NCBI RefSeq assembly: GCF_012184415.1
Contig: NZ_VTOX01000001.1
Coordinates: forward strand, 62,001 to 126,000
DNA length: 64,000 bases
Direction: 5' to 3'
Source of the DNA: Ramlibacter lithotrophicus
GTDB lineage: Bacteria > Pseudomonadota > Gammaproteobacteria > Burkholderiales > Burkholderiaceae_C
Positions within the stretch are counted from its first letter, which is position 1. Every line of letters starts with the position of its first letter. The position numbers were made by a program, and so were the translations under genes. A model generated the notes under the pieces. It did not search any database. It was not told where the DNA came from and was given only the letters and a program-made list of their open reading frames with translations. This document shows, piece by piece, positions 1 to 64,000 of this stretch.

Positions 1-46
1 CCTGATCGTCGTCGCGATCTGGCAGAAGAACCGGCGCCGGCCCTGA
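1..46 (+). CDS. 3' end of an unidentified gene (partial)
   Basis: An open frame enters the window and stops at a TGA at 44-46. The visible C-terminus reads LIVVAIWQKNRRRP: a short hydrophobic stretch followed by a basic tail. That pattern would suit the cytoplasmic end of a last membrane helix, but 14 residues are too few to identify the family. It converges on pssA with about 10 bases between the two stop codons. Confidence 0.4.
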   Translation, partial: LIVVAIWQKNRRRP

Positions 47-56
47 GCGGCCCGGA

Positions 57-683
57 TCACAGCTTGGGAATGCGCAGGGTCTTGCTGATCATGAGACTGC
101 CCGACAGCACGAACAGCAGCGCCAGCGGGTGGAACTCCCAGGGCCCGAGCTGCAGCGTGCCGCCCCACAGCGCATCGCCCAGGCGGTCCTGCCAGGCCGC
201 CAGGGCGAGCACCCCGGTGAGCACGACGCTGGTCGGGATCGGCGTCCCCTCGAAATAGGCGACCTTGTCGGCACCGGCGGACAGCGATTCGGCGGTGACG
301 TTGTAGCGCGCCAGCCGGCTGACACCGCAGCAGACGAAGTAGATCAGCGCCGCCGCGTCCCAGCCGCCCTGCATGCCGGCCGCGAAGCCGAGCGCCGCCG
401 GCGCCACGCCGAACGAGATCACGTCGGAAAGCGAGTCGAGTTCGCGTCCCAGGGCCGAATGCTGGTGGCGGGCCCGCGCGATCCGTCCGTCCAGAACGTC
501 GAAGGCGAAGGCCGCCGGCGCCAGCGCCGCGGCAGCCAGGAAGTGCGCGAGCTCACCGCTGGCCATGAACGCCATCGCGAGGAACACCGCGCCGACCCCG
601 CAGGCAGCGTTGCCCAGGGTGAAGAAGTCCGCGAGGTGAAAGCCTCGCAGCATGGAGAAATGGCGGGGGGCGGCGTCGTGCAT
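57..683 (-). CDS. pssA: CDP-diacylglycerol--serine O-phosphatidyltransferase
   Basis: Makes phosphatidylserine from CDP-diacylglycerol and L-serine in the inner membrane, the first committed step to phosphatidylethanolamine. The 208-residue product carries the complete CDP-alcohol phosphotransferase signature: D62, D65, G66, A69, R70, then G79, D83 and D87 with exactly the family spacing. Hydrophobic segments before and after fit a multi-helix membrane enzyme. The start is the ATG at 683; an in-frame ATG lies ten codons further in. It converges on the partial gene at the window edge and is transcribed away from the cytochrome-like lipoprotein. Type II PssA is about this size, so the gene looks intact. 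Confidence 0.88.
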   Translation of the reverse strand: MHDAAPRHFSMLRGFHLADFFTLGNAACGVGAVFLAMAFMASGELAHFLAAAALAPAAFAFDVLDGRIARARHQHSALGRELDSLSDVISFGVAPAALGFAAGMQGGWDAAALIYFVCCGVSRLARYNVTAESLSAGADKVAYFEGTPIPTSVVLTGVLALAAWQDRLGDALWGGTLQLGPWEFHPLALLFVLSGSLMISKTLRIPKL

Positions 684-857
684 GAGTTCACCTTAGACGC
701 GGCCATCGCCCCGTCCCGTCGGACCCTGGCCCCGTCGGGTGTCGGTGCGCGCCGACGCGCGGCGCGGCGGGATGGCCCTGCTGCGCCCAGGGGAAGCCGC
801 CGGCGCGCACGATCCGCCAACGCGTGTCCGGCACGCCGCCTTGGACCAGGAGGAAAC

Positions 858-1529
858 ATGCGCGCCATCGAACCAACCATGAAGGTCCTTCGCTGCGGCA
901 TGGCGGTGGCGGCGGCTGCGCTGGTACTGCTGCTGGCGTCCTGCGGCGGCGGGTCGGACGAGCCCTTGTCCGGGCCACAGCAGCGCGCGGCGCTGCGCGC
1001 GCCGCAGGTCCCCGACGCCACGACCCTGATGGACTGGGCCGAAGGCGAATACGGCGTCTACTTCCCCGGCCACCAGGACAACCGCGCCTTCGACGTCTAC
1101 GTGTACCGGGTGTACGACAACGGGAACTACGTCGGCGTCGCCGGCCAGGACGTGTACGTCTGGGGTCCGGTGTCCGGAAACAGCGCCGCGCCGGTGCGCG
1201 TTGGCGCGCTGGCGGACTTCGCGTGCCGGGTTTTCCCCGCCAGCTGCGCCCCGGCGGTGTCCGGCTTGCGGGGCCAGGCGCTCTATGCGGCGCCGCTGGG
1301 AAGCGCCGGTAATGCCTGCCGCGACTGCCACGGCGACCCGCCGGGCAACGGGATCGCCGCGATCCTCAACGCCGCCGGTCCACGGGACTCGCAGGGCGAA
1401 CCGGGCATCATCCGGGCGAAGATCAACAGCTACTTCCTCATGCAGCAGTTCGCCGGCGTGAGCGACACCGACCTGGCCGACATCGCCGCCTACGTCAACG
1501 CCGTGCGTTGGGGCAAGCCGCTGCAATGA
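858..1529 (+). CDS. mono-haem c-type cytochrome lipoprotein with unnamed N-terminal domain
   Basis: A 223-residue exported protein. Residues 12-28 form a signal peptide ending in a lipobox (LLAS then C29). Residues about 50-125 contain a domain with the pattern LMDWAE..Y..YFP.H....YVYR.Y.NG.Y.GVA..VYV.G.....RVG..ADFAC, which recurs in the lipoprotein at 32110-33807. The C-terminal part is a small cytochrome c: haem motif CRDCH at 154-158, M195 as possible axial ligand, and a final helix reading LADIAAYVNAVRW. The start at 858 is preceded by AGGAGG five bases upstream; a second ATG lies at 879. Its stop codon overlaps the next start (ATGA). Probably an electron carrier or sensor at the membrane; partner unknown. 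Confidence 0.72.
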   Translation: MRAIEPTMKVLRCGMAVAAAALVLLLASCGGGSDEPLSGPQQRAALRAPQVPDATTLMDWAEGEYGVYFPGHQDNRAFDVYVYRVYDNGNYVGVAGQDVYVWGPVSGNSAAPVRVGALADFACRVFPASCAPAVSGLRGQALYAAPLGSAGNACRDCHGDPPGNGIAAILNAAGPRDSQGEPGIIRAKINSYFLMQQFAGVSDTDLADIAAYVNAVRWGKPLQ

Positions 1530-1984
1530 GGGCGGCCGGGCGCCCTGGCTGGCGGCGCTACCTCTGGCCGGCGGCCTATTCGGCGATCGGCCTGGTGCTG
1601 GCCTGGATCGCGGTGGCTTGCGGCGGCTGGTGGCGCGTGCGCGCCGGCGCGCTCGAATGCGGTGGCGGGCGGCTGGCGGCGCTGGCGGCCCGGCTGCCGC
1701 GGCGGTACGCTTTCAGCGCGATCACGCTGGGCCACGTGATCCTGGGCCTCGACGGCCCGACGCTCGATGCCGTACGCCGGCACGAGCAGGTCCATGTATG
1801 GCAGTACGAGCGCTGGGGCCTCCTGTTCGGGCCGGCCTACCTTGCCTCCAGCCTGCTGCAATGGCTGCGCGGACGCCGTCCGTACCTGGACAACCGCTTC
1901 GAGCGGGAAGCGCGCGGCGAGGCCGGACGCCGCATCGACGCGACCCGGGGTCGGGAGCCGGGGCGGCAGGGGAACAGGCCTTAG
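1526..1984 (+). CDS. membrane-anchored protein with HExxH motif
   Basis: A 152-residue protein translationally coupled to the cytochrome lipoprotein through an ATGA overlap. One transmembrane segment is visible at about residues 12-32. Residues 86-90 read HEQVH, matching the HExxH zinc-metallopeptidase signature, followed by VWQYERWG and a second hydrophobic stretch (FGPAYLASSLLQW). No other metalloprotease landmark can be assigned, so peptidase activity is only a possibility. The C-terminal 30 residues are rich in Arg and Gly and look disordered. An upstream TTG at 1508 is also in frame, but the ATG at 1526 fits the coupling better. Confidence 0.6.
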   Translation: MRAAGRPGWRRYLWPAAYSAIGLVLAWIAVACGGWWRVRAGALECGGGRLAALAARLPRRYAFSAITLGHVILGLDGPTLDAVRRHEQVHVWQYERWGLLFGPAYLASSLLQWLRGRRPYLDNRFEREARGEAGRRIDATRGREPGRQGNRP

Positions 1985-1994
1985 CATCGGGTCC

Positions 1995-2330
1995 ATGGCG
2001 CCGCCGCGAAAGCGCGATCACTACCATGTCTACGTCGTCGAACTGGCCGACCAGGTGTGGAACTCGGCCCGCTTTCGCCAGGCGAATCCCGACTGGCAGC
2101 TCGGCAAGCCGTTCGTCTACGTCGGGATGACGGGACTCGATCCCGACCTGCGCTTCGACCGGCACAAGGCCGGCATCAAGGCCAATACCTTCGTGCGCGA
2201 CCACGGGTTGCGGCTGCTGCCGCAGCTGTACGAGCGGCACAACCCGCTGCCGTACGAGGCGGCCCGTACGCTCGAAGTGGAGCTGGCGATCGCGCTGCGC
2301 CGCGCGGGTTACGGCGTCTGGCAGGCGTGA
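1995..2330 (+). CDS. GIY-YIG-like small protein
   Basis: A 111-residue protein starting 10 bases after the preceding stop. VYVVEL at 12-17 and FVYVGMTG at 40-47 resemble the paired strands of the GIY-YIG fold. R53, H57 and Glu94/Glu96 in a helix (RTLEVELAIALRRAGYGV) fall where that nuclease superfamily carries its Arg/His and metal-binding Glu. The spacing between the first two strands is longer than usual because of an insert (residues 18-36). A structure-specific or degenerate nuclease is plausible but untested. It may be cotranscribed with the two upstream genes. Confidence 0.6.
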   Translation: MAPPRKRDHYHVYVVELADQVWNSARFRQANPDWQLGKPFVYVGMTGLDPDLRFDRHKAGIKANTFVRDHGLRLLPQLYERHNPLPYEAARTLEVELAIALRRAGYGVWQA

Positions 2331-2342
2331 GCGGCCGCGAGC

Positions 2343-3467
2343 CTATTGCCGGATCTTGCCGGCACCGGTGACGATCGACAGCTCGACGAAGCGCGAGCCG
2401 GAGTGCATGCCGGGCTTGAAGCCGACGACGTAGCCGCCCAGGTTGTAGCTGTCCATCGCGTCGAGCGCCGCCGTGATGCCTTCGCGCGAAGGCTTGCCTT
2501 TCTGGCGCCGCACCGCTTCGACGATGACCTTGCCGGCGATGAAGCCCTCCATCATCGAATAGCTCACCGGCACCTCGAGCTTGGCGGTCTTGGCCACGAG
2601 GTCGATGAACTCCTTGGTGAGCCGGTTGGAGATCTTGTACGGGCTGGGTGTCACCTGGGCGATCGCGACGCCGTGCATCTGCTCCTCCGAAAGCCGCTTC
2701 AGGAGCTGCTCCACGTCGGCGCCGGAGTGGGCGAACAGCTGCGCCTTGCCCCCGTCCGCGCGATAGCCTTCGATGAAGGCCGCCGCGGCGGCGCCGGTGG
2801 ACACCATGATGATCGCCTGCGGCTTGGCCTTGACCAGCGCCGCCACCGCGTCGTCGGCCTTGTTGCTGCCCACGGCGTAGCCGGCCTTCGCGACGATGGT
2901 GGCCTTGGCCTTGGCGGCGGCCTCGTCGGCCGCTGCGAGGAGCGCCGGGGCGCCCTTGTTTTCCTCGTAGAACAGGCCCAGCTGGGTGATGCCTATGGTC
3001 GCCAGGTGCTCGGTCAGCTTGTTGATCTCGTCGCGCAGCGTGGCGCGCACGCTGTAGAGGAGCGGGGACTCAGGCCGGATCTCGGCGACGCGGTAGCCGA
3101 CCAGCGCGATCCTGTCCTGTTCCAGGATGCGCGAGGCCACGAGGTCATTGATGTTGCGGGTGCCGAAATAGCCGGCGAGCACCAGCGGCTTCTGCTCGGC
3201 GAGCAACTGCTTCGTTGCCGCCACGGTGTCCTCGGGCCGGCCGCCGTCGTCCTTGCGCACCAGCGCGAAGGTATTGCCGTTGACGCCGCCTGCCGCATTG
3301 GCAGCCTGGAAGGCGAGCTCCATGCCGACGGCATAGGCACGGCCCTGCGTGGCCTCGAGCCCGGTCATGGGCGCGACCTGGCCGACGACGATCTGCCCCG
3401 CATGGGCGACGCCCGTCGCGACCGCCCCGGCCAGCATCATGCCGGCGACCCACTTCAGTGCTTTCAT
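2343..3467 (-). CDS. branched-chain amino acid-type ABC transporter substrate-binding protein
   Basis: A 374-residue periplasmic binding protein of the Leu/Ile/Val-binding (type I fold) class. The Sec signal peptide (MKALKWVAGMMLAGAV... cleaved after AHA) precedes the mature start GQIVVGQVAPMTG, a typical LivJ/K opening. ANAAGGVNGNTFALVRKDDGG, the next landmark, is also typical of the family. The ATG at 3467 was preferred over that at 3476 because GGAG lies nine bases upstream of it. No permease or ATPase gene is adjacent, so it is an orphan binding protein here. The ligand could be an amino acid, an amide or an aromatic acid; the sequence alone does not decide. Confidence 0.82.
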   Translation of the reverse strand: MKALKWVAGMMLAGAVATGVAHAGQIVVGQVAPMTGLEATQGRAYAVGMELAFQAANAAGGVNGNTFALVRKDDGGRPEDTVAATKQLLAEQKPLVLAGYFGTRNINDLVASRILEQDRIALVGYRVAEIRPESPLLYSVRATLRDEINKLTEHLATIGITQLGLFYEENKGAPALLAAADEAAAKAKATIVAKAGYAVGSNKADDAVAALVKAKPQAIIMVSTGAAAAAFIEGYRADGGKAQLFAHSGADVEQLLKRLSEEQMHGVAIAQVTPSPYKISNRLTKEFIDLVAKTAKLEVPVSYSMMEGFIAGKVIVEAVRRQKGKPSREGITAALDAMDSYNLGGYVVGFKPGMHSGSRFVELSIVTGAGKIRQ

Positions 3468-3589
3468 CCTGCGCATCTCCAGTCGCGCTGTTATACCCGA
3501 AGCTGAGCCGTGGACCGGGCCCGCGCGGTCGCGGAACTGTGGAAAAGCAACGGGGGGCGGCGGTGTTTCGCGGATGTCGCGCCCATCTC

Positions 3590-4879
3590 GTGTCCAATAC
3601 GCGCGTGGCCGCACCGCAATCCACCGCCGCCGACATCGAATCGCCTTACGCCTGGCTGCGGCTGGCGGTGTCGCTGGTGCTCATGACCATCGGCGGCTCC
3701 GGCATGTATTCAGTCACGGTGGTCCTGCCGCGGATCCAGTCCGATTTCGGCATAGCCCGCGCCGACGCGTCGCTGCCGTACACGCTGACGATGATCGGCT
3801 TCGGCTTGGGCGGCATCCTGATGGGACGGCTCGCCGACCGCTTCGGCGTGCTGGTGCCGGTCGCCATCGGCGCCCTGGGACTGGGCGGCGGGTTCATCGC
3901 GGCCGGGCTGGCACCGAACATCTGGCTGTTCGGCGCCGCGCAAGGGCTGATGATCGGCCTCGTCGGCACCTCGGCCACCTTCGCGCCGCTGGTTGCCGAC
4001 ACCGCCCAGTGGTTCGACCGCCGCAAGGGGATGGCCCTGGCCATCTGCATGAGCGGCAACTACGCCGCCGGCGCCGTGTGGCCGCCGGTGATGCAGTACT
4101 TCATCGACGCCGCCGGCTGGCGCCAGACCTACATCGGTATGGGCCTGTTCTGCCTGGCGGCCATCCTGCCGCTGGCATTCCTGCTGCGGCGCCGGCCGCC
4201 GCTGTATGCGGTGGCGCCGGTCGCGCCGGGCGCGGCCGGGCTCGCGCCGCCCGACGGCCTGCGGCCGATGGGGCTGCGGCCGATGACGGCGCTGCTGCTG
4301 CTGTCGATCGCCGGCGTGGCGTGCTGCGTCGCCATGTCGATGCCGCAGGTGCACATCGTCGCCTACTGCAGCGACCTCGGTATCGGCGCGGCCCGCGGCG
4401 CCGAGATGCTGTCGCTGATGCTCGGGCTGGGCGTGGTGAGCCGGCTCGCGTCCGGCTGGATCTCGGACCGCATCGGCGGCCTGCGCACCTTGCTGCTCGG
4501 GTCGGTGCTGCAGGGCACGGCGCTGCTGCTGTTCCTGCCGTTCCAGGGGCCGGTGTCCCTCTACGTCGTCGCGGGCCTCTTCGGGCTGTTCCAGGGCGGC
4601 ATCGTGCCGGCCTACGCGCTCATCGTGCGCGAGCATTTCTCGCCGCGCGAGGCCGGGGCCCGGGTCGGCACCGTGCTGATGGCGACGCTGCTGGGCATGG
4701 CCCTGGGCGGCTGGCTGTCCGGCGCCGTGTTCGACTGGACCGGCTCTTACCGGGCCGCGTTCATCAACGGCATCGGCTGGAACCTGCTGAACCTCGCCAT
4801 CGCGGGGTTCCTGCTGTACCGGGTCTCCTCGATGGCACGGGCGCGGCGGGCGGCAACGCTGCCGGTGCAGGTAACGTAA
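3590..4879 (+). CDS. major facilitator superfamily transporter
   Basis: A roughly 429-residue inner-membrane permease with twelve hydrophobic segments. The first cytoplasmic loop carries the MFS motif (MGRLADRFG), repeated in degenerate form in the second half (ASGWISDRIGG). The opening (SGMYSVTVVLPRIQSDFGIARADASLPY) resembles MFS carriers of organic anions and monocarboxylates; substrate unknown. No ATG fits: GTG codons at 3590 and 3605 are the candidates, neither with a strong ribosome binding site. It is divergent from the binding-protein gene (gap about 120 bases) and is followed 23 bases later by the membrane sensor. Confidence 0.78.
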   Translation: MSNTRVAAPQSTAADIESPYAWLRLAVSLVLMTIGGSGMYSVTVVLPRIQSDFGIARADASLPYTLTMIGFGLGGILMGRLADRFGVLVPVAIGALGLGGGFIAAGLAPNIWLFGAAQGLMIGLVGTSATFAPLVADTAQWFDRRKGMALAICMSGNYAAGAVWPPVMQYFIDAAGWRQTYIGMGLFCLAAILPLAFLLRRRPPLYAVAPVAPGAAGLAPPDGLRPMGLRPMTALLLLSIAGVACCVAMSMPQVHIVAYCSDLGIGAARGAEMLSLMLGLGVVSRLASGWISDRIGGLRTLLLGSVLQGTALLLFLPFQGPVSLYVVAGLFGLFQGGIVPAYALIVREHFSPREAGARVGTVLMATLLGMALGGWLSGAVFDWTGSYRAAFINGIGWNLLNLAIAGFLLYRVSSMARARRAATLPVQVT

Positions 4880-4902
4880 CGAATTGTTATAGTGGGCCTG
4901 CC

Positions 4903-6648
4903 ATGGCCCTTGTCGCCGCTCTGCGCCGCATCCTGGAATCGGCCGCCGCCGGGACCGGAGCGCCGGTGCCTCGCCGGGCGCGCAACTGGCTGCTGCTCAT
5001 GGGCTGCGTGCTCGCGCTGGCGTCCGGCGCCGGCGCCGCGGCGGACGGCGAGTTGACCATTGGCGAGGCTCAGCGCTACCCGCTCTCGCGGTCCTTGACC
5101 TTCCTCGAGGATCCGTCGGGCGAACTCACGCTCGACGAGGTGCTGGAACCCGCGGTGCAGGCACGTTTCGGCGCGGTGCCGCAGCGCGGTGATGGGGTCA
5201 ATTTCGGCTTCACGCGCTCGGCGATCTGGCTGCGTCTCGTGCTGCATGCCCCGCCGGAAACCCAGCCGGACTGGTTGCTGGAACTGGCGTACCCGCCGCT
5301 GGACAGCATCGAGCTGTACGCCCCCGACGGGCCGGGACTCGACCGCCAGGCAGGGGGCGACCTGCTGCCGTTCTCGGCGCGCGCGGTGCCGCATCGCAAC
5401 CACGTGTTGCGCGTCACCCTGCGACCGGGCGGGTCCACGACCTTGTACCTGCGGCTGCGCTCGCAAGGCGCGGTGGTCGCCGCCGCCACGTTGTGGCGCC
5501 CGACGGCGCTATGGCAGCACGACCAGGCCGTCTATGGCGTGCTCGGTTCCTACTTCGGGCTGCTGGTCGGCTTGTTGCTCTACAACTTGCTGCTGTACCT
5601 CTCGGTGCGCGACAGCGGCTACCTGATCTACGCCGCGTTCGCCGCGGCGTTGGGCGCCGGGCAGGCGGCCCTGAGCGGAATGGGCGCCCAGTTCCTGTGG
5701 CCGCAGTGGACCTGGCTGAACAGCGTGCTCCCGGCGGCGGCGTTCTCCGCGGCCGCCATCCTGGGCGTTCAGTTCGCCCGGCATTTCCTCTCCAGCGCGG
5801 CGCGCCTGCCGCGCACGGACCGGTTCCTGAGGCTGCAAGTGGCGGGTTGGACCGCAGCGCTGGTCGCCGCCGTGACCTTGCCTTATACGGCGACGGCCTG
5901 GCTGGTGACGGTGATGGCGATGCTGAGCGTCGGCACCGGCGTCGTGGTGGGCGTCGTCAGCATCCGGCGGCAGTTTGCCGGGGCGCGCCTGTTCTTCACG
6001 GCGTGGGCGGTCCTCCTGGCCGGCGTGCTGACCCTGGCCCTGCACAACGCGGGCGTCCTGCCGTCCAACCTCTTCACGGCGAATGCGCTGCTGATCGGCT
6101 CGGCCTTCGAGATGGTCCTGCTGTCGTTCGCCCTCGCCGACCGCATCAATGTCGCCCGCCGCTTCAAGGAAATGGCGCAGGCCCGCATCGCCGCGGAGCA
6201 TGCGCTGGTCGGTGCCCTGAGCCAGGCGCAGCAGCGCCTCACCAACACGCTGCACGAGCGCGAGGCCATGCTCAACAGCCTCGTCGAAGGCATCGTCCTC
6301 ACCGTTCCCGGCCGCATCGAATGGGTGAACCGGCGCTTCGCGCAGATGCTCGGTTATCCGGCGGAAGCGCTGGTCGGACAGTCGCCGCAGCAACTGGACG
6401 CCGACCACGACGGCTGGGAAGACTTCCGGCTCGCGGCCCGGGCGGCCATTGCCGCCACCGGCTCGTGCCGAGCCGAACGCCGGCTGCGCCGTGCCAGCGG
6501 CGAACTGTTCTGGGTCGAGATGAGCGGGACCTGCCTGCGCGGGCGCGACGCGGACGCAAGCGTCGTCTGGAGCGTCCGGGAAATTCCCGGCCGGCAGGCG
6601 GCGCCCGGCGAACAGCGGCACCGCGCCGCCGGCGCGGGATCGACTTGA
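4903..6648 (+). CDS. 7TMR-DISM membrane sensor ending in a PAS domain
   Basis: A 581-residue protein. After a signal/anchor segment (residues 28-47), residues about 50-200 match the periplasmic 7TMR-DISM extracellular domain (LTFLEDPSGELTLDEV, FGFTRSAIWLRL). Seven membrane spans follow (about 210-412), then a helical linker (AEHALVGALSQAQQRL) and a PAS domain (about 452-565: MLNSLVEGIVL...IEWVNRRFAQMLGYPAEALVGQ). Relatives continue into GGDEF, histidine kinase or phosphatase domains; this one stops within 20 residues of the PAS end, so no output domain is present. It probably senses a carbohydrate or other periplasmic ligand. A TATAGT-like -10 lies at about 4887-4893, close to the ATG. Confidence 0.8.
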   Translation: MALVAALRRILESAAAGTGAPVPRRARNWLLLMGCVLALASGAGAAADGELTIGEAQRYPLSRSLTFLEDPSGELTLDEVLEPAVQARFGAVPQRGDGVNFGFTRSAIWLRLVLHAPPETQPDWLLELAYPPLDSIELYAPDGPGLDRQAGGDLLPFSARAVPHRNHVLRVTLRPGGSTTLYLRLRSQGAVVAAATLWRPTALWQHDQAVYGVLGSYFGLLVGLLLYNLLLYLSVRDSGYLIYAAFAAALGAGQAALSGMGAQFLWPQWTWLNSVLPAAAFSAAAILGVQFARHFLSSAARLPRTDRFLRLQVAGWTAALVAAVTLPYTATAWLVTVMAMLSVGTGVVVGVVSIRRQFAGARLFFTAWAVLLAGVLTLALHNAGVLPSNLFTANALLIGSAFEMVLLSFALADRINVARRFKEMAQARIAAEHALVGALSQAQQRLTNTLHEREAMLNSLVEGIVLTVPGRIEWVNRRFAQMLGYPAEALVGQSPQQLDADHDGWEDFRLAARAAIAATGSCRAERRLRRASGELFWVEMSGTCLRGRDADASVVWSVREIPGRQAAPGEQRHRAAGAGST

Positions 6649-6772
6649 TCGAGCGCAAGGCGGCCACCGCCGGGGCCGCAAGGCCGGGTAAATGCGGGTA
6701 GTTGGACATTTCGAGGCGCCCATACTGGCCGGCCCGATTCACTCGCCATTCACTCGCGAAGGAGCCGCCATC

Positions 6773-8137
6773 ATGAGCCTGCAGACGAAGTACCTGCTCG
6801 ACGAAAGCCGGATGCCGAAGTTCTGGTACAACATCCAGGCCGACCTGCCCGCCCCCGCGCCCGCGGTGCTGCATCCGGGCACGCTGCAGCCCGTAGGCCC
6901 GGACGACCTGGCGCCCCTGTTCCCGATGGAACTGATCGGCCAGGAGGTGAGCACGGAGCGCGAAATCGAGATCCCGCAGCCCGTGCGCGACGTGTACCGG
7001 GCCTGGCGTCCGGCGCCGCTGTACCGCGCCCACCGCCTGGAACGCGCGCTGGGCACGCCGGCGAAGATCTTCTACAAGTACGAAGGCGTGAGCCCGGCCG
7101 GCAGCCACAAGCCCAACACGGCCGTCGCGCAGGCCTTCTACAACCAGAAGGCCGGCGTGAAGCGCCTGGTGACCGAGACCGGCGCCGGCCAGTGGGGGAC
7201 GGCGCTGTCCTATGCCGGCGCGCTGTTCGGGCTGCAGGTGGAAATCTTCCAGGTCCGCGTGTCCTACGACCAGAAGCCGTATCGCCGCGCCGTGATGGAA
7301 ACCTATGGCGCGCGCTGCGTGGCGTCGCCTTCGCGCGAGACCGCCTTCGGCCGGTCGGTGCTGGAGAAGACGCCGGACCATCCGGGAAGCCTGGGAATCG
7401 CGATCTCCGAGGCCGTCGAACTGGCCGTGCAGCGCGAAGACACGAAGTACGCGCTGGGGTCGGTGCTCAATCACGTGCTGCTGCACCAGACCATCATCGG
7501 GCTGGAGGCCATGGAGCAGTTGCAGATGGCGGACGAATGGCCGGACGTGGTGGTGGGCTGCACCGGCGGCGGCTCCAATTTCGCCGGCATCGCGTTCCCA
7601 TTCATCGGCCACGGCCTGCGCGGCGGCGCCAAGCCGCGCATCGTGGCGGTGGAGCCCGCCGCCTGTCCCTCGCTCACGCGCGGCAAGTACGCCTACGACT
7701 TCGGCGATACCGGCCGCATGACGCCGCTGACCAAGATGCACACCCTGGGCAGCCAGTTCACGCCGCCGGGCTTCCATGCCGGCGGGCTGCGCTACCACGG
7801 CATGGCGCCGCTGGTGTCCCACTGCAGGCAACTCGGCCTGCTCGAAGCAGTGGCCTACAACCAGGTCGAGTGCTTCGAGGCTGGCGTGCTGTTCGCGCGC
7901 AATGAAGGCATCGTGCCCGCGCCCGAGGCGAACCACGCCGTCAAGGGGGCCATCGTCGAGGCGCTGCGCTGCAAGCGGGAGGGCAGGGCCGAAACCATCC
8001 TGTTCAACCTGTGCGGCCACGGGCACTTCGACATGAGCGCCTACCAGAAGTACTTTGCCGGCGAACTGACCGACGAGCACTACGACGAGAAGGAACTCGC
8101 GATGGCCTTGGCCGGCCTCCCGAGCGTGCCCGCCTGA
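6773..8137 (+). CDS. trpB2: TrpB2-type tryptophan synthase beta-like PLP enzyme
   Basis: A 454-residue PLP enzyme of the TrpB2 branch. The Schiff-base lysine is K113 in GSHKPNTA, followed by the TETGAGQWG motif and the phosphate-binding loop GCTGGGSNFAG. The length and N-terminal extension (DESRMPKFWYN) mark TrpB2 rather than TrpB1. TrpB2 proteins catalyse the indole plus L-serine reaction, or act on related substrates, without a matched TrpA; no trpA is nearby. The ATG at 6773 has AAGGAG nine bases upstream. It lies 46 bases from the convergent serB. Its serine-using chemistry next to phosphoserine phosphatase may be coincidental. Confidence 0.85.
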   Translation: MSLQTKYLLDESRMPKFWYNIQADLPAPAPAVLHPGTLQPVGPDDLAPLFPMELIGQEVSTEREIEIPQPVRDVYRAWRPAPLYRAHRLERALGTPAKIFYKYEGVSPAGSHKPNTAVAQAFYNQKAGVKRLVTETGAGQWGTALSYAGALFGLQVEIFQVRVSYDQKPYRRAVMETYGARCVASPSRETAFGRSVLEKTPDHPGSLGIAISEAVELAVQREDTKYALGSVLNHVLLHQTIIGLEAMEQLQMADEWPDVVVGCTGGGSNFAGIAFPFIGHGLRGGAKPRIVAVEPAACPSLTRGKYAYDFGDTGRMTPLTKMHTLGSQFTPPGFHAGGLRYHGMAPLVSHCRQLGLLEAVAYNQVECFEAGVLFARNEGIVPAPEANHAVKGAIVEALRCKREGRAETILFNLCGHGHFDMSAYQKYFAGELTDEHYDEKELAMALAGLPSVPA

Positions 8138-8182
8138 GGCACGGCCCGGCGGGATCCCGCCGCGCGGACAAGGCGGGCCCTG

Positions 8183-8899
8183 CTAACCGTAGGCGACCGA
8201 AGGGACGGTGATTTCCAGCAGGCGGTTCAGGCCGCCCGTGTCGATGCTCACGTTAGCGCGTTCGCGCACCTTGGGCTTGGCGCGGTAGGCCACGGACAGG
8301 CCGGCGAACTCCATCATCGGCAGGTCGTTCGCGCCGTCGCCGACCGCGATCACCTGTTCCGGCGAGCAGCCGATCTCCAGGCAGGCCTTGGCGACGGCAT
8401 CGCGCTTGGCCTGGCCGTCGACCACCCGCCCGACGATGCGACCGGTCAGGGCGCCGTCCTCGATCTCCAGCTCGTTGGAGAACGCATAGTCCAGCCCCAG
8501 CCGCGGCTTGAGGCGGTCGGTAAAGTAGGTGAAGCCGCCTGAAACCAGCAGGATCTTCAAGCCGTCCCAGCGGGCGTAGGCCAGCAGTTCCAGCGCCCCG
8601 GGATTGAGGCGCAGGCGGTGTTCGTAGACGCGCTGCAGCACCGACGCCGGCGTGCCCGCGAGCAGGGCCAGGCGCCGCGCCAGGCTCTCCCTGTAGTCGG
8701 CGATCTCGCCGCGCATGGCGGCCTCGGTGATCGCGGCGACGGCCGGCCCCTTGCCCACGACGTCGGCGATCTCGTCGACGCATTCGATGTTGATCAGCGT
8801 CGAGTCCATGTCGAAGGCGATCAGGCGGAAGCGGGCCAGCGGCACCGGCGGCGTGAAGCCCTGGACGGTGAGGCCGGGCGCGAATTCGAATGCGGTCAT
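8183..8899 (-). CDS. serB: phosphoserine phosphatase
   Basis: Hydrolyses O-phosphoserine to serine in the last step of serine biosynthesis. The 238-residue HAD-superfamily protein shows motif I with nucleophile D30 and acid D32 (FDMDSTLI), motif II (LLVSGGFTYFT), a motif III lysine (QAKRDAV) and motif IV (GDGANDLPM). The N-terminal ACT-like region of E. coli SerB is reduced to about 25 residues, as in many betaproteobacteria. The ATG at 8899 was chosen; a TTG at 8914 is in frame, and neither has a clear ribosome binding site. The gene is followed by convergent trpB2 and preceded by a membrane protein gene on the same strand. Confidence 0.9.
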   Translation of the reverse strand: MTAFEFAPGLTVQGFTPPVPLARFRLIAFDMDSTLINIECVDEIADVVGKGPAVAAITEAAMRGEIADYRESLARRLALLAGTPASVLQRVYEHRLRLNPGALELLAYARWDGLKILLVSGGFTYFTDRLKPRLGLDYAFSNELEIEDGALTGRIVGRVVDGQAKRDAVAKACLEIGCSPEQVIAVGDGANDLPMMEFAGLSVAYRAKPKVRERANVSIDTGGLNRLLEITVPSVAYG

Positions 8900-8923
8900 G
8901 GGAGGTGCGGACAAGCTGCCATC

Positions 8924-9541
8924 TTACCGGCGCAGGGAGAGGGCATCGGACCAGGTGGCGAGCCACTGCGGCCGGAAGGCGACGAAGATGGCGGCGAGCA
9001 TGCCGGTGACGAAGGCGTCGGCCCAGGCGGTGAGCCAGTGGGCGACGAGCGACAGGTTGGGGCCGACGCCAGGCAGTGCCTCGCCGCTCCACTGCCGCAG
9101 CACGCTGGCCGCGAACAGCGACAGCACCGAGCCCGCGAACGCGCGCCCCAGCACGTAGACGAACGGATGCGTGCCCAGCACGCGCCGCACGGCGGCGCCG
9201 ATCGCGAGGCCAAGCGTGGCCGGCAGGACGCCGACCCAGGCCGCCATGGCGACGGCCTCGACCCAGCCGGCACCGGCGATCGCCGTGGCGATCACGGCGA
9301 CGACGCACAACACGGGGATCGCGAGGGGCCAGCCCAGCATCAGCAGCACCAGGCAAGCGCCCGACCACTGCAATTGCAGCGGCATGGCGTGCAGCGAGGG
9401 CAGGGCCCAGAGCCAGGGCAGCACCACGAGGCTTGCCAGCAGCGGCGTCAGCAGCCGGCCTCCCGCAAGCAGCCGCCACGGCCGCAGCGCCAGGGCCAGC
9501 GCGAGCGCCAGCAGTACCACGGCCAGTTGCACGGCCAGCAT
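8924..9541 (-). CDS. polytopic membrane protein (COG3235-like)
   Basis: A 205-residue, very hydrophobic protein with about six membrane segments. Two patches recall the uncharacterised COG3235 membrane proteins: GTHPFVYVLGRAFAGSVLSL in the middle, and a C-terminal block of ADAFVTGMLAAIFV followed by FRPQWLATWSD. That family is distantly related to cobalt/nickel (CbiM-type) energy-coupling permeases, but no transporter partner is adjacent, so metal transport is speculation. It sits between mfd (7 bases) and serB (24 bases) on the same strand and may be transcribed with them. Confidence 0.7.
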   Translation of the reverse strand: MLAVQLAVVLLALALALALRPWRLLAGGRLLTPLLASLVVLPWLWALPSLHAMPLQLQWSGACLVLLMLGWPLAIPVLCVVAVIATAIAGAGWVEAVAMAAWVGVLPATLGLAIGAAVRRVLGTHPFVYVLGRAFAGSVLSLFAASVLRQWSGEALPGVGPNLSLVAHWLTAWADAFVTGMLAAIFVAFRPQWLATWSDALSLRR

Positions 9542-9548
9542 GGCGGTC

Positions 9549-12500
9549 TCAGACGACCTCGGCCGCTTCGGTGCGCGGCTGGCCGAGCGAGCGCAGCACG
9601 TCCCGCACCATCTGCGCCCGCTCGCGCGGCTCGGCCAGCGCGCGCTCGATGCGCAGCTTTTCGTTACCGGCGAGCTTGATGTGGCGGTTCTTCTGCACCA
9701 GCTCGATGATGCGCAGCGGCTCGATCGGCGGATTGGCCTTGAAGGTGATGTGGATGACCCCGGGCGCCGCGTCGACCTTGACCACGCCGTACGGCCGCGC
9801 CATCACGCGCAGCCGGTGCACGTCGACAAGCGTCTGCGCCTGCGGCGGCGGCTTGCCGAAGCGATCGACGATCTCCTCGAGCAGGGCATCGATCTGGTCG
9901 GCGCTGCGCGCCGTCGCCAGCCGCTTGTAGAACGACAGGCGCAGGTGCACGTCGCCACAGTAGTCGTTCGGCAGCAGCGCCGGCGCGTGCAGGTTGATCT
10001 CGGTCGTGACCGACAGCGGCGCCAGCAGGTCCGGCTCCTTGCCCGCCTTCAGCGAGCGCACGGCTTCGGCCAGCATCTCGTTGTACAGCTGGAACCCGAC
10101 CTCCAGCATGTTGCCGCTCTGGTTCTCGCCCAGCACCTCGCCGGCGCCGCGGATCTCCAGGTCGTGCATCGCGAGGTAGAAGCCCGAGCCGAGTTCCTCC
10201 ATCTGCTGGATCGCGTCGAGCCGCTGCGCCGCCTGCTTGGTGAGGCTCTCCGTGTCCGGCACCAGCAGGTAGGCGTAGGCCTGGTGGTGGCTGCGGCCCA
10301 CGCGGCCGCGCAACTGGTGCAACTGCGCGAGACCGAACTTGTCGGCCCGGCTCATGACGATCGTGTTCGCGGTCGGCACGTCGATGCCGGTCTCGATGAT
10401 GGTGGAGCACAGCAGCACGTTGTGGCGCTGCGCCACGAAGTCGCGCATCACGCGCTCCAGCTCGCGCTCGGGCATCTGGCCGTGGGCGACGGCGATGCGC
10501 GCCTCCGGGAGCAGCGCCTGCAGTCGCTCGCGCCGGTTCTCGATGGTCTCCACCTCGTTGTGCAGGAAGTAGACCTGGCCGCCGCGCTTCAATTCGCGCA
10601 GCACCGCCTCGCGGATCACGCCGTTGCCCTCGTTGCGGACGAAGGTCTTGATCGCGAGGCGCCGCTGCGGCGCGGTGGCGATCACCGACAGGTCGCGCAG
10701 GCCCTCGAGCGCCATGCCCAGCGTGCGCGGGATCGGCGTGGCCGTGAGCGTCAGCACGTCGACCTCGGCGCGCATCGCCTTCATCGCTTCCTTGTGGCGC
10801 ACGCCGAAGCGATGCTCCTCGTCGATGATGAGCAGACCGAGGTTCCTGAATTTCGTCGACTGGCTGAGAAGCTTGTGCGTGCCGACCACGATGTCGACGC
10901 TGCCGTCGGCCAGTCCCTTCAGCGTGGCGTTCACTTCCTTGGTCGACCGGAACCGGGACACCTCCGCCACCTTCACCGGCCACTTCGAGAACCGGTCCAC
11001 CAGCGTCTGGTAATGCTGCTCGGCCAGCAGCGTGGTCGGCGCCAGGAACGCCACCTGCTTGCCGCCCGTGACGGCGATGAAGGCGGCCCGCAGCGCAACC
11101 TCGGTCTTGCCGAAGCCGACGTCGCCGCACACCAGCCGGTCCATCGGCTGCGGCGACACCATGTCCTGCATCACGGCGTGGATCGCGGCGTTCTGGTCGG
11201 CGGTTTCCTCGAAGCCGAACTCGTTGGCGAACGCCTCGTAGTCCTGCGCCGAGAAGCGGAACGCGTGCCCTTCGCGGGCGGCGCGCCGGGCGTAGATGTT
11301 CAGCAGTTCGGCCGCGGTGTCGCGCACCTGCTGCGCCGCCTTGCGCCTGGCCTTTTCCCACTGGCCGGAGCCCAGCTTGTGCAGCGGCGCTTCCTCGGCG
11401 GAGACGCCGGTGTAGCGGCTGATCAGGTGCAGCTGGCTCACCGGCACGTACAGGGTGGCCTTGTCGGCGTACTCGAGGTGCAGGAATTCCTGCACCAGCG
11501 GCTGGCCGTCATCGCCCACGCCCTGGCCGAGGTCGAGGTTGACCAGTCCCTGGTAGCGGCCGATGCCGTGCTGCGTGTGCACGACCGGGTCGCCGACGTT
11601 GAGCTCCGACAGGTCCTTGATCAGCGCCTCGACGTCGCTGACCTGTTCCTGCTTGCGCCGGCGGCGCATCGTCGGGCCCGCGGCGAACAGCTCGGTCTCG
11701 GTGACGAGGTCGATGCCGGTTTCGATCCAGGCGAAACCGGCGGCCAACGGCCCGGTGGCGATGCCCACGCGCTCGTCGCTGGCCTGGAACTCCGCCAGCG
11801 AGTCGAAGGCGGGTGGCGTGAGGTGGCTGGCGCGCAGGAAATCAAGCAGGCTTTCGCGGCGGCCATCGCTTTCGGCCAGCAGCAAGGCGCGGTGGCTGGT
11901 CGCCGCGAGGTGTTGCTTCAACCGCGCCAGCGGTTCGTCGGCGCCGCGGACCACCGCCAGTGGCGGCAGCGCCGCGAATTCGGCATACGCATCGGCCTCG
12001 GCGCTCTCGCCGCCGGCGGGCGGGCGGATCGCCAGTTGCGCGTGCTCGTTGGCCCGCCCGTAGAACTGCTCGACGCTCAGGAACAGCGCCTCCGGCGGCA
12101 GGGCCGGCCGGTCGGGGTCGCCTTGCACCAGGCGGTAGCGCTCGCGCGTGTCCTGCCAGAAACGCTGGAACACGCCTTCGGTCTCGCCGTGCAGCACCAC
12201 CGTGGCGCGCTCGCCGAGGTAGTCGAACACGGTCGCCGTCTCGTCGAAGAACAGCGGCAGGTAGTACTCGATGCCGGCCGTGGCGACGCCGTTGCCGATG
12301 TCCTTGTAGATGCGGCTGCGGGTCGGATCGCCTTCGAGCAGCTCGCGCCAGCGGCTGCGAAAGCGTGCCCGCGCGTCGTCGTCCATCGGGAACTCGCGCC
12401 CCGGCAGCAGGCGAACCTCGGGCACCGGGTACAGGCTGCGCTGGCTGTCGGGATCGAAGGTGCGGATCGAGTCGATCTCGTCGTCGAACAGGTCGACGCG

Positions 12501-13037
12501 GTAGGGAACCGGCGAGCCCATCGGGAAGAGGTCGATCAGGCCGCCGCGCACCGCGTACTCGCCCGGACTCACCACCTGCGTGACGTGGCTGTAGCCAGCC
12601 AGCGTGAGCTGGGCCTTCAGCTTCGCTTCCTCGAGTTTCTGCTTGACCGCGAAATGGAAGGTGTAGCCGGCGAGGAACGCCGGCGGCGCCACGCGGTACA
12701 AGGCGGTGGTGGCGGGCACGACGACCACGTCGGCCTCGCCTTGCGAGATGCGCCACAACGTCGCCAGCCGTTCGCTGATCAGGTCCTGGTGCGGTGAGAA
12801 GGTGTCGTAGGGCAGCGTCTCCCAGTCCGGGAACAGCGCGCAGCGCAGCTGCGGCGCGAAGAAGGCGAGCTCTTCGAGCAGCCGCTGGGCGTCGGTCGCG
12901 TCGGCGGTGACGATGGCCGTGACACGGCCCTCCGCCTGCTCGCGTCCTGCCAGCCGCGCCAGCAGCAGCGCGTCGGCCGAGCCGGGCGGCCGCGGCAGGG
13001 TGAACCGGCGTCCGGCGTTGAGTTTCGGTAGATCCAT
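9549..13037 (-). CDS. mfd: transcription-repair coupling factor
   Basis: A 1162-residue ATP-dependent translocase that removes RNA polymerase stalled at DNA lesions and recruits UvrA. In order, the sequence shows a UvrB-like N-terminal region with QRLLEELAFFAPQLR and FPDWETLPYDTFSPHQD, the RNA-polymerase interaction domain around GDPVVHTQHGIGRYQG, Walker A (GDVGFGKTEVALRAAF), the DEEH box in LLIIDEEHRFGVRHKE, motif III LTATPIPRTL, motif VI QLRGRVGRS, and the C-terminal TRCF domain. Length is normal for Mfd. The ATG at 13037 opens MDLPKLNAGRR. It is divergent from ispD; the leader holds a terminator-like hairpin. Confidence 0.96.
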   Translation of the reverse strand: MDLPKLNAGRRFTLPRPPGSADALLLARLAGREQAEGRVTAIVTADATDAQRLLEELAFFAPQLRCALFPDWETLPYDTFSPHQDLISERLATLWRISQGEADVVVVPATTALYRVAPPAFLAGYTFHFAVKQKLEEAKLKAQLTLAGYSHVTQVVSPGEYAVRGGLIDLFPMGSPVPYRVDLFDDEIDSIRTFDPDSQRSLYPVPEVRLLPGREFPMDDDARARFRSRWRELLEGDPTRSRIYKDIGNGVATAGIEYYLPLFFDETATVFDYLGERATVVLHGETEGVFQRFWQDTRERYRLVQGDPDRPALPPEALFLSVEQFYGRANEHAQLAIRPPAGGESAEADAYAEFAALPPLAVVRGADEPLARLKQHLAATSHRALLLAESDGRRESLLDFLRASHLTPPAFDSLAEFQASDERVGIATGPLAAGFAWIETGIDLVTETELFAAGPTMRRRRKQEQVSDVEALIKDLSELNVGDPVVHTQHGIGRYQGLVNLDLGQGVGDDGQPLVQEFLHLEYADKATLYVPVSQLHLISRYTGVSAEEAPLHKLGSGQWEKARRKAAQQVRDTAAELLNIYARRAAREGHAFRFSAQDYEAFANEFGFEETADQNAAIHAVMQDMVSPQPMDRLVCGDVGFGKTEVALRAAFIAVTGGKQVAFLAPTTLLAEQHYQTLVDRFSKWPVKVAEVSRFRSTKEVNATLKGLADGSVDIVVGTHKLLSQSTKFRNLGLLIIDEEHRFGVRHKEAMKAMRAEVDVLTLTATPIPRTLGMALEGLRDLSVIATAPQRRLAIKTFVRNEGNGVIREAVLRELKRGGQVYFLHNEVETIENRRERLQALLPEARIAVAHGQMPERELERVMRDFVAQRHNVLLCSTIIETGIDVPTANTIVMSRADKFGLAQLHQLRGRVGRSHHQAYAYLLVPDTESLTKQAAQRLDAIQQMEELGSGFYLAMHDLEIRGAGEVLGENQSGNMLEVGFQLYNEMLAEAVRSLKAGKEPDLLAPLSVTTEINLHAPALLPNDYCGDVHLRLSFYKRLATARSADQIDALLEEIVDRFGKPPPQAQTLVDVHRLRVMARPYGVVKVDAAPGVIHITFKANPPIEPLRIIELVQKNRHIKLAGNEKLRIERALAEPRERAQMVRDVLRSLGQPRTEAAEVV

Positions 13038-13064
13038 CGGCAAGGCGGCGCGTGCGGCCGCGGC

Positions 13065-13106
13065 AAAAAAATACAAAACACCCCGCGCCTGATCAGGGCG
13101 GGGTGT
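13065..13106 (-). terminator. terminator-like hairpin in the mfd leader
   Basis: On the minus strand, ACACCCCGC (13078-13086) pairs perfectly with GCGGGGTGT (13098-13106). The loop contains the palindrome CCTGATCAGG, which extends the stem after one bulged base. On the plus strand, 13065-13078 is almost pure A, so a minus-strand transcript has a U-rich run directly after the hairpin. This is the form of an intrinsic terminator, yet it lies upstream of the mfd start codon at 13037. It may stop antisense readthrough from ispD or attenuate mfd. Confidence 0.55.
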
Positions 13107-13130
13107 GCCACGCGATTCTAGAATGGACCC

Positions 13131-13832
13131 ATGGTCACGAGTGAAAGCAAACCGCAATCCCGCTGTTTCGCGCTGGTGCCATGTGCCGGCACGGGCAGCC
13201 GCGCCGGCACCAACGGCCCCAAGCAGTACGAGCGCATCGCCGGCCACCCCATGGTCTGGCACACGCTGGCCGCCTTCGGCGCGGTCCGCCGCATCTCCAG
13301 GACGCTGATCGTCGTCGCCCCCGGCGACGGTTTCTTCGAACGCAATCCGACCCCGGCGCTGGTCGTGCCGTGCGGCGGCCCGACCCGGGCCGCCAGCGTC
13401 ATGAACGGCCTGTACGAACTCGGGCGCGCCGGTGCCACCGAGCGCGACTGGGTGCTGGTGCACGACGCCGCCCGCTGCCTGATCACGCCCGCGCTGATCG
13501 ATGCCCTGATCGACGCCTGCATGGCCGACGAGGTCGGCGGACTGCTGGCGCACAAGGTCGTCGACACGCTGAAGCAGGAGGAGGGCGGCCGCTCGGTGGC
13601 CACCCTCGACCGCGAGCACAAATGGCTGGCGCAGACGCCGCAGATGTTCCGCCTCGGCGTGCTGCAGCAGGCGCTGGAGCGGGCCGGGCCGCACGTCACC
13701 GACGAGGCATCGGCGATCGAATCGCTGGGCCTGAAGCCGCTGCTGGTGCCCAACGGCACGCAGAACTTCAAGGTCACGTATCCCGGCGATTTCGCGCTGG
13801 CCGAAGCGGTGCTGAAGGCGCGGTTGCGGTGA
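13131..13832 (+). CDS. ispD: 2-C-methyl-D-erythritol 4-phosphate cytidylyltransferase
   Basis: Catalyses CTP-dependent formation of CDP-methylerythritol, third step of the MEP isoprenoid pathway, in the cytosol. The 233-residue product has the glycine-rich nucleotide-binding motif ([17 protein letters not shown]) at residues 17-33, [11 protein letters not shown] in the middle, and the DEASAIE metal/substrate region near the C-terminus. It is followed by ispF after 49 bases, the common ispD-ispF order in proteobacteria. The ATG at 13131 follows a TAGAAT (13119-13124) that could be a -10 element giving a very short leader. Confidence 0.94.
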
Positions 13833-13881
13833 GCGCCGGCCGCCGTCACGTCACGAGCCGGTGCCGGAGGCGACCGTGACG

Positions 13882-14358
13882 ATGCGCATCGGCGAGGGCT
13901 GGGACGTGCACGCCCTGGTGCCGGGGCGACCGCTGGTGCTGGGCGGGGTGACGATCCCGTTCCACGCCGGGCTGCTCGGTCACTCCGACGCCGATGCGCT
14001 GGCGCATGCCATCACCGATGCGCTGTTCGGCGCCGCCGGGCTGGGCGACATCGGCCGCCACTTTCCGGACAGCGACGATCGCTTCCGCGGCGCCGACTCC
14101 ATGGTGCTGCTTGCGGAAGCGGCGCGCCGGGTGCGTGCCGCCGGCTGGGAGATCGGCAACATCGACAGCACCGTCGTCGCGCAGGCCCCGCGCCTCGCGC
14201 CTCACGTCCAGGCGATGATCGAACGCATCGCGCAGGCGGCGCAGGTCGCGCCGCGCCAGGTCAACGTGAAGGCGAAGACCGCGGAGAAGCTGGGACCGGT
14301 CGGCGCGGGAATCGCGATCGAAGCCCGCGCGATCGTCCTGCTCACCAGGCCCGGCTAG
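13882..14358 (+). CDS. ispF: 2-C-methyl-D-erythritol 2,4-cyclodiphosphate synthase
   Basis: Cyclises CDP-methylerythritol 2-phosphate in the MEP pathway. The 158-residue protein opens [17 protein letters not shown]8 and H10 are two of the three zinc ligands, and the third His is in the [10 protein letters not shown] motif. The helix motif [15 protein letters not shown] and the C-terminal KTAEKLG are also present. An in-frame GTG at 13876 sits five bases after GGAGG (13866-13870) and is a possible start two codons earlier; the ATG matches the usual family length. The last four bases overlap the convergent envZ-type gene. Confidence 0.94.
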
Positions 14359-15806
14359 AAGGTCGCCTCGGCCCGCGTCTCCGCCTCGGGCTCCGGCGTG
14401 GGCAGGCGGGCCCGCTGCAGCTTGATATGCGCCGCCAGGCCGCCGGACGCCGTGTTGGCCAGGGCGAAGATGCCGCCCATCCGCTGCACGGTCTTGTCGA
14501 CGATCGCCAATCCGAGCCCGGCACCCGTCGCGGCCGTGCGCGCGGCATCGCCGCGGAAGAAGGGCTTGATCAGGTTGGGCAGCGCCTCCGGCGCGACGCC
14601 CATGCCGTGGTCGCGCACCTTCAGCAGCACCCATTCGTTGCGGGTCTTGGCGGAGATGTCCACCACGGCCATGCCGGTCTCCGGAGTCTTGCCGTAGCGG
14701 CGGGCGTTCTCCAGCAGGTTCGAGATCACGCGCGCGAGCTCGACCTCGTCGGCCATCACGTACAGGCCCTTGGCGATGTCGAGGTTGATCTTCATGTCGG
14801 TGTGGTCCTGCACCGCGTACAGGCAGGCCTCGATCACGTCGTTGAGCAGCACCGGCTTGAGCTCGGCGTGTTCCGGCCGGGCGTAATCGAGGAACTTGTC
14901 GATGATCGCGTCGAGCTGGTCGATGTCGGCGGCCATGTGCTCGCGGGCGTCCGGGTCGGCCACGCTCATCTCGGTCTCCAGGCGCAGCCGGGCGAGCGGC
15001 GTGCGCAAGTCGTGCGAGATGCCGGCCAGCATCACGGCCCGGTCCTGCTCGATCTTGGCCAGCTGCTGGGCCATGCGGTTGAAGCCGATGTTCACCTCGC
15101 GGATTTCGCTGGTGACGGCCTTCTCGTCCAGGCGGCTCGCATCGAAGTCGCCGTCGCGCACCCGGCTGGCGGCAAACGACAGCTGCTTGAGCGGCCGGTT
15201 GATCAGCCGCGCGATCAGGGCCGCGCCGGCCAGCGAGAGGCCGGCGGCCGTGATCAACCAGATCAGCCAGGTCCGGCCGCCGACGCTGGTGATGCGTGCG
15301 CGGTCCAGCAGCATCCAATAGCGATCGGCGTCGATGTGGAAACCGACCCACAGGCCGGGCTCCTTGTTGACGCTGGCGGCGACGATGGTGCCGGGGCCGA
15401 GCCGCGTGAGCAGCTCGTCCATGACCCGGCTGTCGAGCTCGCCTGGACTGAAGCTCGCGAACCGGTCGTTGGGCTCGCGCGGCAGGATGCGCACCCCTTC
15501 CTGGTCGGCCAGCGTCTTGATCAGCGAAACCCGCGCGATGGAATCCGAGTGCACCAGCGCGGCGCGGCTCAGGTTGACGAGGGAGGCGATCTGCTGGGCG
15601 GTCTGCACCGCCCGCGGCTCGAACTCAAGCGCCCGGAAGGTCTGCAGCCAGGCGACGATGCTGCCGATCAGCAGCAGCGACAACAGGAAGAAGGTGCGCC
15701 AGAACAGCGACAGCCCGACGCGCGGCGGCCGCATCTCCAGCGGCGCCGGCGCCGTTTCAAGCGGCGCCGGCCCGGTCGCGATCTCGTTCCGCTCGCCTCG
15801 GTCCAC
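14355..15806 (-). CDS. envZ: EnvZ-type sensor histidine kinase
   Basis: A 483-residue inner-membrane kinase partnered with the OmpR-type regulator just upstream (65-base gap). TM1 is at about residues 35-55 and TM2 at about 178-200, enclosing a periplasmic domain of 120 residues. A HAMP domain follows (about 200-252), then the H-box [14 protein letters not shown] with phospho-accepting H265. The N-box ([10 protein letters not shown]), a G1-like DHGMGV and the G2-like GAGLGLAIV complete the ATPase domain. It resembles beta-proteobacterial EnvZ, which senses osmotic or envelope conditions; the actual signal here is unknown. It converges on ispF with a four-base overlap. Confidence 0.88.
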
Positions 15807-15871
15807 GTGCTGGTTCCCTGCTCATGTGTTTGCGCAGCCCCATTATTGCGGGACCGGCGCGCGGGGACGAA

Positions 15872-16603
15872 TCAGCCCGCGCCGTCCGGCACGAAAACGT
15901 AGCCGACGCCCCACACGGTCTGGATGTAGCGGGGGGCGGCCGGGTCGACCTCGACCAGCTTGCGCAGGCGGGAAACCTGCACGTCCAGGCTGCGGTCGAA
16001 CGGCTCGAACTCGCGGCCGCGCGCCAGCTGGGCCAGCTTCTCGCGGGACAGCGGCTGGCGTGGGTGCCGCACCAGCGCCTTGAGCATCGCGAATTCGCCG
16101 GTGGTCAGCGGCAGCTCCTCGCCGTTCTTGCGTAGCGTGCGCGCGCCCAGATCGAAGGCAAAGGGACCGAAGTTGACCACCTCGTTGTCGCTGGACGGCG
16201 CCCCCGGCGCCTCCTGGGCCGGACGCCGGCGCAGCACCGCGTGCACGCGCGCCAGCAGCTCGCGCGGGTTGAAGGGCTTGCCGAGGTAGTCGTCGGCGCC
16301 GACTTCCAGGCCGACGATCCGGTCCACGTCCTCGCCCTTGGCGGTCAGCATGATGATCGGAGTACGGTCGTTCGCCGCGCGCAGGCGGCGGCAGATGGAC
16401 AGCCCGTCCTCGCCCGGCATCATCAGGTCGAGGACGATCAGGTCGGCGGTTTCCCGCAGCATCAGGCGGTTGAGGGCCTTGCCGTCTTCCGCGAGGATGA
16501 CTTCGAAGCCCTCTTGGGTCAGGTACCGGCGGAGCAGGTCGCGGATCCGGGCGTCGTCGTCGACCACCAGGATCTTGTCGGTACGGGCGGCAGCTTGGGC
16601 CAT
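15872..16603 (-). CDS. ompR: OmpR-type response regulator
   Basis: A 243-residue DNA-binding response regulator. The receiver domain has the acidic pocket VVDDDAR (D15-D17), phospho-acceptor D59 in LIVLDLMMPG, and the conserved Lys in ADDYLGKPF. A winged-helix Trans_reg_C domain covers about residues 145-238 (TTGEFAMLKALVRHPRQPLSR, DRSLDVQVSRLRKLVE, IQTVWGVGYVFV). The ATG at 16603 has AGGAG five bases upstream; a longer frame reaching 16684 lacks such a site. It is the first gene of the ompR-envZ operon. Inverted GTAACA-containing repeats flank its leader. Confidence 0.92.
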   Translation of the reverse strand: MAQAAARTDKILVVDDDARIRDLLRRYLTQEGFEVILAEDGKALNRLMLRETADLIVLDLMMPGEDGLSICRRLRAANDRTPIIMLTAKGEDVDRIVGLEVGADDYLGKPFNPRELLARVHAVLRRRPAQEAPGAPSSDNEVVNFGPFAFDLGARTLRKNGEELPLTTGEFAMLKALVRHPRQPLSREKLAQLARGREFEPFDRSLDVQVSRLRKLVEVDPAAPRYIQTVWGVGYVFVPDGAG

Positions 16604-16616
16604 GGTGCTCCTGAGG

Positions 16617-16696
16617 ATTTGTAACAGAGGCGATTTTGAGGGGCTCAGCGCGGCACGTGCGGGGTTTCCCCCAGTCGCTGACATAGTGTTACAAAT
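16617..16696. promoter_or_regulatory. inverted repeat pair in the ompR leader
   Basis: ATTTGTAACA at 16617-16626 is repeated as its exact reverse complement TGTTACAAAT at 16687-16696, with 60 bases between. The proximal copy is 14 bases upstream of the ompR start codon and overlaps the ribosome-binding region; the distal copy lies where a promoter would be expected. GTAACA/TGTTAC cores are also found in OmpR-family binding sites, so autoregulation by OmpR is a reasonable guess. Confidence 0.4.
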
Positions 16697-16852
16697 GTTG
16701 CGGCACGCGGCAAGCGGTCACCATGCCGCCGTCAACTTGCACGCCGCAACGACTGTCGAGCAGGTCTCCCTGCTGTGGGCGAGGCCGCCGCATGGCCCCG
16801 ACCCTGCGGCCAGTGGCAGACTGGCGCGAGCTTCGAACCAGGATGAATCCCC

Positions 16853-17578
16853 ATGACAAAGATCCGCTCCCTGTCCGCCGTGCGAATTTTGGCCACCGTT
16901 GCGCTGCTGGGTGCGGCGACGGTACTCCGGGCACAGGGATTGCCCTTGGCGCCGCCCCAGAACGTCCTGCAGCTGGCCGCCACCGGCACGGTGGAAGTGC
17001 AGCAGGACATCCTCAGCATCGCCGTCACCACCAGCCGGGAAGGCACGGACCCGGTCGTGCTGCAGGAGCAGCTGAAGAAAGCGCTCGACGCGGCCCTGGT
17101 GATCGCCAGGGCCGCGGCGCAGCCCGACCGGATGGAGGTGCGGACCGGCCAGTTCGGGCTGTGGCCCCGTCACCTGCAGGACGGCCGCATGAACGGTTGG
17201 CACGGTACGGCGGAACTGGTGCTGGAGGGGCGCGACTTCCCCCGCATCACCCAGGCCGCCGCCCGGATCCAGACGCTCACTGTTGCCCGGGTCGGGTACG
17301 ACCTGAGCCGCGAGCAGCGCGCGAAGGTGGAGCGCGAGGCGCAGTCCCTGGCGATCGAACGCTTCAAGGGCAAGGCCGGCGACCTCGCCCGGGAATTCGG
17401 GTTCTCGACCTATGCGCTGCGCGAGGTGGCCGTGAACCTGAACGACCAGGGCTTCGCACCGCGCCGCAGCGCCATGGCCGCGGCCGTCTCGCGCGAGGCG
17501 GCCGGCATGCCGCTGCCGGTGGAGGCCGGGAAGACCGCCGTCACCGTGACGGTCTCGGGTTCCGTACAACTTCGCTAG
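16853..17578 (+). CDS. SIMPL-domain (DUF541) periplasmic protein
   Basis: A 241-residue exported protein with an N-terminal signal peptide (cleavage likely after LRA at about residue 26). The mature part matches the SIMPL/DUF541 family: an opening LQLAATGTVEVQQDILSIAV, then the Tyr/Ser-rich central strand region, and a C-terminal block ending AVTVTVSGSVQL. Family members such as BP26/YggE are periplasmic or outer-membrane associated, form oligomers and are linked to oxidative stress tolerance; no enzyme activity is established. It stands alone between divergent ompR and the lipid-kinase-like gene. Confidence 0.82.
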   Translation: MTKIRSLSAVRILATVALLGAATVLRAQGLPLAPPQNVLQLAATGTVEVQQDILSIAVTTSREGTDPVVLQEQLKKALDAALVIARAAAQPDRMEVRTGQFGLWPRHLQDGRMNGWHGTAELVLEGRDFPRITQAAARIQTLTVARVGYDLSREQRAKVEREAQSLAIERFKGKAGDLAREFGFSTYALREVAVNLNDQGFAPRRSAMAAAVSREAAGMPLPVEAGKTAVTVTVSGSVQLR

Positions 17579-17625
17579 CCGCCGTCCGACACTCCCGCCG
17601 GGGGTGGGTTGGCTAAGCTGGGCCG

Positions 17626-18609
17626 ATGCTGGCCGAGCTCTCCCCGTCTGCCGCCGGCGTGCCGACTACCCCGGTGCGCCGGCCGCTGCACGTCGTCATC
17701 AACGCCGGTTCGGGCGAGCACGACGCGCAGCACACGCAGGCCGTCCTGGAAGAGGTTTTCCGGGCCGCGGGACACCCCGCGCAGTTCACGCGGCTTGGCG
17801 ACCCGGCGGACCTGCCCGAGGCCTGCGAACGCGCCGCGGCGCAAGCGGCGGATGACGGGGGCGTGCTGGTCGCGGCCGGCGGCGACGGCACGATCAACAT
17901 GGCGGCGGCGGCCGCGCTGCGGCATGGATGCGCGCTCGGCGTCATCCCGCAGGGAACGTTCAACTACCTCGCGCGCGACCACGGCATCCCGCTCGATGCG
18001 GAAGCGGCCGCCCGCGCGCTGGTACGGGGGCGGCCCCAGCCGGTGCAGGTGGGCCTCGTCAACGACCAGGTGTTCCTGGTGAATGCGAGCCTGGGCCTGT
18101 ATCCGCAAGTGCTGCAGGACCGCGAAGCTTTCAAGGCACGGCTCGGCCGGCGCCGCTGGGTGGCGGCGCTGTCCGGGCTTGCCACGGTGTTCCGCTGGCA
18201 CCGCCGGCTGCGGCTGGATATCGAACTCGATGGCGTGCGGACAGTGCTGACGACCACCACGCTCTTCGTCGGCAACAACCGGCTGCAGGTGGAGCAGGTC
18301 GGGCTGGAGGAGGAGGTGGCGCAGCGTACCGGCCGCGGCCGGCTGGCGGGCGTCGTCACGCGGCCCGCGGGGGCATGGACGATGTTGTGGCTGGCCCTGC
18401 GCGGCGCGCTGGGACGCCTCGGCGACGCCGACCAGGTCCGGACCTTTTCCTTCCACGAACTGCAGGTGAGGGTGCTCGGCGCCCGCCGGGTCAAGGTCGC
18501 GACCGACGGCGAGGTGCGGGTGATGGCGCCGCCGCTGCGCTTTGCCGCGGCGGCGCAGCGGCTGCAGCTGATGATGCCGGCGCCCGAGGACCGGGTGCCG
18601 CGCGAATGA
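17626..18609 (+). CDS. diacylglycerol-kinase-family lipid kinase
   Basis: A 327-residue protein with the DAGK/YegS catalytic fold. The nucleotide-binding motif GGDGTIN lies at residues 85-91. It is followed by LGVIPQGTFNYLARDHGIP, a variant of the usual P-x-GT-x-N-DFAR/A block in which a Phe precedes the Asn. Such proteins phosphorylate diacylglycerol, sphingosine or phosphatidylglycerol using ATP; the lipid substrate is not predictable. Its stop overlaps the start of the metallophosphoesterase (ATGA), so the two are translationally coupled and may act in one lipid or nucleotide process. Confidence 0.82.
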   Translation: MLAELSPSAAGVPTTPVRRPLHVVINAGSGEHDAQHTQAVLEEVFRAAGHPAQFTRLGDPADLPEACERAAAQAADDGGVLVAAGGDGTINMAAAAALRHGCALGVIPQGTFNYLARDHGIPLDAEAAARALVRGRPQPVQVGLVNDQVFLVNASLGLYPQVLQDREAFKARLGRRRWVAALSGLATVFRWHRRLRLDIELDGVRTVLTTTTLFVGNNRLQVEQVGLEEEVAQRTGRGRLAGVVTRPAGAWTMLWLALRGALGRLGDADQVRTFSFHELQVRVLGARRVKVATDGEVRVMAPPLRFAAAAQRLQLMMPAPEDRVPRE

Positions 18610-19418
18610 GCGTCCTGCTGCACATTTCAGACACCCACTTCGGCACCGAGCAGCTTCCGGTCGTGGCGGCGCTCGAAGCGCTGGCGCGCGAGCGGCTGCC
18701 CGACGTGCTGGTGTTCAGCGGCGACATCACGCAGCGCGCCCAGCCGGCCGAGTTTGCCGCCGCCCGGCGGCTCTGCGACCGGCTGGGGATCCGCCGCATG
18801 CTGGCGCTGCCCGGCAACCACGACATTCCGCTGCTGGACCTGTTCGCGCGCGCGACGCGGCCGTACCACCGCTACCTGGCGCAGTTCGGGCCGCGCCTGG
18901 AATCCACGCTGGTCACCGACGACTTCTTCGTGGTGGGAGTGAACACCACGCGCGCCGCGCGGCACAAGAACGGCGAAGTCTCGGCCGACCAGGTGCGGCG
19001 CGTGGCCCGTGAACTGCAGGCCGCCCGCCCGCGGCAACTGCGCATCGTCGTGACACACCAGCCGGCCGCGGTCGTGCGAGCGGAGGATGAACACGATCGC
19101 CTGCGCGGCGCGGACGAGGCGCTCCAGGCGTGGTCGCGCGCCGGCGCCGACCTGGTGCTGGGCGGACACATCCACCTGCCTTACGTGCTGGACCTCGCCA
19201 CGGCGTCGCCGCCGACGCCGCGGCCGATGTGGTGCGTGCAGGCCGGGACGGCCGTGTCCAGCCGCGTGCGCCATGGCACGTGCAACTCGGTCAACGTGAT
19301 CCACTGGCGCGCGCCCGTCGCCGGCGAGGCGCGCCGCTGCGTCGTCGAACGCTGCGACTACCGCCCGGAGGCCGGCTGGTTCGAGACGGCGGAAACGAGG
19401 ACGCTGGGGCTGGGGTGA
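18606..19418 (+). CDS. calcineurin-like metallophosphoesterase
   Basis: A 270-residue two-metal phosphoesterase. The five signature blocks are visible: D9 and H11 in HISDTHFG, FSGDITQRA, LPGNHDIP, VVTHQP, and GGHIHLPY. Members of this group hydrolyse cyclic nucleotides, lipid or nucleotide phosphodiesters; the sequence does not distinguish. It begins inside the stop codon of the lipid kinase gene, so coupled expression is expected. No signal peptide is present, which points to the cytoplasm. Confidence 0.85.
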   Translation: MSVLLHISDTHFGTEQLPVVAALEALARERLPDVLVFSGDITQRAQPAEFAAARRLCDRLGIRRMLALPGNHDIPLLDLFARATRPYHRYLAQFGPRLESTLVTDDFFVVGVNTTRAARHKNGEVSADQVRRVARELQAARPRQLRIVVTHQPAAVVRAEDEHDRLRGADEALQAWSRAGADLVLGGHIHLPYVLDLATASPPTPRPMWCVQAGTAVSSRVRHGTCNSVNVIHWRAPVAGEARRCVVERCDYRPEAGWFETAETRTLGLG

Positions 19419-19438
19419 GGGCGGGACGGGATGGGTTC

Positions 19439-19464
19439 GCGAGGCGCTTGTGCGAGGCGCTTGT
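19439..19464. repeat. 13-bp perfect tandem duplication
   Basis: GCGAGGCGCTTGT occurs twice head to tail (19439-19451 and 19452-19464) in the 158-base gap between the convergent phosphoesterase and 3-hydroxybutyrate dehydrogenase genes. No protein-coding potential is apparent in the gap. It looks like a replication-slippage product. Confidence 0.6.
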
Positions 19465-19576
19465 CGCCGCCGCGGCGCATCGAGCGCCGCGCCAGCGAGC
19501 AGGTCCTGCGCGGGTCGATCCCCACGCAGGCGTGGGGCCCCTCGCCCAGCGCTGCGGACCTGCCCCTCGCCCTACC

Positions 19577-20347
19577 TCATTGGGCTGCCCACCCGCCATC
19601 CATGTTCCACGCCACGCCGCGAATGTTGTTGCCGGCGGCCGAGCAGAAGAAGACGGCCAGCTCGCCCAGCTCCTCGGGCGTAGTGAACTGCATCGACGGT
19701 TCCTTCTCGCCCAGGAGTTGCCGGGTCGCTTCCTCGTTGGAGCACTTGCCGGCGGCGGCGCGTGCATCCACCTGCTGCTGAACCAGCGGCGTCAGCACCC
19801 AGCCGGGGCAGATCGCGTTGCAGGTGACGCCCGTGGTGGCCGTCTCCAGCGCCGTCACCTTGGTCAGCCCGACCAGCCCGTGCTTGGCCGCGACATAGGC
19901 CGACTTCTGCACCGAGGCCACCAGGCCGTGGACCGAAGCGACGTTGATGATGCGGCCCCAGTTGGCCGCCTTCATCGCCGGCAGCGCCAGGCGGCTGGTG
20001 TGGAAGGCGCTCGACAGGTTGATGGCGATGATGTCGTTCCACTTCTGCGGCGGAAACTCGTCGACCGGCGCGACGTGCTGGATGCCGGCATTGTTGACCA
20101 GCACGTCCACCCGTCCGAACTTGCCGGCGGCGAACTTCATCATGGCTTCGATCTCGCCGGGGTCGGCCATGTTCGCGCCGTGGTAGGCGACCTCGGCGCC
20201 CAGCGCTCGGATCTGGGCCTGGGGACCGTCGACGTCGCCGAAACCGTTGAGGACGATGTTGGCCCCTTGCCTGGCCAGCGCCTTCGCGATGCCCAGGCCG
20301 ATGCCGCTGGTCGAGCCAGTCACCAGGGCGGTCTTGCCGTTCAACAT
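19577..20347 (-). CDS. bdhA: 3-hydroxybutyrate dehydrogenase
   Basis: Oxidises D-3-hydroxybutyrate to acetoacetate with NAD in the degradation of polyhydroxybutyrate. The 256-residue SDR protein has the cofactor motif TGSTSGIGLGIA (about 9-20), NNAG, the catalytic Ser in INVASVHGL, the YxxxK in SAYVAAKHG, and the substrate-lid region ICPGWVLTPLVQQQ typical of bacterial BDH. The ATG at 20347 has GGAG six bases upstream. It is divergent from an alpha/beta hydrolase (76-base gap). With phaR at 25633 this supports a PHB-storing host. Confidence 0.9.
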   Translation of the reverse strand: MLNGKTALVTGSTSGIGLGIAKALARQGANIVLNGFGDVDGPQAQIRALGAEVAYHGANMADPGEIEAMMKFAAGKFGRVDVLVNNAGIQHVAPVDEFPPQKWNDIIAINLSSAFHTSRLALPAMKAANWGRIINVASVHGLVASVQKSAYVAAKHGLVGLTKVTALETATTGVTCNAICPGWVLTPLVQQQVDARAAAGKCSNEEATRQLLGEKEPSMQFTTPEELGELAVFFCSAAGNNIRGVAWNMDGGWAAQ

Positions 20348-20423
20348 GATGGACTCCGTACTTGAATTAGGATCAGGACAGCCTGCGCCGTGCAGGCGAG
20401 AGTATCCGGTTTTCGTTTCCGCC

Positions 20424-21359
20424 ATGCCTGACCCCAGCCTGAACTTCGTATCGTGCCCCGACGCCGAGGGGCGGCACCGCATGGGCTACTGGCAATGGGG
20501 CGATGCGCGGGCGCCGCACCTGGTGGCTTGCGTCCATGGACTGTCCCGCCAGGGCCGCGACTTCGACGTGCTCGCCCGGGCCTTGCTGCGTCGCGCCGCC
20601 GGGCCGCTGCGGATCGTCTGCCCCGACGTGGCGGGCCGCGGGCGCAGCGAGTGGCTGCGCAACCCCCTGGGCTACCAGGTGCCGCAGTACGTGGGCGACA
20701 TGGTGGCGCTCCTGGCGCACCTGCATGCGCAGGCGCCCGTCGCGGCGCTCGACTGGGTCGGCACGAGCATGGGCGGCCTGATCGGCATGGGCGTCGCGGC
20801 CCAGGGCGCGGCGGCCCCGGTCCAGGGCGCTTCGCTGCTGCCGGCACCCGTGCGGCGGCTGGTGCTGAACGACGTGGGACCGCAGATCCAATGGGAGGCG
20901 CTGGCCCGGATCGGCACGTATCTCGGCCAGACCGGGCGCTTCGCGTCGTTCGAGGAAGCGGCGGACGCCATGTGGGCGATCTCGCGCAGCTTCGGTCCGC
21001 ACGGCCGCGACGAGTGGCTGGCACTGTCGCGTCACATGGTGCGGCCGCTGCCCGACGGCGGCTTCACGCTGCACTACGACCCGGCCATCGCCGTGCCGTT
21101 TCGCACCCTGACGCCCGAAGCGGCGCTGCAGGGACAGGAGGCCCTGTGGCAGGCGTATGACCGGATCACGGCGCGGACCCTGCTGACCCGCGGCGCCGAG
21201 TCGGACCTGTTGCGGCGCGACACGGCGCTGGCCATGACGCAGCGCGGGCCGCGCGCCCGGCTGGTGGAGTTCGCCGGCGTCGGCCATGCGCCGAACTTCG
21301 TTGCCGTCGACCAGGTCGACGCGGTGGCGTCGTTCCTGCTGGAGCCCGAACCGCAATGA
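20424..21359 (+). CDS. alpha/beta hydrolase
   Basis: A 311-residue cytoplasmic hydrolase. The oxyanion region HGLSRQGRDF (39-48), nucleophile elbow VGTSMGG with S115, a probable acid Asp in the C-terminal half, and catalytic His in FAGVGHAPNF are visible. Such proteins act on esters, lactones or thioesters; substrate unknown. It lies divergent from 3-hydroxybutyrate dehydrogenase and is coupled to relA by an ATGA overlap. A role in hydroxyalkanoate oligomer turnover could be tested but rests only on proximity. Confidence 0.8.
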   Translation: MPDPSLNFVSCPDAEGRHRMGYWQWGDARAPHLVACVHGLSRQGRDFDVLARALLRRAAGPLRIVCPDVAGRGRSEWLRNPLGYQVPQYVGDMVALLAHLHAQAPVAALDWVGTSMGGLIGMGVAAQGAAAPVQGASLLPAPVRRLVLNDVGPQIQWEALARIGTYLGQTGRFASFEEAADAMWAISRSFGPHGRDEWLALSRHMVRPLPDGGFTLHYDPAIAVPFRTLTPEAALQGQEALWQAYDRITARTLLTRGAESDLLRRDTALAMTQRGPRARLVEFAGVGHAPNFVAVDQVDAVASFLLEPEPQ

Positions 21360-23554
21360 AGAGCGCGCTTGCCGAACACGCGGACGGGGCGCGGCCCGAA
21401 CTGATCGCCGCCGCCGAGCAGGACCTGCCGCAGCAGGCGCATGCGCTGGCGCGCGCGCGGGCTTTCGCCGAGCCGTTCATCGCGGGCGAGACCCTCGACA
21501 CGGGCGAGAACACGCTGGCGCACGCCGACGCGGTTGCCTCCATCCTCAAGGCCATGGGCGGCTCCGAGGCGATGCAGGCGGCCAGCTACCTGGTGTACGC
21601 GTGCCAGCACCTCAACAAGCCGCACGAGGTGATCGCCAAGGCCTTCGGCGAGAGTTACGCGACGCTGGCCGTGGAGACCACGAAGCTGGTGCGGATCCAG
21701 CAGCAGACGCGCGAAGCCGCCGACGGGGGGCAGCAGGTCGACGACCCGAAGGCGCAGACCGAGGTCGTGCGCAAGATGCTGCTGGGCTTCTCGCGCGACC
21801 TGCGCGTCATCATGCTGCGCCTGGCCTCCCGGCTGCAGACGCTGCGCTGGCATGCCGCCTGCAAGACGGCCGCGCCGCCGAGCGTGGCACGAGAGGCCCT
21901 CAACGTCTTCGCGCCGCTGGCCAACCGGCTCGGCATCTGGCAGGTGAAATGGGAGATGGAGGACCTCGCCTTCCGCTTCCTCGAGCCGGACACGTACAAG
22001 CGGGTCGCCCGCCTCCTCGACGAAAAGCGCGCCGAGCGCGAGGAGTACGTCGAGCAGCTGCGGGCGCGCCTGGAGCGCGAGTTGCGGGCGCAAGGCATCA
22101 AGGCCAGCGTGTTCGGGCGGCCCAAGCACATCTACAGCATCGTCAAGAAGATGCGGGGCAAGTCGCTCGGCTTCGACCAGGTGTTCGACATCAGGGCGCT
22201 GCGGGTGATCGTGCCTGAGATCAAGGACTGCTACGCCGCGCTCGCCTGGGTGCACGAGCGCTTCACGCCGGTGGAGGACGAATTCGACGACTACATCGCG
22301 CGGCCGAAGCCCAATGGCTACCAGTCGCTGCATACGGTCGTGCGCGAGGCGTCCGGCAAGGCCGTGGAGATCCAGATCCGGACCCAGGCGATGCACGAAC
22401 ACGCCGAGCACGGGGTCGCGGCCCATTGGGCGTACAAGGAAGCCGGCGCCAAGGGCTACGCGGGGGTGACGGCAAGCGGTGAATACGACGCCAAGATCGC
22501 GGTGCTGCGGCAGCTGCTCGCGTGGGAACGCGATCTCGCCGGCGGCGCGCCCGGGCTGTTCGAGGACCGCATCTACGTGCTGACCCCGGACGCGGCCGTC
22601 GTCGAACTGCCGCAAGGCGCCACGCCGGTGGACTTCGCCTACAGCGTGCACACGAACCTGGGCCACCGGTGCCGCGGCGCGCGGGTGGACGGGGCGATGG
22701 TGCCGCTCAACACGCCGCTGCAGAACGGGCAGACCGTCGCGATCGTCACGGTGAAGGAAGGCGGGCCGTCGCGCGACTGGCTCAATGCCGACCTCGGCTT
22801 CCTGGCCAGCAACCGCGCCAAGGCCAAGGTGCGCGCGTGGTTCAACGAGCAGCTGCGGCACGAGACGGTGGCGCGCGGTCGCGAGGCGGTCGAGAAGCTG
22901 CTGCAGCGCGAAGGCAGGACGGCGGTGCGGCTGGAGGAGCTGGCCTCGCAGCTCGGCTTCAAGTCGGCCGACGACCTGTTCGCCGTCGTCGGCAAGGACG
23001 AATATTCGCTGCGGCACATCGAGGCGCTGTTGCGCCCGGCGGAGGCGCCCGCGCCGCACGACGAGGTGCTGCTGAAGAAGGCGCGCCATTCGGAGCGCAC
23101 GGGCAAGGGCGGCGTGCTCGTGGTCGGCATCGATTCGCTCATGACGCAGCTGGCGAAATGCTGCAAGCCGGCGCCCCCGGATGCGATCGGCGGCTTCGTG
23201 ACGCGCGGCAAGGGCGTGAGCATCCATCGCCGCGACTGCAGCAACTTCCGCGAACTGGCCGCGCGCAGCGCCGAGCGGGTGATCGAGGTGGAATGGGGCA
23301 CGGCGCCGGGCGAATCCGGCGCGGTGTATCCGGTGGACATCGCCGTCGAGGCGGCCGACCGCCAGGGGCTGCTGCGCGACATCTCCGAGGTCTTCGCCAA
23401 GGAGAAGATGAACGTGATCGGCGTGCAGACGCAGTCGGTGAAGGGCAGTGCCTGGATGACGTTCACGGTGGAGGTCGCCGACTCGGCGCGCCTCGCCAAG
23501 GTGCTGCATACCGTCGCCGACGTGCCAGGCGTGCACTGGGCGCGCCGGCGCTGA
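21356..23554 (+). CDS. relA: RelA-type (p)ppGpp synthetase
   Basis: Makes (p)ppGpp on starved ribosomes. The 732-residue product has the Rel layout: a hydrolase-like domain (about 35-180), synthetase domain (about 235-345), TGS domain (RIYVLTPDAAVVELPQGATPVDFAY) and a C-terminal ACT domain. Two features point to a monofunctional synthetase: the HD metal motif of the hydrolase domain is replaced (YACQHL where HDVVED is expected), and the synthetase carries the EXDD motif E309-F310-D311-D312 rather than RXKD. The gene starts in an ATGA overlap with the hydrolase and is followed by tRNA-Val. Confidence 0.9.
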   Translation: MKSALAEHADGARPELIAAAEQDLPQQAHALARARAFAEPFIAGETLDTGENTLAHADAVASILKAMGGSEAMQAASYLVYACQHLNKPHEVIAKAFGESYATLAVETTKLVRIQQQTREAADGGQQVDDPKAQTEVVRKMLLGFSRDLRVIMLRLASRLQTLRWHAACKTAAPPSVAREALNVFAPLANRLGIWQVKWEMEDLAFRFLEPDTYKRVARLLDEKRAEREEYVEQLRARLERELRAQGIKASVFGRPKHIYSIVKKMRGKSLGFDQVFDIRALRVIVPEIKDCYAALAWVHERFTPVEDEFDDYIARPKPNGYQSLHTVVREASGKAVEIQIRTQAMHEHAEHGVAAHWAYKEAGAKGYAGVTASGEYDAKIAVLRQLLAWERDLAGGAPGLFEDRIYVLTPDAAVVELPQGATPVDFAYSVHTNLGHRCRGARVDGAMVPLNTPLQNGQTVAIVTVKEGGPSRDWLNADLGFLASNRAKAKVRAWFNEQLRHETVARGREAVEKLLQREGRTAVRLEELASQLGFKSADDLFAVVGKDEYSLRHIEALLRPAEAPAPHDEVLLKKARHSERTGKGGVLVVGIDSLMTQLAKCCKPAPPDAIGGFVTRGKGVSIHRRDCSNFRELAARSAERVIEVEWGTAPGESGAVYPVDIAVEAADRQGLLRDISEVFAKEKMNVIGVQTQSVKGSAWMTFTVEVADSARLAKVLHTVADVPGVHWARRR

Positions 23555-23597
23555 CGCGATTTCGCAGACTCGCCGGCGAAGGGCGCCGCCGCTCTGC

Positions 23598-23603
23598 TAC
23601 AAT
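23598..23603 (+). promoter_or_regulatory. -10-like element for tRNA-Val
   Basis: TACAAT lies 19 bases upstream of the mature tRNA 5' end, where a -10 box would give a short leader. No convincing -35 is visible at the usual spacing. Confidence 0.35.
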
Positions 23604-23622
23604 CGTAGGCTCGGACACACAC

Positions 23623-23699
23623 AGGCGCGTAGCTCAGCTGGTTAGAGCACCACCTTGACATGGTGGGGGTCGTTGGTTCGAGTCCAATCGCGCCTACCA
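23623..23699 (+). tRNA. tRNA-Val(GAC)
   Basis: A 77-base cloverleaf with acceptor stem AGGCGCG/CGCGCCT, D-arm GCTC...GAGC, anticodon stem CCACC/GGTGG with GAC at 23657-23659, T-arm with loop TTCGAGT, discriminator A and an encoded CCA end at 23697-23699. It reads GUC valine codons, which are abundant in this GC-rich genome. It lies 68 bases after relA. Confidence 0.95.
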
Positions 23700-23784
23700 T
23701 CTTCCCTGCGGAGGATGGATCGCCCGGCAACCAGGCCGGGCCCCGCCGCCAGGCCCTTCCGCCTTCAGGCCTCTCACCGCGGCT

Positions 23785-23973
23785 TCATCGAACCCCTGCG
23801 ACTTCGCGCGCCGCCGTGTCGGCCCGCGCCCGCAGTACTTTGCGGACCAGGCGCGTGCTGCGGCACGCGCTGCAGTAATACAGCCGCCTTCCTGGAAAGA
23901 GCAGCCGCATCCACCAGGAGCGCTCGACGCGTTCCAGGTGCCCGGTACCGCACCCGCAGACCGTCAGTTTCAT
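23785..23973 (-). CDS. small Cys-pair (zinc-ribbon-like) protein
   Basis: A 62-residue basic protein with CxC (C6, C8) and CxxC (C34, C37) separated by 25 residues, a spacing compatible with a single bound zinc or iron. The rest is rich in Arg, Trp and Tyr (RSWWMRLLFPGRRLYYCSAC). The ATG at 23973 has AGAGG six bases upstream; a GTG two codons earlier is also in frame. It lies convergent to tRNA-Val. Function unknown; the protein could be nucleic-acid binding, but that is a guess from composition. Confidence 0.6.
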   Translation of the reverse strand: MKLTVCGCGTGHLERVERSWWMRLLFPGRRLYYCSACRSTRLVRKVLRARADTAAREVAGVR

Positions 23974-24069
23974 GGTCACCCTCTTTGTGACCGGATGTTA
24001 CGCCTGCGGGTTGTCGTTGCGGCAGGGCCGCACCATTATTCTTCCGCCACTTTTCAGAGGAGAACCCGG

Positions 24070-25500
24070 ATGACCTTTGTTGCGTACGACCCCGCCGTCC
24101 ACGGATCCAATGCCCTCGTGTCGGCCATCTTTGCCGGCAGCGGCGGCGTGACGCTGGTGCCCGGGTCGACGGTCGTGAGCTACGGCACCGACCCGGACGG
24201 CGCGAGCAGCCTGTCCTTCTACGACGGATCGATCGCAAGCCTGAACATCGGCGCCGGCCTGCTGCTGACGTCCGGCGACTCGACCCCGCCGGCGACCAAC
24301 GACGAAAGCGGGTACAGCGTTTCGCTCGAAGGCGACGCCGACGCCGACGCCCAGTTGCAGGCCACGGTGCATGCGGCATTCGAGGGCGCCGGCGAGGTCC
24401 GGGACGTGACGACGCTGCAGTTCCAGGTCCAGGTCACGGACCCGGCCGCCACCGGGCTGCGGTTCGACGTGGTCTTCGCCTCGGACGAGTACCCGGAGTT
24501 CCAGGAAAGCCCATTCGTGGACGTCGCCGGCGTGTACGTCAACGGCGTCAACTACGCGTTGTTCAACGGCAGCGCGGCCCAGCCGCTCAGCGTCGTCAAG
24601 GCCAACATCGACGCCGGCAACTTTCGCGACAACGATCCGTGGGACGAAAGCGCCAGCCAGAACCTGCCGATCGAGTACGACGGCGTGTCCATCCTGCTGC
24701 AGGTGACGGCGCCGCTGCAACAGGGCACGAACACGATCAAGATCGCGATCGGGGACACGGGCGACGAGATCCTGGACTCGGGCATCTTCGTGTCCGGCCT
24801 GCGGGCCGTGAATTACGCGGGTTACGGCCTGGCGCAGCAGGTGCCGGTGAGCGGCGGCACCGCCGTGACCGACACCGACGCCAACCAGGTGTACCAGGGC
24901 GACGGCCAGAACAACGTCGTCGCGCTGGTGAGCGGCCAGGACGTGGTCGACGGCGGTGCCGGCGTCGACAAGGTGACGTACACCTTCGGCACCAGCGGCG
25001 TTACCGGCTACAGCTGGGACGGCAACGTGCTGTCGCTGCACAACGGCGCCAACGCCAGCACGCTGGTGAACGTCGAGCGCGTGCAACTGGGCGATGGCTC
25101 GCTCTTCGCCCTCGACACCAGCGTGGGCGAGCACGCCTACAACGTGTACGCGCTGCTGAACGCGGCGTTCGGCACGCCCGACGTCGCCCGGCTGAGCGAC
25201 TGGCTGGCGGATGCGGACAGGGCGGCTGCGGGCCAGGACCTGGGCGACCTGGCGCAGGCGATGATCAACGCTTATGCCGGCGGCGCGAGCAACGAGACGG
25301 TGGTGGCCTATCTGTTCCAGTCGATCGTGGGCCGCGCCGCGACGGCGCAGGAGGTGCAGGCATACACCGGCCTGATCGGCACCAGCTTCGAGACGGCCGG
25401 CGACCTGTTCGCGCATGCCGCGCTGCTGTCGCTCAACACGGACAAGATCGCCGGCATCGTCGGTTCGATCCTGCAACTCGATCCGGTCCATTACGTCTGA
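24070..25500 (+). CDS. choice-of-anchor-L secreted protein with DUF4214-like C-terminus
   Basis: A 476-residue, acidic, Gly/Asp-rich protein without an N-terminal signal peptide. Residues 1-270 resemble the choice-of-anchor-L domain ([32 protein letters not shown]). Residues about 275-395 form strands reminiscent of degenerate RTX repeats ([20 protein letters not shown]). The last 75 residues ([26 protein letters not shown]) resemble DUF4214. The architecture and lack of a signal suggest type I secretion and surface attachment. The start at 24070 is preceded by GAGGAG. No secretion genes are next to it. Neighbours are housekeeping genes, so it may be a lone acquisition. Confidence 0.7.
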
Positions 25501-25579
25501 GTCCGGACCGTCGCCGGCGGCGGATCTCTTCCTCAGGGAAAACCTTGGCCTGGGCGGGAGGGGGCGCTCCTAGAATCTG

Positions 25580-25590
25580 TTGCACTGCAA
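25580..25590. promoter_or_regulatory. possible PhaR operator upstream of phaR
   Basis: TTGCACTGCAA is an inverted repeat with arms TTGCA/TGCAA, immediately after a TAGAAT -10-like hexamer (25571-25576) and 43 bases before the phaR start. TGC-rich palindromes of this kind are bound by PhaR in PHB-producing bacteria, so autoregulation is likely. No good -35 was found. Confidence 0.5.
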
Positions 25591-25632
25591 TAGATCGCGT
25601 CCGCTCCCGGCCGGCGCGAGGAGCCCCACCCA

Positions 25633-26169
25633 GTGCACAGCAAGAAAGCCAACGCGGCGCCGAAGCCGGCCCTGCGCGTCATCAAGAAGTATCCCAACCG
25701 CCGCCTGTACGACACCGACACGTCGAGCTACATCACGCTGTCGGAGGTCAAGCAGCTGGTGATGGACCAGGAGCCGTTCGTGGTCCGCGATGCCAAGAGC
25801 AACGAGGACCTCACGCGCAGCATCCTGCTGCAGATCATCCTGGAGGAGGAGGCGGGCGGCGCGCCGATGTTCAGCGAGGCGGCGCTGGCCAACCTGATCC
25901 GCTTCTACGGCCACGCGGCCCAGGGCTTCATGGGCAGCTACCTCGAGAAGAACGTGCAGGCGTTCACCGACATCCAGGCCAAGCTGGCCGAGCAGTCGAA
26001 GACGCTCACGCCCGAGATGTGGGCGCAGTTCATGAACATGCAGAACCCGCTGATGCAGGGGATGATGGGCAACTACGTCGAACAGTCCAAGCACATGTTC
26101 GAGCAGATGCAGGAGCAGATGGCCAGGCAGACCGAGCAGATGCTGGGCGCGTTCGGCATCAAGCGCTGA
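25633..26169 (+). CDS. phaR: polyhydroxyalkanoate synthesis repressor
   Basis: A 178-residue DNA-binding repressor that controls phasin genes and senses PHB granules. Residues 15-75 are the PHB accumulation regulatory N-terminal domain ([20 protein letters not shown]). The following PHB_acc region carries [18 protein letters not shown], and the Met/Gln-rich C-terminus ([13 protein letters not shown]) is an amphipathic helix able to contact granules. The start is GTG at 25633, with AGGAG about ten bases upstream. A TTGCA-N-TGCAA palindrome at 25580-25590 suggests autoregulation. Confidence 0.92.
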
Positions 26170-26225
26170 AATCGAAAGTCCACATCGGCGCCGGAGAAAC
26201 CCCGTGTCGGGGACAATGGAGGGTT

Positions 26226-27608
26226 ATGACGGAAGTACCCTCCAACCAGACCCGGACGCCCAAGGTCGGCTTCGTGAGCCTCGGCTGTCCCAAGGCGCTC
26301 ACCGATTCCGAACTGATCCTCACCCAGCTGAGCGCCGAGGGCTACCAGACGGCCAAGACCTTCGACGGGGCGGACCTCGTCATCGTCAACACCTGCGGTT
26401 TCATCGACGACGCCGTGCGCGAGAGCCTGGACACCATCGGCGACGCGCTCGCCGAGAACGGAAAGGTGATCGTGACCGGCTGCCTCGGTGCGAGGACCGG
26501 CAGCGGCGGCGGCAACCTGGTGCAGCAGATGCATCCGTCGGTGCTGGCGGTGACCGGTCCGCACGCGACGCAGGAGGTGATGGACGCGGTCCATGCGAAC
26601 CTGCCCAAGCCGCACGATCCGTTCGTCGACCTGGTTCCGGCCGCCGGCATCAAGCTCACGCCGCGCCACTACGCGTACCTCAAGATCAGCGAGGGCTGCA
26701 ACCATCGCTGCACCTTCTGCATCATCCCCTCGATGCGCGGCGACCTCGTCAGCCGCCCGGTCGGCGACGTGCTGAAGGAGGCGCGCGCGCTGTTCGAGGG
26801 CGGCGTCAGGGAACTGCTGGTGATCAGCCAGGACACCTCGGCCTACGGCGTCGACGTGAAGTACCGCACCGGCTTCTTCGACGGCAAGCCGGTGAAGACG
26901 CGCATGCTGGAACTGGTGCAGGCATTGGGCGACCTGGCGGAGCCGTTCGGCGCCTGGGTGCGCCTGCACTACGTCTATCCGTACCCATCCGTGGACGAAG
27001 TGATCCCCCTGATGGCGAGCGGCCGCGTGCTGCCGTACCTCGACGTGCCGTTCCAGCACAGCCATCCCGACGTGCTGCGGCGGATGAAGCGGCCCGCCAG
27101 CGGCGAGCGCAACCTCGAGCGCATCCGGAAATGGCGCGAGGCCTGCCCGCAGCTCGTGATCCGCAGCACGTTCATCGCCGGTTTTCCCGGGGAAACCGAA
27201 GAAGAGTTCCAGCACCTGCTGGACTTCATGCGCGAAGCGCGCATCGACCGGGCCGGCTGCTTCGCCTACAGCCCGGTCGAGGGCGCCGCCGCGAACGACC
27301 TGCCGGGCATGTTGCCGCAGGCGCTGCGCGAGGAGCGGCGCGAGCGTTTCATGGCCGTCGCCGAGGAGGTATCGGTGGCCAGGCTGCGGGAACGGGTCGG
27401 CGCCACCATGCAGGTGCTGGTCGATTCGGCGCCGGCGCTTGGCCGCAAGGGCGGCGTCGGGCGCACGTATGCCGACGCGCCGGAAATCGACGGCACCGTC
27501 AAGCTCCTGCCGCCGCAAAAGCTCAGCAAGCAGCTGAAGGTCGGCGAGTTCACCCAGGCGCGCATCGTGGCCGCCGAGGGCCACGACCTCGTGGCGGTGC
27601 CGGTCTGA
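26226..27608 (+). CDS. rimO: ribosomal protein uS12 methylthiotransferase
   Basis: A radical-SAM methylthiotransferase that modifies the conserved aspartate of ribosomal protein S12 (D89 in E. coli). The 460-residue protein has the N-terminal UPF0004 cluster cysteines C21, C57 and C86, the radical-SAM motif C158-x3-C162-x2-C165 (GCNHRCTFC), and a C-terminal TRAM domain ([21 protein letters not shown]). Residues SEGCNHRC and [17 protein letters not shown] are typical of RimO rather than MiaB. The ATG at 26226 follows GGAGGG closely. A hairpin terminator follows at 27630. Confidence 0.95.
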
Positions 27609-27629
27609 CGGCACGGCTGCAAACGACGG

Positions 27630-27650
27630 AGCCGGCGTCAGCCGGCTTTG
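27630..27650 (+). terminator. rho-independent-type terminator after rimO
   Basis: AGCCGGC (27630-27636) and GCCGGCT (27641-27647) form a 7-bp stem with a GTCA loop, followed by TTGTTGCATCTTT. The hairpin lies 21 bases after the rimO stop. The U-run is weak, so efficiency may be modest. Confidence 0.6.
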
Positions 27651-27753
27651 TTGCATCTTTCGCTCGCCCGATGCGCGGATGCGTGGCGCAGTGCCCAGGC
27701 ACTGCTTTGCAGTTCACCAAAAGCGAAGTCCGCAGGGATTTCGCTTCCCGGCT

Positions 27754-27799
27754 CACCAAAAGACAAAGCCGGCTTGCGCCGGCTTTATCATCTGTCTTT

Positions 27800-27804
<5 letters not shown>
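27754..27804 (-). terminator. nested hairpin terminator downstream of tRNA-Leu
   Basis: The inner stem AAAGCCGGC (27765-27773)/GCCGGCTTT (27778-27786) with loop TTGC is symmetric and can work on both strands. The outer 12-bp repeat CACCAAAAGACA (27754-27765)/TGTCTTTTGGTG (27793-27804) encloses it and on the minus strand includes the CCA end of tRNA-Leu. It probably ends the tRNA transcript and perhaps guides its 3' processing. Confidence 0.6.
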
Positions 27805-27884
<80 letters not shown>

Positions 27885-27903
27885 ATTTCAGGAAAGAAGG
27901 GAT

Positions 27904-27931
27904 TCTATATCAAAAACATTGGACACAGCAA
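27904..27931 (-). promoter_or_regulatory. tRNA-Leu promoter
   Basis: On the minus strand TTGCTG (27931-27926) and TATAGA (27909-27904) are separated by 16 bases, and the tRNA starts 19 bases after the -10. The AT-rich character stands out from the surrounding sequence. The region overlaps the upstream part of the rnr reading frame. Confidence 0.55.
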
Positions 27932-30158
27932 TACCGGGCTCCTGCTCGATGAGATCGAGGGCGTCATCCAGGGCCACCGGGACGGGCACGGATTCGTCGT
28001 GCGCGACGACGGCGAAGGCGACATCTACCTGCCGCCCAACGAAATGCGAGCGGTGCTGCACAAGGACCGCGTCAAGGCACGCATCGTGCGGCACGACCGG
28101 CGCGGCCGGGCCGAGGGCCGGGTGGTGGAAATCATCGAGCGCCCGCCGCATCCGATCATCGGCCGGCTGCTGCACGAAAGCGGCGTCTGGCTGGTCGCGC
28201 CCGAGGACAAGCGCTACGGCCAGGACGTCCTGATCCCCAAGGGCGCGACCGGGCTCGCCAAGCCCGGGCAGGTGGTCGTGGTCGAACTGACCGAGCCGCC
28301 CAGCCTGTACGGGCAGCCGGTCGGCCGCGTCAAGGAAGTCCTCGGCGAGATCGACGACCCCGGCATGGAGATCGAGATCGCCGTGCGCAAGTACGGCGTG
28401 CCGCACGAGTTCTCGGACGCGTGCCTGGCCCTCGCGCGCTCGTTGCCGGACAAGGTGCGCCCGCAGGACAAGGCGCACCGCGTCGACCTCACCGACGTGC
28501 CGCTGGTCACCATCGACGGCGAGGACGCGCGAGACTTCGACGACGCGGTGTATTGCGAGCCGGCGAAGGTCGGCCGCACCAAGGGCTGGCGCCTGCTGGT
28601 GGCGATCGCCGACGTCAGCAATTACGTGGAGACCGGGAGCGCGATCGACATCGACGCTTACGACCGCGCCACCAGCGTCTATTTCCCGCGGCGGGTGATC
28701 CCGATGCTGCCGGAGAAGCTGTCCAACGGCCTGTGCTCGCTGAACCCCGAAGTGGAGCGGCTGTGCATGGTGTGCGACATGCTGATCACGGGTACCGGCG
28801 AGATCTACGCCTACCAGTTCTATCCGGCCGTGATGTGGAGCCACGCGCGCTTCACGTATACCGAGGTCGCCGCCATCCTCGCGAACACGAACGGCCCCGA
28901 GGCCGTGCGGCGCAAGGAGCGAGTGCAGGACCTGCTGAACCTGCACGACGTGTACCGGGCGCTGCTGAAGGCGCGCATGCAGCGTGGCGCCGTCGACTTC
29001 GAGACGACCGAGACGCAGATCGTGTGCGACGAGAGCGGGCGCATCGAGCGCATCGTGCCGCGCACCCGCACCGACGCGCACCGGCTGATCGAGGAGGCGA
29101 TGCTCGCCGCCAACGTGTGCAGCGCCGACTTCATCCAGGAGAGCAAGCACCCCGGCCTGTTCCGCGTGCACGAAGGCCCGACGCCGGAGAAGAAGGACAT
29201 CCTGCGCAACTACCTCAAGGCGATCGGCGTCCCGCTCACGATCACCGAGGAGCCGCAGCCGGCCGAGTTCCAGCGCATCGCCGAGGCCACCCGGGACCGC
29301 CCTGACTCGCAGCAGATCCACACGATGCTGCTGCGATCCATGCAGCAGGCCATCTACACGCCGATCAACAGCGGGCACTTCGGCCTGGCGTACGACGCCT
29401 ACACGCACTTCACCAGCCCGATCCGGCGCTACCCGGACCTGCTGGTGCACCGGGTGATCAAGGCGATCCTCGCCAGGCGCAAGTACGAGCTGCCTGCCTT
29501 GCCGACGCCCGGCGAAGCGCACGAGAAGCTGGCGCGCCGCCTCGCATCCAAGGTGCGGGCGCCGGCGCACAAGCTGAAGAAGCCGGCGCCACCGCCGAGC
29601 CGCGACGTCCAGGCCTGGGAGGCCGCCGGCCTGCACTGCAGCGCCAACGAGCGCCGCGCCGACGAAGCCAGCCGCGACGTCGAGGCCTGGCTCAAGTGCA
29701 AGTACATGCGCGAGCACCTGGGCGAGGAATACAGCGGCGTGGTGACGGCCGCCACCACCTTCGGCATCTTCGTCACGCTGGACCAGATGTATGTCGAGGG
29801 CCTGGTGCACATCACCGAGCTGGGCGGCGAATACTTCAAGTTCGACGAGGCCCGGCAGGAGCTGCGCGGCGAGCGCACCGGCATCCGCTACGCGATCGGT
29901 TCTCGGGTGCGCGTGCAGGTCAGCCGGGTCGACCTCGACGGCCGCAAGATCGACTTCCGCCTGGTGCGCGAAGGCGAGGAGCTGATCGCGCGCGCGATGA
30001 AGGAGAAGGGCGTCGCGCCGACCGGCGTGCCGACCAAGACCTCGACCAAGCGGGCGGCCAAGAAGGCGCTCGCGGAGCCGGCATCGTCGATCCATGGACT
30101 GCGTGCCGCGGTGAAGAAGGCGGCGAGCAAGGTGAAGAGCCGCAAGCCGCGGCGTTGA
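27909..30158 (+). CDS. rnr: ribonuclease R
   Basis: A 3'-5' exoribonuclease of the RNB family acting in mRNA and rRNA turnover. OB/cold-shock domains come first (EGVIQGHRDGHGFVVRDDGEGDIYLPPNEM). The RNB domain carries the catalytic acidic motif DGEDARDFDDAVY, and later YTHFTSPIRRYPDLLVHR. An S1 domain follows (YSGVVTAATTFGIFVTLDQMYVEGLVHI), then a Lys-rich tail. The start is unresolved: the first canonical codon in frame is GTG at 27999, but family-like sequence (LLDEIEGVIQGHRDGHGF) extends upstream to about 27942. An ATC at 27909, seven bases after AGAAGGG, is given provisionally; ATT 27918 and CTG 27942 are alternatives. Confidence 0.88.
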   Translation: MKNIGHSNTGLLLDEIEGVIQGHRDGHGFVVRDDGEGDIYLPPNEMRAVLHKDRVKARIVRHDRRGRAEGRVVEIIERPPHPIIGRLLHESGVWLVAPEDKRYGQDVLIPKGATGLAKPGQVVVVELTEPPSLYGQPVGRVKEVLGEIDDPGMEIEIAVRKYGVPHEFSDACLALARSLPDKVRPQDKAHRVDLTDVPLVTIDGEDARDFDDAVYCEPAKVGRTKGWRLLVAIADVSNYVETGSAIDIDAYDRATSVYFPRRVIPMLPEKLSNGLCSLNPEVERLCMVCDMLITGTGEIYAYQFYPAVMWSHARFTYTEVAAILANTNGPEAVRRKERVQDLLNLHDVYRALLKARMQRGAVDFETTETQIVCDESGRIERIVPRTRTDAHRLIEEAMLAANVCSADFIQESKHPGLFRVHEGPTPEKKDILRNYLKAIGVPLTITEEPQPAEFQRIAEATRDRPDSQQIHTMLLRSMQQAIYTPINSGHFGLAYDAYTHFTSPIRRYPDLLVHRVIKAILARRKYELPALPTPGEAHEKLARRLASKVRAPAHKLKKPAPPPSRDVQAWEAAGLHCSANERRADEASRDVEAWLKCKYMREHLGEEYSGVVTAATTFGIFVTLDQMYVEGLVHITELGGEYFKFDEARQELRGERTGIRYAIGSRVRVQVSRVDLDGRKIDFRLVREGEELIARAMKEKGVAPTGVPTKTSTKRAAKKALAEPASSIHGLRAAVKKAASKVKSRKPRR

Positions 30159-30188
30159 TGGCGTGCTGCCGCCGAGCGGGAAGGGCGA

Positions 30189-30377
30189 TCAGCCCTTCTC
30201 GTCGGGTGGCGGCGGCGGCGCCTGCTTCATCCAGAACACCCGGGGCGGCTTGTCCTGGGCGGCGTTAGCCGCTTCGAGCTGCTGCCGCAGCATCAGCGTG
30301 GAGGGGTGTTCCGGACCGAACACCTCCGCCGACTGGCGGATCAGCCTTTCGAGCGACTCGGCCAGGAGCCTGTCCAC
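30189..30377 (-). CDS. small hypothetical protein downstream of the multicopper oxidase
   Basis: A 62-residue protein in the direction of, and 22 bases after, the multicopper oxidase gene. It starts with GTG at 30377 behind AGGGGA. The sequence is a short amphipathic helix (ESLERLIRQSAEVFGPEHPSTLMLRQQLEAA) followed by a Pro-rich tail (QAPPPPPDEKG). It has no Cys, Met-rich or signal features that would tie it to copper. Codon use follows the genome pattern. Function unknown. Confidence 0.5.
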   Translation of the reverse strand: MDRLLAESLERLIRQSAEVFGPEHPSTLMLRQQLEAANAAQDKPPRVFWMKQAPPPPPDEKG

Positions 30378-30399
30378 GTGCTCGTTCCCCTGCGCGCCG

Positions 30400-31866
30400 T
30401 CACTCGACGGCCACGGTCCCCATCATTCCGCCCGCCGCGTGTTCGAGGATGTGGCAGTGGAACATCCATTCGCCCGGGTTGTCGGCGACGAACGCGATGT
30501 CGACCGAACCGCGCGGCGCGACCATGACGGTGTCGCGCCATTCCCTGAATCGGGTGGGGCGGTCGTTGACGCGCAGCACGCGGAACGAGTGGCCGTGCAG
30601 GTGCATCGGGTGCTCGAACTCGGTCTCGTTGACCATCTTGAGCACGACGTGTTCGCCCTGGCGGAAGGTGAACATCGGCGTGTGCAGCATGGCGTGCTCG
30701 TGCTCGGCGACGTAATTCATGGTCCACGACAGGCCGCGCGACCGCATGATCTCGGGGATCTTCAGCGGCTTGCCGTCCACCATCCCGATCGCCGGCCGGC
30801 CCAGCAGGCCGCCTTCGAACACGAGGAAGTGCTCCACGGCCTTGACCGGATCCGGCTCGGGCAAGGCGTTGGCCTCGATGCGCAGCGGATCGCGCAGCGC
30901 GCGGCTGCGCACGGCCGGCTTGCGCTCGTACGCGATCGTCGCGATCTGGTAGCCGCGGTCGCGCCGGTCGATCACGGGATAGGTGTCGCCGGGAGCACCG
31001 TCGCAGTCGAGGACCAGGTCGGTGCGCATGCCGGGGCCGAGCAGCAACAGGCCTTGCGGCAGCGGGTGCGGCTCCACGGCCTGGCCGTCATGCGCGACGA
31101 CCAGCGGCCGCTGGCCGCGGAAGTCGAGCAGGAAGATGCGCGCCGTCGCCGTGTTCACCAGGCGCAGCCGGATCCGCTCGCCGCTGCGCACGGCAAGCCG
31201 CCGGTCGCGTCCCGCCTGCCGGCCGTTGAGGGTGAAGACGTTGCCGAGCCGCCCGCCGCCACCGAGGTCCTGCAGGCGGCCGAAGTCGTCGACCTGCCGT
31301 CCCTTCGCATCGAGCTTGACGTCGCCGAGGGCCCACAGCACTTCGCGATCCACCGCGATCGGCTTGTCCTCGTCGACGATCAGCATGCCGTACATGCCGC
31401 GCGCCACCTGCTCGTAACTCATCTGGTGCGGGTGGTACCAGTACGTGCCCGCGTCCGGCACGCGGAACTCGTAGTTGAAGGTCTCGCCGACCGCGATCGG
31501 GTCCTGGGTCACCTGGGGCACACCGTCCATCGCGTTGGGCACGCGGATCCCGTGCCAGTGCACGGTGGTGCCCGCGTTGCGCGGCAGGGCGTTGGCGACG
31601 GCGATCTGCGCGACGTCTCCGCGGCGATAGCGCAGCACCGGGCCCGGCAGCGAACTGTTGAAACCCCAGACCTCGGTGGACTCGCCCGGCCGGATCGCCT
31701 GTGCAAAGGCGCTCGCCTTGAGGGACCTGACAGCCGCCGGTGCTGCCTGGGCCAGCGCCGCGGGCAGGGCGGCCAGGGAAAGGCCCGCACCGGATGCCTG
31801 CAGCAATTCGCGGCGCGACAGCCCCGGTTCGCGCCGTGGCGTTGCCGCCGGATGCGCATCGTTCAT
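30400..31866 (-). CDS. Tat-exported multicopper oxidase
   Basis: A 488-residue periplasmic oxidase. The N-terminus has a twin-arginine signal (LSRRELLQASGAGLSLAALPAALA). All four copper motifs are intact: HWHG and WYHPH in the N-terminal cupredoxin, HPMHLHGH and HCHILEH in the C-terminal one, so type 1, 2 and 3 sites should form. It resembles CueO/CopA/bilirubin-oxidase-type laccases but lacks a long Met-rich segment. Likely roles are cuprous ion oxidation or phenolic oxidation; the feruloyl-CoA synthase nearby makes phenolics an option. The ATG at 31866 is the only start giving the Tat signal at the N-terminus. Confidence 0.85.
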   Translation of the reverse strand: MNDAHPAATPRREPGLSRRELLQASGAGLSLAALPAALAQAAPAAVRSLKASAFAQAIRPGESTEVWGFNSSLPGPVLRYRRGDVAQIAVANALPRNAGTTVHWHGIRVPNAMDGVPQVTQDPIAVGETFNYEFRVPDAGTYWYHPHQMSYEQVARGMYGMLIVDEDKPIAVDREVLWALGDVKLDAKGRQVDDFGRLQDLGGGGRLGNVFTLNGRQAGRDRRLAVRSGERIRLRLVNTATARIFLLDFRGQRPLVVAHDGQAVEPHPLPQGLLLLGPGMRTDLVLDCDGAPGDTYPVIDRRDRGYQIATIAYERKPAVRSRALRDPLRIEANALPEPDPVKAVEHFLVFEGGLLGRPAIGMVDGKPLKIPEIMRSRGLSWTMNYVAEHEHAMLHTPMFTFRQGEHVVLKMVNETEFEHPMHLHGHSFRVLRVNDRPTRFREWRDTVMVAPRGSVDIAFVADNPGEWMFHCHILEHAAGGMMGTVAVE

Positions 31867-32060
31867 TCTGGACAACCCAGGGAAAAACCGCGTCCCGCGC
31901 GGCCGGGTCCGGCACGAGCGTCCCAGGACGCCGCATTTGTAGCCGCGGCCCGGCCGCCGCCACTTGCGTTTTCGCAAGAGGGGACGTTTCACCCGACGAG
32001 CTGTCCCAGGGCGGATACGCGGCCGGCGTGCGTGGTGTCTTCCCCGCGGCGAAACACGTA

Positions 32061-32089
32061 TTGATTCAAAAAAATCGTCCTGATACATT
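32061..32089 (+). promoter_or_regulatory. sigma-70-type promoter for the 565-residue lipoprotein
   Basis: TTGATT (32061-32066) and TACATT (32084-32089) are separated by 17 bases and lie 20 bases before the ATG, with GAGGAG between. This AT-rich patch stands out in the surrounding GC-rich sequence. Confidence 0.55.
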
Positions 32090-32109
32090 TACTGTCGAGG
32101 AGAACAGCG

Positions 32110-33807
32110 ATGCAGCAATGGGCGCGCGGTGTGTTCGCGGCCGTCTCGACGGCATTCCTGGTGGCTTGCGGCGGGGGCGGCCCGGCGGCGGATCCGCCGA
32201 TCGCGGACGGTGCCGGCGCAAGCCAGGTCGCTGCGTTGCGCCAGGTACCCCAGCGGGCCGCACGCACGGTGGACGCGACGGCGCTGATGGACTGGGCCGA
32301 AGGGGTGTACCGCGACTACTTCCCCTCGCATGAACCGAATCAGGTGCTGGGCCCGTACGTCTATCGGGCTTACGCCAACGGGATCTACCTGGGCGTGGCG
32401 GACGGAGTCGTCTATGTGATGGGCTTGCTGAGCCCGGGTATCGACCGGGTCGGCACCATCGCCGACTTCGCCTGTTACGTCTACCCCGAGAACTGCCCGG
32501 TCATCTCCGGCGTGGCGGCCAAAGGCCTGCTCGCTGGAGCCACCGTCGGCGTCTACAACCTGAACGGCGACGGCACGCGCGGCGGCCTGCTGGCCAGCGC
32601 GGTCACCGCGGCGGATGGGCGCTTCTCGGTGACCTTGCCTGCGCCACCGGCCGGGCCGGTGCTCGTCGAGGCGAGCGGCGGCACCTACAGCAGCGCCTAC
32701 AACGGTGCTGCCATCGCCTCGCAGACCACGGTCAGCGCGATGCTGGCGACGGTTTCGGCGGCAGGCGAGAGCGGCATTTCCGTGAACCCGCTCACCGACA
32801 TGGCGGCTTCGCTCACGCGCACCTACCTCGCGCGCGGCGACGGATTGGCGCCCGCCGTTGAATTGGCGGAGAACTGGGTCGCCTGGCAGTACGGGCTGCG
32901 CTCCAGGCCCAGCCGGATCGTCCCGGTGTTCGATGTCGCCTCGGTCACGAGCAACCCCGAAGGCGTCCAGCTCGCCCTGGTGCTGGCGGCGCTGGACACG
33001 CTCGGCAGCCGCCTTTCCGCGGCCAACCCCGACGCGATCTTCGGCGCCCTTTCGGCCGATTTCTCCGATGCGGTGTTCGACGGCTGGACCATGAGCGGCC
33101 AGCCGGTCACCCTCAACGGCAGTGCACTGCCCGCCGGCGCCGGCAGCACCGAGTTCATGAAGGCCTTCGCGGTGAGCTTTTCCGGCACCAGCAGCGGCCT
33201 GCGCCCGGCGTACCTCGACGCCCATTTCAGCCGCGGCACCATCGTCGAGAACTACCAGGCCGAGATCATCCCGGTGTACGTGGCCCAGGAGGTCGCAGGC
33301 TACTTTCCGGCGCGGTACACGTCGCCTGTTCCCAATACCACCGCCCTGGACACTCGCGCGACCGGCTATACCTGCCCCGCCGGCGTCCCGATGACCTTCA
33401 CCAACGGCGTCGGCTCGTGCGGTGCCTATTACTACTGCACCGGCGGTGCGACGCTCATCACCGTGAACGGCCGGGAAGCTTGTTCCGACGGGTCGATCGC
33501 GGTCTACCAGAGCGCCACCATCGCGCCGTACACCGCGCAGAGCATCGCGCCCTACACGGCCCAGACGATCGAGACCTACCAGGCGCAGACCGTCATCGCG
33601 CAGCCGGCGGCCGGGACCCCGGCCATCTTCCGCGCGAGCGCCGTGCATTTGTTGACGGCCGAGGAGCTCGCGGCCATGGCGGCCGCCGACCGGGCGGCCG
33701 GGGACGCCGCCGCGGCCCGCGTGTCGTCGCTGGGCCTGCCCACGCCCCTGCAGCTGGAGTGGATGCAGCGCATCAACGACGCCGTCATCGCGTCGGTGCG
33801 CTGGTAG
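32110..33807 (+). CDS. large lipoprotein with the YFP/DFAC domain and Tyr-Gln repeats
   Basis: A 565-residue lipoprotein with lipobox LVAC (C20). Residues about 53-125 share the domain found in the cytochrome lipoprotein at 858-1529: LMDWAEG.Y..YFP.H, YVYR.Y.NG.Y.GVA, ADFAC. Residues about 135-215 look like a carboxypeptidase-regulatory-like strand domain (AGATVGVYNLNGDGTRGG). The long middle region has no recognised motif. Near residues 470-500 a short degenerate repeat occurs (IAPYTAQ SIAPYTAQ TIETYQAQ). Four Cys at about 420-455 may form disulphides. The ATG at 32110 follows GAGGAG. Function unknown, probably envelope or surface. Confidence 0.72.
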   Translation: MQQWARGVFAAVSTAFLVACGGGGPAADPPIADGAGASQVAALRQVPQRAARTVDATALMDWAEGVYRDYFPSHEPNQVLGPYVYRAYANGIYLGVADGVVYVMGLLSPGIDRVGTIADFACYVYPENCPVISGVAAKGLLAGATVGVYNLNGDGTRGGLLASAVTAADGRFSVTLPAPPAGPVLVEASGGTYSSAYNGAAIASQTTVSAMLATVSAAGESGISVNPLTDMAASLTRTYLARGDGLAPAVELAENWVAWQYGLRSRPSRIVPVFDVASVTSNPEGVQLALVLAALDTLGSRLSAANPDAIFGALSADFSDAVFDGWTMSGQPVTLNGSALPAGAGSTEFMKAFAVSFSGTSSGLRPAYLDAHFSRGTIVENYQAEIIPVYVAQEVAGYFPARYTSPVPNTTALDTRATGYTCPAGVPMTFTNGVGSCGAYYYCTGGATLITVNGREACSDGSIAVYQSATIAPYTAQSIAPYTAQTIETYQAQTVIAQPAAGTPAIFRASAVHLLTAEELAAMAAADRAAGDAAAARVSSLGLPTPLQLEWMQRINDAVIASVRW

Positions 33808-33950
33808 CGGGGCGCCGGCGCCGGGCCGATACCTTGTCGGCGGTCAAGGCCGGCGGGGCCAATCCCACTTCACATCGCGCGGGATCGCGCGGATCATGTC
33901 CGGCATACGCCGGCGGCGACGTGATCGCCGGCGACGCAGGAGACACGACC

Positions 33951-35747
33951 GTGAACCACTTCCCGTTCGGCGACGAGCTCGCCCTGGCCCCGCCGCGCGT
34001 CGAGGTCCTGGCGCGGCCCGACGGCAGCCTGGTGCTGCGCAACCCGCTGCCTTTGCAGCCGTTCGCGCGCTGCGTCGGCGACTGGCTCGAGCACTGGGCC
34101 AGCGCCACGCCCGACGCACTGTTCCTCGCCGAGCGGGATGCCGAGGGCCGCTGGCGCAAGGTCGCCTACCGGCAGGCGCGCGAGCGGGTCGGCCGCATCG
34201 CGCAGGGCCTGCTGGACGCGCGCTTCGCGGCCGGCCGGCCGGTCGTGATCCTGTCGGACAACGCGATCGAGGCGGCCCTGCTGGGCCTGGCCGCGATGCA
34301 CGTGGGCCGTCCGTTCTGCATGGTGTCGAGCGCCTATTGCCGGCTGACGAAGAACTATTCGAAGATCTCCGGCATCCTGGACATGCTGTCTCCGGCGCTG
34401 GTCTATGCGTCCGACGCGCGCGTGTACGGCCCGGCCGTGCAGGCGTGGGGCAGCAAGTCACCGGTGTACTTCGGCGCCAACGCCGCCGAGCACCCCGGGG
34501 CCGGCACGTTCGCGTCGCTGGAGGCCGCCAGCGAAACGACGGCGGTGATGGACGCGTTCGCGGCCATTCGTCCGGCCGGCCATGCCAAGTACCTGCTGAC
34601 CAGCGGCTCCACGGGATTTCCGAAAGTCGTCATCAACACCCACCGCATGTTGTGCGCGAACCAGCAGCAGATCTCGCAGGTGTGGCCGTTTCTCACGCGG
34701 CACCCGCTGGTGCTGGTCGACTGGCTGCCCTGGAGCCACACGTTCGGCGGGAACCACAACTTCAACATGGTGCTGTCGCACGGCGGCGCCATGTACATCG
34801 ACGAAGGGCGCCCGGCACCCGGCCTGATCGAGCACAGCGTTCGCAACCTGCGCGAGGTCGGGCCGAACTTCTACTTCAACGTGCCGCGCGGCTTCGACAT
34901 GCTGCTGCCGTACCTGGAGCAGGACGAGGCCACGGCGCGCGACGTCTTCGCCAACCTGGAGGGCATCTTCTACGCCGCGGCCGCACTGCCGCAAAGCCTG
35001 TGGCAACGGCTGGAGGCCGTGGCAGCCAGGGTGCGGGAGCGCCCGGTCTGGTTCACTTCGGCGTGGGGCTCCACGGAAACCTCGCCGGGCATGACGGCGG
35101 TGCACTGGCGCATCGCGCAGGCGGGCTGCCTCGGGCTGCCGCTGCCGGGGGGCGAGCTCAAGCTCACGCCCAACGGCAACAAGCTGGAGATGCGGGTACG
35201 CGGCCCCAACATCTTCCCCGGCTACCTGAACCAGGACGATCTCACCCGCGCGGCGTTCGACGAAGAGGGCTTCTACCGCATCGGCGACGCCGGACAGCTG
35301 GTGGACCCGAAGGATCCGTCGCAGGGCGTCGCCTTCGACGGGCGCGTCGCCGAGGACTTCAAGCTCTCGACCGGAACCTGGGTGAGCGTCGGCACGTTGC
35401 GCCCACGCATCGTGTCGGCCATGGCCCCGCATGTCGCCGATGTCGTGATCACCGGGCACGACCGCGACGAGATGGGACTGCTGGTGTTTCCGACGCCGCA
35501 GGCGAGGGCGATTCCCGAGGCCGAACTGCATTCGCACCTGCTCGAGGCCATGCGCCGGCTCGCGGACGAAGGCGGCGGCTCGTCGCAGTTCCCGACGCGG
35601 GCGCTGGTGCAGGCGGAGTCGCCCAGCGCCGACGCCGGCGAGATCACCGACAAGGGTTACATCAACCAGCGCGCCGTGCTGGAGCACCGGGCGGCCGAAG
35701 TCGCGGCCTTGTACGGGCCCGCGCACGCTCGCGTGATCCGCCTCTGA
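33951..35747 (+). CDS. fcs: feruloyl-CoA synthase
   Basis: Activates ferulate and other hydroxycinnamates to CoA thioesters for side-chain degradation. The 598-residue ANL-superfamily protein has the ATP-binding P-loop LLTSGSTGFPK (about 213-223), the A5 motif SAWGSTETSP, and the adenylate-hinge region FYRIGDAGQLVDP. The atypical block KVVINTHRMLCANQQQI and the acid end (EITDKGYINQRAVLEHR) fit feruloyl-CoA synthases. GTG at 33951 is the chosen start because AGGAG lies eight bases upstream; another GTG is at 33921. The partner enoyl-CoA hydratase/lyase and vanillin dehydrogenase are not in the window. Confidence 0.82.
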   Translation: MNHFPFGDELALAPPRVEVLARPDGSLVLRNPLPLQPFARCVGDWLEHWASATPDALFLAERDAEGRWRKVAYRQARERVGRIAQGLLDARFAAGRPVVILSDNAIEAALLGLAAMHVGRPFCMVSSAYCRLTKNYSKISGILDMLSPALVYASDARVYGPAVQAWGSKSPVYFGANAAEHPGAGTFASLEAASETTAVMDAFAAIRPAGHAKYLLTSGSTGFPKVVINTHRMLCANQQQISQVWPFLTRHPLVLVDWLPWSHTFGGNHNFNMVLSHGGAMYIDEGRPAPGLIEHSVRNLREVGPNFYFNVPRGFDMLLPYLEQDEATARDVFANLEGIFYAAAALPQSLWQRLEAVAARVRERPVWFTSAWGSTETSPGMTAVHWRIAQAGCLGLPLPGGELKLTPNGNKLEMRVRGPNIFPGYLNQDDLTRAAFDEEGFYRIGDAGQLVDPKDPSQGVAFDGRVAEDFKLSTGTWVSVGTLRPRIVSAMAPHVADVVITGHDRDEMGLLVFPTPQARAIPEAELHSHLLEAMRRLADEGGGSSQFPTRALVQAESPSADAGEITDKGYINQRAVLEHRAAEVAALYGPAHARVIRL

Positions 35748-35774
35748 TCCCGCCGGCGGTCGACGGGCGCGCCG

Positions 35775-36209
35775 TCATCGCACCGCGGTCTGCTTGACGC
35801 CGGACTTCGCTTTCGGCTTAGGCCGGAAGCTGCCGTTGTCCAGCCAGTCCGGCCGGAACGGCGGCTGCGGGTGCGCGGCCGGCCGGTCCTGCAGCGCCTG
35901 CCAGCGCGCCACCTCATGCGGCGCGGCATCCCAGTAGCGGCCGTACAGCACGGGCCCGTACTGGTGCATGAACAGCGCGATGCGCGCGGCGTCGGCGTCG
36001 CCCTCGTTGGCGAGCGCGAAGAAGCGTCCGAACGCGTCGGAGAGGCGACCGGCACGGTACTGCTGCACCGCCTCGTCGAACGCGCGGCTGCGTGCCTGTG
36101 CCGGACCGGCGGCCGCGAGCGCCGCGACGGCCACCAGCGCGCACAGCGCGCGCAACAACCACCGCGGCGGCGCGTACCGCGGGCCCCCACGAACTTGTTG
36201 CGCAGGCAT
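35775..36209 (-). CDS. exported small hypothetical protein
   Basis: A 144-residue protein with an N-terminal signal peptide (residues 17-39, cleavage near AQA/RSR). The mature part begins with a short helical repeat (FDEAVQQYRAGRLSDAFGRFFALANEGDADAARIALFMHQYG) resembling a single Sel1/TPR-like unit, then a Trp/Pro-rich region and a basic tail. Such proteins are common in Burkholderiales and unnamed. It lies convergent to fcs (27-base gap) and divergent from the DAHP synthase. Confidence 0.65.
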   Translation of the reverse strand: MPAQQVRGGPRYAPPRWLLRALCALVAVAALAAAGPAQARSRAFDEAVQQYRAGRLSDAFGRFFALANEGDADAARIALFMHQYGPVLYGRYWDAAPHEVARWQALQDRPAAHPQPPFRPDWLDNGSFRPKPKAKSGVKQTAVR

Positions 36210-36322
36210 GGCAGCTTTCCCGATCCTTGCCGCAGGATGTCAGCTTTGCCGGCCGGCGCATTGACCTTCGTCATGCGCCGGCCGACGGCGGCACGCCCCG
36301 GCGCAGGACGTAGACTTCGTAC

Positions 36323-37444
36323 ATGAATCTCCCAGCCATCGAAGGCAGCCGGCGGAACGCGCTGCCCAGTGAAGACAGGCCCCAGGCGACCCGGCTGGAC
36401 GACGTCCGCATCCGGCAGGTCCGCCCGCTCATTTCGCCCGCCTTGCTGCAGGACGACTATCCGGCGGACGCCGCGGTGCAGGGCTTCGTCGAGGCCAGCC
36501 GCGACCAGGTGGCCGCCATCGTCCACGGCCGCGACCCGCGCCTGCTGGTCGTCGTCGGTCCCTGCTCCATCCATGACGGGGAACAGGCGCTGGAATACGC
36601 GCGCCGCCTGCGCGCCCTGGCGCCGCAGCTGCAGGACGACCTGTTGCTCGTCATGCGCGTGTATTTCGAGAAGCCGCGCACCACCGTCGGCTGGAAGGGT
36701 TTCATCAACGACCCGCACCTGGACGGCAGCTTCCGCATGAACGAGGGCCTGCGCCTCGCGCGTTCGCTGCTGCTGTCGATCACGCGCCTCGGCCTCCCGG
36801 TGGGCACCGAGTTCCTCGACCTGCTGAGCCCGCAGTACGTCGCGGACCTGGTCAGCTGGGGCGCCATCGGCGCGCGCACCACCGAAAGCCCCAGCCACCG
36901 GCAACTGGCCTCGGGCCTGAGCTGCCCGATCGGCTTCAAGAACGGCACCGGCGGCGGCGTGCAGATGGCCGTGGACGCGCTCGTCGCGTGTCGCTCGCCG
37001 CACGCCTTCATGGGCATGACCAAGATGGGGCAGGCCGCGATCTTCGAGACCGACGGCAACGCCGATTGCCACGTCATCCTGCGCGGTGGCTCGCGCGGAC
37101 CGAACTACCACGCTGCCGACATCGAGGCGGCGTCCGCCATGTTGCACAAGGCAGGCGTCTGCGAACGCGTGATGGTCGACTGCTCGCACGCCAACGCCGC
37201 GAAGAACTACCTGCGGCAGGTCGAAGTCGCCGGCGACCTCGCCCAGCAGATCGCCGCCGGCGAGCAGCGCATCCTCGGCCTGATGATCGAGAGCCACCTG
37301 AATCCCGGCAAGCAGGAGCTGCGCCCCGGCGTGCCGCTGCAATACGGCGTCTCCATCACCGATGGCTGCATCGGCTGGGAGCAGACCGAGACCGTGCTGC
37401 GCCAGCTGGCGCAGGCGGCGCGGCAGCGGCGCGAGCGCCGCTAG
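36323..37444 (+). CDS. 3-deoxy-7-phosphoheptulonate synthase, class I
   Basis: Condenses phosphoenolpyruvate and erythrose 4-phosphate, first step of the shikimate pathway. The 373-residue protein is of the AroF/G/H type. It has VVVGPCSIHD near residue 80 with the metal Cys, the RVYFEKPRTTVGWKGFINDP block, KNGTGGG, ILRGGSRGPNY with the metal His region downstream (VDCSHANAAKNY), and the C-terminal SITDGCIGWEQTE. Which aromatic amino acid inhibits it cannot be read from the sequence. The final G of its TAG stop is the first base of the inverted-repeat element. Confidence 0.95.
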   Translation: MNLPAIEGSRRNALPSEDRPQATRLDDVRIRQVRPLISPALLQDDYPADAAVQGFVEASRDQVAAIVHGRDPRLLVVVGPCSIHDGEQALEYARRLRALAPQLQDDLLLVMRVYFEKPRTTVGWKGFINDPHLDGSFRMNEGLRLARSLLLSITRLGLPVGTEFLDLLSPQYVADLVSWGAIGARTTESPSHRQLASGLSCPIGFKNGTGGGVQMAVDALVACRSPHAFMGMTKMGQAAIFETDGNADCHVILRGGSRGPNYHAADIEAASAMLHKAGVCERVMVDCSHANAAKNYLRQVEVAGDLAQQIAAGEQRILGLMIESHLNPGKQELRPGVPLQYGVSITDGCIGWEQTETVLRQLAQAARQRRERR

Positions 37445-37718
37445 GGAAGCTCTGAACAAATCCCGCCGCGCGCGACGGCGCTTTTCCGGGATGAGATCCT
37501 AGGCGCCGGACCCAAGGCAAGCCTGGACGGCTTGCCTGGTCCGGCAACAACGGAGCTCGCCCGGAAAAGCGTCGTCCCGTAGGGCTCGGACGAAAACGGG
37601 CGCTTTGCCCACCAAGTTCCTGGCCGGTGCGTCCAGCACCGGCTGCGAAACGTTGGCGGGCAAATCATCCCGTTTTCGTCTCGAGCGCGCACGACGCGAT
37701 TTATTCAGAGCTTCCCTA
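37442..37718. mobile_element. MITE-like structured element with TA flanks
   Basis: Terminal inverted repeats GGGAAGCTCTGAACAAATC (37444-37462) and its near-exact reverse complement (37698-37716; 18 of 19 positions) are bordered by TA on both sides (37442-37443, 37717-37718). Inside are two hairpin arms. Arm 1 pairs 37479-37490 with 37560-37571 (12/12) and encloses a second hairpin, 37505-37523 with 37529-37545. Arm 2 pairs 37589-37600 with 37669-37680 (12/12), then 37604-37615 with 37653-37664 (11/12), then 37623-37630 with 37636-37643 (8/8). No credible ORF is present, so it would be non-autonomous. Both neighbouring genes end in TAG formed by the flanking TA plus the element's first G. Confidence 0.8.
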
Positions 37719-40700
37719 ATGCGCCGCCACCGTCACCCGGATGCCGCGGATCTGCCCGGCCTGCCGTGACGCCGCCGGTCGCGGGTAGGTCGCGGCATCG
37801 AAGCGGTGCAGCAGTTCCGCTTCCTGGGCCTGGGCGAGCGCCACGTTGGCCGACTTCACGTGGCCGAAGCCGCGCATCTGCAGCGGCAGCGCGGCAATCT
37901 CGCAGGCGGTCTTCAGGCGCTCGCGCGTGAGCAACGGCAGCAGCGCTTCGATGCGGTCGCGATAGCGTCCGGCCAGTTCGCGCTCCATGCGGCGCTCCTC
38001 GGTGCGGCCGAAGACGTCGAACACCGTGCCGCGCAGCCGCCTGGCCCGCGCCAGCAGTTTCATCGCGGGCAGCATCCAGCCGCCCAGGCGGATCTTGCGC
38101 GGCGGCTGGCCACCGCGAACGCGCGAGAGGGCGGGCGGCGCCATGTAGAACTCCAGTTCGAATTCGCCTTCGAACTGCTCGCGCAGGGAACGGGTGAATT
38201 CGCCGTCGGTGTACAGGCGCGCCACCTCGTATTCGTCCTTGAAGGCCATCAGCTTGAGCAGGGCCTGCGCGACGGTGCGGGTCAATGGCAAGGATGGATC
38301 GGCGCCCAGCGAATCCTCGCGGCGGCGCACCTCGCCGACGAACCCGGCATAGCGTTTTGCGTAGCCCGCGTCCTGGTAGCCGGTGAGGTGGGCCACGCCG
38401 CGCGCGATCACCGCGTCGAGCGTGCCGTCCTCGCGCGCCGGTTCGGTGGGCGTGCCGCGCAGCAGCGCCACGACCGCCTGCGGCTCGCCCACGGTCAGCC
38501 GGCCGAGCGCCAGCGCCAGCTTGTTGTTCTCCACCGCGACGCCGTTCAGTTCGACGGCGCGCAGCAGCGCCTCCTGGCTCACCGGCACCAGGCCACGCTG
38601 CCAGGCAGCGCCCAGTGCCACGATGTTTGAGTAGATGGAGTCTCCCAGGAACGCCTCGGCCAGGGCCTGGGCATCCAGCGTTTCCACACGGTCGGCGCCG
38701 GCGGCAAAGCGCAGCTTCTCAAGCAGCTCCGGCGACTTCAGGCTGGCGTCCGGGTTGCGCAGGAGTTCGGCCACCGGCACTTCGTGCGTGTTGGCCAGGA
38801 TGCGGGTGCGGCCGTGGCGCACCGTGGCGAGCGCGTCGGCCGACGCCCCCACCACCAGGTCGCACGCCAGCAGCGCGTCGGCCTGCTGGGTGTCGATGCG
38901 GACCTGGTTCAGGCGCGACGGCAGGTCGGCGAGGCGCACGAAACTCAGGACCGAGCCGCCTTTCTGGGCGAAGCCCATGAAGTCCAGCACGCTGGCGCTC
39001 TTGCCTTCCAGGTGCGCCGCCATGGCCAGGAGCGCGCCCACGGTCACCACGCCGGTCCCCCCGACGCCGGTCACCAGCAGGTCGTACGGACCCGTCCACG
39101 CATGCGGCGCCGGCAGCGGCAGGGCATTCACCTGCGACATGAAGACCTTGCTGCCGCTGGCGAGCGCGCCGGCGCGTTGTCGCGGCTTGCCGCCAACCAC
39201 GCCGACGAAGCTGGGGCAGAAGCCCTTGGCGCACGAATAGTCCTTGTTGCAACTGCTCTGGTCGATCCGGCGCTTGCGGCCCAGCGGGGTCTCCAGCGGC
39301 TGCACCGCCACGCAGTTGCTCTGAACCGAGCAGTCGCCGCAGCCTTCGCAGACCCGGTCGTTGATGAACAGGCGCCGTGCCGGGTCGGCCAGCTCGCCTT
39401 TCTTGCGCCGCCGCCTCTTTTCCGCGGCGCAGGTCTGCTCGTAGATCAGCACCGTGACGCCGGGGATCTCGCGCAGGCGCCGCTGCACGGCATCGAGCCG
39501 GCCGCGGTCATGGAACTCGGTGCCGGCCGGGAAGCGGTCGCGCATGCGCTCGTACTTGGCGATGTCGTCGGACAGCACCACGACCTGCTTCACGCCCTCG
39601 GCCTCGACCTGACGTGCGATGCCGTCGACGCTGATGATGCCGTCCACCGGCTGGCCGCCGGTCATCGCGACCGCGTCGTTGAAGAGAATCTTGTAGGTCA
39701 GCGTCGCCTTGGCTGCCACGGCCTGGCGGATCGCGAGATAGCCCGAGTGGTAGTAGGTGCCGTCGCCGAGGTTCTGGAAGACATGCGGTACCTTGGTGAA
39801 CATGGCGTGCGAGACCCAGTCCACGCCTTCGCCGCCCATCTGGATCAGGCCTTCGGTGTCGCGATCCATCCAGCTCGCCATGAAGTGGCATCCGATCCCG
39901 GCCTGCGCATGCGAGCCCTCCGGCACGCGGGTCGAGGTGTTGTGCGGACAGCCGGCGCAGAAGTAGGGCAGGCGCTTGACGCTGTCCGAGGCGTTGGACA
40001 GCAGTTCCGGCAGCGTGAAGTCGCGCACCAGGTGCCGCCGGTCCAGGTCGGGGAAATGGCCGGCCAGCCAGTTGGCCAGGATCTCGATCAGGCGGGAAGG
40101 CCGCAGTTCGCCCAGCGCGGAAATCAACGGGCGCCCGGCGCTGTCCTGCTTGCCGACGATCACCGGCCGCTGGGCGGCGTTGTAGAACATCGAGCGCAAT
40201 TGCTCCTCGACGACCGGGCTTTTTTCCTCGACGACCAGGATCTCGGTCAACCCGCGTGCGAATTCGCGCATGCGCGTCGGCTCGATCGGATACGTGAGAC
40301 CCAGCTTGTAGATGCGCACGCCGTGCTGCGCCAGCGTCTCGGGCGAGATGTCCAGCCGCCGCAGCACCTCCATCAGGTCGTAGTGCGCCTTGCCGGCGGT
40401 GACGATGCCGACGCTCGCGTGCGGACTCGCCACGATGTGCCGGTCGATGCTGTTGACGCGGGCGAAAGCGCGTACCGCGTCCAGCTTGGCGTGCAGGCGC
40501 TGCTCGATGGTGAGCGACGGCAGGTCGGGCCAGCGATAGTGCAGCCCGCCGGCCGGCGGCTGGTACCCGGTCACGCTGCGCACCGTTTCGCCGTCCTGCC
40601 AGGCGGCGACGCGGGCGTTGACCAGGTCCAGGTCGACGGTGGAACCGCTTTCGACGATTTCCGACAGCGCCGTGAAGCCGACCCAGTTGCCGGAAAAGCG

Positions 40701-41303
40701 CGAGAGCGCCCACCCGTACAGTCCGAACTCCAGGTACTCGGCGACGCTCGCCGGCGCGACGACGGGCGCGTGCCAGGACTGGAAGGCCTGGTCGCTCTGG
40801 TGCGGCATCGACGACGACACGCAGCCGTGGTCGTCGCCCGCCACCATCAGCACGCCGCCGTGCGGCGAAGCCCCGTAGGCGTTGCCGTGCTTCAGCGCGT
40901 CGCCGGCGCGGTCGACGCCGGGGCCCTTGCCGTACCACATGGCGAACACGCCGGCGCAGGTGCGCTCGGGGTCGGCCTCGACACGCTGGGTGCCGAGCAC
41001 GGCGGTCGCGCCCAGTTCCTCGTTGATCGCCGGCAGGAACCGCACGCCGCTGGCATCGAGCTGCGCGCCGGCCTTCCACAGCGCCTGGTCCACCATCCCG
41101 AGCGGCGAGCCGCGGTAGCCGCTGACGAAGCCGCGCGTGTCCAGTCCCGCGGCGGCGTCGCGCTGGCGCTGCATCAGCATCAGGCGCACCAGCGCCTGCG
41201 TTCCGGTCAGAAAGATGGCGCCGCCGCTGGCGGCCAGGTTGTCGGTGAGGCGGTAGTCCCGCCGCACGAGCGACGGCGAATCGGTCATGGTTGTCTCGGC
41301 CAT
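37716..41303 (-). CDS. indolepyruvate/arylpyruvate:ferredoxin oxidoreductase (fused alpha-beta)
   Basis: Oxidatively decarboxylates arylpyruvates to arylacetyl-CoA with ferredoxin as acceptor. The 1195-residue polypeptide fuses the alpha part (pyrimidine-binding and TPP modules: FLTGTQALVRLMLMQ, GYRGSPLGMVDQAL, SGYLAIRQAVAAKATLTYKI) with a Cys-rich iron-sulphur region (VCEGCGDCSVQSNC, later CNKDYSCAKGFC) and a gamma-like domain (VTGVGGTGVVTVGALLAMAA). The ATG at 41303 has GGAG six bases upstream. It is divergent from an Lrp-type gene and near paaABCDE, so phenylpyruvate to phenylacetyl-CoA is a likely reaction. Confidence 0.9.
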   Translation of the reverse strand: MAETTMTDSPSLVRRDYRLTDNLAASGGAIFLTGTQALVRLMLMQRQRDAAAGLDTRGFVSGYRGSPLGMVDQALWKAGAQLDASGVRFLPAINEELGATAVLGTQRVEADPERTCAGVFAMWYGKGPGVDRAGDALKHGNAYGASPHGGVLMVAGDDHGCVSSSMPHQSDQAFQSWHAPVVAPASVAEYLEFGLYGWALSRFSGNWVGFTALSEIVESGSTVDLDLVNARVAAWQDGETVRSVTGYQPPAGGLHYRWPDLPSLTIEQRLHAKLDAVRAFARVNSIDRHIVASPHASVGIVTAGKAHYDLMEVLRRLDISPETLAQHGVRIYKLGLTYPIEPTRMREFARGLTEILVVEEKSPVVEEQLRSMFYNAAQRPVIVGKQDSAGRPLISALGELRPSRLIEILANWLAGHFPDLDRRHLVRDFTLPELLSNASDSVKRLPYFCAGCPHNTSTRVPEGSHAQAGIGCHFMASWMDRDTEGLIQMGGEGVDWVSHAMFTKVPHVFQNLGDGTYYHSGYLAIRQAVAAKATLTYKILFNDAVAMTGGQPVDGIISVDGIARQVEAEGVKQVVVLSDDIAKYERMRDRFPAGTEFHDRGRLDAVQRRLREIPGVTVLIYEQTCAAEKRRRRKKGELADPARRLFINDRVCEGCGDCSVQSNCVAVQPLETPLGRKRRIDQSSCNKDYSCAKGFCPSFVGVVGGKPRQRAGALASGSKVFMSQVNALPLPAPHAWTGPYDLLVTGVGGTGVVTVGALLAMAAHLEGKSASVLDFMGFAQKGGSVLSFVRLADLPSRLNQVRIDTQQADALLACDLVVGASADALATVRHGRTRILANTHEVPVAELLRNPDASLKSPELLEKLRFAAGADRVETLDAQALAEAFLGDSIYSNIVALGAAWQRGLVPVSQEALLRAVELNGVAVENNKLALALGRLTVGEPQAVVALLRGTPTEPAREDGTLDAVIARGVAHLTGYQDAGYAKRYAGFVGEVRRREDSLGADPSLPLTRTVAQALLKLMAFKDEYEVARLYTDGEFTRSLREQFEGEFELEFYMAPPALSRVRGGQPPRKIRLGGWMLPAMKLLARARRLRGTVFDVFGRTEERRMERELAGRYRDRIEALLPLLTRERLKTACEIAALPLQMRGFGHVKSANVALAQAQEAELLHRFDAATYPRPAASRQAGQIRGIRVTVAAH

Positions 41304-41426
41304 GCACTGCTCCGGCAGTTGTTGTGAAAGACGAGATTACGCAATTTCAGGGGGAACAGGATTCTTCTTTGCTGGTAATGCTAGGACGTAGCAGAATTTC
41401 ATTCCCAGATTTGCCAGAACCACGAA
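41304..41426. promoter_or_regulatory. AT-richer divergent control region
   Basis: The 123 bases between the oxidoreductase and the Lrp-type regulator are clearly richer in A and T than their surroundings (for example GATTACGCAATTTCAG and GCAGAATTTCATTCC). A TTGCTG at about 41378 lies 17 bases from CAGAAT and could be a weak promoter toward the regulator gene. Such AT-rich divergent regions are typical Lrp/AsnC binding sites. Confidence 0.4.
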
Positions 41427-41936
41427 ATGAACAAGCTCGACCGCTACGACCGCCTGCTGCTCGGCGAACTGCAGCGCGATTCGCGCCAGACCGTCCAGCA
41501 GCTGGCCACGGCCGTTGGCCTGTCCAGCACGCCGTGCTGGAAGCGGGTCAAGGAGCTGGAGGCCAGCGGCGTGATCCGCCGCTACACGGCCCTTGTGGAC
41601 CGCGAGAAGGTAGGCCTGTCCCTGTGCGTGCTGGCCGAGCTCAACCTCACGCGGCACAGCGAGGAAGACGTCCGCCAGTTCGAGCGCGCCGTCGCCGACT
41701 GCCCGCAGATCGTGAGCTGCTATGCCACCACCGGCCAGGCCGATTACGTGATCAAGGTGCTGGTGCCGGACATCAAGCAGTACGAGGCGTTCCTGCACGA
41801 GACCGCCTTCAAGCTGCCCGGTGTGACGCACGTGCGCTCGAGCGTGGTGCTCAAGGAAGTGAAGGCAGAAACCCGGGTGCCGGTGGAGGAACCGGCTTCG
41901 GAGGAGGCACCCGCCGTCCGCCGGTCCCGGCGCTGA
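41427..41936 (+). CDS. Lrp/AsnC family transcriptional regulator
   Basis: A 169-residue regulator with an N-terminal winged helix-turn-helix (LDRYDRLLLGELQRDSRQTVQQLATAVGLSSTPCWKRVKELE) and a C-terminal RAM effector domain (SEEDVRQFERAVADCPQIVSCYATTGQADYVIKVLVPD). A charged tail of about 20 residues follows. Its divergent position against the arylpyruvate oxidoreductase suggests that it controls that gene in response to an aromatic amino acid or arylpyruvate. Confidence 0.9.
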   Translation: MNKLDRYDRLLLGELQRDSRQTVQQLATAVGLSSTPCWKRVKELEASGVIRRYTALVDREKVGLSLCVLAELNLTRHSEEDVRQFERAVADCPQIVSCYATTGQADYVIKVLVPDIKQYEAFLHETAFKLPGVTHVRSSVVLKEVKAETRVPVEEPASEEAPAVRRSRR

Positions 41937-41971
41937 AGCCGGAACTTCCCAGCTCCGCCGGTCCGAGCTGT

Positions 41972-42000
41972 TTGACCTGGATCAAGGTTTCCCGTACTCT
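41972..42000 (+). promoter_or_regulatory. paa promoter with FNR-type box over the -35
   Basis: TTGACC (41972-41977) and TACTCT (41995-42000) are spaced by 17 bases. The -35 is embedded in TTGACCTGGATCAA (41972-41985), which matches the FNR/Anr consensus TTGAT-N4-ATCAA at nine of ten positions. An activator bound there would clash with the polymerase at the -35, so repression without oxygen is more likely. Confidence 0.6.
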
Positions 42001-42007
42001 ATCGCCA

Positions 42008-42021
42008 ACCGAACGGTCGGT
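42008..42021. promoter_or_regulatory. candidate TetR-type operator at the paa start point
   Basis: ACCGAACGGTCGGT is an inverted repeat with arms ACCGA/TCGGT, eight bases after the -10, at the expected transcription start. Its size and form suit a TetR-family dimer, and a TetR gene closes the paa operon. Confidence 0.5.
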
Positions 42022-42059
42022 AGAACGACTCCGACCCACCTGGAGCAGGGAGAAGACAG

Positions 42060-43067
42060 ATGTACACGCAGGCCATGGACACCATGGGCAAGGAGGCGCC
42101 GGCGCGCACGCCGGTGCGCTCCGTCGAGGACGTGCAGCTGGAGGAGCGCTTCGAGGCGCGCATCGCCGAGGGCGAATTCATCGAGCCCAGGGACTGGATG
42201 CCGGAGCACTACCGCAAGACGCTGGTGCGTCAGATCAGCCAGCACGCGCATTCCGAGTACGTCGGCATGCTGCCGGAAGGAAACTGGATCACGCGCGCGC
42301 CGACCCTGAAGCGCAAGGCGATCCTGCTGGCGAAGGTGCAGGACGAGGGCGGCCACGGCCTGTACCTGTATTCGGCGGCGGAGACGCTGGGCACCTCGCG
42401 AGACCAGATGCTCGATGCACTGCATACCGGCAAGGCGAAATACAGTTCGATCTTCAACTACCCGACGCTGACCTGGGCCGACGTCGGCACCATCGGATGG
42501 CTGGTCGACGGTGCGGCGATCATGAACCAGGTGCCGATCTGCCGCTGCTCGTACGGGCCGTATGCGCGGGCGATGGTGCGCATCTGCCGCGAGGAGAGCT
42601 TCCACCAGCGCCAGGGCTTCGAGAGCCTGCTGGTCATGATGCAGCAGGGCACCGCTGCGCAGAAGGAGATGGTGCAGGACGCGGTGAACCGCTGGTGGTG
42701 GCCGTCGATCATGATGTTCGGCCCGCCCGACGACCAATCGCCCAATTCCGCGCAGTCGATGCGCTGGGGCATCAAGCGCATCTCCAACGACGAACTGCGC
42801 CAGAAGTTCATCGACGCGGCGGCGGAACAGGCCAAGGTGCTGGGCGTGACGCTGCCGGATCCCGACCTGAAGTGGAACGAGGAGCGGCAGCACTACGACT
42901 TCGGCCGGATCGACTGGGACGAGTTCTGGCGCGTGGTGAACGGCAACGGCCCGTGCAACCGGGAGCGGCTCGCCGCGCGCGTGAAGGCGTGGGACGAGGG
43001 CGCCTGGGTGCGCGAAGCGGCGCTGGCGCATGCGCGCAAGCAGTCGCGCGACGCGAAGGCCGCGTGA
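42060..43067 (+). CDS. paaA: 1,2-phenylacetyl-CoA epoxidase, catalytic subunit PaaA
   Basis: Diiron monooxygenase subunit that converts phenylacetyl-CoA to its ring-1,2-epoxide using O2. The 335-residue protein has the two ferritin-like helix motifs with metal ligands: [17 protein letters not shown] and [16 protein letters not shown]. Also present are RAMVRI and [13 protein letters not shown], typical of PaaA. It starts the paaABCDE operon 39 bases after the candidate TetR operator, and paaB follows 42 bases later. Confidence 0.95.
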
Positions 43068-43109
43068 TTGACGGTAGCCATCCGGTAACTGCATTCAAGA
43101 GGATCAGAG

Positions 43110-43403
43110 ATGACCGACGTCAATAAGGAATGGCCGCTGTGGGAGGTGTTCGTCCGCAGCAAGTCCGGGCTCGACCACAAGCACTGCGGCAGCCTGCACG
43201 CCGCCGACGCGCAGATGGCGATCCAGGCCGCGCGCGACGTGTACACGCGCCGCCAGGAAGGCACCAGCGTGTGGGTGGTGCGGTCCGACCAGATCGTCGC
43301 CAGCGACCCCGGCGAGAAAGGCAGCTTCTTCGACCCGGCCGAAGACAAGGTCTACCGGCACCCGACCTTCTACAAGCTGCCGGCTTCGGTCGACCACATG
43401 TGA
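43110..43403 (+). CDS. paaB: phenylacetyl-CoA epoxidase subunit PaaB
   Basis: A 97-residue structural subunit needed to hold the PaaAC complexes together. The opening WPLWEVFVRSKSGLDHKHCGSLHA and the central ARDVYTRRQEGTSVWVVRS are characteristic of PaaB, and the length is normal. The ATG at 43110 follows AGAGG. It lies between paaA and paaC. Confidence 0.95.
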   Translation: MTDVNKEWPLWEVFVRSKSGLDHKHCGSLHAADAQMAIQAARDVYTRRQEGTSVWVVRSDQIVASDPGEKGSFFDPAEDKVYRHPTFYKLPASVDHM

Positions 43404-43411
43404 GGGCCGCG

Positions 43412-44185
43412 ATGCAGGCATCGATCCGGATCGGCTCCAGCGCGGCGGTGCAGTACCTGCTGCGCATCGGCGACACCGCCTTGATCCAGGCGCAGCGGCT
43501 GGGAGAGTGGAGCGGCCATGCGCCGGCGCTGGAGGAAGACATCGCCCTGTCCAACATGGCGTTGGACCTGGTCGGCCAGGCGCGGGCCGTGCTGACGCGC
43601 GCCGGTGCGCTCGATGGCGCGGGCCACGACGAGGACCAGCTTGCCTTCCTGCGCGAGGAGCGTGACTACCGAAATGTGACGCTGGTGGAACTGCCGCGCG
43701 GCGATTTCGCGGTGACCAGCCTTCGCAACACGATGATGGCGACCTTCTTCAAGCTGCTGTGGGAGCGGCTGCGCGAGTCGACCGATGCGGAGCTGGCGGC
43801 GATCGCCGGCAAGGCGGTGAAGGAAGCGCGCTACCACCAGCAGCATGCCGCGGACTGGGTGGTGCGCCTCGGCGACGGCACCGAGGAGTCGCGGCGGCGC
43901 ATGGAGCGCGCGCTCCAGGATCTCTGGCCCTATGTGACCGAGTTGTTCGCCGCCGACGCCGTGGACCGCGAAGCGGCCGCCCCGGGCCTGGGCCCCGCGT
44001 GGAGCGAACTGGAGCCGGCATGGCGAGAGGAGATCGACGCGATCCTGGCGGAAGCCTCATTGGCCGCGCCGGTTGCGACGCCGTTCCTCAGCACCGGCAA
44101 GCAAGGCGTGCACAGCGAACACCTGGGCTACGTGCTGGCCGAGATGCAGCACCTTCAGCGCGCCTATCCCGGAGGCGCGTGGTGA
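43412..44185 (+). CDS. paaC: phenylacetyl-CoA epoxidase subunit PaaC
   Basis: A 257-residue ferritin-like subunit that pairs with PaaA but has no catalytic diiron centre. Family landmarks include LLRIGDTALIQAQRLGEW, EEDIALSNMALDLVGQAR, FLREERDYRN and ARYHQQHAADWVVRLGDGTEES. The ATG at 43412 has GAGGG five bases upstream; a GTG at 43400 is also in frame. Its stop overlaps the paaD GTG start. Confidence 0.94.
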   Translation: MQASIRIGSSAAVQYLLRIGDTALIQAQRLGEWSGHAPALEEDIALSNMALDLVGQARAVLTRAGALDGAGHDEDQLAFLREERDYRNVTLVELPRGDFAVTSLRNTMMATFFKLLWERLRESTDAELAAIAGKAVKEARYHQQHAADWVVRLGDGTEESRRRMERALQDLWPYVTELFAADAVDREAAAPGLGPAWSELEPAWREEIDAILAEASLAAPVATPFLSTGKQGVHSEHLGYVLAEMQHLQRAYPGGAW

Positions 44186-44706
44186 CGGTCGCCGTGGCGC
44201 CGGCCACGCGTGTCGAGCGTGCCTGGCAGGTGCTCGACGGCGTGCTCGACCCCGAAGTGCCGGCGGTGTCCGTGTGCGAGCTGGGGATCGTGCGCGACGT
44301 CATCGACCATGGCGGCGAGATCGAGATCGTGCTGACGCCGACCTATTCCGGTTGCCCCGCGACCGAGATGATCGAGCAGAGCGTGCTGGAGGCGCTGCGG
44401 GCGCAAGGGCTGGGCCCGGCCCGCGCGACGCTGCGCCGCGCGCCGGCGTGGACCACCGACTGGATCACCGAGGAAGGCCGGCGCAAGTTGCTCGCATACG
44501 GCATCGTCCCGCCGGGTCCCGTCGCCACCGATGTCGGCGTTCCCGTGCGCTTCATGCCGCGCGGCGCGCGCGCGCCGCACCTGGCCTGCCCGCGTTGCGG
44601 CAGCGACGACACCGAGCGCGTGTCGCAGTTCGGCTCCACCGCCTGCAAGGCGCTGTACCGCTGCCGCGCCTGCCGCGAACCCTTCGAATACTTCAAGCCG
44701 ATCTGA
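44182..44706 (+). CDS. paaD: phenylacetyl-CoA epoxidase maturation protein PaaD
   Basis: A 174-residue protein of the MIP18/DUF59 family (VLDPEVPAVSVCELGIVRDV, LTPTYSGCPATEMI), which assists iron-sulphur or diiron assembly. The C-terminal quarter is a zinc-ribbon-like domain with two CxxC pairs (CPRCGSDDTE, CRACREPFEYF). The GTG start at 44182 overlaps the paaC stop and has GGAGG eleven bases upstream. In this order it belongs to the paaABCDE set. Confidence 0.93.
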   Translation: MTVAVAPATRVERAWQVLDGVLDPEVPAVSVCELGIVRDVIDHGGEIEIVLTPTYSGCPATEMIEQSVLEALRAQGLGPARATLRRAPAWTTDWITEEGRRKLLAYGIVPPGPVATDVGVPVRFMPRGARAPHLACPRCGSDDTERVSQFGSTACKALYRCRACREPFEYFKPI

Positions 44707-44714
44707 TCGTCCAC

Positions 44715-45800
44715 ATGAGCGTCATCTTCCATCCGCTGCGCGTGCGCACCATCCAGCGCGACACCGAGGAGGCGGTCGTCGTTTCGTTCGAGGTGCCACC
44801 CGACCTGCAGCCGGTGTTCGGCTTCACGCAAGGCCAGTACCTCACGCTGCGCCGCGACATCGACGGCCAGGACCTGCGCCGCTCGTATTCGATCTGCGCC
44901 GGCGTCGACGAGGGCGAGCTGCGCGTGGGCGTGCGCAAGGTGCGCGGGGGCGTGTTCTCGAACTGGATCAACGAACACCTGAAGCCCGGCGACATCGTGA
45001 ACGTGATGGCACCGCAAGGGCGCTTTTTCGTGCCCATCGAGCCGCAGGCGCAGCGCCATCACCTGGGCATCGCCGGTGGCAGCGGCATCACGCCGATCCT
45101 GTCGATCATGAAGACGGTGCTGGCGCGCGAGCCGGCGAGCCGCTTCACGCTGATCTACGGCAACCGGAGCCTCAAGTCGACCATGTTCAAGGAGGAGATC
45201 GAGGACCTGAAGGACCGCTACCTCACTCGCCTCGTCCTGCACCATGTCTTCTCGGACGAGCACACCGACTCGCCGATCAACATGGGCCTGATGGACAGGG
45301 CCAAGATCGGCGACTTCCTGCGCGTGCTGGTCCCGCCCGCCACGATCGACCACGCATATATCTGCGGACCGTTCCAGATGAACGATGAAGCCGAGGCGGC
45401 GCTGCTGGCCGCCGGCGTGCCGGAGGACCGCATCCACATCGAGCGCTTCGGCGTGCCGCAGCAGGCGGCCGGCGCCGTGGGCGCCGTCGTGCACGAGGCC
45501 AAGCCGGGCGACGCCGAGCGCTCGCGCGTCGTGATCGTGCGCGACGGCTTGCGGCGCGAGATCGACTTCTCGCGCGACCAGCCCAGCATCCTGGATGCGG
45601 CGTCGGCCGCGGGACTCGAGGTGCCGTTCTCCTGCACGTCCGGCGTCTGCGGCACCTGCCGCGCCAAGGTGCTGGAAGGCGACGTGCGCATGGAGCGCAA
45701 CTTCGCCCTCGGCAAGCAGGAAGTGGCCGCCGGCTTCGTGCTCACCTGCCAGGCGCATCCGATGACCGAGCGCGTCGTGCTCTCGTTCGACGAGCGCTGA
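44715..45800 (+). CDS. paaE: phenylacetyl-CoA epoxidase reductase PaaE
   Basis: Passes electrons from NADPH through FAD and a 2Fe-2S cluster to PaaAC. The 361-residue protein has the FAD-binding RRSYSIC, the nucleotide-binding GIAGGSGITPI, a nicotinamide-side ICGPFQM, and a C-terminal plant-type ferredoxin with CTSGVCGTC and a fourth Cys in LTCQAHP. It starts eight bases after paaD. Length is normal for PaaE. Confidence 0.95.
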   Translation: MSVIFHPLRVRTIQRDTEEAVVVSFEVPPDLQPVFGFTQGQYLTLRRDIDGQDLRRSYSICAGVDEGELRVGVRKVRGGVFSNWINEHLKPGDIVNVMAPQGRFFVPIEPQAQRHHLGIAGGSGITPILSIMKTVLAREPASRFTLIYGNRSLKSTMFKEEIEDLKDRYLTRLVLHHVFSDEHTDSPINMGLMDRAKIGDFLRVLVPPATIDHAYICGPFQMNDEAEAALLAAGVPEDRIHIERFGVPQQAAGAVGAVVHEAKPGDAERSRVVIVRDGLRREIDFSRDQPSILDAASAAGLEVPFSCTSGVCGTCRAKVLEGDVRMERNFALGKQEVAAGFVLTCQAHPMTERVVLSFDER

Positions 45801-45814
45801 CCCCGCGCCGCGCC

Positions 45815-46417
45815 ATGGGAAGAGGACGGTCCGCCGGCTACGACGAGCAGCGCGAGATGATCCTCGCGCAGGCCGCGCAGTTGTTCGCACGCGGCGGTTA
45901 CGCCGGCACCTCGATGAACCAGGTCGCCGAGGCCTGCGGGTTGTCCAAGGCCACGCTCTATCACTACTACCGCGACAAGTACGACCTGCTCGTCAGCATC
46001 GCCGACAGCCACGTCTCGCGGCTGCAGGCGATCGTCGGCGAGTCGCTGGGCGAGGATGCCCCGCCCGCCGTGCAGATGCGGACACTGATCCGTCGCCTGG
46101 TCGAGGAATATGCCGGCGCGCAACATGCGCACCGGGTGCTGACCGAGGACGTGAAGTTCCTCGAGCCGGGGGATCGCGACCGCATCCTGGGCAAGGAGCG
46201 CGAGGTGGTGAACGGTTTCGCGCAGGTGGTGGCCGCGCTGCGCCCGGACCTCAGGGAGCAGGCGCTCGGCAAGCCGCTCACCATGCTGCTGTTCGGCATG
46301 ATCAACTGGCTCTTCACGTGGATGAAGCCGGACGGCCCGCTGGACCACGACGCCATGGCGCCGATCGTGGCCGACCTGTTCCTGGGCGGATTGGGCGCGG
46401 TGAAGGCGCCGGGCTGA
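45815..46417 (+). CDS. TetR family regulator (PaaR-like)
   Basis: A 200-residue repressor-type protein with an N-terminal TetR helix-turn-helix (ILAQAAQLFARGGYAGTSMNQVAEACGLSKATLYHYYRDKYDLL) and a helical effector domain. It begins 14 bases after paaE and is probably in the same transcript. TetR-type PaaR proteins in betaproteobacteria bind phenylacetyl-CoA; position and the inverted repeat at 42008-42021 support that role here, but the effector domain was not independently recognised. Confidence 0.85.
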   Translation: MGRGRSAGYDEQREMILAQAAQLFARGGYAGTSMNQVAEACGLSKATLYHYYRDKYDLLVSIADSHVSRLQAIVGESLGEDAPPAVQMRTLIRRLVEEYAGAQHAHRVLTEDVKFLEPGDRDRILGKEREVVNGFAQVVAALRPDLREQALGKPLTMLLFGMINWLFTWMKPDGPLDHDAMAPIVADLFLGGLGAVKAPG

Positions 46418-46468
46418 GCGGCACCGGCAGCTTCTCGTCGCACCGCCGCGCCGTGCGGCCGGCGCAGT

Positions 46469-49400
46469 TCACGCCATCGGCGCGACGTCCTGCGCGGCGA
46501 ACCCAACCAGCTTCACCATGGCCTGCGCCGTTGACCCGGCGGTGGTGAAAGTGTGGTCGCTGACGCCGGCGTAGGCGTTGCGCGCCAGGTCTTCGATCGC
46601 GTTGGCGCCGACGTTCAGGCGATAAGTCGTGCCGGGCAGCAGGTCGGCAGCCGGGTCGATCACCACGCTGGCATCCACGAAGCGCAGGCCGCTGTCGCCC
46701 GCGCCGAACGTCTGCACCACCTGTCCTACAGCCGTCTGCAAGGTGATCGTTCCGGAGCCTGCCTGCACCCCCTCGTCGAACGTGATGCCCAGGCTCCAGT
46801 CGGACGGAAGCGTGTTGCTGCCGGCGGCCGGGAAGAAGTCGATCGCCACCGGGGCCGTGGTGTCCCCGCCGCCTGGCGCTTCGCCGGCCGTGGTGAACGT
46901 GTGGTCGCTCACGCCCGCGTAGGCGTGGCCTTCCAGGTCCTGGATGGCGCCGGAGGCGACGATCAGCCGGTACGTGGTGCCGGGCACGAGATCGGCCGCC
47001 GGATCGACCACCACGCTCTTGTCGATGAAGCGCAGGCCGGGATCGCCCGCGCCGAACGTCTGCACCACCTGGCCGGCGACCGTCTGCAGCGTGATCGCTC
47101 CCGCGCCGCCCTGTACGATCTCGTCGAACGTGATCGCCAGGCTCCAGTCCGGCGGCAGCGTGTTGCTGTCGGCCGCCGGGAAGAAGTCGACGGCCACGGG
47201 GGCCCCCGTGTCCCCCCCGGCAGGCGGCTCGCCCGCCGTGGTGAAGCCGTAGTCGGCCACGCCGGCGTAGTCGTTGCCCGCGAGGTCCTCGATCGCGCCG
47301 GCGCCGACCAGCAGGCGATACGTGGTCCCCGCCAGCAGGTCGGCGGCTGGATCGATCACGACGCTGGAATCCACGAAGCGCAGCCCCGGATCGCCCGCGC
47401 CGAAGGTCTGCACTACCTGGCCCGCGTCGGTCTGCAGCGTGATCGTTCCCGAGCCCGCCTGCACGGTCTCGTTGAAGGTGATCGCCAGGCTCCAGCCGGG
47501 CGGCAGCGTGTTGCTGCCGGCGGCCGGGAAGAAATCGATCGCCACCGGCGCCGTCGCGTCCCCGGGTGGAGGAGGTGGCGGCGGGGCCGCGCCGCTCCAT
47601 GTGACGGAGTCACCGGCCGCGCTGAAGTCCGCGGCGGCGAACGCTCCGGCCAGTTCGATCACCACGTCTGCGCCGGGCGTCGTGTTGGTGCCGATGAACA
47701 GCGTCGTCCTCGCGCCGGTGGTCGCGACCTGCACGCCGTTGGCGGCCACCGATGTGCCGTCGCCAGCGCTGACGCCGCCGGCGAATTGCGCCCCGGCCAC
47801 CACGATGCGGTCGCCGGGCGCCGAGTCGGTGATCAGGTCGATGCCGCTGCCCCAGGCGGCGAAGGCAAAGGTGTCGTTGCCGCTGCCGCCGGTGAGCACG
47901 TCGGACGTGCCGGGGGTGCCGGCGAGCAGGTCGTTGCCGGCGCCACCCACAAGACCCACACGTTGCACTGCGGTCGACACCTGCAGCACGTTGTGTCCGG
48001 CGTCGCCGACCAGGGTCATCACCGGCTCCGGCATCAGGTCGGCATCGAAGCGCTGCAGGTACACGTCGGCGGTGCCGGTGTAGGCCTGCGTGCTTCCGCC
48101 GGTCCAGGTCGCCAGCGTGCTGCCGTTGGCCAGCGTGGCGACGTCGGGATAGCGCTGCTGGTCGGCCGCGCTGCCGCTGAGGACGGTCTCGACCCCCACG
48201 CGTTGTCCGGCGGCGTCCAGCCGCTGCCCGTAGACGTCGGACCAGGTCGATTGCCACGCCACCAGGTACCCGCCATCGGGCAGGGCGGTGGCGACCGGGA
48301 ATGCGATATCGGGTGTGGCCGTGTCGACCTGGGTCGGGGACCCGAGGCCGGCCCCGGTGGCGTCGAACCGTTGCGCCTGCACGTGACCGGCCTCCAGCCA
48401 CGTGAGCAGGAAGCCGCCCGCGGCATTCGCCACCACGTCGGGGCTGCTGCCGTTGCCGGTGAGGAGGGTCTCGCCGCCGATGCGGGCGCCAGTGGCGTCG
48501 AAGCGCTGCATGAAGACCTGCGAGCCGCTGCCATCGCTGGAGGCCCAGCTGACGACGTAGCTACCGTCCGCAAGCAGCGCCAACGCCGGATCGGTCTGCT
48601 GCGAAGCACCGGCCGGCGTCGCGGCCGTGCCCGACGTGTTCACCTGGACGGCAGCGCCCACCTTCGCCCCGGAGGCATCGAAGCGCTGCGCGAAGATGCC
48701 GGTGCCGCTGCCATCGGGCGCGCTCCAGGCCACCACGAAGCCGTTGCCGAGCGCAAGCACCTCCGGCGTCTGGTCGTTCACGGCGCCATGGCTGGCCACC
48801 GTCACGGCGGCCCCGACCTTCGCGCCGCCGGCGTCGTAGCGCTGCAGCAGGATGTCCGAGGACAGTCCGTTGCTCGCCTTCCACGTGACCACGAAGCCAC
48901 CGTCGGCCAGGGCCGCGGCGGTCGGCCCCTGGTGCATGTTCGTCGCGGCGCTCACGAGCAGTTCGGGGCCGACCGGAGCCCCAGCCGCGTCGTAGCGTTG
49001 CGCAAACGACTGGAAGCTGCTGCCCCCGTACTTGCCGCTGCTGGTGACGTTGGTCTCCCAGGTCACGACGAAGCCGCCGTCGGCCAAGGGGGAGACGCGC
49101 GACCACTCCTGCACCGCCGGCAGCGTCGTGTTGACGCGCAGGTCGGCGACGGCGCCCCACTGCAGGTCGACGCTGCCGCTCGCGCCGCGCACTTGCTCGA
49201 TCGACTGCAGGGTGTCCACCCCCTCGCCGGGCACCGTGAGGCGCAGCACGCGATCGGCCAGAAGTTCCCATCCGAGGCCGTCGAGGCTCGCTCCCACCAT
49301 TGCGGTGTCGCGGCCGGGGCCGCCCAGCACCAGGTCATCGCCGTCGCCGCCTTGCAGGACGTCGTCCCCGGAGCCGGCGTCGAGCTGGTCGGCCCCGCTT

Positions 49401-50890
49401 CCCCCCTGCAGCGAGTCGTTGCCATCGTTGCCGGTCAGCAGCATGGGCGCGCTGCCGGAGAAGACGATCGTGTTGTCGCCGCCGTCGCCGGCCAGCGACG
49501 TGCCGCTGCTTTGCGCGACGCCGCTGCTGTCGATGCGGCGCGCCCAGACGCCGGTGCCGCTGCCATCAGGCCCCACCCACTGGACGACGGAACTGCTGTC
49601 GGCCAGCGCGGCCAGGCCCAGGTCGCCCACTCCGTGGGAGTCGGTCTGCTCATCCACCAGCGTCCTGGCGCCGCTCGGGTTCCCGGCCGCGTCGAAGCGT
49701 TGCAGGTACACACCCGGCACCTCGGTGGGGCCGCCGAACACGCCATGCGAAGCCCATGCGACGACGAAGCCGCCGTCGGGCGTGGCGGCGAGCTGCGGCG
49801 AGTTCGCGTAGGTGGTCGGCGAATTCACCGTGATCGGGGCCCCGGACGCAGCGCCCCCGCTGGTGAAGATCTGCGTGAACAGCTGGCCGTCGTTGCCGAC
49901 CCACGCCAACGCCCAGCCGCCGCCGGCGAGTCCGGTCAGGATAGGCTGGGCACCGTAGCCCGCCAGTGTCGTCCCGCCTTGCGGCTGGCCGGACGCGTCG
50001 AAGCGCTGCTGCGCCACGCCGTTGCCGGCCCACCATGCGACCACGAAACCACCGCCGGCGAGCGCCGTCGTCACGGCATAGGTGGGCCCGTACTCGGCGG
50101 CGACCTGCACTTCGCCGCCGACCGGCGCGCCGGCAGCGTCGAAGCGCTGCATCCAGACCCCGTCGCCGGGCGGCGTCCCGCCGCCAGGGGGCGGGAGGCC
50201 GTTGGATTCCCAGACCACGACGAAGCCGCCATCCGCGAGCCCGCCCAGGCTGCGGCCTGTCTGGTACTGGGTGCCGGTGGTGGTGCTGTTGACGAGGATG
50301 TCGCCCCCGACCGGCGCGCCGCCGGCGTCGAAGCGCTGCGCGTGCACGTCGAACCACTGCGACGTGGGGTCGTTCTGCCAAGGCGCCGCCCTCGCAGCCC
50401 ATGTGACGACATAGCCGCCGCCCTGCAGCGCGGCCACCCAGGAGCAGACGCGATCGGCCGCCGGCTGCACGCTCACGAGCGTCTCGCCGCCGAGCCTGGC
50501 GCCATTAGCGTCGAAGCGTTGCGTGTAGATGCCGGCGGCGCCGCTGCCGTCGCCGTCCGCATCGCTGGACCACGCGGCGACATAGCTGCCGTCCGCGAGC
50601 TTGGCCATCGATGCATAGCGCTGGACGCCGGCCGTCGTGCTGTTGATCGTGAACTCGGTGCCCGGCACCACCGTGCCATCCGTGAACTGCACGGCCTCGA
50701 TGCTGTCCATCGTGTCAGCGCCTTGCGCGCTGGCGACGACCCACCGGTTCTGCGCATCCAGCGAAAACACCGCGCTGCTGCTCGGCGCCGCGATCTGCGC
50801 GGTGTCGCGTCCCTCCAGGCCGTGGAACACGTCGTCGCCGGCCGTGCCGGGAAGCCAGTCGTCGCCGGCCGTTCCGTGGATGTCGCTCAT
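46469..50890 (-). CDS. large RTX/Big-domain secreted protein
   Basis: A 1473-residue acidic protein. It opens with an RTX-like block (GTAGDDWLPGTAGDDVFHG). Two long arrays follow with units containing DGG(F/Y)VVAW and QRFDA.G..VG (about residues 70-430 and 560-930), each suggesting a propeller or repeat fold. RTX calcium-binding nonapeptides occur between them (GNDGNDSLQGGSGADQL) and after the second (GGAGNDLLAGTPGTSDVLTGG). A Pro-rich linker leads to three near-identical 116-residue Big_5-like domains, and a short hydrophobic C-terminus. There is no N-terminal signal, so type I secretion with a C-terminal signal is likely. The ATG at 50890 follows CAGGGGA. No transporter genes are adjacent. 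Confidence 0.8.
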   Translation of the reverse strand: MSDIHGTAGDDWLPGTAGDDVFHGLEGRDTAQIAAPSSSAVFSLDAQNRWVVASAQGADTMDSIEAVQFTDGTVVPGTEFTINSTTAGVQRYASMAKLADGSYVAAWSSDADGDGSGAAGIYTQRFDANGARLGGETLVSVQPAADRVCSWVAALQGGGYVVTWAARAAPWQNDPTSQWFDVHAQRFDAGGAPVGGDILVNSTTTGTQYQTGRSLGGLADGGFVVVWESNGLPPPGGGTPPGDGVWMQRFDAAGAPVGGEVQVAAEYGPTYAVTTALAGGGFVVAWWAGNGVAQQRFDASGQPQGGTTLAGYGAQPILTGLAGGGWALAWVGNDGQLFTQIFTSGGAASGAPITVNSPTTYANSPQLAATPDGGFVVAWASHGVFGGPTEVPGVYLQRFDAAGNPSGARTLVDEQTDSHGVGDLGLAALADSSSVVQWVGPDGSGTGVWARRIDSSGVAQSSGTSLAGDGGDNTIVFSGSAPMLLTGNDGNDSLQGGSGADQLDAGSGDDVLQGGDGDDLVLGGPGRDTAMVGASLDGLGWELLADRVLRLTVPGEGVDTLQSIEQVRGASGSVDLQWGAVADLRVNTTLPAVQEWSRVSPLADGGFVVTWETNVTSSGKYGGSSFQSFAQRYDAAGAPVGPELLVSAATNMHQGPTAAALADGGFVVTWKASNGLSSDILLQRYDAGGAKVGAAVTVASHGAVNDQTPEVLALGNGFVVAWSAPDGSGTGIFAQRFDASGAKVGAAVQVNTSGTAATPAGASQQTDPALALLADGSYVVSWASSDGSGSQVFMQRFDATGARIGGETLLTGNGSSPDVVANAAGGFLLTWLEAGHVQAQRFDATGAGLGSPTQVDTATPDIAFPVATALPDGGYLVAWQSTWSDVYGQRLDAAGQRVGVETVLSGSAADQQRYPDVATLANGSTLATWTGGSTQAYTGTADVYLQRFDADLMPEPVMTLVGDAGHNVLQVSTAVQRVGLVGGAGNDLLAGTPGTSDVLTGGSGNDTFAFAAWGSGIDLITDSAPGDRIVVAGAQFAGGVSAGDGTSVAANGVQVATTGARTTLFIGTNTTPGADVVIELAGAFAAADFSAAGDSVTWSGAAPPPPPPPGDATAPVAIDFFPAAGSNTLPPGWSLAITFNETVQAGSGTITLQTDAGQVVQTFGAGDPGLRFVDSSVVIDPAADLLAGTTYRLLVGAGAIEDLAGNDYAGVADYGFTTAGEPPAGGDTGAPVAVDFFPAADSNTLPPDWSLAITFDEIVQGGAGAITLQTVAGQVVQTFGAGDPGLRFIDKSVVVDPAADLVPGTTYRLIVASGAIQDLEGHAYAGVSDHTFTTAGEAPGGGDTTAPVAIDFFPAAGSNTLPSDWSLGITFDEGVQAGSGTITLQTAVGQVVQTFGAGDSGLRFVDASVVIDPAADLLPGTTYRLNVGANAIEDLARNAYAGVSDHTFTTAGSTAQAMVKLVGFAAQDVAPMA
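46514..47557 (-). repeat. three tandem 348-bp Big_5-like repeats
   Basis: Repeat units of about 348 bases (116 codons) at approximately 47557-47210, 47209-46862 and 46861-46514 encode domains opening APVA.DFFPAA.SNTLP.DWSL.ITF and ending YAGV.D..FTTAG. The units are strongly similar at the nucleotide level as well as in protein, which indicates recent duplication or gene conversion. Confidence 0.8.
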
Positions 50891-50992
50891 GCCGGTCCCC
50901 TGGCGAGCCGGCGGCAGTGCCAGGCGGCATGCCTGCAAGTGGAAGGGCGCGCAAGGTCGGCGTCGAGTGTCATCGCGGTCTGCTGGTGGGAG

Positions 50993-51007
50993 TTGCCTTC
51001 CTGGCAA
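50993..51007. promoter_or_regulatory. inverted repeat upstream of the RTX gene
   Basis: TTGCC-TTCCT-GGCAA is a perfect 5-bp inverted repeat about 100 bases upstream of the RTX gene start. The 292-base gap 50891-51182 holds no ORF that looks real; this is its clearest symmetric site. An operator role is only a suggestion. Confidence 0.25.
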
Positions 51008-51182
51008 GGTTGGGCTACCGCAGCGCAAGCGAACGTGTGCAAATGCATCACATGCGCGGCAGCGCAGACCACGCCGCCGGGGCGGCGCTCGCGCAGGAGC
51101 GCGCCCCGGCGCCAACAAACCTCACTGATTGTTGCGGCGCCTCAGCAGCAGGGCGGGGCAGCGCCGGGGCGAGGCCCCGCGA

Positions 51183-52403
51183 TCACGCGAGCGAGCTGCA
51201 GGCCGCGGCAATGCGCTCGCAGGCCTGCCGCAGGTCGGCGTCCGATGCCGCATACGAGATGCGGAAGTAAGGCCCGAGCCCGAAGCAGCTGCCCGGTACC
51301 ACCGCGACGTCGTGCGATTCCAGCAGGTAGCGGCAGAACGCCGAATCGCTGTCGATCACGGCGCCGGTGGCCGTGCGCCGTCCGATCAGCCCGGCGCAGC
51401 TGGCGAAGGTGTAGAACGCGCCCTCCGGACGGCGGCAGGAGATGCCTTCGATCGCGTTGAGTCGCTCCACGACAAAATCGCGGCGACGCTGGAAGACATC
51501 GCGCCATTGCGCGACCAGGTCCTGCGGGCCGTTCAGCGCCGCCACGGCCGCCGCCTGGCTGATCGAGCACGGATTGGAGGTGCTCTGGCTCTGCACGACG
51601 GCCATCGCGGCGATCAGCGCCTTGGGGCCGGCGCCGTAGCCGAGCCGCCAGCCGGTCATCGCGTAAGACTTCGACACGCCGTTGACGGTGAGGGTGCGCT
51701 CCTTCAGTTCCGGCTCGAGCTGCGCGGCCGTGACGAAAGCTGCGCCGTCGTACAGCAGGTGCTCGTAGATGTCGTCGCTCAAGAGCCAGACATGCGGGTG
51801 GCGCCTGAGCACGTCCAGGATCGGACGCAACTGCTGCTCGCCGTACGCGGCGCCGCTCGGATTGGACGGCGAGTTCAGCAGCAGCCACCGCGTGCGGGGC
51901 GTGATCGCCGCCTCGAGGTCCGGCGCCTGCAGGCGAAAGCCGTTGGCCTCGGTACAGGGCACAACCACCGGCTGGCCGCCGGCGATCACCACCATGTCGG
52001 CGTACGACGTCCAGTAAGGCGCCGCGAGGATCACCTCGTCGCCCGGGTCGAGCGTCGCCATGAAGGCGTTGTACATGACCTGCTTGGCGCCGGCGCCGGC
52101 CGTGATCTCGTCGAGAGCGTATTGGATGCCGTTCTCGCGCCGGAACTTCCCCTGGATCGCGACCTTCAGTTCGCCGGTGCCATCGAGCACGGTGTAGTGC
52201 GTCTGGCCGGTGCGGATGGCGCGGATCGCGGCTTCCTTGATGTGGTCGGGCGTTTCGAAATCGGGTTCCCCGGCACCCAATACGATCACCGGGCGGCCCT
52301 CGCGGCGGCGTTGCGCGGCCAGCGCGCCTATGCGCAGGATTTCGGAAACCTCGATCGCGGCGATGCGCCGGGCCCGCCCGAAGGTGTTCACCGCGCCGGT
52401 CAC
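51183..52403 (-). CDS. class I/II pyridoxal-phosphate aminotransferase
   Basis: A 406-residue aspartate-aminotransferase-fold enzyme of the Ib type. The opening substrate region is VIVLGAGEPDFETPDHIKEAA, the cofactor region NSPSNPSGAAY and SDDIYEHLLYDG, and the Schiff-base lysine sits in VNGVSKSYAMTGWRLGYG. The C-terminal Arg is in YFRISYAASD. The amino donor cannot be predicted. The GTG at 52403 overlaps the stop of the RidA gene by GTGA, so the two are coupled, and RidA could clear the reactive enamine intermediates of PLP chemistry. Confidence 0.87.
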   Translation of the reverse strand: MTGAVNTFGRARRIAAIEVSEILRIGALAAQRRREGRPVIVLGAGEPDFETPDHIKEAAIRAIRTGQTHYTVLDGTGELKVAIQGKFRRENGIQYALDEITAGAGAKQVMYNAFMATLDPGDEVILAAPYWTSYADMVVIAGGQPVVVPCTEANGFRLQAPDLEAAITPRTRWLLLNSPSNPSGAAYGEQQLRPILDVLRRHPHVWLLSDDIYEHLLYDGAAFVTAAQLEPELKERTLTVNGVSKSYAMTGWRLGYGAGPKALIAAMAVVQSQSTSNPCSISQAAAVAALNGPQDLVAQWRDVFQRRRDFVVERLNAIEGISCRRPEGAFYTFASCAGLIGRRTATGAVIDSDSAFCRYLLESHDVAVVPGSCFGLGPYFRISYAASDADLRQACERIAAACSSLA

Positions 52404-52750
52404 AGCGCTGCCGTGACGACGATCTCGACGCGCAGCTTGGCATCCGCCAGCCGCACCTCGCCGCAGCAGCGGGTCGGGGTCTGGCCAGGCTCGACCCAGG
52501 CGTCCCACACGGCGTTCATGCCTTCGTAGTCGTCCATCGAGCGCAGCCAGATCTGCGCCGTAAGCAGCCGCGACTTGTCGGTGCCGGCGGTGGCGAGCGT
52601 GCGGTCGATGTTGGCGAGCGCCTGGCGCGTCTGCTCGTCGATCGAAGCGGTCTTGTCGTCGGCGACGTGGCCGGCGAGGTACACCACCCCGCCATGCACG
52701 ACGACGCGGCTGCGGCGGTGGTTCTGCTCGAAACGGGTGATCTCGGACAT
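52400..52750 (-). CDS. RidA family enamine/imine deaminase
   Basis: A 116-residue protein of the RidA/YjgF/UK114 family, which hydrolyses reactive enamines or imines to oxo acids. Characteristic stretches are VVYLAGHVADD, ALANIDRTLATAGTDKSRLLTAQIWL and TRCCGEVRLADAKLRVEIVVTA with the conserved Arg region. It differs somewhat from E. coli RidA and may belong to a Rid2-7 subgroup. It is the first gene of the pair with the aminotransferase and is divergent from the D-2-hydroxyacid dehydrogenase. Confidence 0.87.
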   Translation of the reverse strand: MSEITRFEQNHRRSRVVVHGGVVYLAGHVADDKTASIDEQTRQALANIDRTLATAGTDKSRLLTAQIWLRSMDDYEGMNAVWDAWVEPGQTPTRCCGEVRLADAKLRVEIVVTAAL

Positions 52751-52936
52751 CCTCGAACTCTTTTCGTAGTCTGCGCACGAAGGTGCGGCGGAAGGTATGA
52801 CGCGCGGCTCCAATGCGAGTGCGAAGCCCTAGGGATCATACTAGCCGCCTTCCCGCAGGTGAAGTCCTATAGTGGCCTGCGCCGTTCGCAGGCACGCTGG
52901 CGAACGCGCGACGAAACGCCAGAACCAGGACCGCCG

Positions 52937-53917
52937 ATGACGTCACGCGCACTGCCGCAAAGAGACCAGCTCACCATCTGTTTCGCCCACCCCGCCTATC
53001 GCATGCAGGAGCGCTTCGCGCTTCGCAACACCGGGATCCGCTCCTTCGAGGTCCGCACCCTCGACGAGCTGAAGGCGCGCATCGGCGAGGCGCATGTCCT
53101 GTCCGTGTCCGGCTTCTGGCGCAACGAATTCGTCGAGCAGGCGCAGCAGCTCGCCTTCATCCAGTCGATCAGCGCGGGCACCGACCAGTACTCGCGCGAG
53201 ATCCTCGGCGCCGCCGGCATCCGCGTCGCCAGTGCGCAAGGGGTCAACGAGCGGGCGGTGGCGGAGCACGCCATCGGCCTGGTTCTCGCCGTCGCGAGAA
53301 AGCTGCCGATGGCGTTCGCCAACCAGGCGGCCCACAAGTGGCGCGGCCTCATTTCGGAGATCGCGCAGCGCGAGGACGAGCTCGGCGGCAAGACGCTGGT
53401 GATCGTCGGCATGGGGCGCATCGGCTCGCGGCTGGCGCAGCTCGCCAAGGCGTTCGACATGCGCGTGATCGGCGTCAAGCGCGACCCGGCCAGGGGCGGC
53501 GGAGCGGCCGACCTCACCGTACCGCAGTCGCAGTTGCTGGAAGTGCTGCCGCAGGCGGACTTCGTCGCGCTGACCTGCCCGCTCAATCCCTCCACGCAGG
53601 ACCTCATCGACGCCAAGGCGTTCGCGGCCATGAAGCCGACGGCGGTGCTGGTGAACGTCGCGCGCGGCAAGGTGGTGAACGAGCCGGCGCTGATCGAGGC
53701 CATGCGCTCCGGGGCGATCGCCGCCGCGGCGCTCGACTGCGTGTGGGACGAGCCGCTGCCGCCGGCGTCGCCGTTGTGGGACCTGCCCAACGTGTTCATC
53801 ACGCCGCACAGTGCGGGCGAGACGCAGAAGTACGAGGACAACGTGATCGACCTGCTGCTGGAGAACCTGCAGCGGCTGGGGCGCGGGGAGACGCAGCTGA
53901 AGAACGGCTTCGTCTGA
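52937..53917 (+). CDS. D-2-hydroxyacid dehydrogenase
   Basis: A 326-residue NAD(P)-dependent reductase of 2-oxo acids. The Rossmann motif is VGMGRIGSRLAQLAKAF, catalytic Arg lies in VNVARGKVVNE, Glu in the DEPLP block, and His in VFITPHSAG. The N-terminal domain starts QLTICFAHPAYRM. Substrate is not evident; hydroxypyruvate, glyoxylate or an aromatic oxo acid are all possible. It is divergent from the RidA-aminotransferase pair (gap 186 bases), whose oxo-acid product it could reduce. Confidence 0.85.
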   Translation: MTSRALPQRDQLTICFAHPAYRMQERFALRNTGIRSFEVRTLDELKARIGEAHVLSVSGFWRNEFVEQAQQLAFIQSISAGTDQYSREILGAAGIRVASAQGVNERAVAEHAIGLVLAVARKLPMAFANQAAHKWRGLISEIAQREDELGGKTLVIVGMGRIGSRLAQLAKAFDMRVIGVKRDPARGGGAADLTVPQSQLLEVLPQADFVALTCPLNPSTQDLIDAKAFAAMKPTAVLVNVARGKVVNEPALIEAMRSGAIAAAALDCVWDEPLPPASPLWDLPNVFITPHSAGETQKYEDNVIDLLLENLQRLGRGETQLKNGFV

Positions 53918-54002
53918 CCGCCGCGGAAGAAGCACCGCTGCCGGCAGGCGGGTGCCGCCGGCGACATCAACGCACGGCGCCCACGCGCCAGGGAGAGACC
54001 GG

Positions 54003-54989
54003 ATGAGAGTTCGCTTCACGTTGCTTTCTTCGTGCCGCTGGCTGGGCGCGGCGGCCCTGGCGATCGCGGCGGCAGCCCCCGCCATGGCCCAGGAGTACCC
54101 GGCCAAATCGATCCAGTTCGTCGTGCCCTATCCGCCGGGTGGCGCGTCCGACGTCGTGGCACGCACCATCGGACAGAAGCTGAGCGAGGCCTGGAAGCAG
54201 CCGGTCGTCATCGAGAACCGGCCCGGGGCCAACGGCATCATCGCCCTCAGCCATGTTGCCAAGTCGGCGCCCGACGGTTACACCCTCCTGATGGGGAACG
54301 TGGGGCCGAACGCGATCAATCCGAGCATCTACAAGCAGCCGTACGACACGGCCAAGGACTTCCAGCCGATCTCGCTGACCAACCTGGTGCCGCTGATGCT
54401 GGTTGTGAACGCCAACTCGGGCATCACTTCGGTGGAGGACCTGATCGCGAAGGCCAAGGCGAATCCGGGCAAGTTCTCGTACGGCACCGGCGGCACGGGC
54501 ACCGCCGGCCACTTCGCCATGGAGCTGTTCATGATGAACGCCGGCATCAAGATGGAGCGCATCAGCTACAAGGGCGACGGGCTGGCGCTGCAGGACATGA
54601 TCGGCGGCCACGTGCAGGCGATGTTCACGACCGGGCCTTCGGGGCTGCCGCACGTGCAGTCGGGCCGGCTGAAGGCGCTGGCCGTGGGAACGAAGAACCG
54701 CCTGCCGCACTTGCCGAACGTGCCCACCGTGGCCGAACTCGGCATGGCCGGATTCGAGGCGGTGTCCTGGGGCGGCGTGCTGGTGCCGGCCAATACGCCC
54801 AAGCCGGTCGTGCAGAAGCTCAACGCCGAAATCAACCGCGTCCTCAAGATGCCGGAGGTGCGCGAGGCGCTGGCCAGGACGGGCTCGGAGACCGTGGGCA
54901 ATTCGCCCGAGGAGTTCGAGTCGTACATCGCCTTCGAAACCGGCAAGTGGGCCAAGGTGGCGAAGATCGCCAACATCAAGGGCGAATGA
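54003..54989 (+). CDS. Bug/TctC-family periplasmic binding protein
   Basis: A 328-residue solute-binding protein of the tripartite tricarboxylate transporter family, hugely expanded in Burkholderiales. A signal peptide (AALAIAAAAPAMAQ) precedes the mature start EYPAKSIQFVVPYPPGGASDVVAR, and ENRPGANGIIA and GTAGHFAMELF follow; these match Bug proteins. No TctA/TctB permease is adjacent, as is usual for Bug proteins. The ligand is probably a carboxylate. The gene follows the D-2-hydroxyacid dehydrogenase by 85 bases. Confidence 0.88.
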   Translation: MRVRFTLLSSCRWLGAAALAIAAAAPAMAQEYPAKSIQFVVPYPPGGASDVVARTIGQKLSEAWKQPVVIENRPGANGIIALSHVAKSAPDGYTLLMGNVGPNAINPSIYKQPYDTAKDFQPISLTNLVPLMLVVNANSGITSVEDLIAKAKANPGKFSYGTGGTGTAGHFAMELFMMNAGIKMERISYKGDGLALQDMIGGHVQAMFTTGPSGLPHVQSGRLKALAVGTKNRLPHLPNVPTVAELGMAGFEAVSWGGVLVPANTPKPVVQKLNAEINRVLKMPEVREALARTGSETVGNSPEEFESYIAFETGKWAKVAKIANIKGE

Positions 54990-54994
54990 GGCGG

Positions 54995-55009
54995 GCCGGC
55001 GCAGCCGGC
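54995..55009. terminator. short GC hairpin between the Bug gene and the ABC operon
   Basis: GCCGGC-GCA-GCCGGC can fold into a 6-bp stem 6 bases after the Bug gene stop. No U-run follows, so it is at most a weak terminator or RNA-stability element separating the two transcription units. Confidence 0.3.
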
Positions 55010-55063
55010 GCACGTTATTGACAACGGTCGCACGGCGGCCGGGAAGAACGAGGAGAGAGAGAC

Positions 55064-56647
55064 ATGACCATCACCACAACCGGCGGCCGCGCGGCGCTCG
55101 CCGCCTGCAAGGCGGCCGCGGCCATTGCCATCGGCCTCACGCTGGCCGCCGCGCCGCCGCAAGCGGCCGCCCAGAAGCGCAGCGCCACGCTCGTCTTCGC
55201 CCAGGAGGCGACGCCGCCCACGCTCGACCCGTACTTCTCCTCGTCGATCGCGACCCGCAACGTCGCCATGCACATCTTCGAGCAGCTGGTCACCCGCGGC
55301 GAGAGCAACCAGGTGATCCCGGAGCTGGCCGAAAGCTGGAAGGTGAGCGACGACGGCCTGACCTACACGTTCAAGATCCGCACCGGCGTGAAGTTCCACA
55401 ACGGCAAGGAATTGACGTCGGCCGACGTGAAGGCCTCGTTCGAGCGCTACAAGCGCATGGCGCTGGCGCGCGTGAGCCTCGCGCCGGTGGCGACCATGAC
55501 GGCACCGGACCGCAACACATTCGTGATCACGCTGACCAAGCCGCAGCCGATCTTCCTGGAGGAGCTGTCGGCGTTCGTCGTGCCGATCGCGATCCTGCCG
55601 GCCGAGCAGGCCGACCGCGAAGGCAACAAGATCGACCTGATCGGCACCGGGCCGATGCAGTTCGTCGAGTGGGTACCCGACAGCCACATCCGCCTGAAGC
55701 GTTTCGATGGCTACAAGCCGGACACCCGCTACAAGGGCAACGAAGGCTTCGGCGGCCAGAAGAACGTGTGGTTCGACACCGTGGACTTCAAGATCGTGAA
55801 GGAGCCGGGCGCGCGCGTTGCCGGCCTCGAGTCGGGGCAACTGCAGATCATCGAGGACCTGCCGCCGGAGTCGGCCAAGCGCCTGGCCGGCAACAAGAGC
55901 CTGGTGCTGTACGACCTGAAGAACTTCTGGCTGCACGGCGCCTGGGTCAACCACCATCGCCCGCCGACCAACGACCTGAAGGTGCGGCGCGCCATGCAGC
56001 TGGCGCTGGACATGGAGGAGATCATGGAGATCTCCACCGACGGCGCCTACGCGGTGCAACCGGGGCTGCAGTACCCGGGCAACCCGTACTACGTGACCGA
56101 CGGCAAGGAGTTCTACAACGCGCGCGACCCGAAGAAGGCCGCCGCGCTGCTGAAGGAGTCCGGCTACAAGGGCGAGGAGCTGGTGATCATCACCAACTCC
56201 AGCTACCAGAGCATGTACAAGGCCGCGCAGATCGTCAGCGAGCAGCTCAAGGCCGTGGGCTTCAAGGTGCGCGTCGACGTCTTCGACTGGGCCACGGCGA
56301 TGAAGCGCCGCGCCGACAAGGACGTGTGGAACCTGTGGTTCACCGGCCAGGGATCCGGCCCGTCGGTGGGACCGTTCTCCGCCATGAAGGACGTGGTCTC
56401 GCCGCAGAAGAACCAGGTAGTCGCCGATCCCGAGATCGACAAGCTGTATGCCGACCTGGTCTCCGGCACCACCGTGGACGCCCGCAAGGCGACCTTCGGC
56501 AAGTTCCAGTCGCGCGTCTACGAGCAGGTGCTGTTCCTCAAGTTCGGCGACCTGTATCGCAAGCAGGCGGCCCGCTCGAACATCAAGGGCTTCGCGCCGT
56601 ATCGCATTCCGCGCCTGTGGAACGTCTGGGACGAAGGTGCGCGCTGA
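55064..56647 (+). CDS. dipeptide-type ABC transporter substrate-binding protein
   Basis: A 527-residue periplasmic protein of the family 5 (DppA/OppA-like) binding proteins. The signal peptide ends near AAAQ (about residue 36), and the mature start KRSATLVFAQEATPPTLDPYFSSS is typical. The domain pattern includes VIPELAESWKVSDDGLTYTFKIRTGVKFHNG. It is the first gene of the operon 55064-63553, with a spacing of 18 bases to the permease. The ligand is unknown; the downstream deacylases suggest N-acylated amino acids or peptides. Confidence 0.9.
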   Translation: MTITTTGGRAALAACKAAAAIAIGLTLAAAPPQAAAQKRSATLVFAQEATPPTLDPYFSSSIATRNVAMHIFEQLVTRGESNQVIPELAESWKVSDDGLTYTFKIRTGVKFHNGKELTSADVKASFERYKRMALARVSLAPVATMTAPDRNTFVITLTKPQPIFLEELSAFVVPIAILPAEQADREGNKIDLIGTGPMQFVEWVPDSHIRLKRFDGYKPDTRYKGNEGFGGQKNVWFDTVDFKIVKEPGARVAGLESGQLQIIEDLPPESAKRLAGNKSLVLYDLKNFWLHGAWVNHHRPPTNDLKVRRAMQLALDMEEIMEISTDGAYAVQPGLQYPGNPYYVTDGKEFYNARDPKKAAALLKESGYKGEELVIITNSSYQSMYKAAQIVSEQLKAVGFKVRVDVFDWATAMKRRADKDVWNLWFTGQGSGPSVGPFSAMKDVVSPQKNQVVADPEIDKLYADLVSGTTVDARKATFGKFQSRVYEQVLFLKFGDLYRKQAARSNIKGFAPYRIPRLWNVWDEGAR

Positions 56648-56665
56648 CCGGCACCTGAGCCCTCG

Positions 56666-57602
<937 letters not shown>

Positions 57603-57616
<14 letters not shown>

Positions 57617-58520
57617 GCTCGACGTCGATCCAGGCCTCGTCGACCTGGCACCGGCGGCGGCCGACGAGCCCGCCGCGCCGCCGCCGCCGGCGCTGTGGCG
57701 CCGGCTCGTGCGCCACCGCCTGTTCATGACCGGGGCCGTGATCCTCGGCCTGATGCTGCTGATGGCGGTGTTCGCCGACCTGATCCAGATCCGCCCGCCC
57801 GAAAAGATGGCGGTGCGGTTCCGCTTCCGCACCCCCGCCTGGGAGTGGCCGCTGGGCACCGACAACTATGGGCGCGACATCTGGAGCCGCCTGGTGCACG
57901 GCGCGCGGCTGTCGCTCACCATCGGCGCCGCGGTGGCGCTGGTCACCGGCGTCGCAGGTACCTTGATCGGCGTGCTGGCGGGCTACTACAAGCGCCTGGA
58001 CGGCGTGCTGATGCGCCTGATGGATGCGTTGATGGCGTTCCCGGCCATCCTGCTCGCCATCGCCATCGCCGCGGCGCTGGGGCCGTCCGCCGTCAACGCC
58101 GTGATCGCCCTGGCCATCGTCTACACGCCGCGGATGGCGCGCATCGCCCGTTCCACGGTGATGGTGGTGCGCGAGATGGACTACGTGAAGGCGGCGCAGG
58201 CCTGCGGCGCGCGCGACCGCTGGATCATCTGGCGCCACGTGCTTCCCAACAGCATGGCGCCGCTGCTGGTGCAGCTGACCTTCATCTTCGCGTACGCGAT
58301 CCTGGCCGAGGCGATCCTGAGCTTCCTGGGCGTCGGACCGCCGCCGCCCACGCCGACGTGGGGGAACATGATCGCCGAGGGCAAGGACTACCTGCGCGAG
58401 GCCCCGCACATCTGCCTGTTCCCGGGACTCGCGGTCGCCTTCGTGTGCCTCGCGCTGAACCTCCTCGGCGACGGCCTGCGCGACGTGCTCGATCCACGAC
58501 TGCGGGTGCAGCATGGCTGA
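57603..58520 (+). CDS. dipeptide-type ABC transporter permease (DppC-like)
   Basis: A 305-residue permease. The N-terminal DppC-type extension precedes WEWPLGTDNYGRDIWSRLVHGARLSL, and the EAA loop is VREMDYVKAAQACGARDRWIIWRHVLPNS. About six membrane spans are visible. It overlaps the upstream gene by 14 bases and the ATPase gene by 8 bases. Confidence 0.93.
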
Positions 58521-59499
58521 GGAACTGCTGCGCGTGGAGAACCTGCGCATCGGGTTCGGACGGCCCGGCAGCGAGCACATCGCCGTGGACGGCGTGTCTT
58601 TCAGCGTCGACGCGGGCGAGGTGCTGGGCATCGTCGGCGAATCGGGATGCGGCAAGAGCATCACGGCGCTGTCGATCCTGGGACTGGTGCCCGATCCGCC
58701 CGGACGCATCACCGGCGGCCGCATCCGGCTGCGCGGCCGAGACCTCGTCGGGCTCGACGAAAGCGCGTTGAACGCGGTGCGCGGCAAGGAGATCTCGATG
58801 ATCTTCCAGGAGCCGATGACGGCCCTGAATCCGCTGTTCACCGTCGGCGAGCAGATCGGCGAGACCTTGCGCGTGCACGAAGGCCTGTCGAAGGCGCAGG
58901 CGCGGGTGCGGGCGCTGGAGCTGGTGCGCAAGGTCGGCATCGGCAATCCGGAGCAGCGGCTCGATCAGTACCCGCACGAGCTGTCCGGAGGCATGCGCCA
59001 GCGGATCATGATCGCCATCGCGCTGGCGTGCGGGCCGAAAGTGCTGATCGCCGACGAACCGACCACCGCGCTGGACGTCACCATCCAGGCGCAGATCCTG
59101 GTGCTGCTGCGCCAGCTGCAGCGCGAGATGGGCATGGGCGTGATCCTGATCACGCACGACCTGGGCGTGGTGGCGCAGGTGGTCGATCGCGTCATCGTGA
59201 TGTACGCCGGCCAGATCGTGGAGGAGGGCGCCGTCCATGCCGTGTTCGAGCGGCCGTCGCACCCGTACACCCGGCTGCTGCTGGAGAGCATTCCGGCGCT
59301 GGACGAGGAGCAGGAGCGGCTGCCGACGATCGCCGGGATGGTGCCTGCCCTGTCCAGCCTGCCGCAGGGCTGCCGCTTCCACCCGCGCTGCCCCAGCGCC
59401 CGCGCGGCCTGTCGGGAGCGGGCGCCGACGCCCGTCGAAATCGGCCCCGGCCACCGGGCCGCCTGCATCGCCTTGAACGGATATCGCCATGAAGCCTGA
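58513..59499 (+). CDS. dipeptide-type ABC transporter ATPase (DppD-like)
   Basis: A 328-residue ATPase with Walker A GESGCGKS, signature LSGGMRQR, Walker [11 protein letters not shown] and switch His in [11 protein letters not shown]. The C-terminal oligopeptide/dipeptide transporter extension carries [14 protein letters not shown], which may bind a metal cluster. It overlaps the next ATPase gene by 11 bases. Confidence 0.93.
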
Positions 59500-60460
59500 G
59501 CCGCTCCTGCAGGTGCGGGGCCTGGTCAAGCACTTTCCCATCCGCCGCGGTGCGCTGTTGCCGCGCACCGTCGGCGCCGTGCGCGCCGTCGACGGGCTGG
59601 ACTTCGACATCGCGGCCGGCGAAACGCTGGGACTGGTCGGCGAAAGCGGTTGCGGCAAGACCACCACCGGCCGCCTCGTGCTGCGCCTGGTGGAGCCCAC
59701 GGCGGGAACGATCGCTTTCGAAGGCGAGGATCTGACCAAGCTGTCGGTGGAGCAGATGCGCCCGCATCGCCAGCAGATGCAGATCATCTTCCAGGACCCG
59801 TACGCGTCGCTCGACCCGCGCATGACGGTCCACGACATCCTGGACGAGCCGATGCGGATCCACCGCGTCGGCGACCGCGCGGCGCGGCGGGACCGGGTGG
59901 CGCAACTGCTGCAGGTGGTGGGACTGCGCAAGGAGTACGCGCACCGCTACCCCCACGAATTTTCCGGCGGCCAGCGCCAGCGCATCGGCATCGCGCGCGC
60001 CCTGGCACTGAACCCGCGCTTCGTCGTCTGCGACGAGCCGGTGTCGGCGCTGGACGTGTCGATCCAGGCCCAGATCGTGAACCTGATGCGCGACCTGCAG
60101 CAGGAGTTCGGCCTGGCCTACCTGTTCGTCGCTCACGATCTCGCCGTGGTCAAGCACGTTGCCGACCGGGTCGCCGTGATGTACCTCGGCCGGATCGTGG
60201 AACTGGCCGACAAGCGCACGCTCTATGCCAGCCCGCAGCATCCGTACACCCAGGCGCTGCTGGCGGCGGTGCCGCGCGCGGCGCCCGGTGCCCGGCAGCC
60301 GCTGGCGCCGCTGGCCGGCGAGATCCCCAGTCCCAGCGCGCCGCCGCCCGGCTGCCATTTCCACACCCGTTGCCCGCATGCGCAGGACCGCTGCCGTGCG
60401 GAGCCGCCGGCGCTGCGCGAGACCGCGCCGGGCCACTTTTCCGCCTGCCACCTCATATGA
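59489..60460 (+). CDS. dipeptide-type ABC transporter ATPase (DppF-like)
   Basis: A 323-residue ATPase with Walker [10 protein letters not shown], signature FSGGQRQR, Walker [11 protein letters not shown], switch His in [10 protein letters not shown] and the C-terminal [14 protein letters not shown] block. It completes the five-gene transporter. The stop overlaps the first deacylase start (ATGA). Confidence 0.93.
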
Positions 60461-61485
60461 CCGAGACCGCTACCCCGAGACGCGCCAGCCGCATCACTTC
60501 CGAAGTGGATTTCGACCGCGACGGCAAGCAGGTCGGCTTCCTGCGCCTGCCGCATTCCGTGCATCGCTCCGCCTACGGCTGGATTCCGATCCCCGTCGCC
60601 TGCATCAGGAACGGCACCGGCCCGCGCGTGCTGCTGATGGCCGGCAACCACGGCGACGAATACGAAGGGCAGATCGCCTTCGCGAGACTGCTGCGCGAGC
60701 TGGAGGCGAAGGACGTGCGCGGCACGATCATCTTCCTGACCTCGGCGAACTATCCCGCCGCCAATGCCGGTACGCGCACGTCGCCGATCGACGACGGCAA
60801 CCTCAACCGCTCGTTTCCGGGCGACCCCGACGGCGGCCCGACGGCGCAGATCGCCTGGTACATCGAGAACGTGCTGCTGCCGCAGGTCGACTACGTGCTG
60901 GACCTGCATTCGGGCGGCAGCTCGCTCATGTACGTGCCCAGCGCCAACTGCCAGCGCAGCGCGGATGCGCAGCGGATGGACCGGTCGCTGGCGCTGCTCA
61001 AGGCGTTCGCCGCGCCGATGTCGTACGTCACCGACGCGGCGCAGGGTGGCGACCAGACGCTGACAGCGGCGGCCCGGCGCCAGGGCGTGATCCACCTCGG
61101 CACCGAACTGGCCGGCGGCGGCACGTTGACGATCGCTGCGCTGCGTGCCGCGGAGCAAGGCGTGCGCCGCGTCCTGAAACTCATCGGGGCGCTGGCCGAA
61201 TCCGTGCCGACGCAGCCGGCGCCGGAGACGCGGGTGCTGCAGGTGCGCGGCCCGACGTACTTCGTCTACGCACCCGATGCCGGCTTCTTCGAGCCGCTGG
61301 TGGAACTCGGCGACGAGGTCGCGGCCGGCCAGCGCGCCGGGCTGATCCATTTCCACGACACGCCATGGCGCGAGCCGAGCGTCGCCGTCTTCCAGCGCGG
61401 CGGCGTCGTCATGTGCAAGCGCATGCCGTGCCGCACCGAACGCGGCGACTGCCTGTTCCACCTCGGCGCGCCGTTCGAAGCCTGA
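60457..61485 (+). CDS. M14 succinylglutamate desuccinylase/aspartoacylase family deacylase 1
   Basis: A 342-residue zinc-dependent deacylase of the AstE/AspA family. The metal ligands H65 and E68 (GNHGDEYEG) and H151 ([10 protein letters not shown]) are present, with the probable catalytic Glu in [14 protein letters not shown]-terminal strand domain ([31 protein letters not shown]) resembles that of DoeB-type N-acetyl-diaminobutyrate deacetylases. It likely removes an acyl group from an amino-acid derivative imported by the upstream transporter. It is a clear paralogue of the protein at 62546-63553. Confidence 0.87.
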
Positions 61486-61495
61486 GGCCATTCCC

Positions 61496-62533
61496 ATGAT
61501 CGATTTCCGCAGCGACAACACCGGGCGCGCCGCGCCGCAACTGATCGAGGCGCTGGCCGCCGCCAACGACGGCACGGCGCTCGGTTACGGCATGGATCCG
61601 CTCACCGCGCAACTGCAGGAGCGCTTCGCGCAGCTCTTCGAAACGCCGGTGCGGGTGTTCCCCGTGCCGACCGGTACCGCTGCCAATGCGCTGTCGCTGG
61701 CGGCCATCTGCCCGCCGTTCGGCGCCGTCTATTGCAGCGCCGACGCGCACATCAACACCTCCGAGTGCAACGCCACGGGATTCTTCTCCGGCGGGGCGAA
61801 GATGGTCCCGGTGACGAGCGAGTTCGGCAAGGTCGATCCGGCCGCGCTCGAAGCCGCGATCGCGGGCGCAGGCAAGGGCTTGGCGCACAAGAGCCAGCCG
61901 GCGGCGGTGAACCTGGTGCAGGCGACGGACCTGGGCGCCGTCTACGGCCTCGACGAAGTTGCCGCTGTCGCGAAGGTCGCCCATGCGCACGGCCTCAAGG
62001 TGCACATGGACGGCGCGCGGTTCGCCAATGCCGTGGCGCGGCTTGGCTGCACGCCGGCGCAGGCATCGTGGAAGTCTGGCGTCGACATCCTCTCGTTCGG
62101 CGTCACCAAGAACGGCGGACTGCTGGGCGACGCGATCGTCGTGTTCGCGCCCGACGCGGCGCAGCAGATCGGGTATCACCTGCGACGCGCCGGCCTGGTC
62201 TGGTCGAAGATGCGGTTCGCCTCGGCGCAGATCCTGGCCTACGTGCGGGACGACCTGTGGCTGGAACTCGCGCGCGGCGCGAACCAGGCGGCGGCGAGCA
62301 TCGCGGTATTGGTGCGCACGCTGCCCGGCGTGACCCTGGTGGCGCCGGTGGAGGCCAACGAACTGTTCATCGAGATGGAGCCGGCGGCGCTCGATGCGCT
62401 GCAAGGCAGCGGCATCCTCTTCTATCGCCGCGGCCCGCGCCTGGGCCGCTTCGTGTGCCGCTGGGACACGAGCGCGGCCGACATCGACGCGCTGGCCGGC
62501 GCGATCGGTCGCTGCGCCAACCTGAAAGCCTGA
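61496..62533 (+). CDS. threonine aldolase family PLP enzyme
   Basis: A 345-residue fold-type I PLP enzyme. It opens MIDFRSDNTGRAAPQLIEAL, and K205 in FGVTKNGGLLGD is the Schiff-base lysine; HMDGARFANA carries the Asp that contacts the cofactor ring. Family members cleave beta-hydroxy amino acids to glycine and an aldehyde, while some relatives act on phenylserine or 3-hydroxyaspartate. Lying between two deacylases, it may act on the freed amino acid. It starts 10 bases after deacylase 1 and 12 bases before deacylase 2. Confidence 0.87.
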   Translation: MIDFRSDNTGRAAPQLIEALAAANDGTALGYGMDPLTAQLQERFAQLFETPVRVFPVPTGTAANALSLAAICPPFGAVYCSADAHINTSECNATGFFSGGAKMVPVTSEFGKVDPAALEAAIAGAGKGLAHKSQPAAVNLVQATDLGAVYGLDEVAAVAKVAHAHGLKVHMDGARFANAVARLGCTPAQASWKSGVDILSFGVTKNGGLLGDAIVVFAPDAAQQIGYHLRRAGLVWSKMRFASAQILAYVRDDLWLELARGANQAAASIAVLVRTLPGVTLVAPVEANELFIEMEPAALDALQGSGILFYRRGPRLGRFVCRWDTSAADIDALAGAIGRCANLKA

Positions 62534-62545
62534 GAGGACGATGCG

Positions 62546-63553
62546 ATGAGCGCGACCAAGATCTGGACCCGGATCGACTACGAGAAGAACGGCAAGCAGG
62601 CCGGCTGGCTGCAGCTGCCGCACTCGGTCACCCGCTCCGCCTACGGCAACATCGCCATCCCGATCTGCGTGATCCGCAACGGCGCCGGCCCCACCGTGCT
62701 GTTGATGGCCGGCAACCATGGCGACGAGTACGAAGGGCAGATCGCCCTCACGCGACTCATCCGCGAACTCGATCCCGGCGAGCTCCAGGGCCGCGTGATC
62801 GTGATGCCCGCGGCCAACTACCCGGCGGCGATGGCCGGGGCGCGGGTGTCGCCGATCGACGACGGCAACCTCAACCGCTCGTTCCCTGGCGATCCCGACG
62901 GCACGCCGACCTACGCCATCGCGCACTACATCGACAGCGTGCTGTATCCGATGGCGGACCTGTTCCACGACATCCATTCGGGCGGCTCGTCGCTGCAGTA
63001 CCTGCCGTTCGCCTCGATGCGCATGGGCGCCGACGCAAAGCTGAACGACCGCGCGCTCGCGGCGCTGCGTGCGTTCGGCGCGCCGATCGGGCTGGTGTGG
63101 GACTACAGCCCGGACCAGCGCCTGTCGCAGGTGGCGGCCATCAACCGCGGCCTGGTCGCACTCGGCGGCGAGTTCGGCGGCGGCGGCGCGGTGAGCGGGC
63201 GCGGCGTGCGCATCGTCGAGCGCGGCCTGCGCAACATCCTCGCCCACGCCGGCGTCATCGAGCGCAGCCGCGCGGTCGGCGACTTCGATGGTCCGACGCG
63301 CCTGATGCAGGTGAAGGGCCGCGACTACTACGTCTATGCGCCCGACGCCGGCCTGTTCGAGCCGGCCGTCGAACTCGGGGACAACGTGAAGGCCGGCGAC
63401 CTGTGCGGCCAGGTGCACTTCGTCGACAACCCCGCGCGCCCGCCCGAGCCGTGCCACTTCGAGCGCGACGGCATGGTGATCTGCAAGCGGCATTACGGAC
63501 GCGTCGAACGCGGCGATTGCGTCGTGCACCTGGCCACGGAATACCTCGGTTGA
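62546..63553 (+). CDS. M14 succinylglutamate desuccinylase/aspartoacylase family deacylase 2
   Basis: A 335-residue paralogue of deacylase 1. Metal ligands H58 and E61 (GNHGDEYEG) and H144 (DIHSGGSSL) are present, with Glu in ALGGEFGGGGAV. The two proteins share the order [14 protein letters not shown] / IAIPICVIRNGAGP and the C-terminal VKGRDYYVYAPDAGLFEP block. Divergence is moderate, so they probably act on different acyl groups or amino acids. A GAGAGG site lies eight bases upstream of the ATG. Confidence 0.87.
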   Translation: MSATKIWTRIDYEKNGKQAGWLQLPHSVTRSAYGNIAIPICVIRNGAGPTVLLMAGNHGDEYEGQIALTRLIRELDPGELQGRVIVMPAANYPAAMAGARVSPIDDGNLNRSFPGDPDGTPTYAIAHYIDSVLYPMADLFHDIHSGGSSLQYLPFASMRMGADAKLNDRALAALRAFGAPIGLVWDYSPDQRLSQVAAINRGLVALGGEFGGGGAVSGRGVRIVERGLRNILAHAGVIERSRAVGDFDGPTRLMQVKGRDYYVYAPDAGLFEPAVELGDNVKAGDLCGQVHFVDNPARPPEPCHFERDGMVICKRHYGRVERGDCVVHLATEYLG

Positions 63554-63606
63554 CGCTCGCGGCGGCGCTGCTGCCGAGCTTGCCGGCTCGCGTTCCAAGC
63601 CTGCAT

Positions 63607-63620
63607 GTCACGGTCGTGAC
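63607..63620. promoter_or_regulatory. palindrome upstream of the last binding-protein gene
   Basis: GTCACG-GT-CGTGAC is a perfect 6-bp inverted repeat about 80 bases before the start at 63701. It is a candidate operator for a GntR- or similar dimeric regulator; no regulator gene is visible. Confidence 0.35.
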
Positions 63621-63700
63621 GCACGCCGGGATTGTCCCTATCGACCATGCAGGAAAAAGCCGATTCACTCACGCTGTCGCAACCAGGCAGGAGACAACCC

Positions 63701-64000
63701 ATGAAATTCCACGGAAGCAGGGTGGCTTCGACACCCCGCATCACCAGGTCCGCATTTCTGGTCAGCATGGCTTGCGCGGCCGCCGGCCTTGCCGCGCCCG
63801 CGGTGTTCGCGCAAGGCAAGCCGATCCGCATCGGCGTGCCGACCGCGATGCAGCTGCAGGTGGGGCGCGACACGCAGGACGCGGTGAAGATGGCGATCGA
63901 CGATGTCAACGCCAGGGGCGGCGTGCTCGGACGCAAGCTCGAGATGGTGGTCGCCGACGAGACCGAGAATCCGGAAACCGGCATCAGCGCCATCAAGAAG
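63701..64000 (+). CDS. Liv-type ABC transporter substrate-binding protein (partial)
   Basis: The 5' 100 codons of a periplasmic binding protein of the branched-chain amino acid class. The signal peptide (SAFLVSMACAAAGLAAPAVFAQ) precedes GKPIRIGVPTAMQLQVGRDTQDAVKMAIDDVNARGGVLGRKLEMVVADE, a classic LivK-like start. GGAG lies eight bases upstream of the ATG. The gene runs off the window. Permease and ATPase genes may follow. Confidence 0.85.
   Translation, partial: MKFHGSRVASTPRITRSAFLVSMACAAAGLAAPAVFAQGKPIRIGVPTAMQLQVGRDTQDAVKMAIDDVNARGGVLGRKLEMVVADETENPETGISAIKK

Follow-up and report, generated by a model that had tools for sequence, protein, structure and literature searches.

The window analysed in this study is a stretch of 64,000 nucleotides of the Ramlibacter lithotrophicus genome, in which two convergent genes identified from open reading frames and protein annotation meet at a 277-bp element that carries no gene (positions 37442-37718). 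The left neighbour encodes 3-deoxy-7-phosphoheptulonate (DAHP) synthase on the plus strand (36323-37444), and the right neighbour, on the minus strand, belongs to the indolepyruvate ferredoxin oxidoreductase family (37716-41303). Direct reading, a search for pairing arms and a predicted fold describe the element as terminal repeats enclosing two hairpin arms, with edges that read CGC-TAG-GGAAGCTCTGAACAAATC ... GATTTATTCAGAGCTTCC-CTA-ATG. On the left, the plus-strand target copy CTAG (37441-37444) contains the stop codon of the DAHP synthase gene (TAG, 37442-37444), and on the right the CTA of the plus-strand target copy CTAA (37716-37719) is the TAG stop of the minus-strand gene. An earlier sequence-only reading had stated that both neighbours end in TAG at the edges of the element, and the open reading frames bear this out.

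The 19-bp terminal inverted repeats claimed in that reading were also recovered by direct reading, and match at 18 of 19 positions (37444-37462 and 37698-37716). The left repeat GGAAGCTCTGAACAAATC (37445-37462, plus strand) resembles the ends of IS5-group insertion sequences (IS), and its partner on the minus strand, found by repeat search and direct reading, is GGAAGCTCTGAATAAATC (37698-37715). An 18-mer of the repeat has two matches in the window compared with 0.01 expected. When the TA is counted in, the terminal stem comprises 33 nt at 88% pairing, with its left strand at 37442-37474 and its right strand at 37686-37718. Inside it the predicted fold has a four-way layout of terminal stem, arm 1, a mini-hairpin and arm 2. 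Arm 1 (37471-37579, plus strand) is closed by pairing of 37471-37490 with 37560-37579 (90%), arm 2 (37589-37680, minus strand) by pairing of 37589-37600 with 37669-37680 (100%), and between them lies the small hairpin CCC-GTA-GGG (37576-37584). The predicted folding energy is -188.6 kcal/mol, whereas shuffled sequences average -109.6 (sd 5.35), which gives z = -14.8. The two long internal hairpin arms of the earlier description stand.

Arm 1 holds, in the sense direction, a module that is conserved elsewhere; it matches covariance model R2 (described below) at 37478-37575 with 86 bits, a score from a model whose training set included the window sequence. By alignment and direct reading, the conserved internal loop of the module has the 5' strand TAGGC (37500-37504, plus strand) and the 3' strand AACAAC (37546-37551, plus strand), the latter being mostly AACGAC or AACGCN in the rest of the family. 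Arm 2 takes the place of what is elsewhere an inverted second module; it gave no R2 match and is too diverged for the model to score. The 5' loop strand of most modules, GCTAGGCGC (CCTAGGCGC in the window), contains CTAG (37499-37502 in the window), which is the insertion target and is strongly depleted in the window; its presence there may be chance, a nesting site or a relic. A known structured RNA was rejected as an identity for the element or the module, as neither had an Rfam 15 match at the gathering score: the only result for the window region was MIR918 (25.8 bits against a gathering score of 268), and the matches in 20 loci were to tRNA and the ZMP-ZTP riboswitch, neither of them at the module. 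A search with the whole 277 bp against phage and plasmid collections found no homologue.

Copies, target site and stop codons

The genome from which the window was taken (G000, 5.26 Mb in 24 contigs) contains seven full-length copies of the element by DNA search, the window's own included, and the other six are 88-92% identical. In addition, G000 has derivatives that measure 341, 171 and 93 bp, a pair of 58-bp hairpins and two one-sided remnants. The 58-bp hairpins (C12:62393-62450 and C4:297641-297698) consist of little beyond the two terminal repeats, and the 93-bp derivative (C1:130332-130424) is similarly stripped. Longer versions with the same ends (type A), of 310-400 bp, have extra hairpins set into the arms (L031, L038 and L039 in G005, and L008 at G000 C1:19558-19898). 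Among 60 genomes of the genus, 9 contain DNA that matches the element. G053, G073 and G005 have complete type-A elements and G010 has a relative with altered ends, and the other matches were inner-arm or short. Second copies, which the earlier reading had named as a check, are therefore present both in the same genome and in relatives, in line with its proposal of a non-autonomous multi-copy element.

A second family in G000, of about 276 bp and with ends CTAGTGTCCTGTCCCACAAATATC, was designated type B. When the type-B copies were compared with L103 over 272 positions, 6 of the 8 others were identical at 262-271 positions without gaps; the outliers were L119 (250 identical) and L120 (140, shifted by an insertion). 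Around the window copy the flanks differ in their last base (CTAG and CTAA). Perfect CTAG/CTAG flanks surround 5 of 9 type-A elements in relatives (L047-L050 and L052; the others are L031, L038, L039 and L051), CTAG being present on both sides of 3 of 3 copies in G073 and 2 of 3 in G053. The same perfect pair is found at 7 of 9 type-B elements of G000 and, among the eight longest type-A copies there, at L008 alone. The duplicated target is therefore better read as the 4-bp YTAR/CTAG than as bare TA. The TA at both edges noted by the sequence-only reading is present, and the flank comparison replaces its TA-only target with this longer one.

The window element is short, without a gene and multi-copy, with terminal inverted repeats; target duplication is seen in its copies, the window copy itself having CTAG/CTAA. 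It is almost certainly a non-autonomous transposon (a MITE) that has been mobile. An autonomous parent within G000 was rejected. All 26 of 26 terminal-repeat matches were short elements or remnants, a search with an IS5-family protein query found no IS5-group transposase at E <= 1e-20, no IS630 transposase was found in the assembled genome, and the sole DDE_Tnp_1 match is degenerate with two stops inside.

Placement at stop codons extends beyond the window. Nineteen copies in G000 were examined (10 type A, including two shortened ones, and 9 type B); both 58-bp hairpins, L121, the one-sided remnants and one or more type-B copies (among them C7:230792) were left aside. Gene calling based on codon usage places the stop codon of at least one neighbour exactly at an edge in 15 of the 19, or at 18 of 38 edges. 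CTAG occurs 12 times in the window compared with 179 expected from base composition, and of the ten occurrences outside the element 4 were judged on inspection to end a long open frame (GC3 >= 0.89). When the 15 of 19 copies were compared with these 4 of 10 sites, the difference had p = 0.05. Target scarcity together with loss of harmful insertions may be behind much of the stop placement. In G031, from a different family of the same order, one-arm elements seldom abut a stop, so the coupling to stop codons is not universal.

The earlier proposal that the element was inserted at overlapping stops that had shared a single TA was upheld in part. The element does sit on both stops. No exact empty site was found among 29 other DAHP-synthase loci of the genus, most of them with 1.5 kb of flank. 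In one of these (L245, in G056) the two genes still converge but no element lies between them; the stops, TAG and TGA, are 47 nt apart, and the locus is too diverged to show a single TA or CTAG at the junction. A second (L251) has a partial oxidoreductase match 1.3 kb from the DAHP synthase gene, and the remaining 27 have none. In L245 the oxidoreductase gene ends in CAT-TGA compared with CAT-TAG in the window, which indicates that the insertion sits on the native stop of that gene.

A conserved module within different ends

Searches with the element also returned loci that were alike only in the inner arm and had different ends. In these the unpaired internal loop UAGGC/AACNAC is the fixed part of the module, in a conservation count partly biased by the choice of some arms by their loop pattern. 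Covariance model R1 was built from 13 sequences of the inner arm and refined to R2 with 87 aligned modules. At E <= 0.1, R1 detected the module in 39 of the 60 genus genomes, frequently in families of copies with similar scores, and R2, with at most 16 candidates scored per genome, found it in 50 of 249 genomes of the phylum and 30 of 132 genera. The pattern of the two loop strands alone gave at least 118 stretches in a collection of named genomes. Those listed are mostly from Burkholderiales (Acidovorax, Paracidovorax, Comamonas, Cupriavidus, Achromobacter, Collimonas, Rubrivivax and others), with further ones in Pseudomonas, Azotobacter, Sphingomonadales, Rhizobiaceae and some Elusimicrobia; some matches outside Proteobacteria may be chance. 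Among the first 80 pattern loci listed, R1 at E <= 0.01 gave 79 matches in 65 (counted by hand), a result that tests only the stems because the pattern had already fixed the loop.

Module-bearing elements are about 270 bp long with two inward-facing modules or about 165 bp long with one. The folded two-arm examples have both modules pointing inward with a mini-hairpin between them, and in many cases a second module was recovered some 105 nt away on the other strand. Among 68 elements with a clear terminal stem, 42 measured 260-285 bp, 11 measured 150-190 bp and 15 fell outside these sizes, several of the 15 through boundary error. A YTAR no more than 5 nt away was present at both ends of 21 of the 68 elements and at a single end of 25, and 22 had none at either end; a control of random pairs had it at both ends in 2 of 1360.

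The ends resemble those of several insertion sequence families. Type A ends match those of a Xanthomonas plasmid IS5-family IS at 15/18 and 14/18 positions and those of an IS5-family IS in Ramlibacter genome G042 at 15/18, and the matched IS carry a transposase with DUF772 and DDE_Tnp_1 domains, which agrees with the IS5-group affinity that was among the earlier candidates. In plasmids of X. citri an IS5-family gene is accompanied by an 18-bp end identical to that of type A, though no second end was found. For type B, agreement is 23/26 at each end of an IS630-family element from Cupriavidus. The ends of type C, a one-arm type in G024, match a 1.18-kb Polaromonas element at 20/23 and 16/23, and its open reading frame carries the IS630-type DDE_3 domain. 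For type D (L118 in G011) the left end was compared, and is identical at 20/20 positions to the left end of the IS1182-like ISKpn6, just before the transposase gene. L121 represents a third end type in G000, and searches tied no transposase to the ends of a fifth type, GGGCCTGTTCACAC. Automated counts of end types were unreliable (an ungapped count of 68 was inflated by boundary slips, and single linkage merged 76 of 85), so only types tied to an IS or seen repeatedly are named. In the complete genome G031, one-arm elements with several kinds of end sequence coexist (L304-L314). A 151-bp element (L045:4004-4154) on a plasmid of Xanthomonas perforans has ends GGAAGCTCTGAACAACTC, is flanked by TTAG and adjoins a full IS5-family element with related ends.

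Among previously described repeats, ERIC (RU-1) is likewise gene-less, TA-ended, mostly intergenic and folded as one long hairpin, although it is 127 bp long and has one arm. When folded, the E. coli ERIC consensus as printed in PMC2759123 shows an internal loop, AAGGC/AACGCA, whose shape is the same; the strict loop motif is present in it and turned up in 1 of 20000 shuffles. The 3' loop strand is missing in two E. coli copies and in one printed Salmonella copy, and R2 gave no match to the E. coli ERIC copies in L344 and L345 at E <= 10 with filters off. In G082, placed among the gammaproteobacteria by its kinship label and its ERIC-like repeats, 22 module matches were found, with two-module elements whose ends are ERIC-like at 17-18 of 24 positions; both such ends are present 262-278 bp apart in 12 of the 17 loci fetched. 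Because the E. coli and Salmonella copies are without the full loop and R2 misses the E. coli copies, ERIC is treated here as the nearest known relative and not as an established member. YPAL/RU-2 and RU-3 are also small folded enterobacterial repeats (PMC2759123) and were rejected as relatives, as the sequences printed there contain neither the strict nor the loose loop motif. MITEPsy1 of Pseudomonas syringae, described in PMC3189936 as 100 bp long and assigned to the IS5-type ISPsy2, has similar ends (GGAAGGTCTGAAAAAGCC) and a 4-nt CTAG or YTAA duplication, a likeness in ends and target alone. RUP of Streptococcus pneumoniae, a 107-bp repeat whose insertion into TA sites PMC2229807 tentatively attributes to an IS630 transposase, resembles types B and C in its IS630 link, a likeness by description alone.

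Pairing, strand asymmetry and interpretation

In the alignment of 87 modules, 826 cells of the stems are double-changed compared with 251 in shuffles, 91.5% of cells are paired compared with 59.2% in shuffles and 34-40% in slid controls, and both sides have changed in 32 of 33 stem pairs, figures that are favoured by an alignment (A2) fitted to the structure. Stem mismatches were then scored by a rule that treats G.U and A.C alike, after arms more than 80-85% alike had been removed, with three lacking a motif match in one set. Seventy arms picked by their loop letters without a structure model (12 of 82 were left out as below the stem threshold) had 89 G.U, 16 A.C and 144 other mismatches. The arms found by the model had 82 G.U and 19 A.C, or 14:3 for the better arm of a pair, 14:5 for the lesser (p = 0.06) and 54:11 for single arms. 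Terminal stems had 40:27 (p = 0.14) and differ from module arms with p = 0.0003 to 0.003, although they are only a partial control since two-arm elements are near-symmetric. The excess of G.U over A.C in module stems suggests that one strand is constrained as a single strand, which probably acts as RNA; the asymmetry could be partly mutational. The orientation-dependent effect of ERIC RNA on the stability of the upstream transcript described in PMC2229807 agrees with the strand asymmetry of the modules. A preference of one-arm elements for a gene reading into the sense side was not seen (9/18 compared with 6/18; rows for G292 and G007 were unused because their sizes and gene calls were unsuited, and 4 loci had no module by motif). 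For this reason the RNA role, as deduced from pairing conservation and the G.U excess, is put at about an even chance.

Three other explanations were weighed. One is that the element arose as an ordinary MITE by internal deletion of a single IS5-group element, and that its interior is an incidental palindrome tidied by template switching, with no selected function. Palindrome correction can yield double changes without selection. The IS5-like ends and target and the precedent of MITEPsy1 as described in PMC3189936 fit this account. However, elements with other ends and in other families have the same unpaired loop letters, although template switching would not keep these, and the G.U excess of the module stems stands against the 40:27 of the terminal stems, so an incidental palindrome appears quite unlikely. 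A resident two-way terminator or 3'-end element of the gene pair, one that does not move, would suit the convergent position and the many copies at gene 3' ends. It is contradicted by the similar copies at unrelated places in G000, with type B often having CTAG on both sides, and by the gene pair without the element in G056. No T-tailed hairpin was found on the plus strand of the element, and the minus strand has two overlapping ones at 37463-37480 compared with 0.6 expected. An intrinsic two-way terminator, as the sequence-only reading had suggested, is thus a weak candidate, and the resident element is highly improbable.

The remaining alternative is that the module works as DNA, either as a cruciform or as a folded single strand, to which a transposase or a host protein binds. 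Its location inside mobile elements, often as an inverted pair, suits a cruciform, and neither a sense-side gene preference nor a promoter-like site at the window copy was seen. However, a G.T on one strand of a double-stranded cruciform is an A.C on the other, and the 89:16 asymmetry is unexpected for such a structure. A DNA device is therefore considered unlikely overall, with a strand-specific single-stranded DNA form of the module being possible.

The explanation preferred here, and judged likely as a whole, combines a MITE moved by an IS5-group transposase with a widespread module architecture, changes of ends and a module that works as RNA. Given the repeats, the copies, the target type and the stop-codon placement described above, an IS5-group transposase supplied in trans, its identity deduced from the ends, would have moved the element into a CTAG/YTAR site at the stops of the two convergent genes. 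The target copy and the first base of the repeat would then have given TAG on each side, so that both stops were kept and the insertion was tolerated. The interior would be one instance of an architecture in which a terminal stem surrounds hairpin modules, one or two in number and directed inward, and the non-autonomous lineage bearing these modules would have changed its ends, and hence its carriers, repeatedly. Once transcription ran into the element, the module would act as a folded RNA and alter the end, processing or stability of the transcript, which could make insertion behind genes tolerable.

As module-bearing elements carry IS5-, IS630-, IS1182- or ERIC-like ends, the lineage appears to switch carriers, and the module is very probably common by descent to elements of different end types. 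In a similar way, SINEs swap tails to suit different LINEs. A broader proposal is an unrecognised superfamily that occurs across many proteobacterial families, and also in other phyla, and is built on the RNA module UAGGC/AACNAC and swapping IS5, IS630, IS1182 and ERIC ends, with ERIC as its one-armed enterobacterial branch; the case for and against it is evenly balanced. A literature search limited to open-licence papers found none uniting such elements, which is weak evidence of novelty, and a table of uncharacterised stem-loop repeat families is given in PMC2267715.

The placement at stop codons illustrates a way for a parasite that targets CTAG to settle in a GC-rich genome without doing much damage. 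The prediction from the strand asymmetry is that the module functions as a sense-strand RNA, and the covariance model can serve to find and annotate such elements. The usual view of bacterial MITEs is that each is a decayed copy of a single insertion sequence. If the folded interior is kept across genera as the ends change, these would instead be long-lived lineages with a selected payload, and, if this is true, ERIC and similar repeats may have a common origin.
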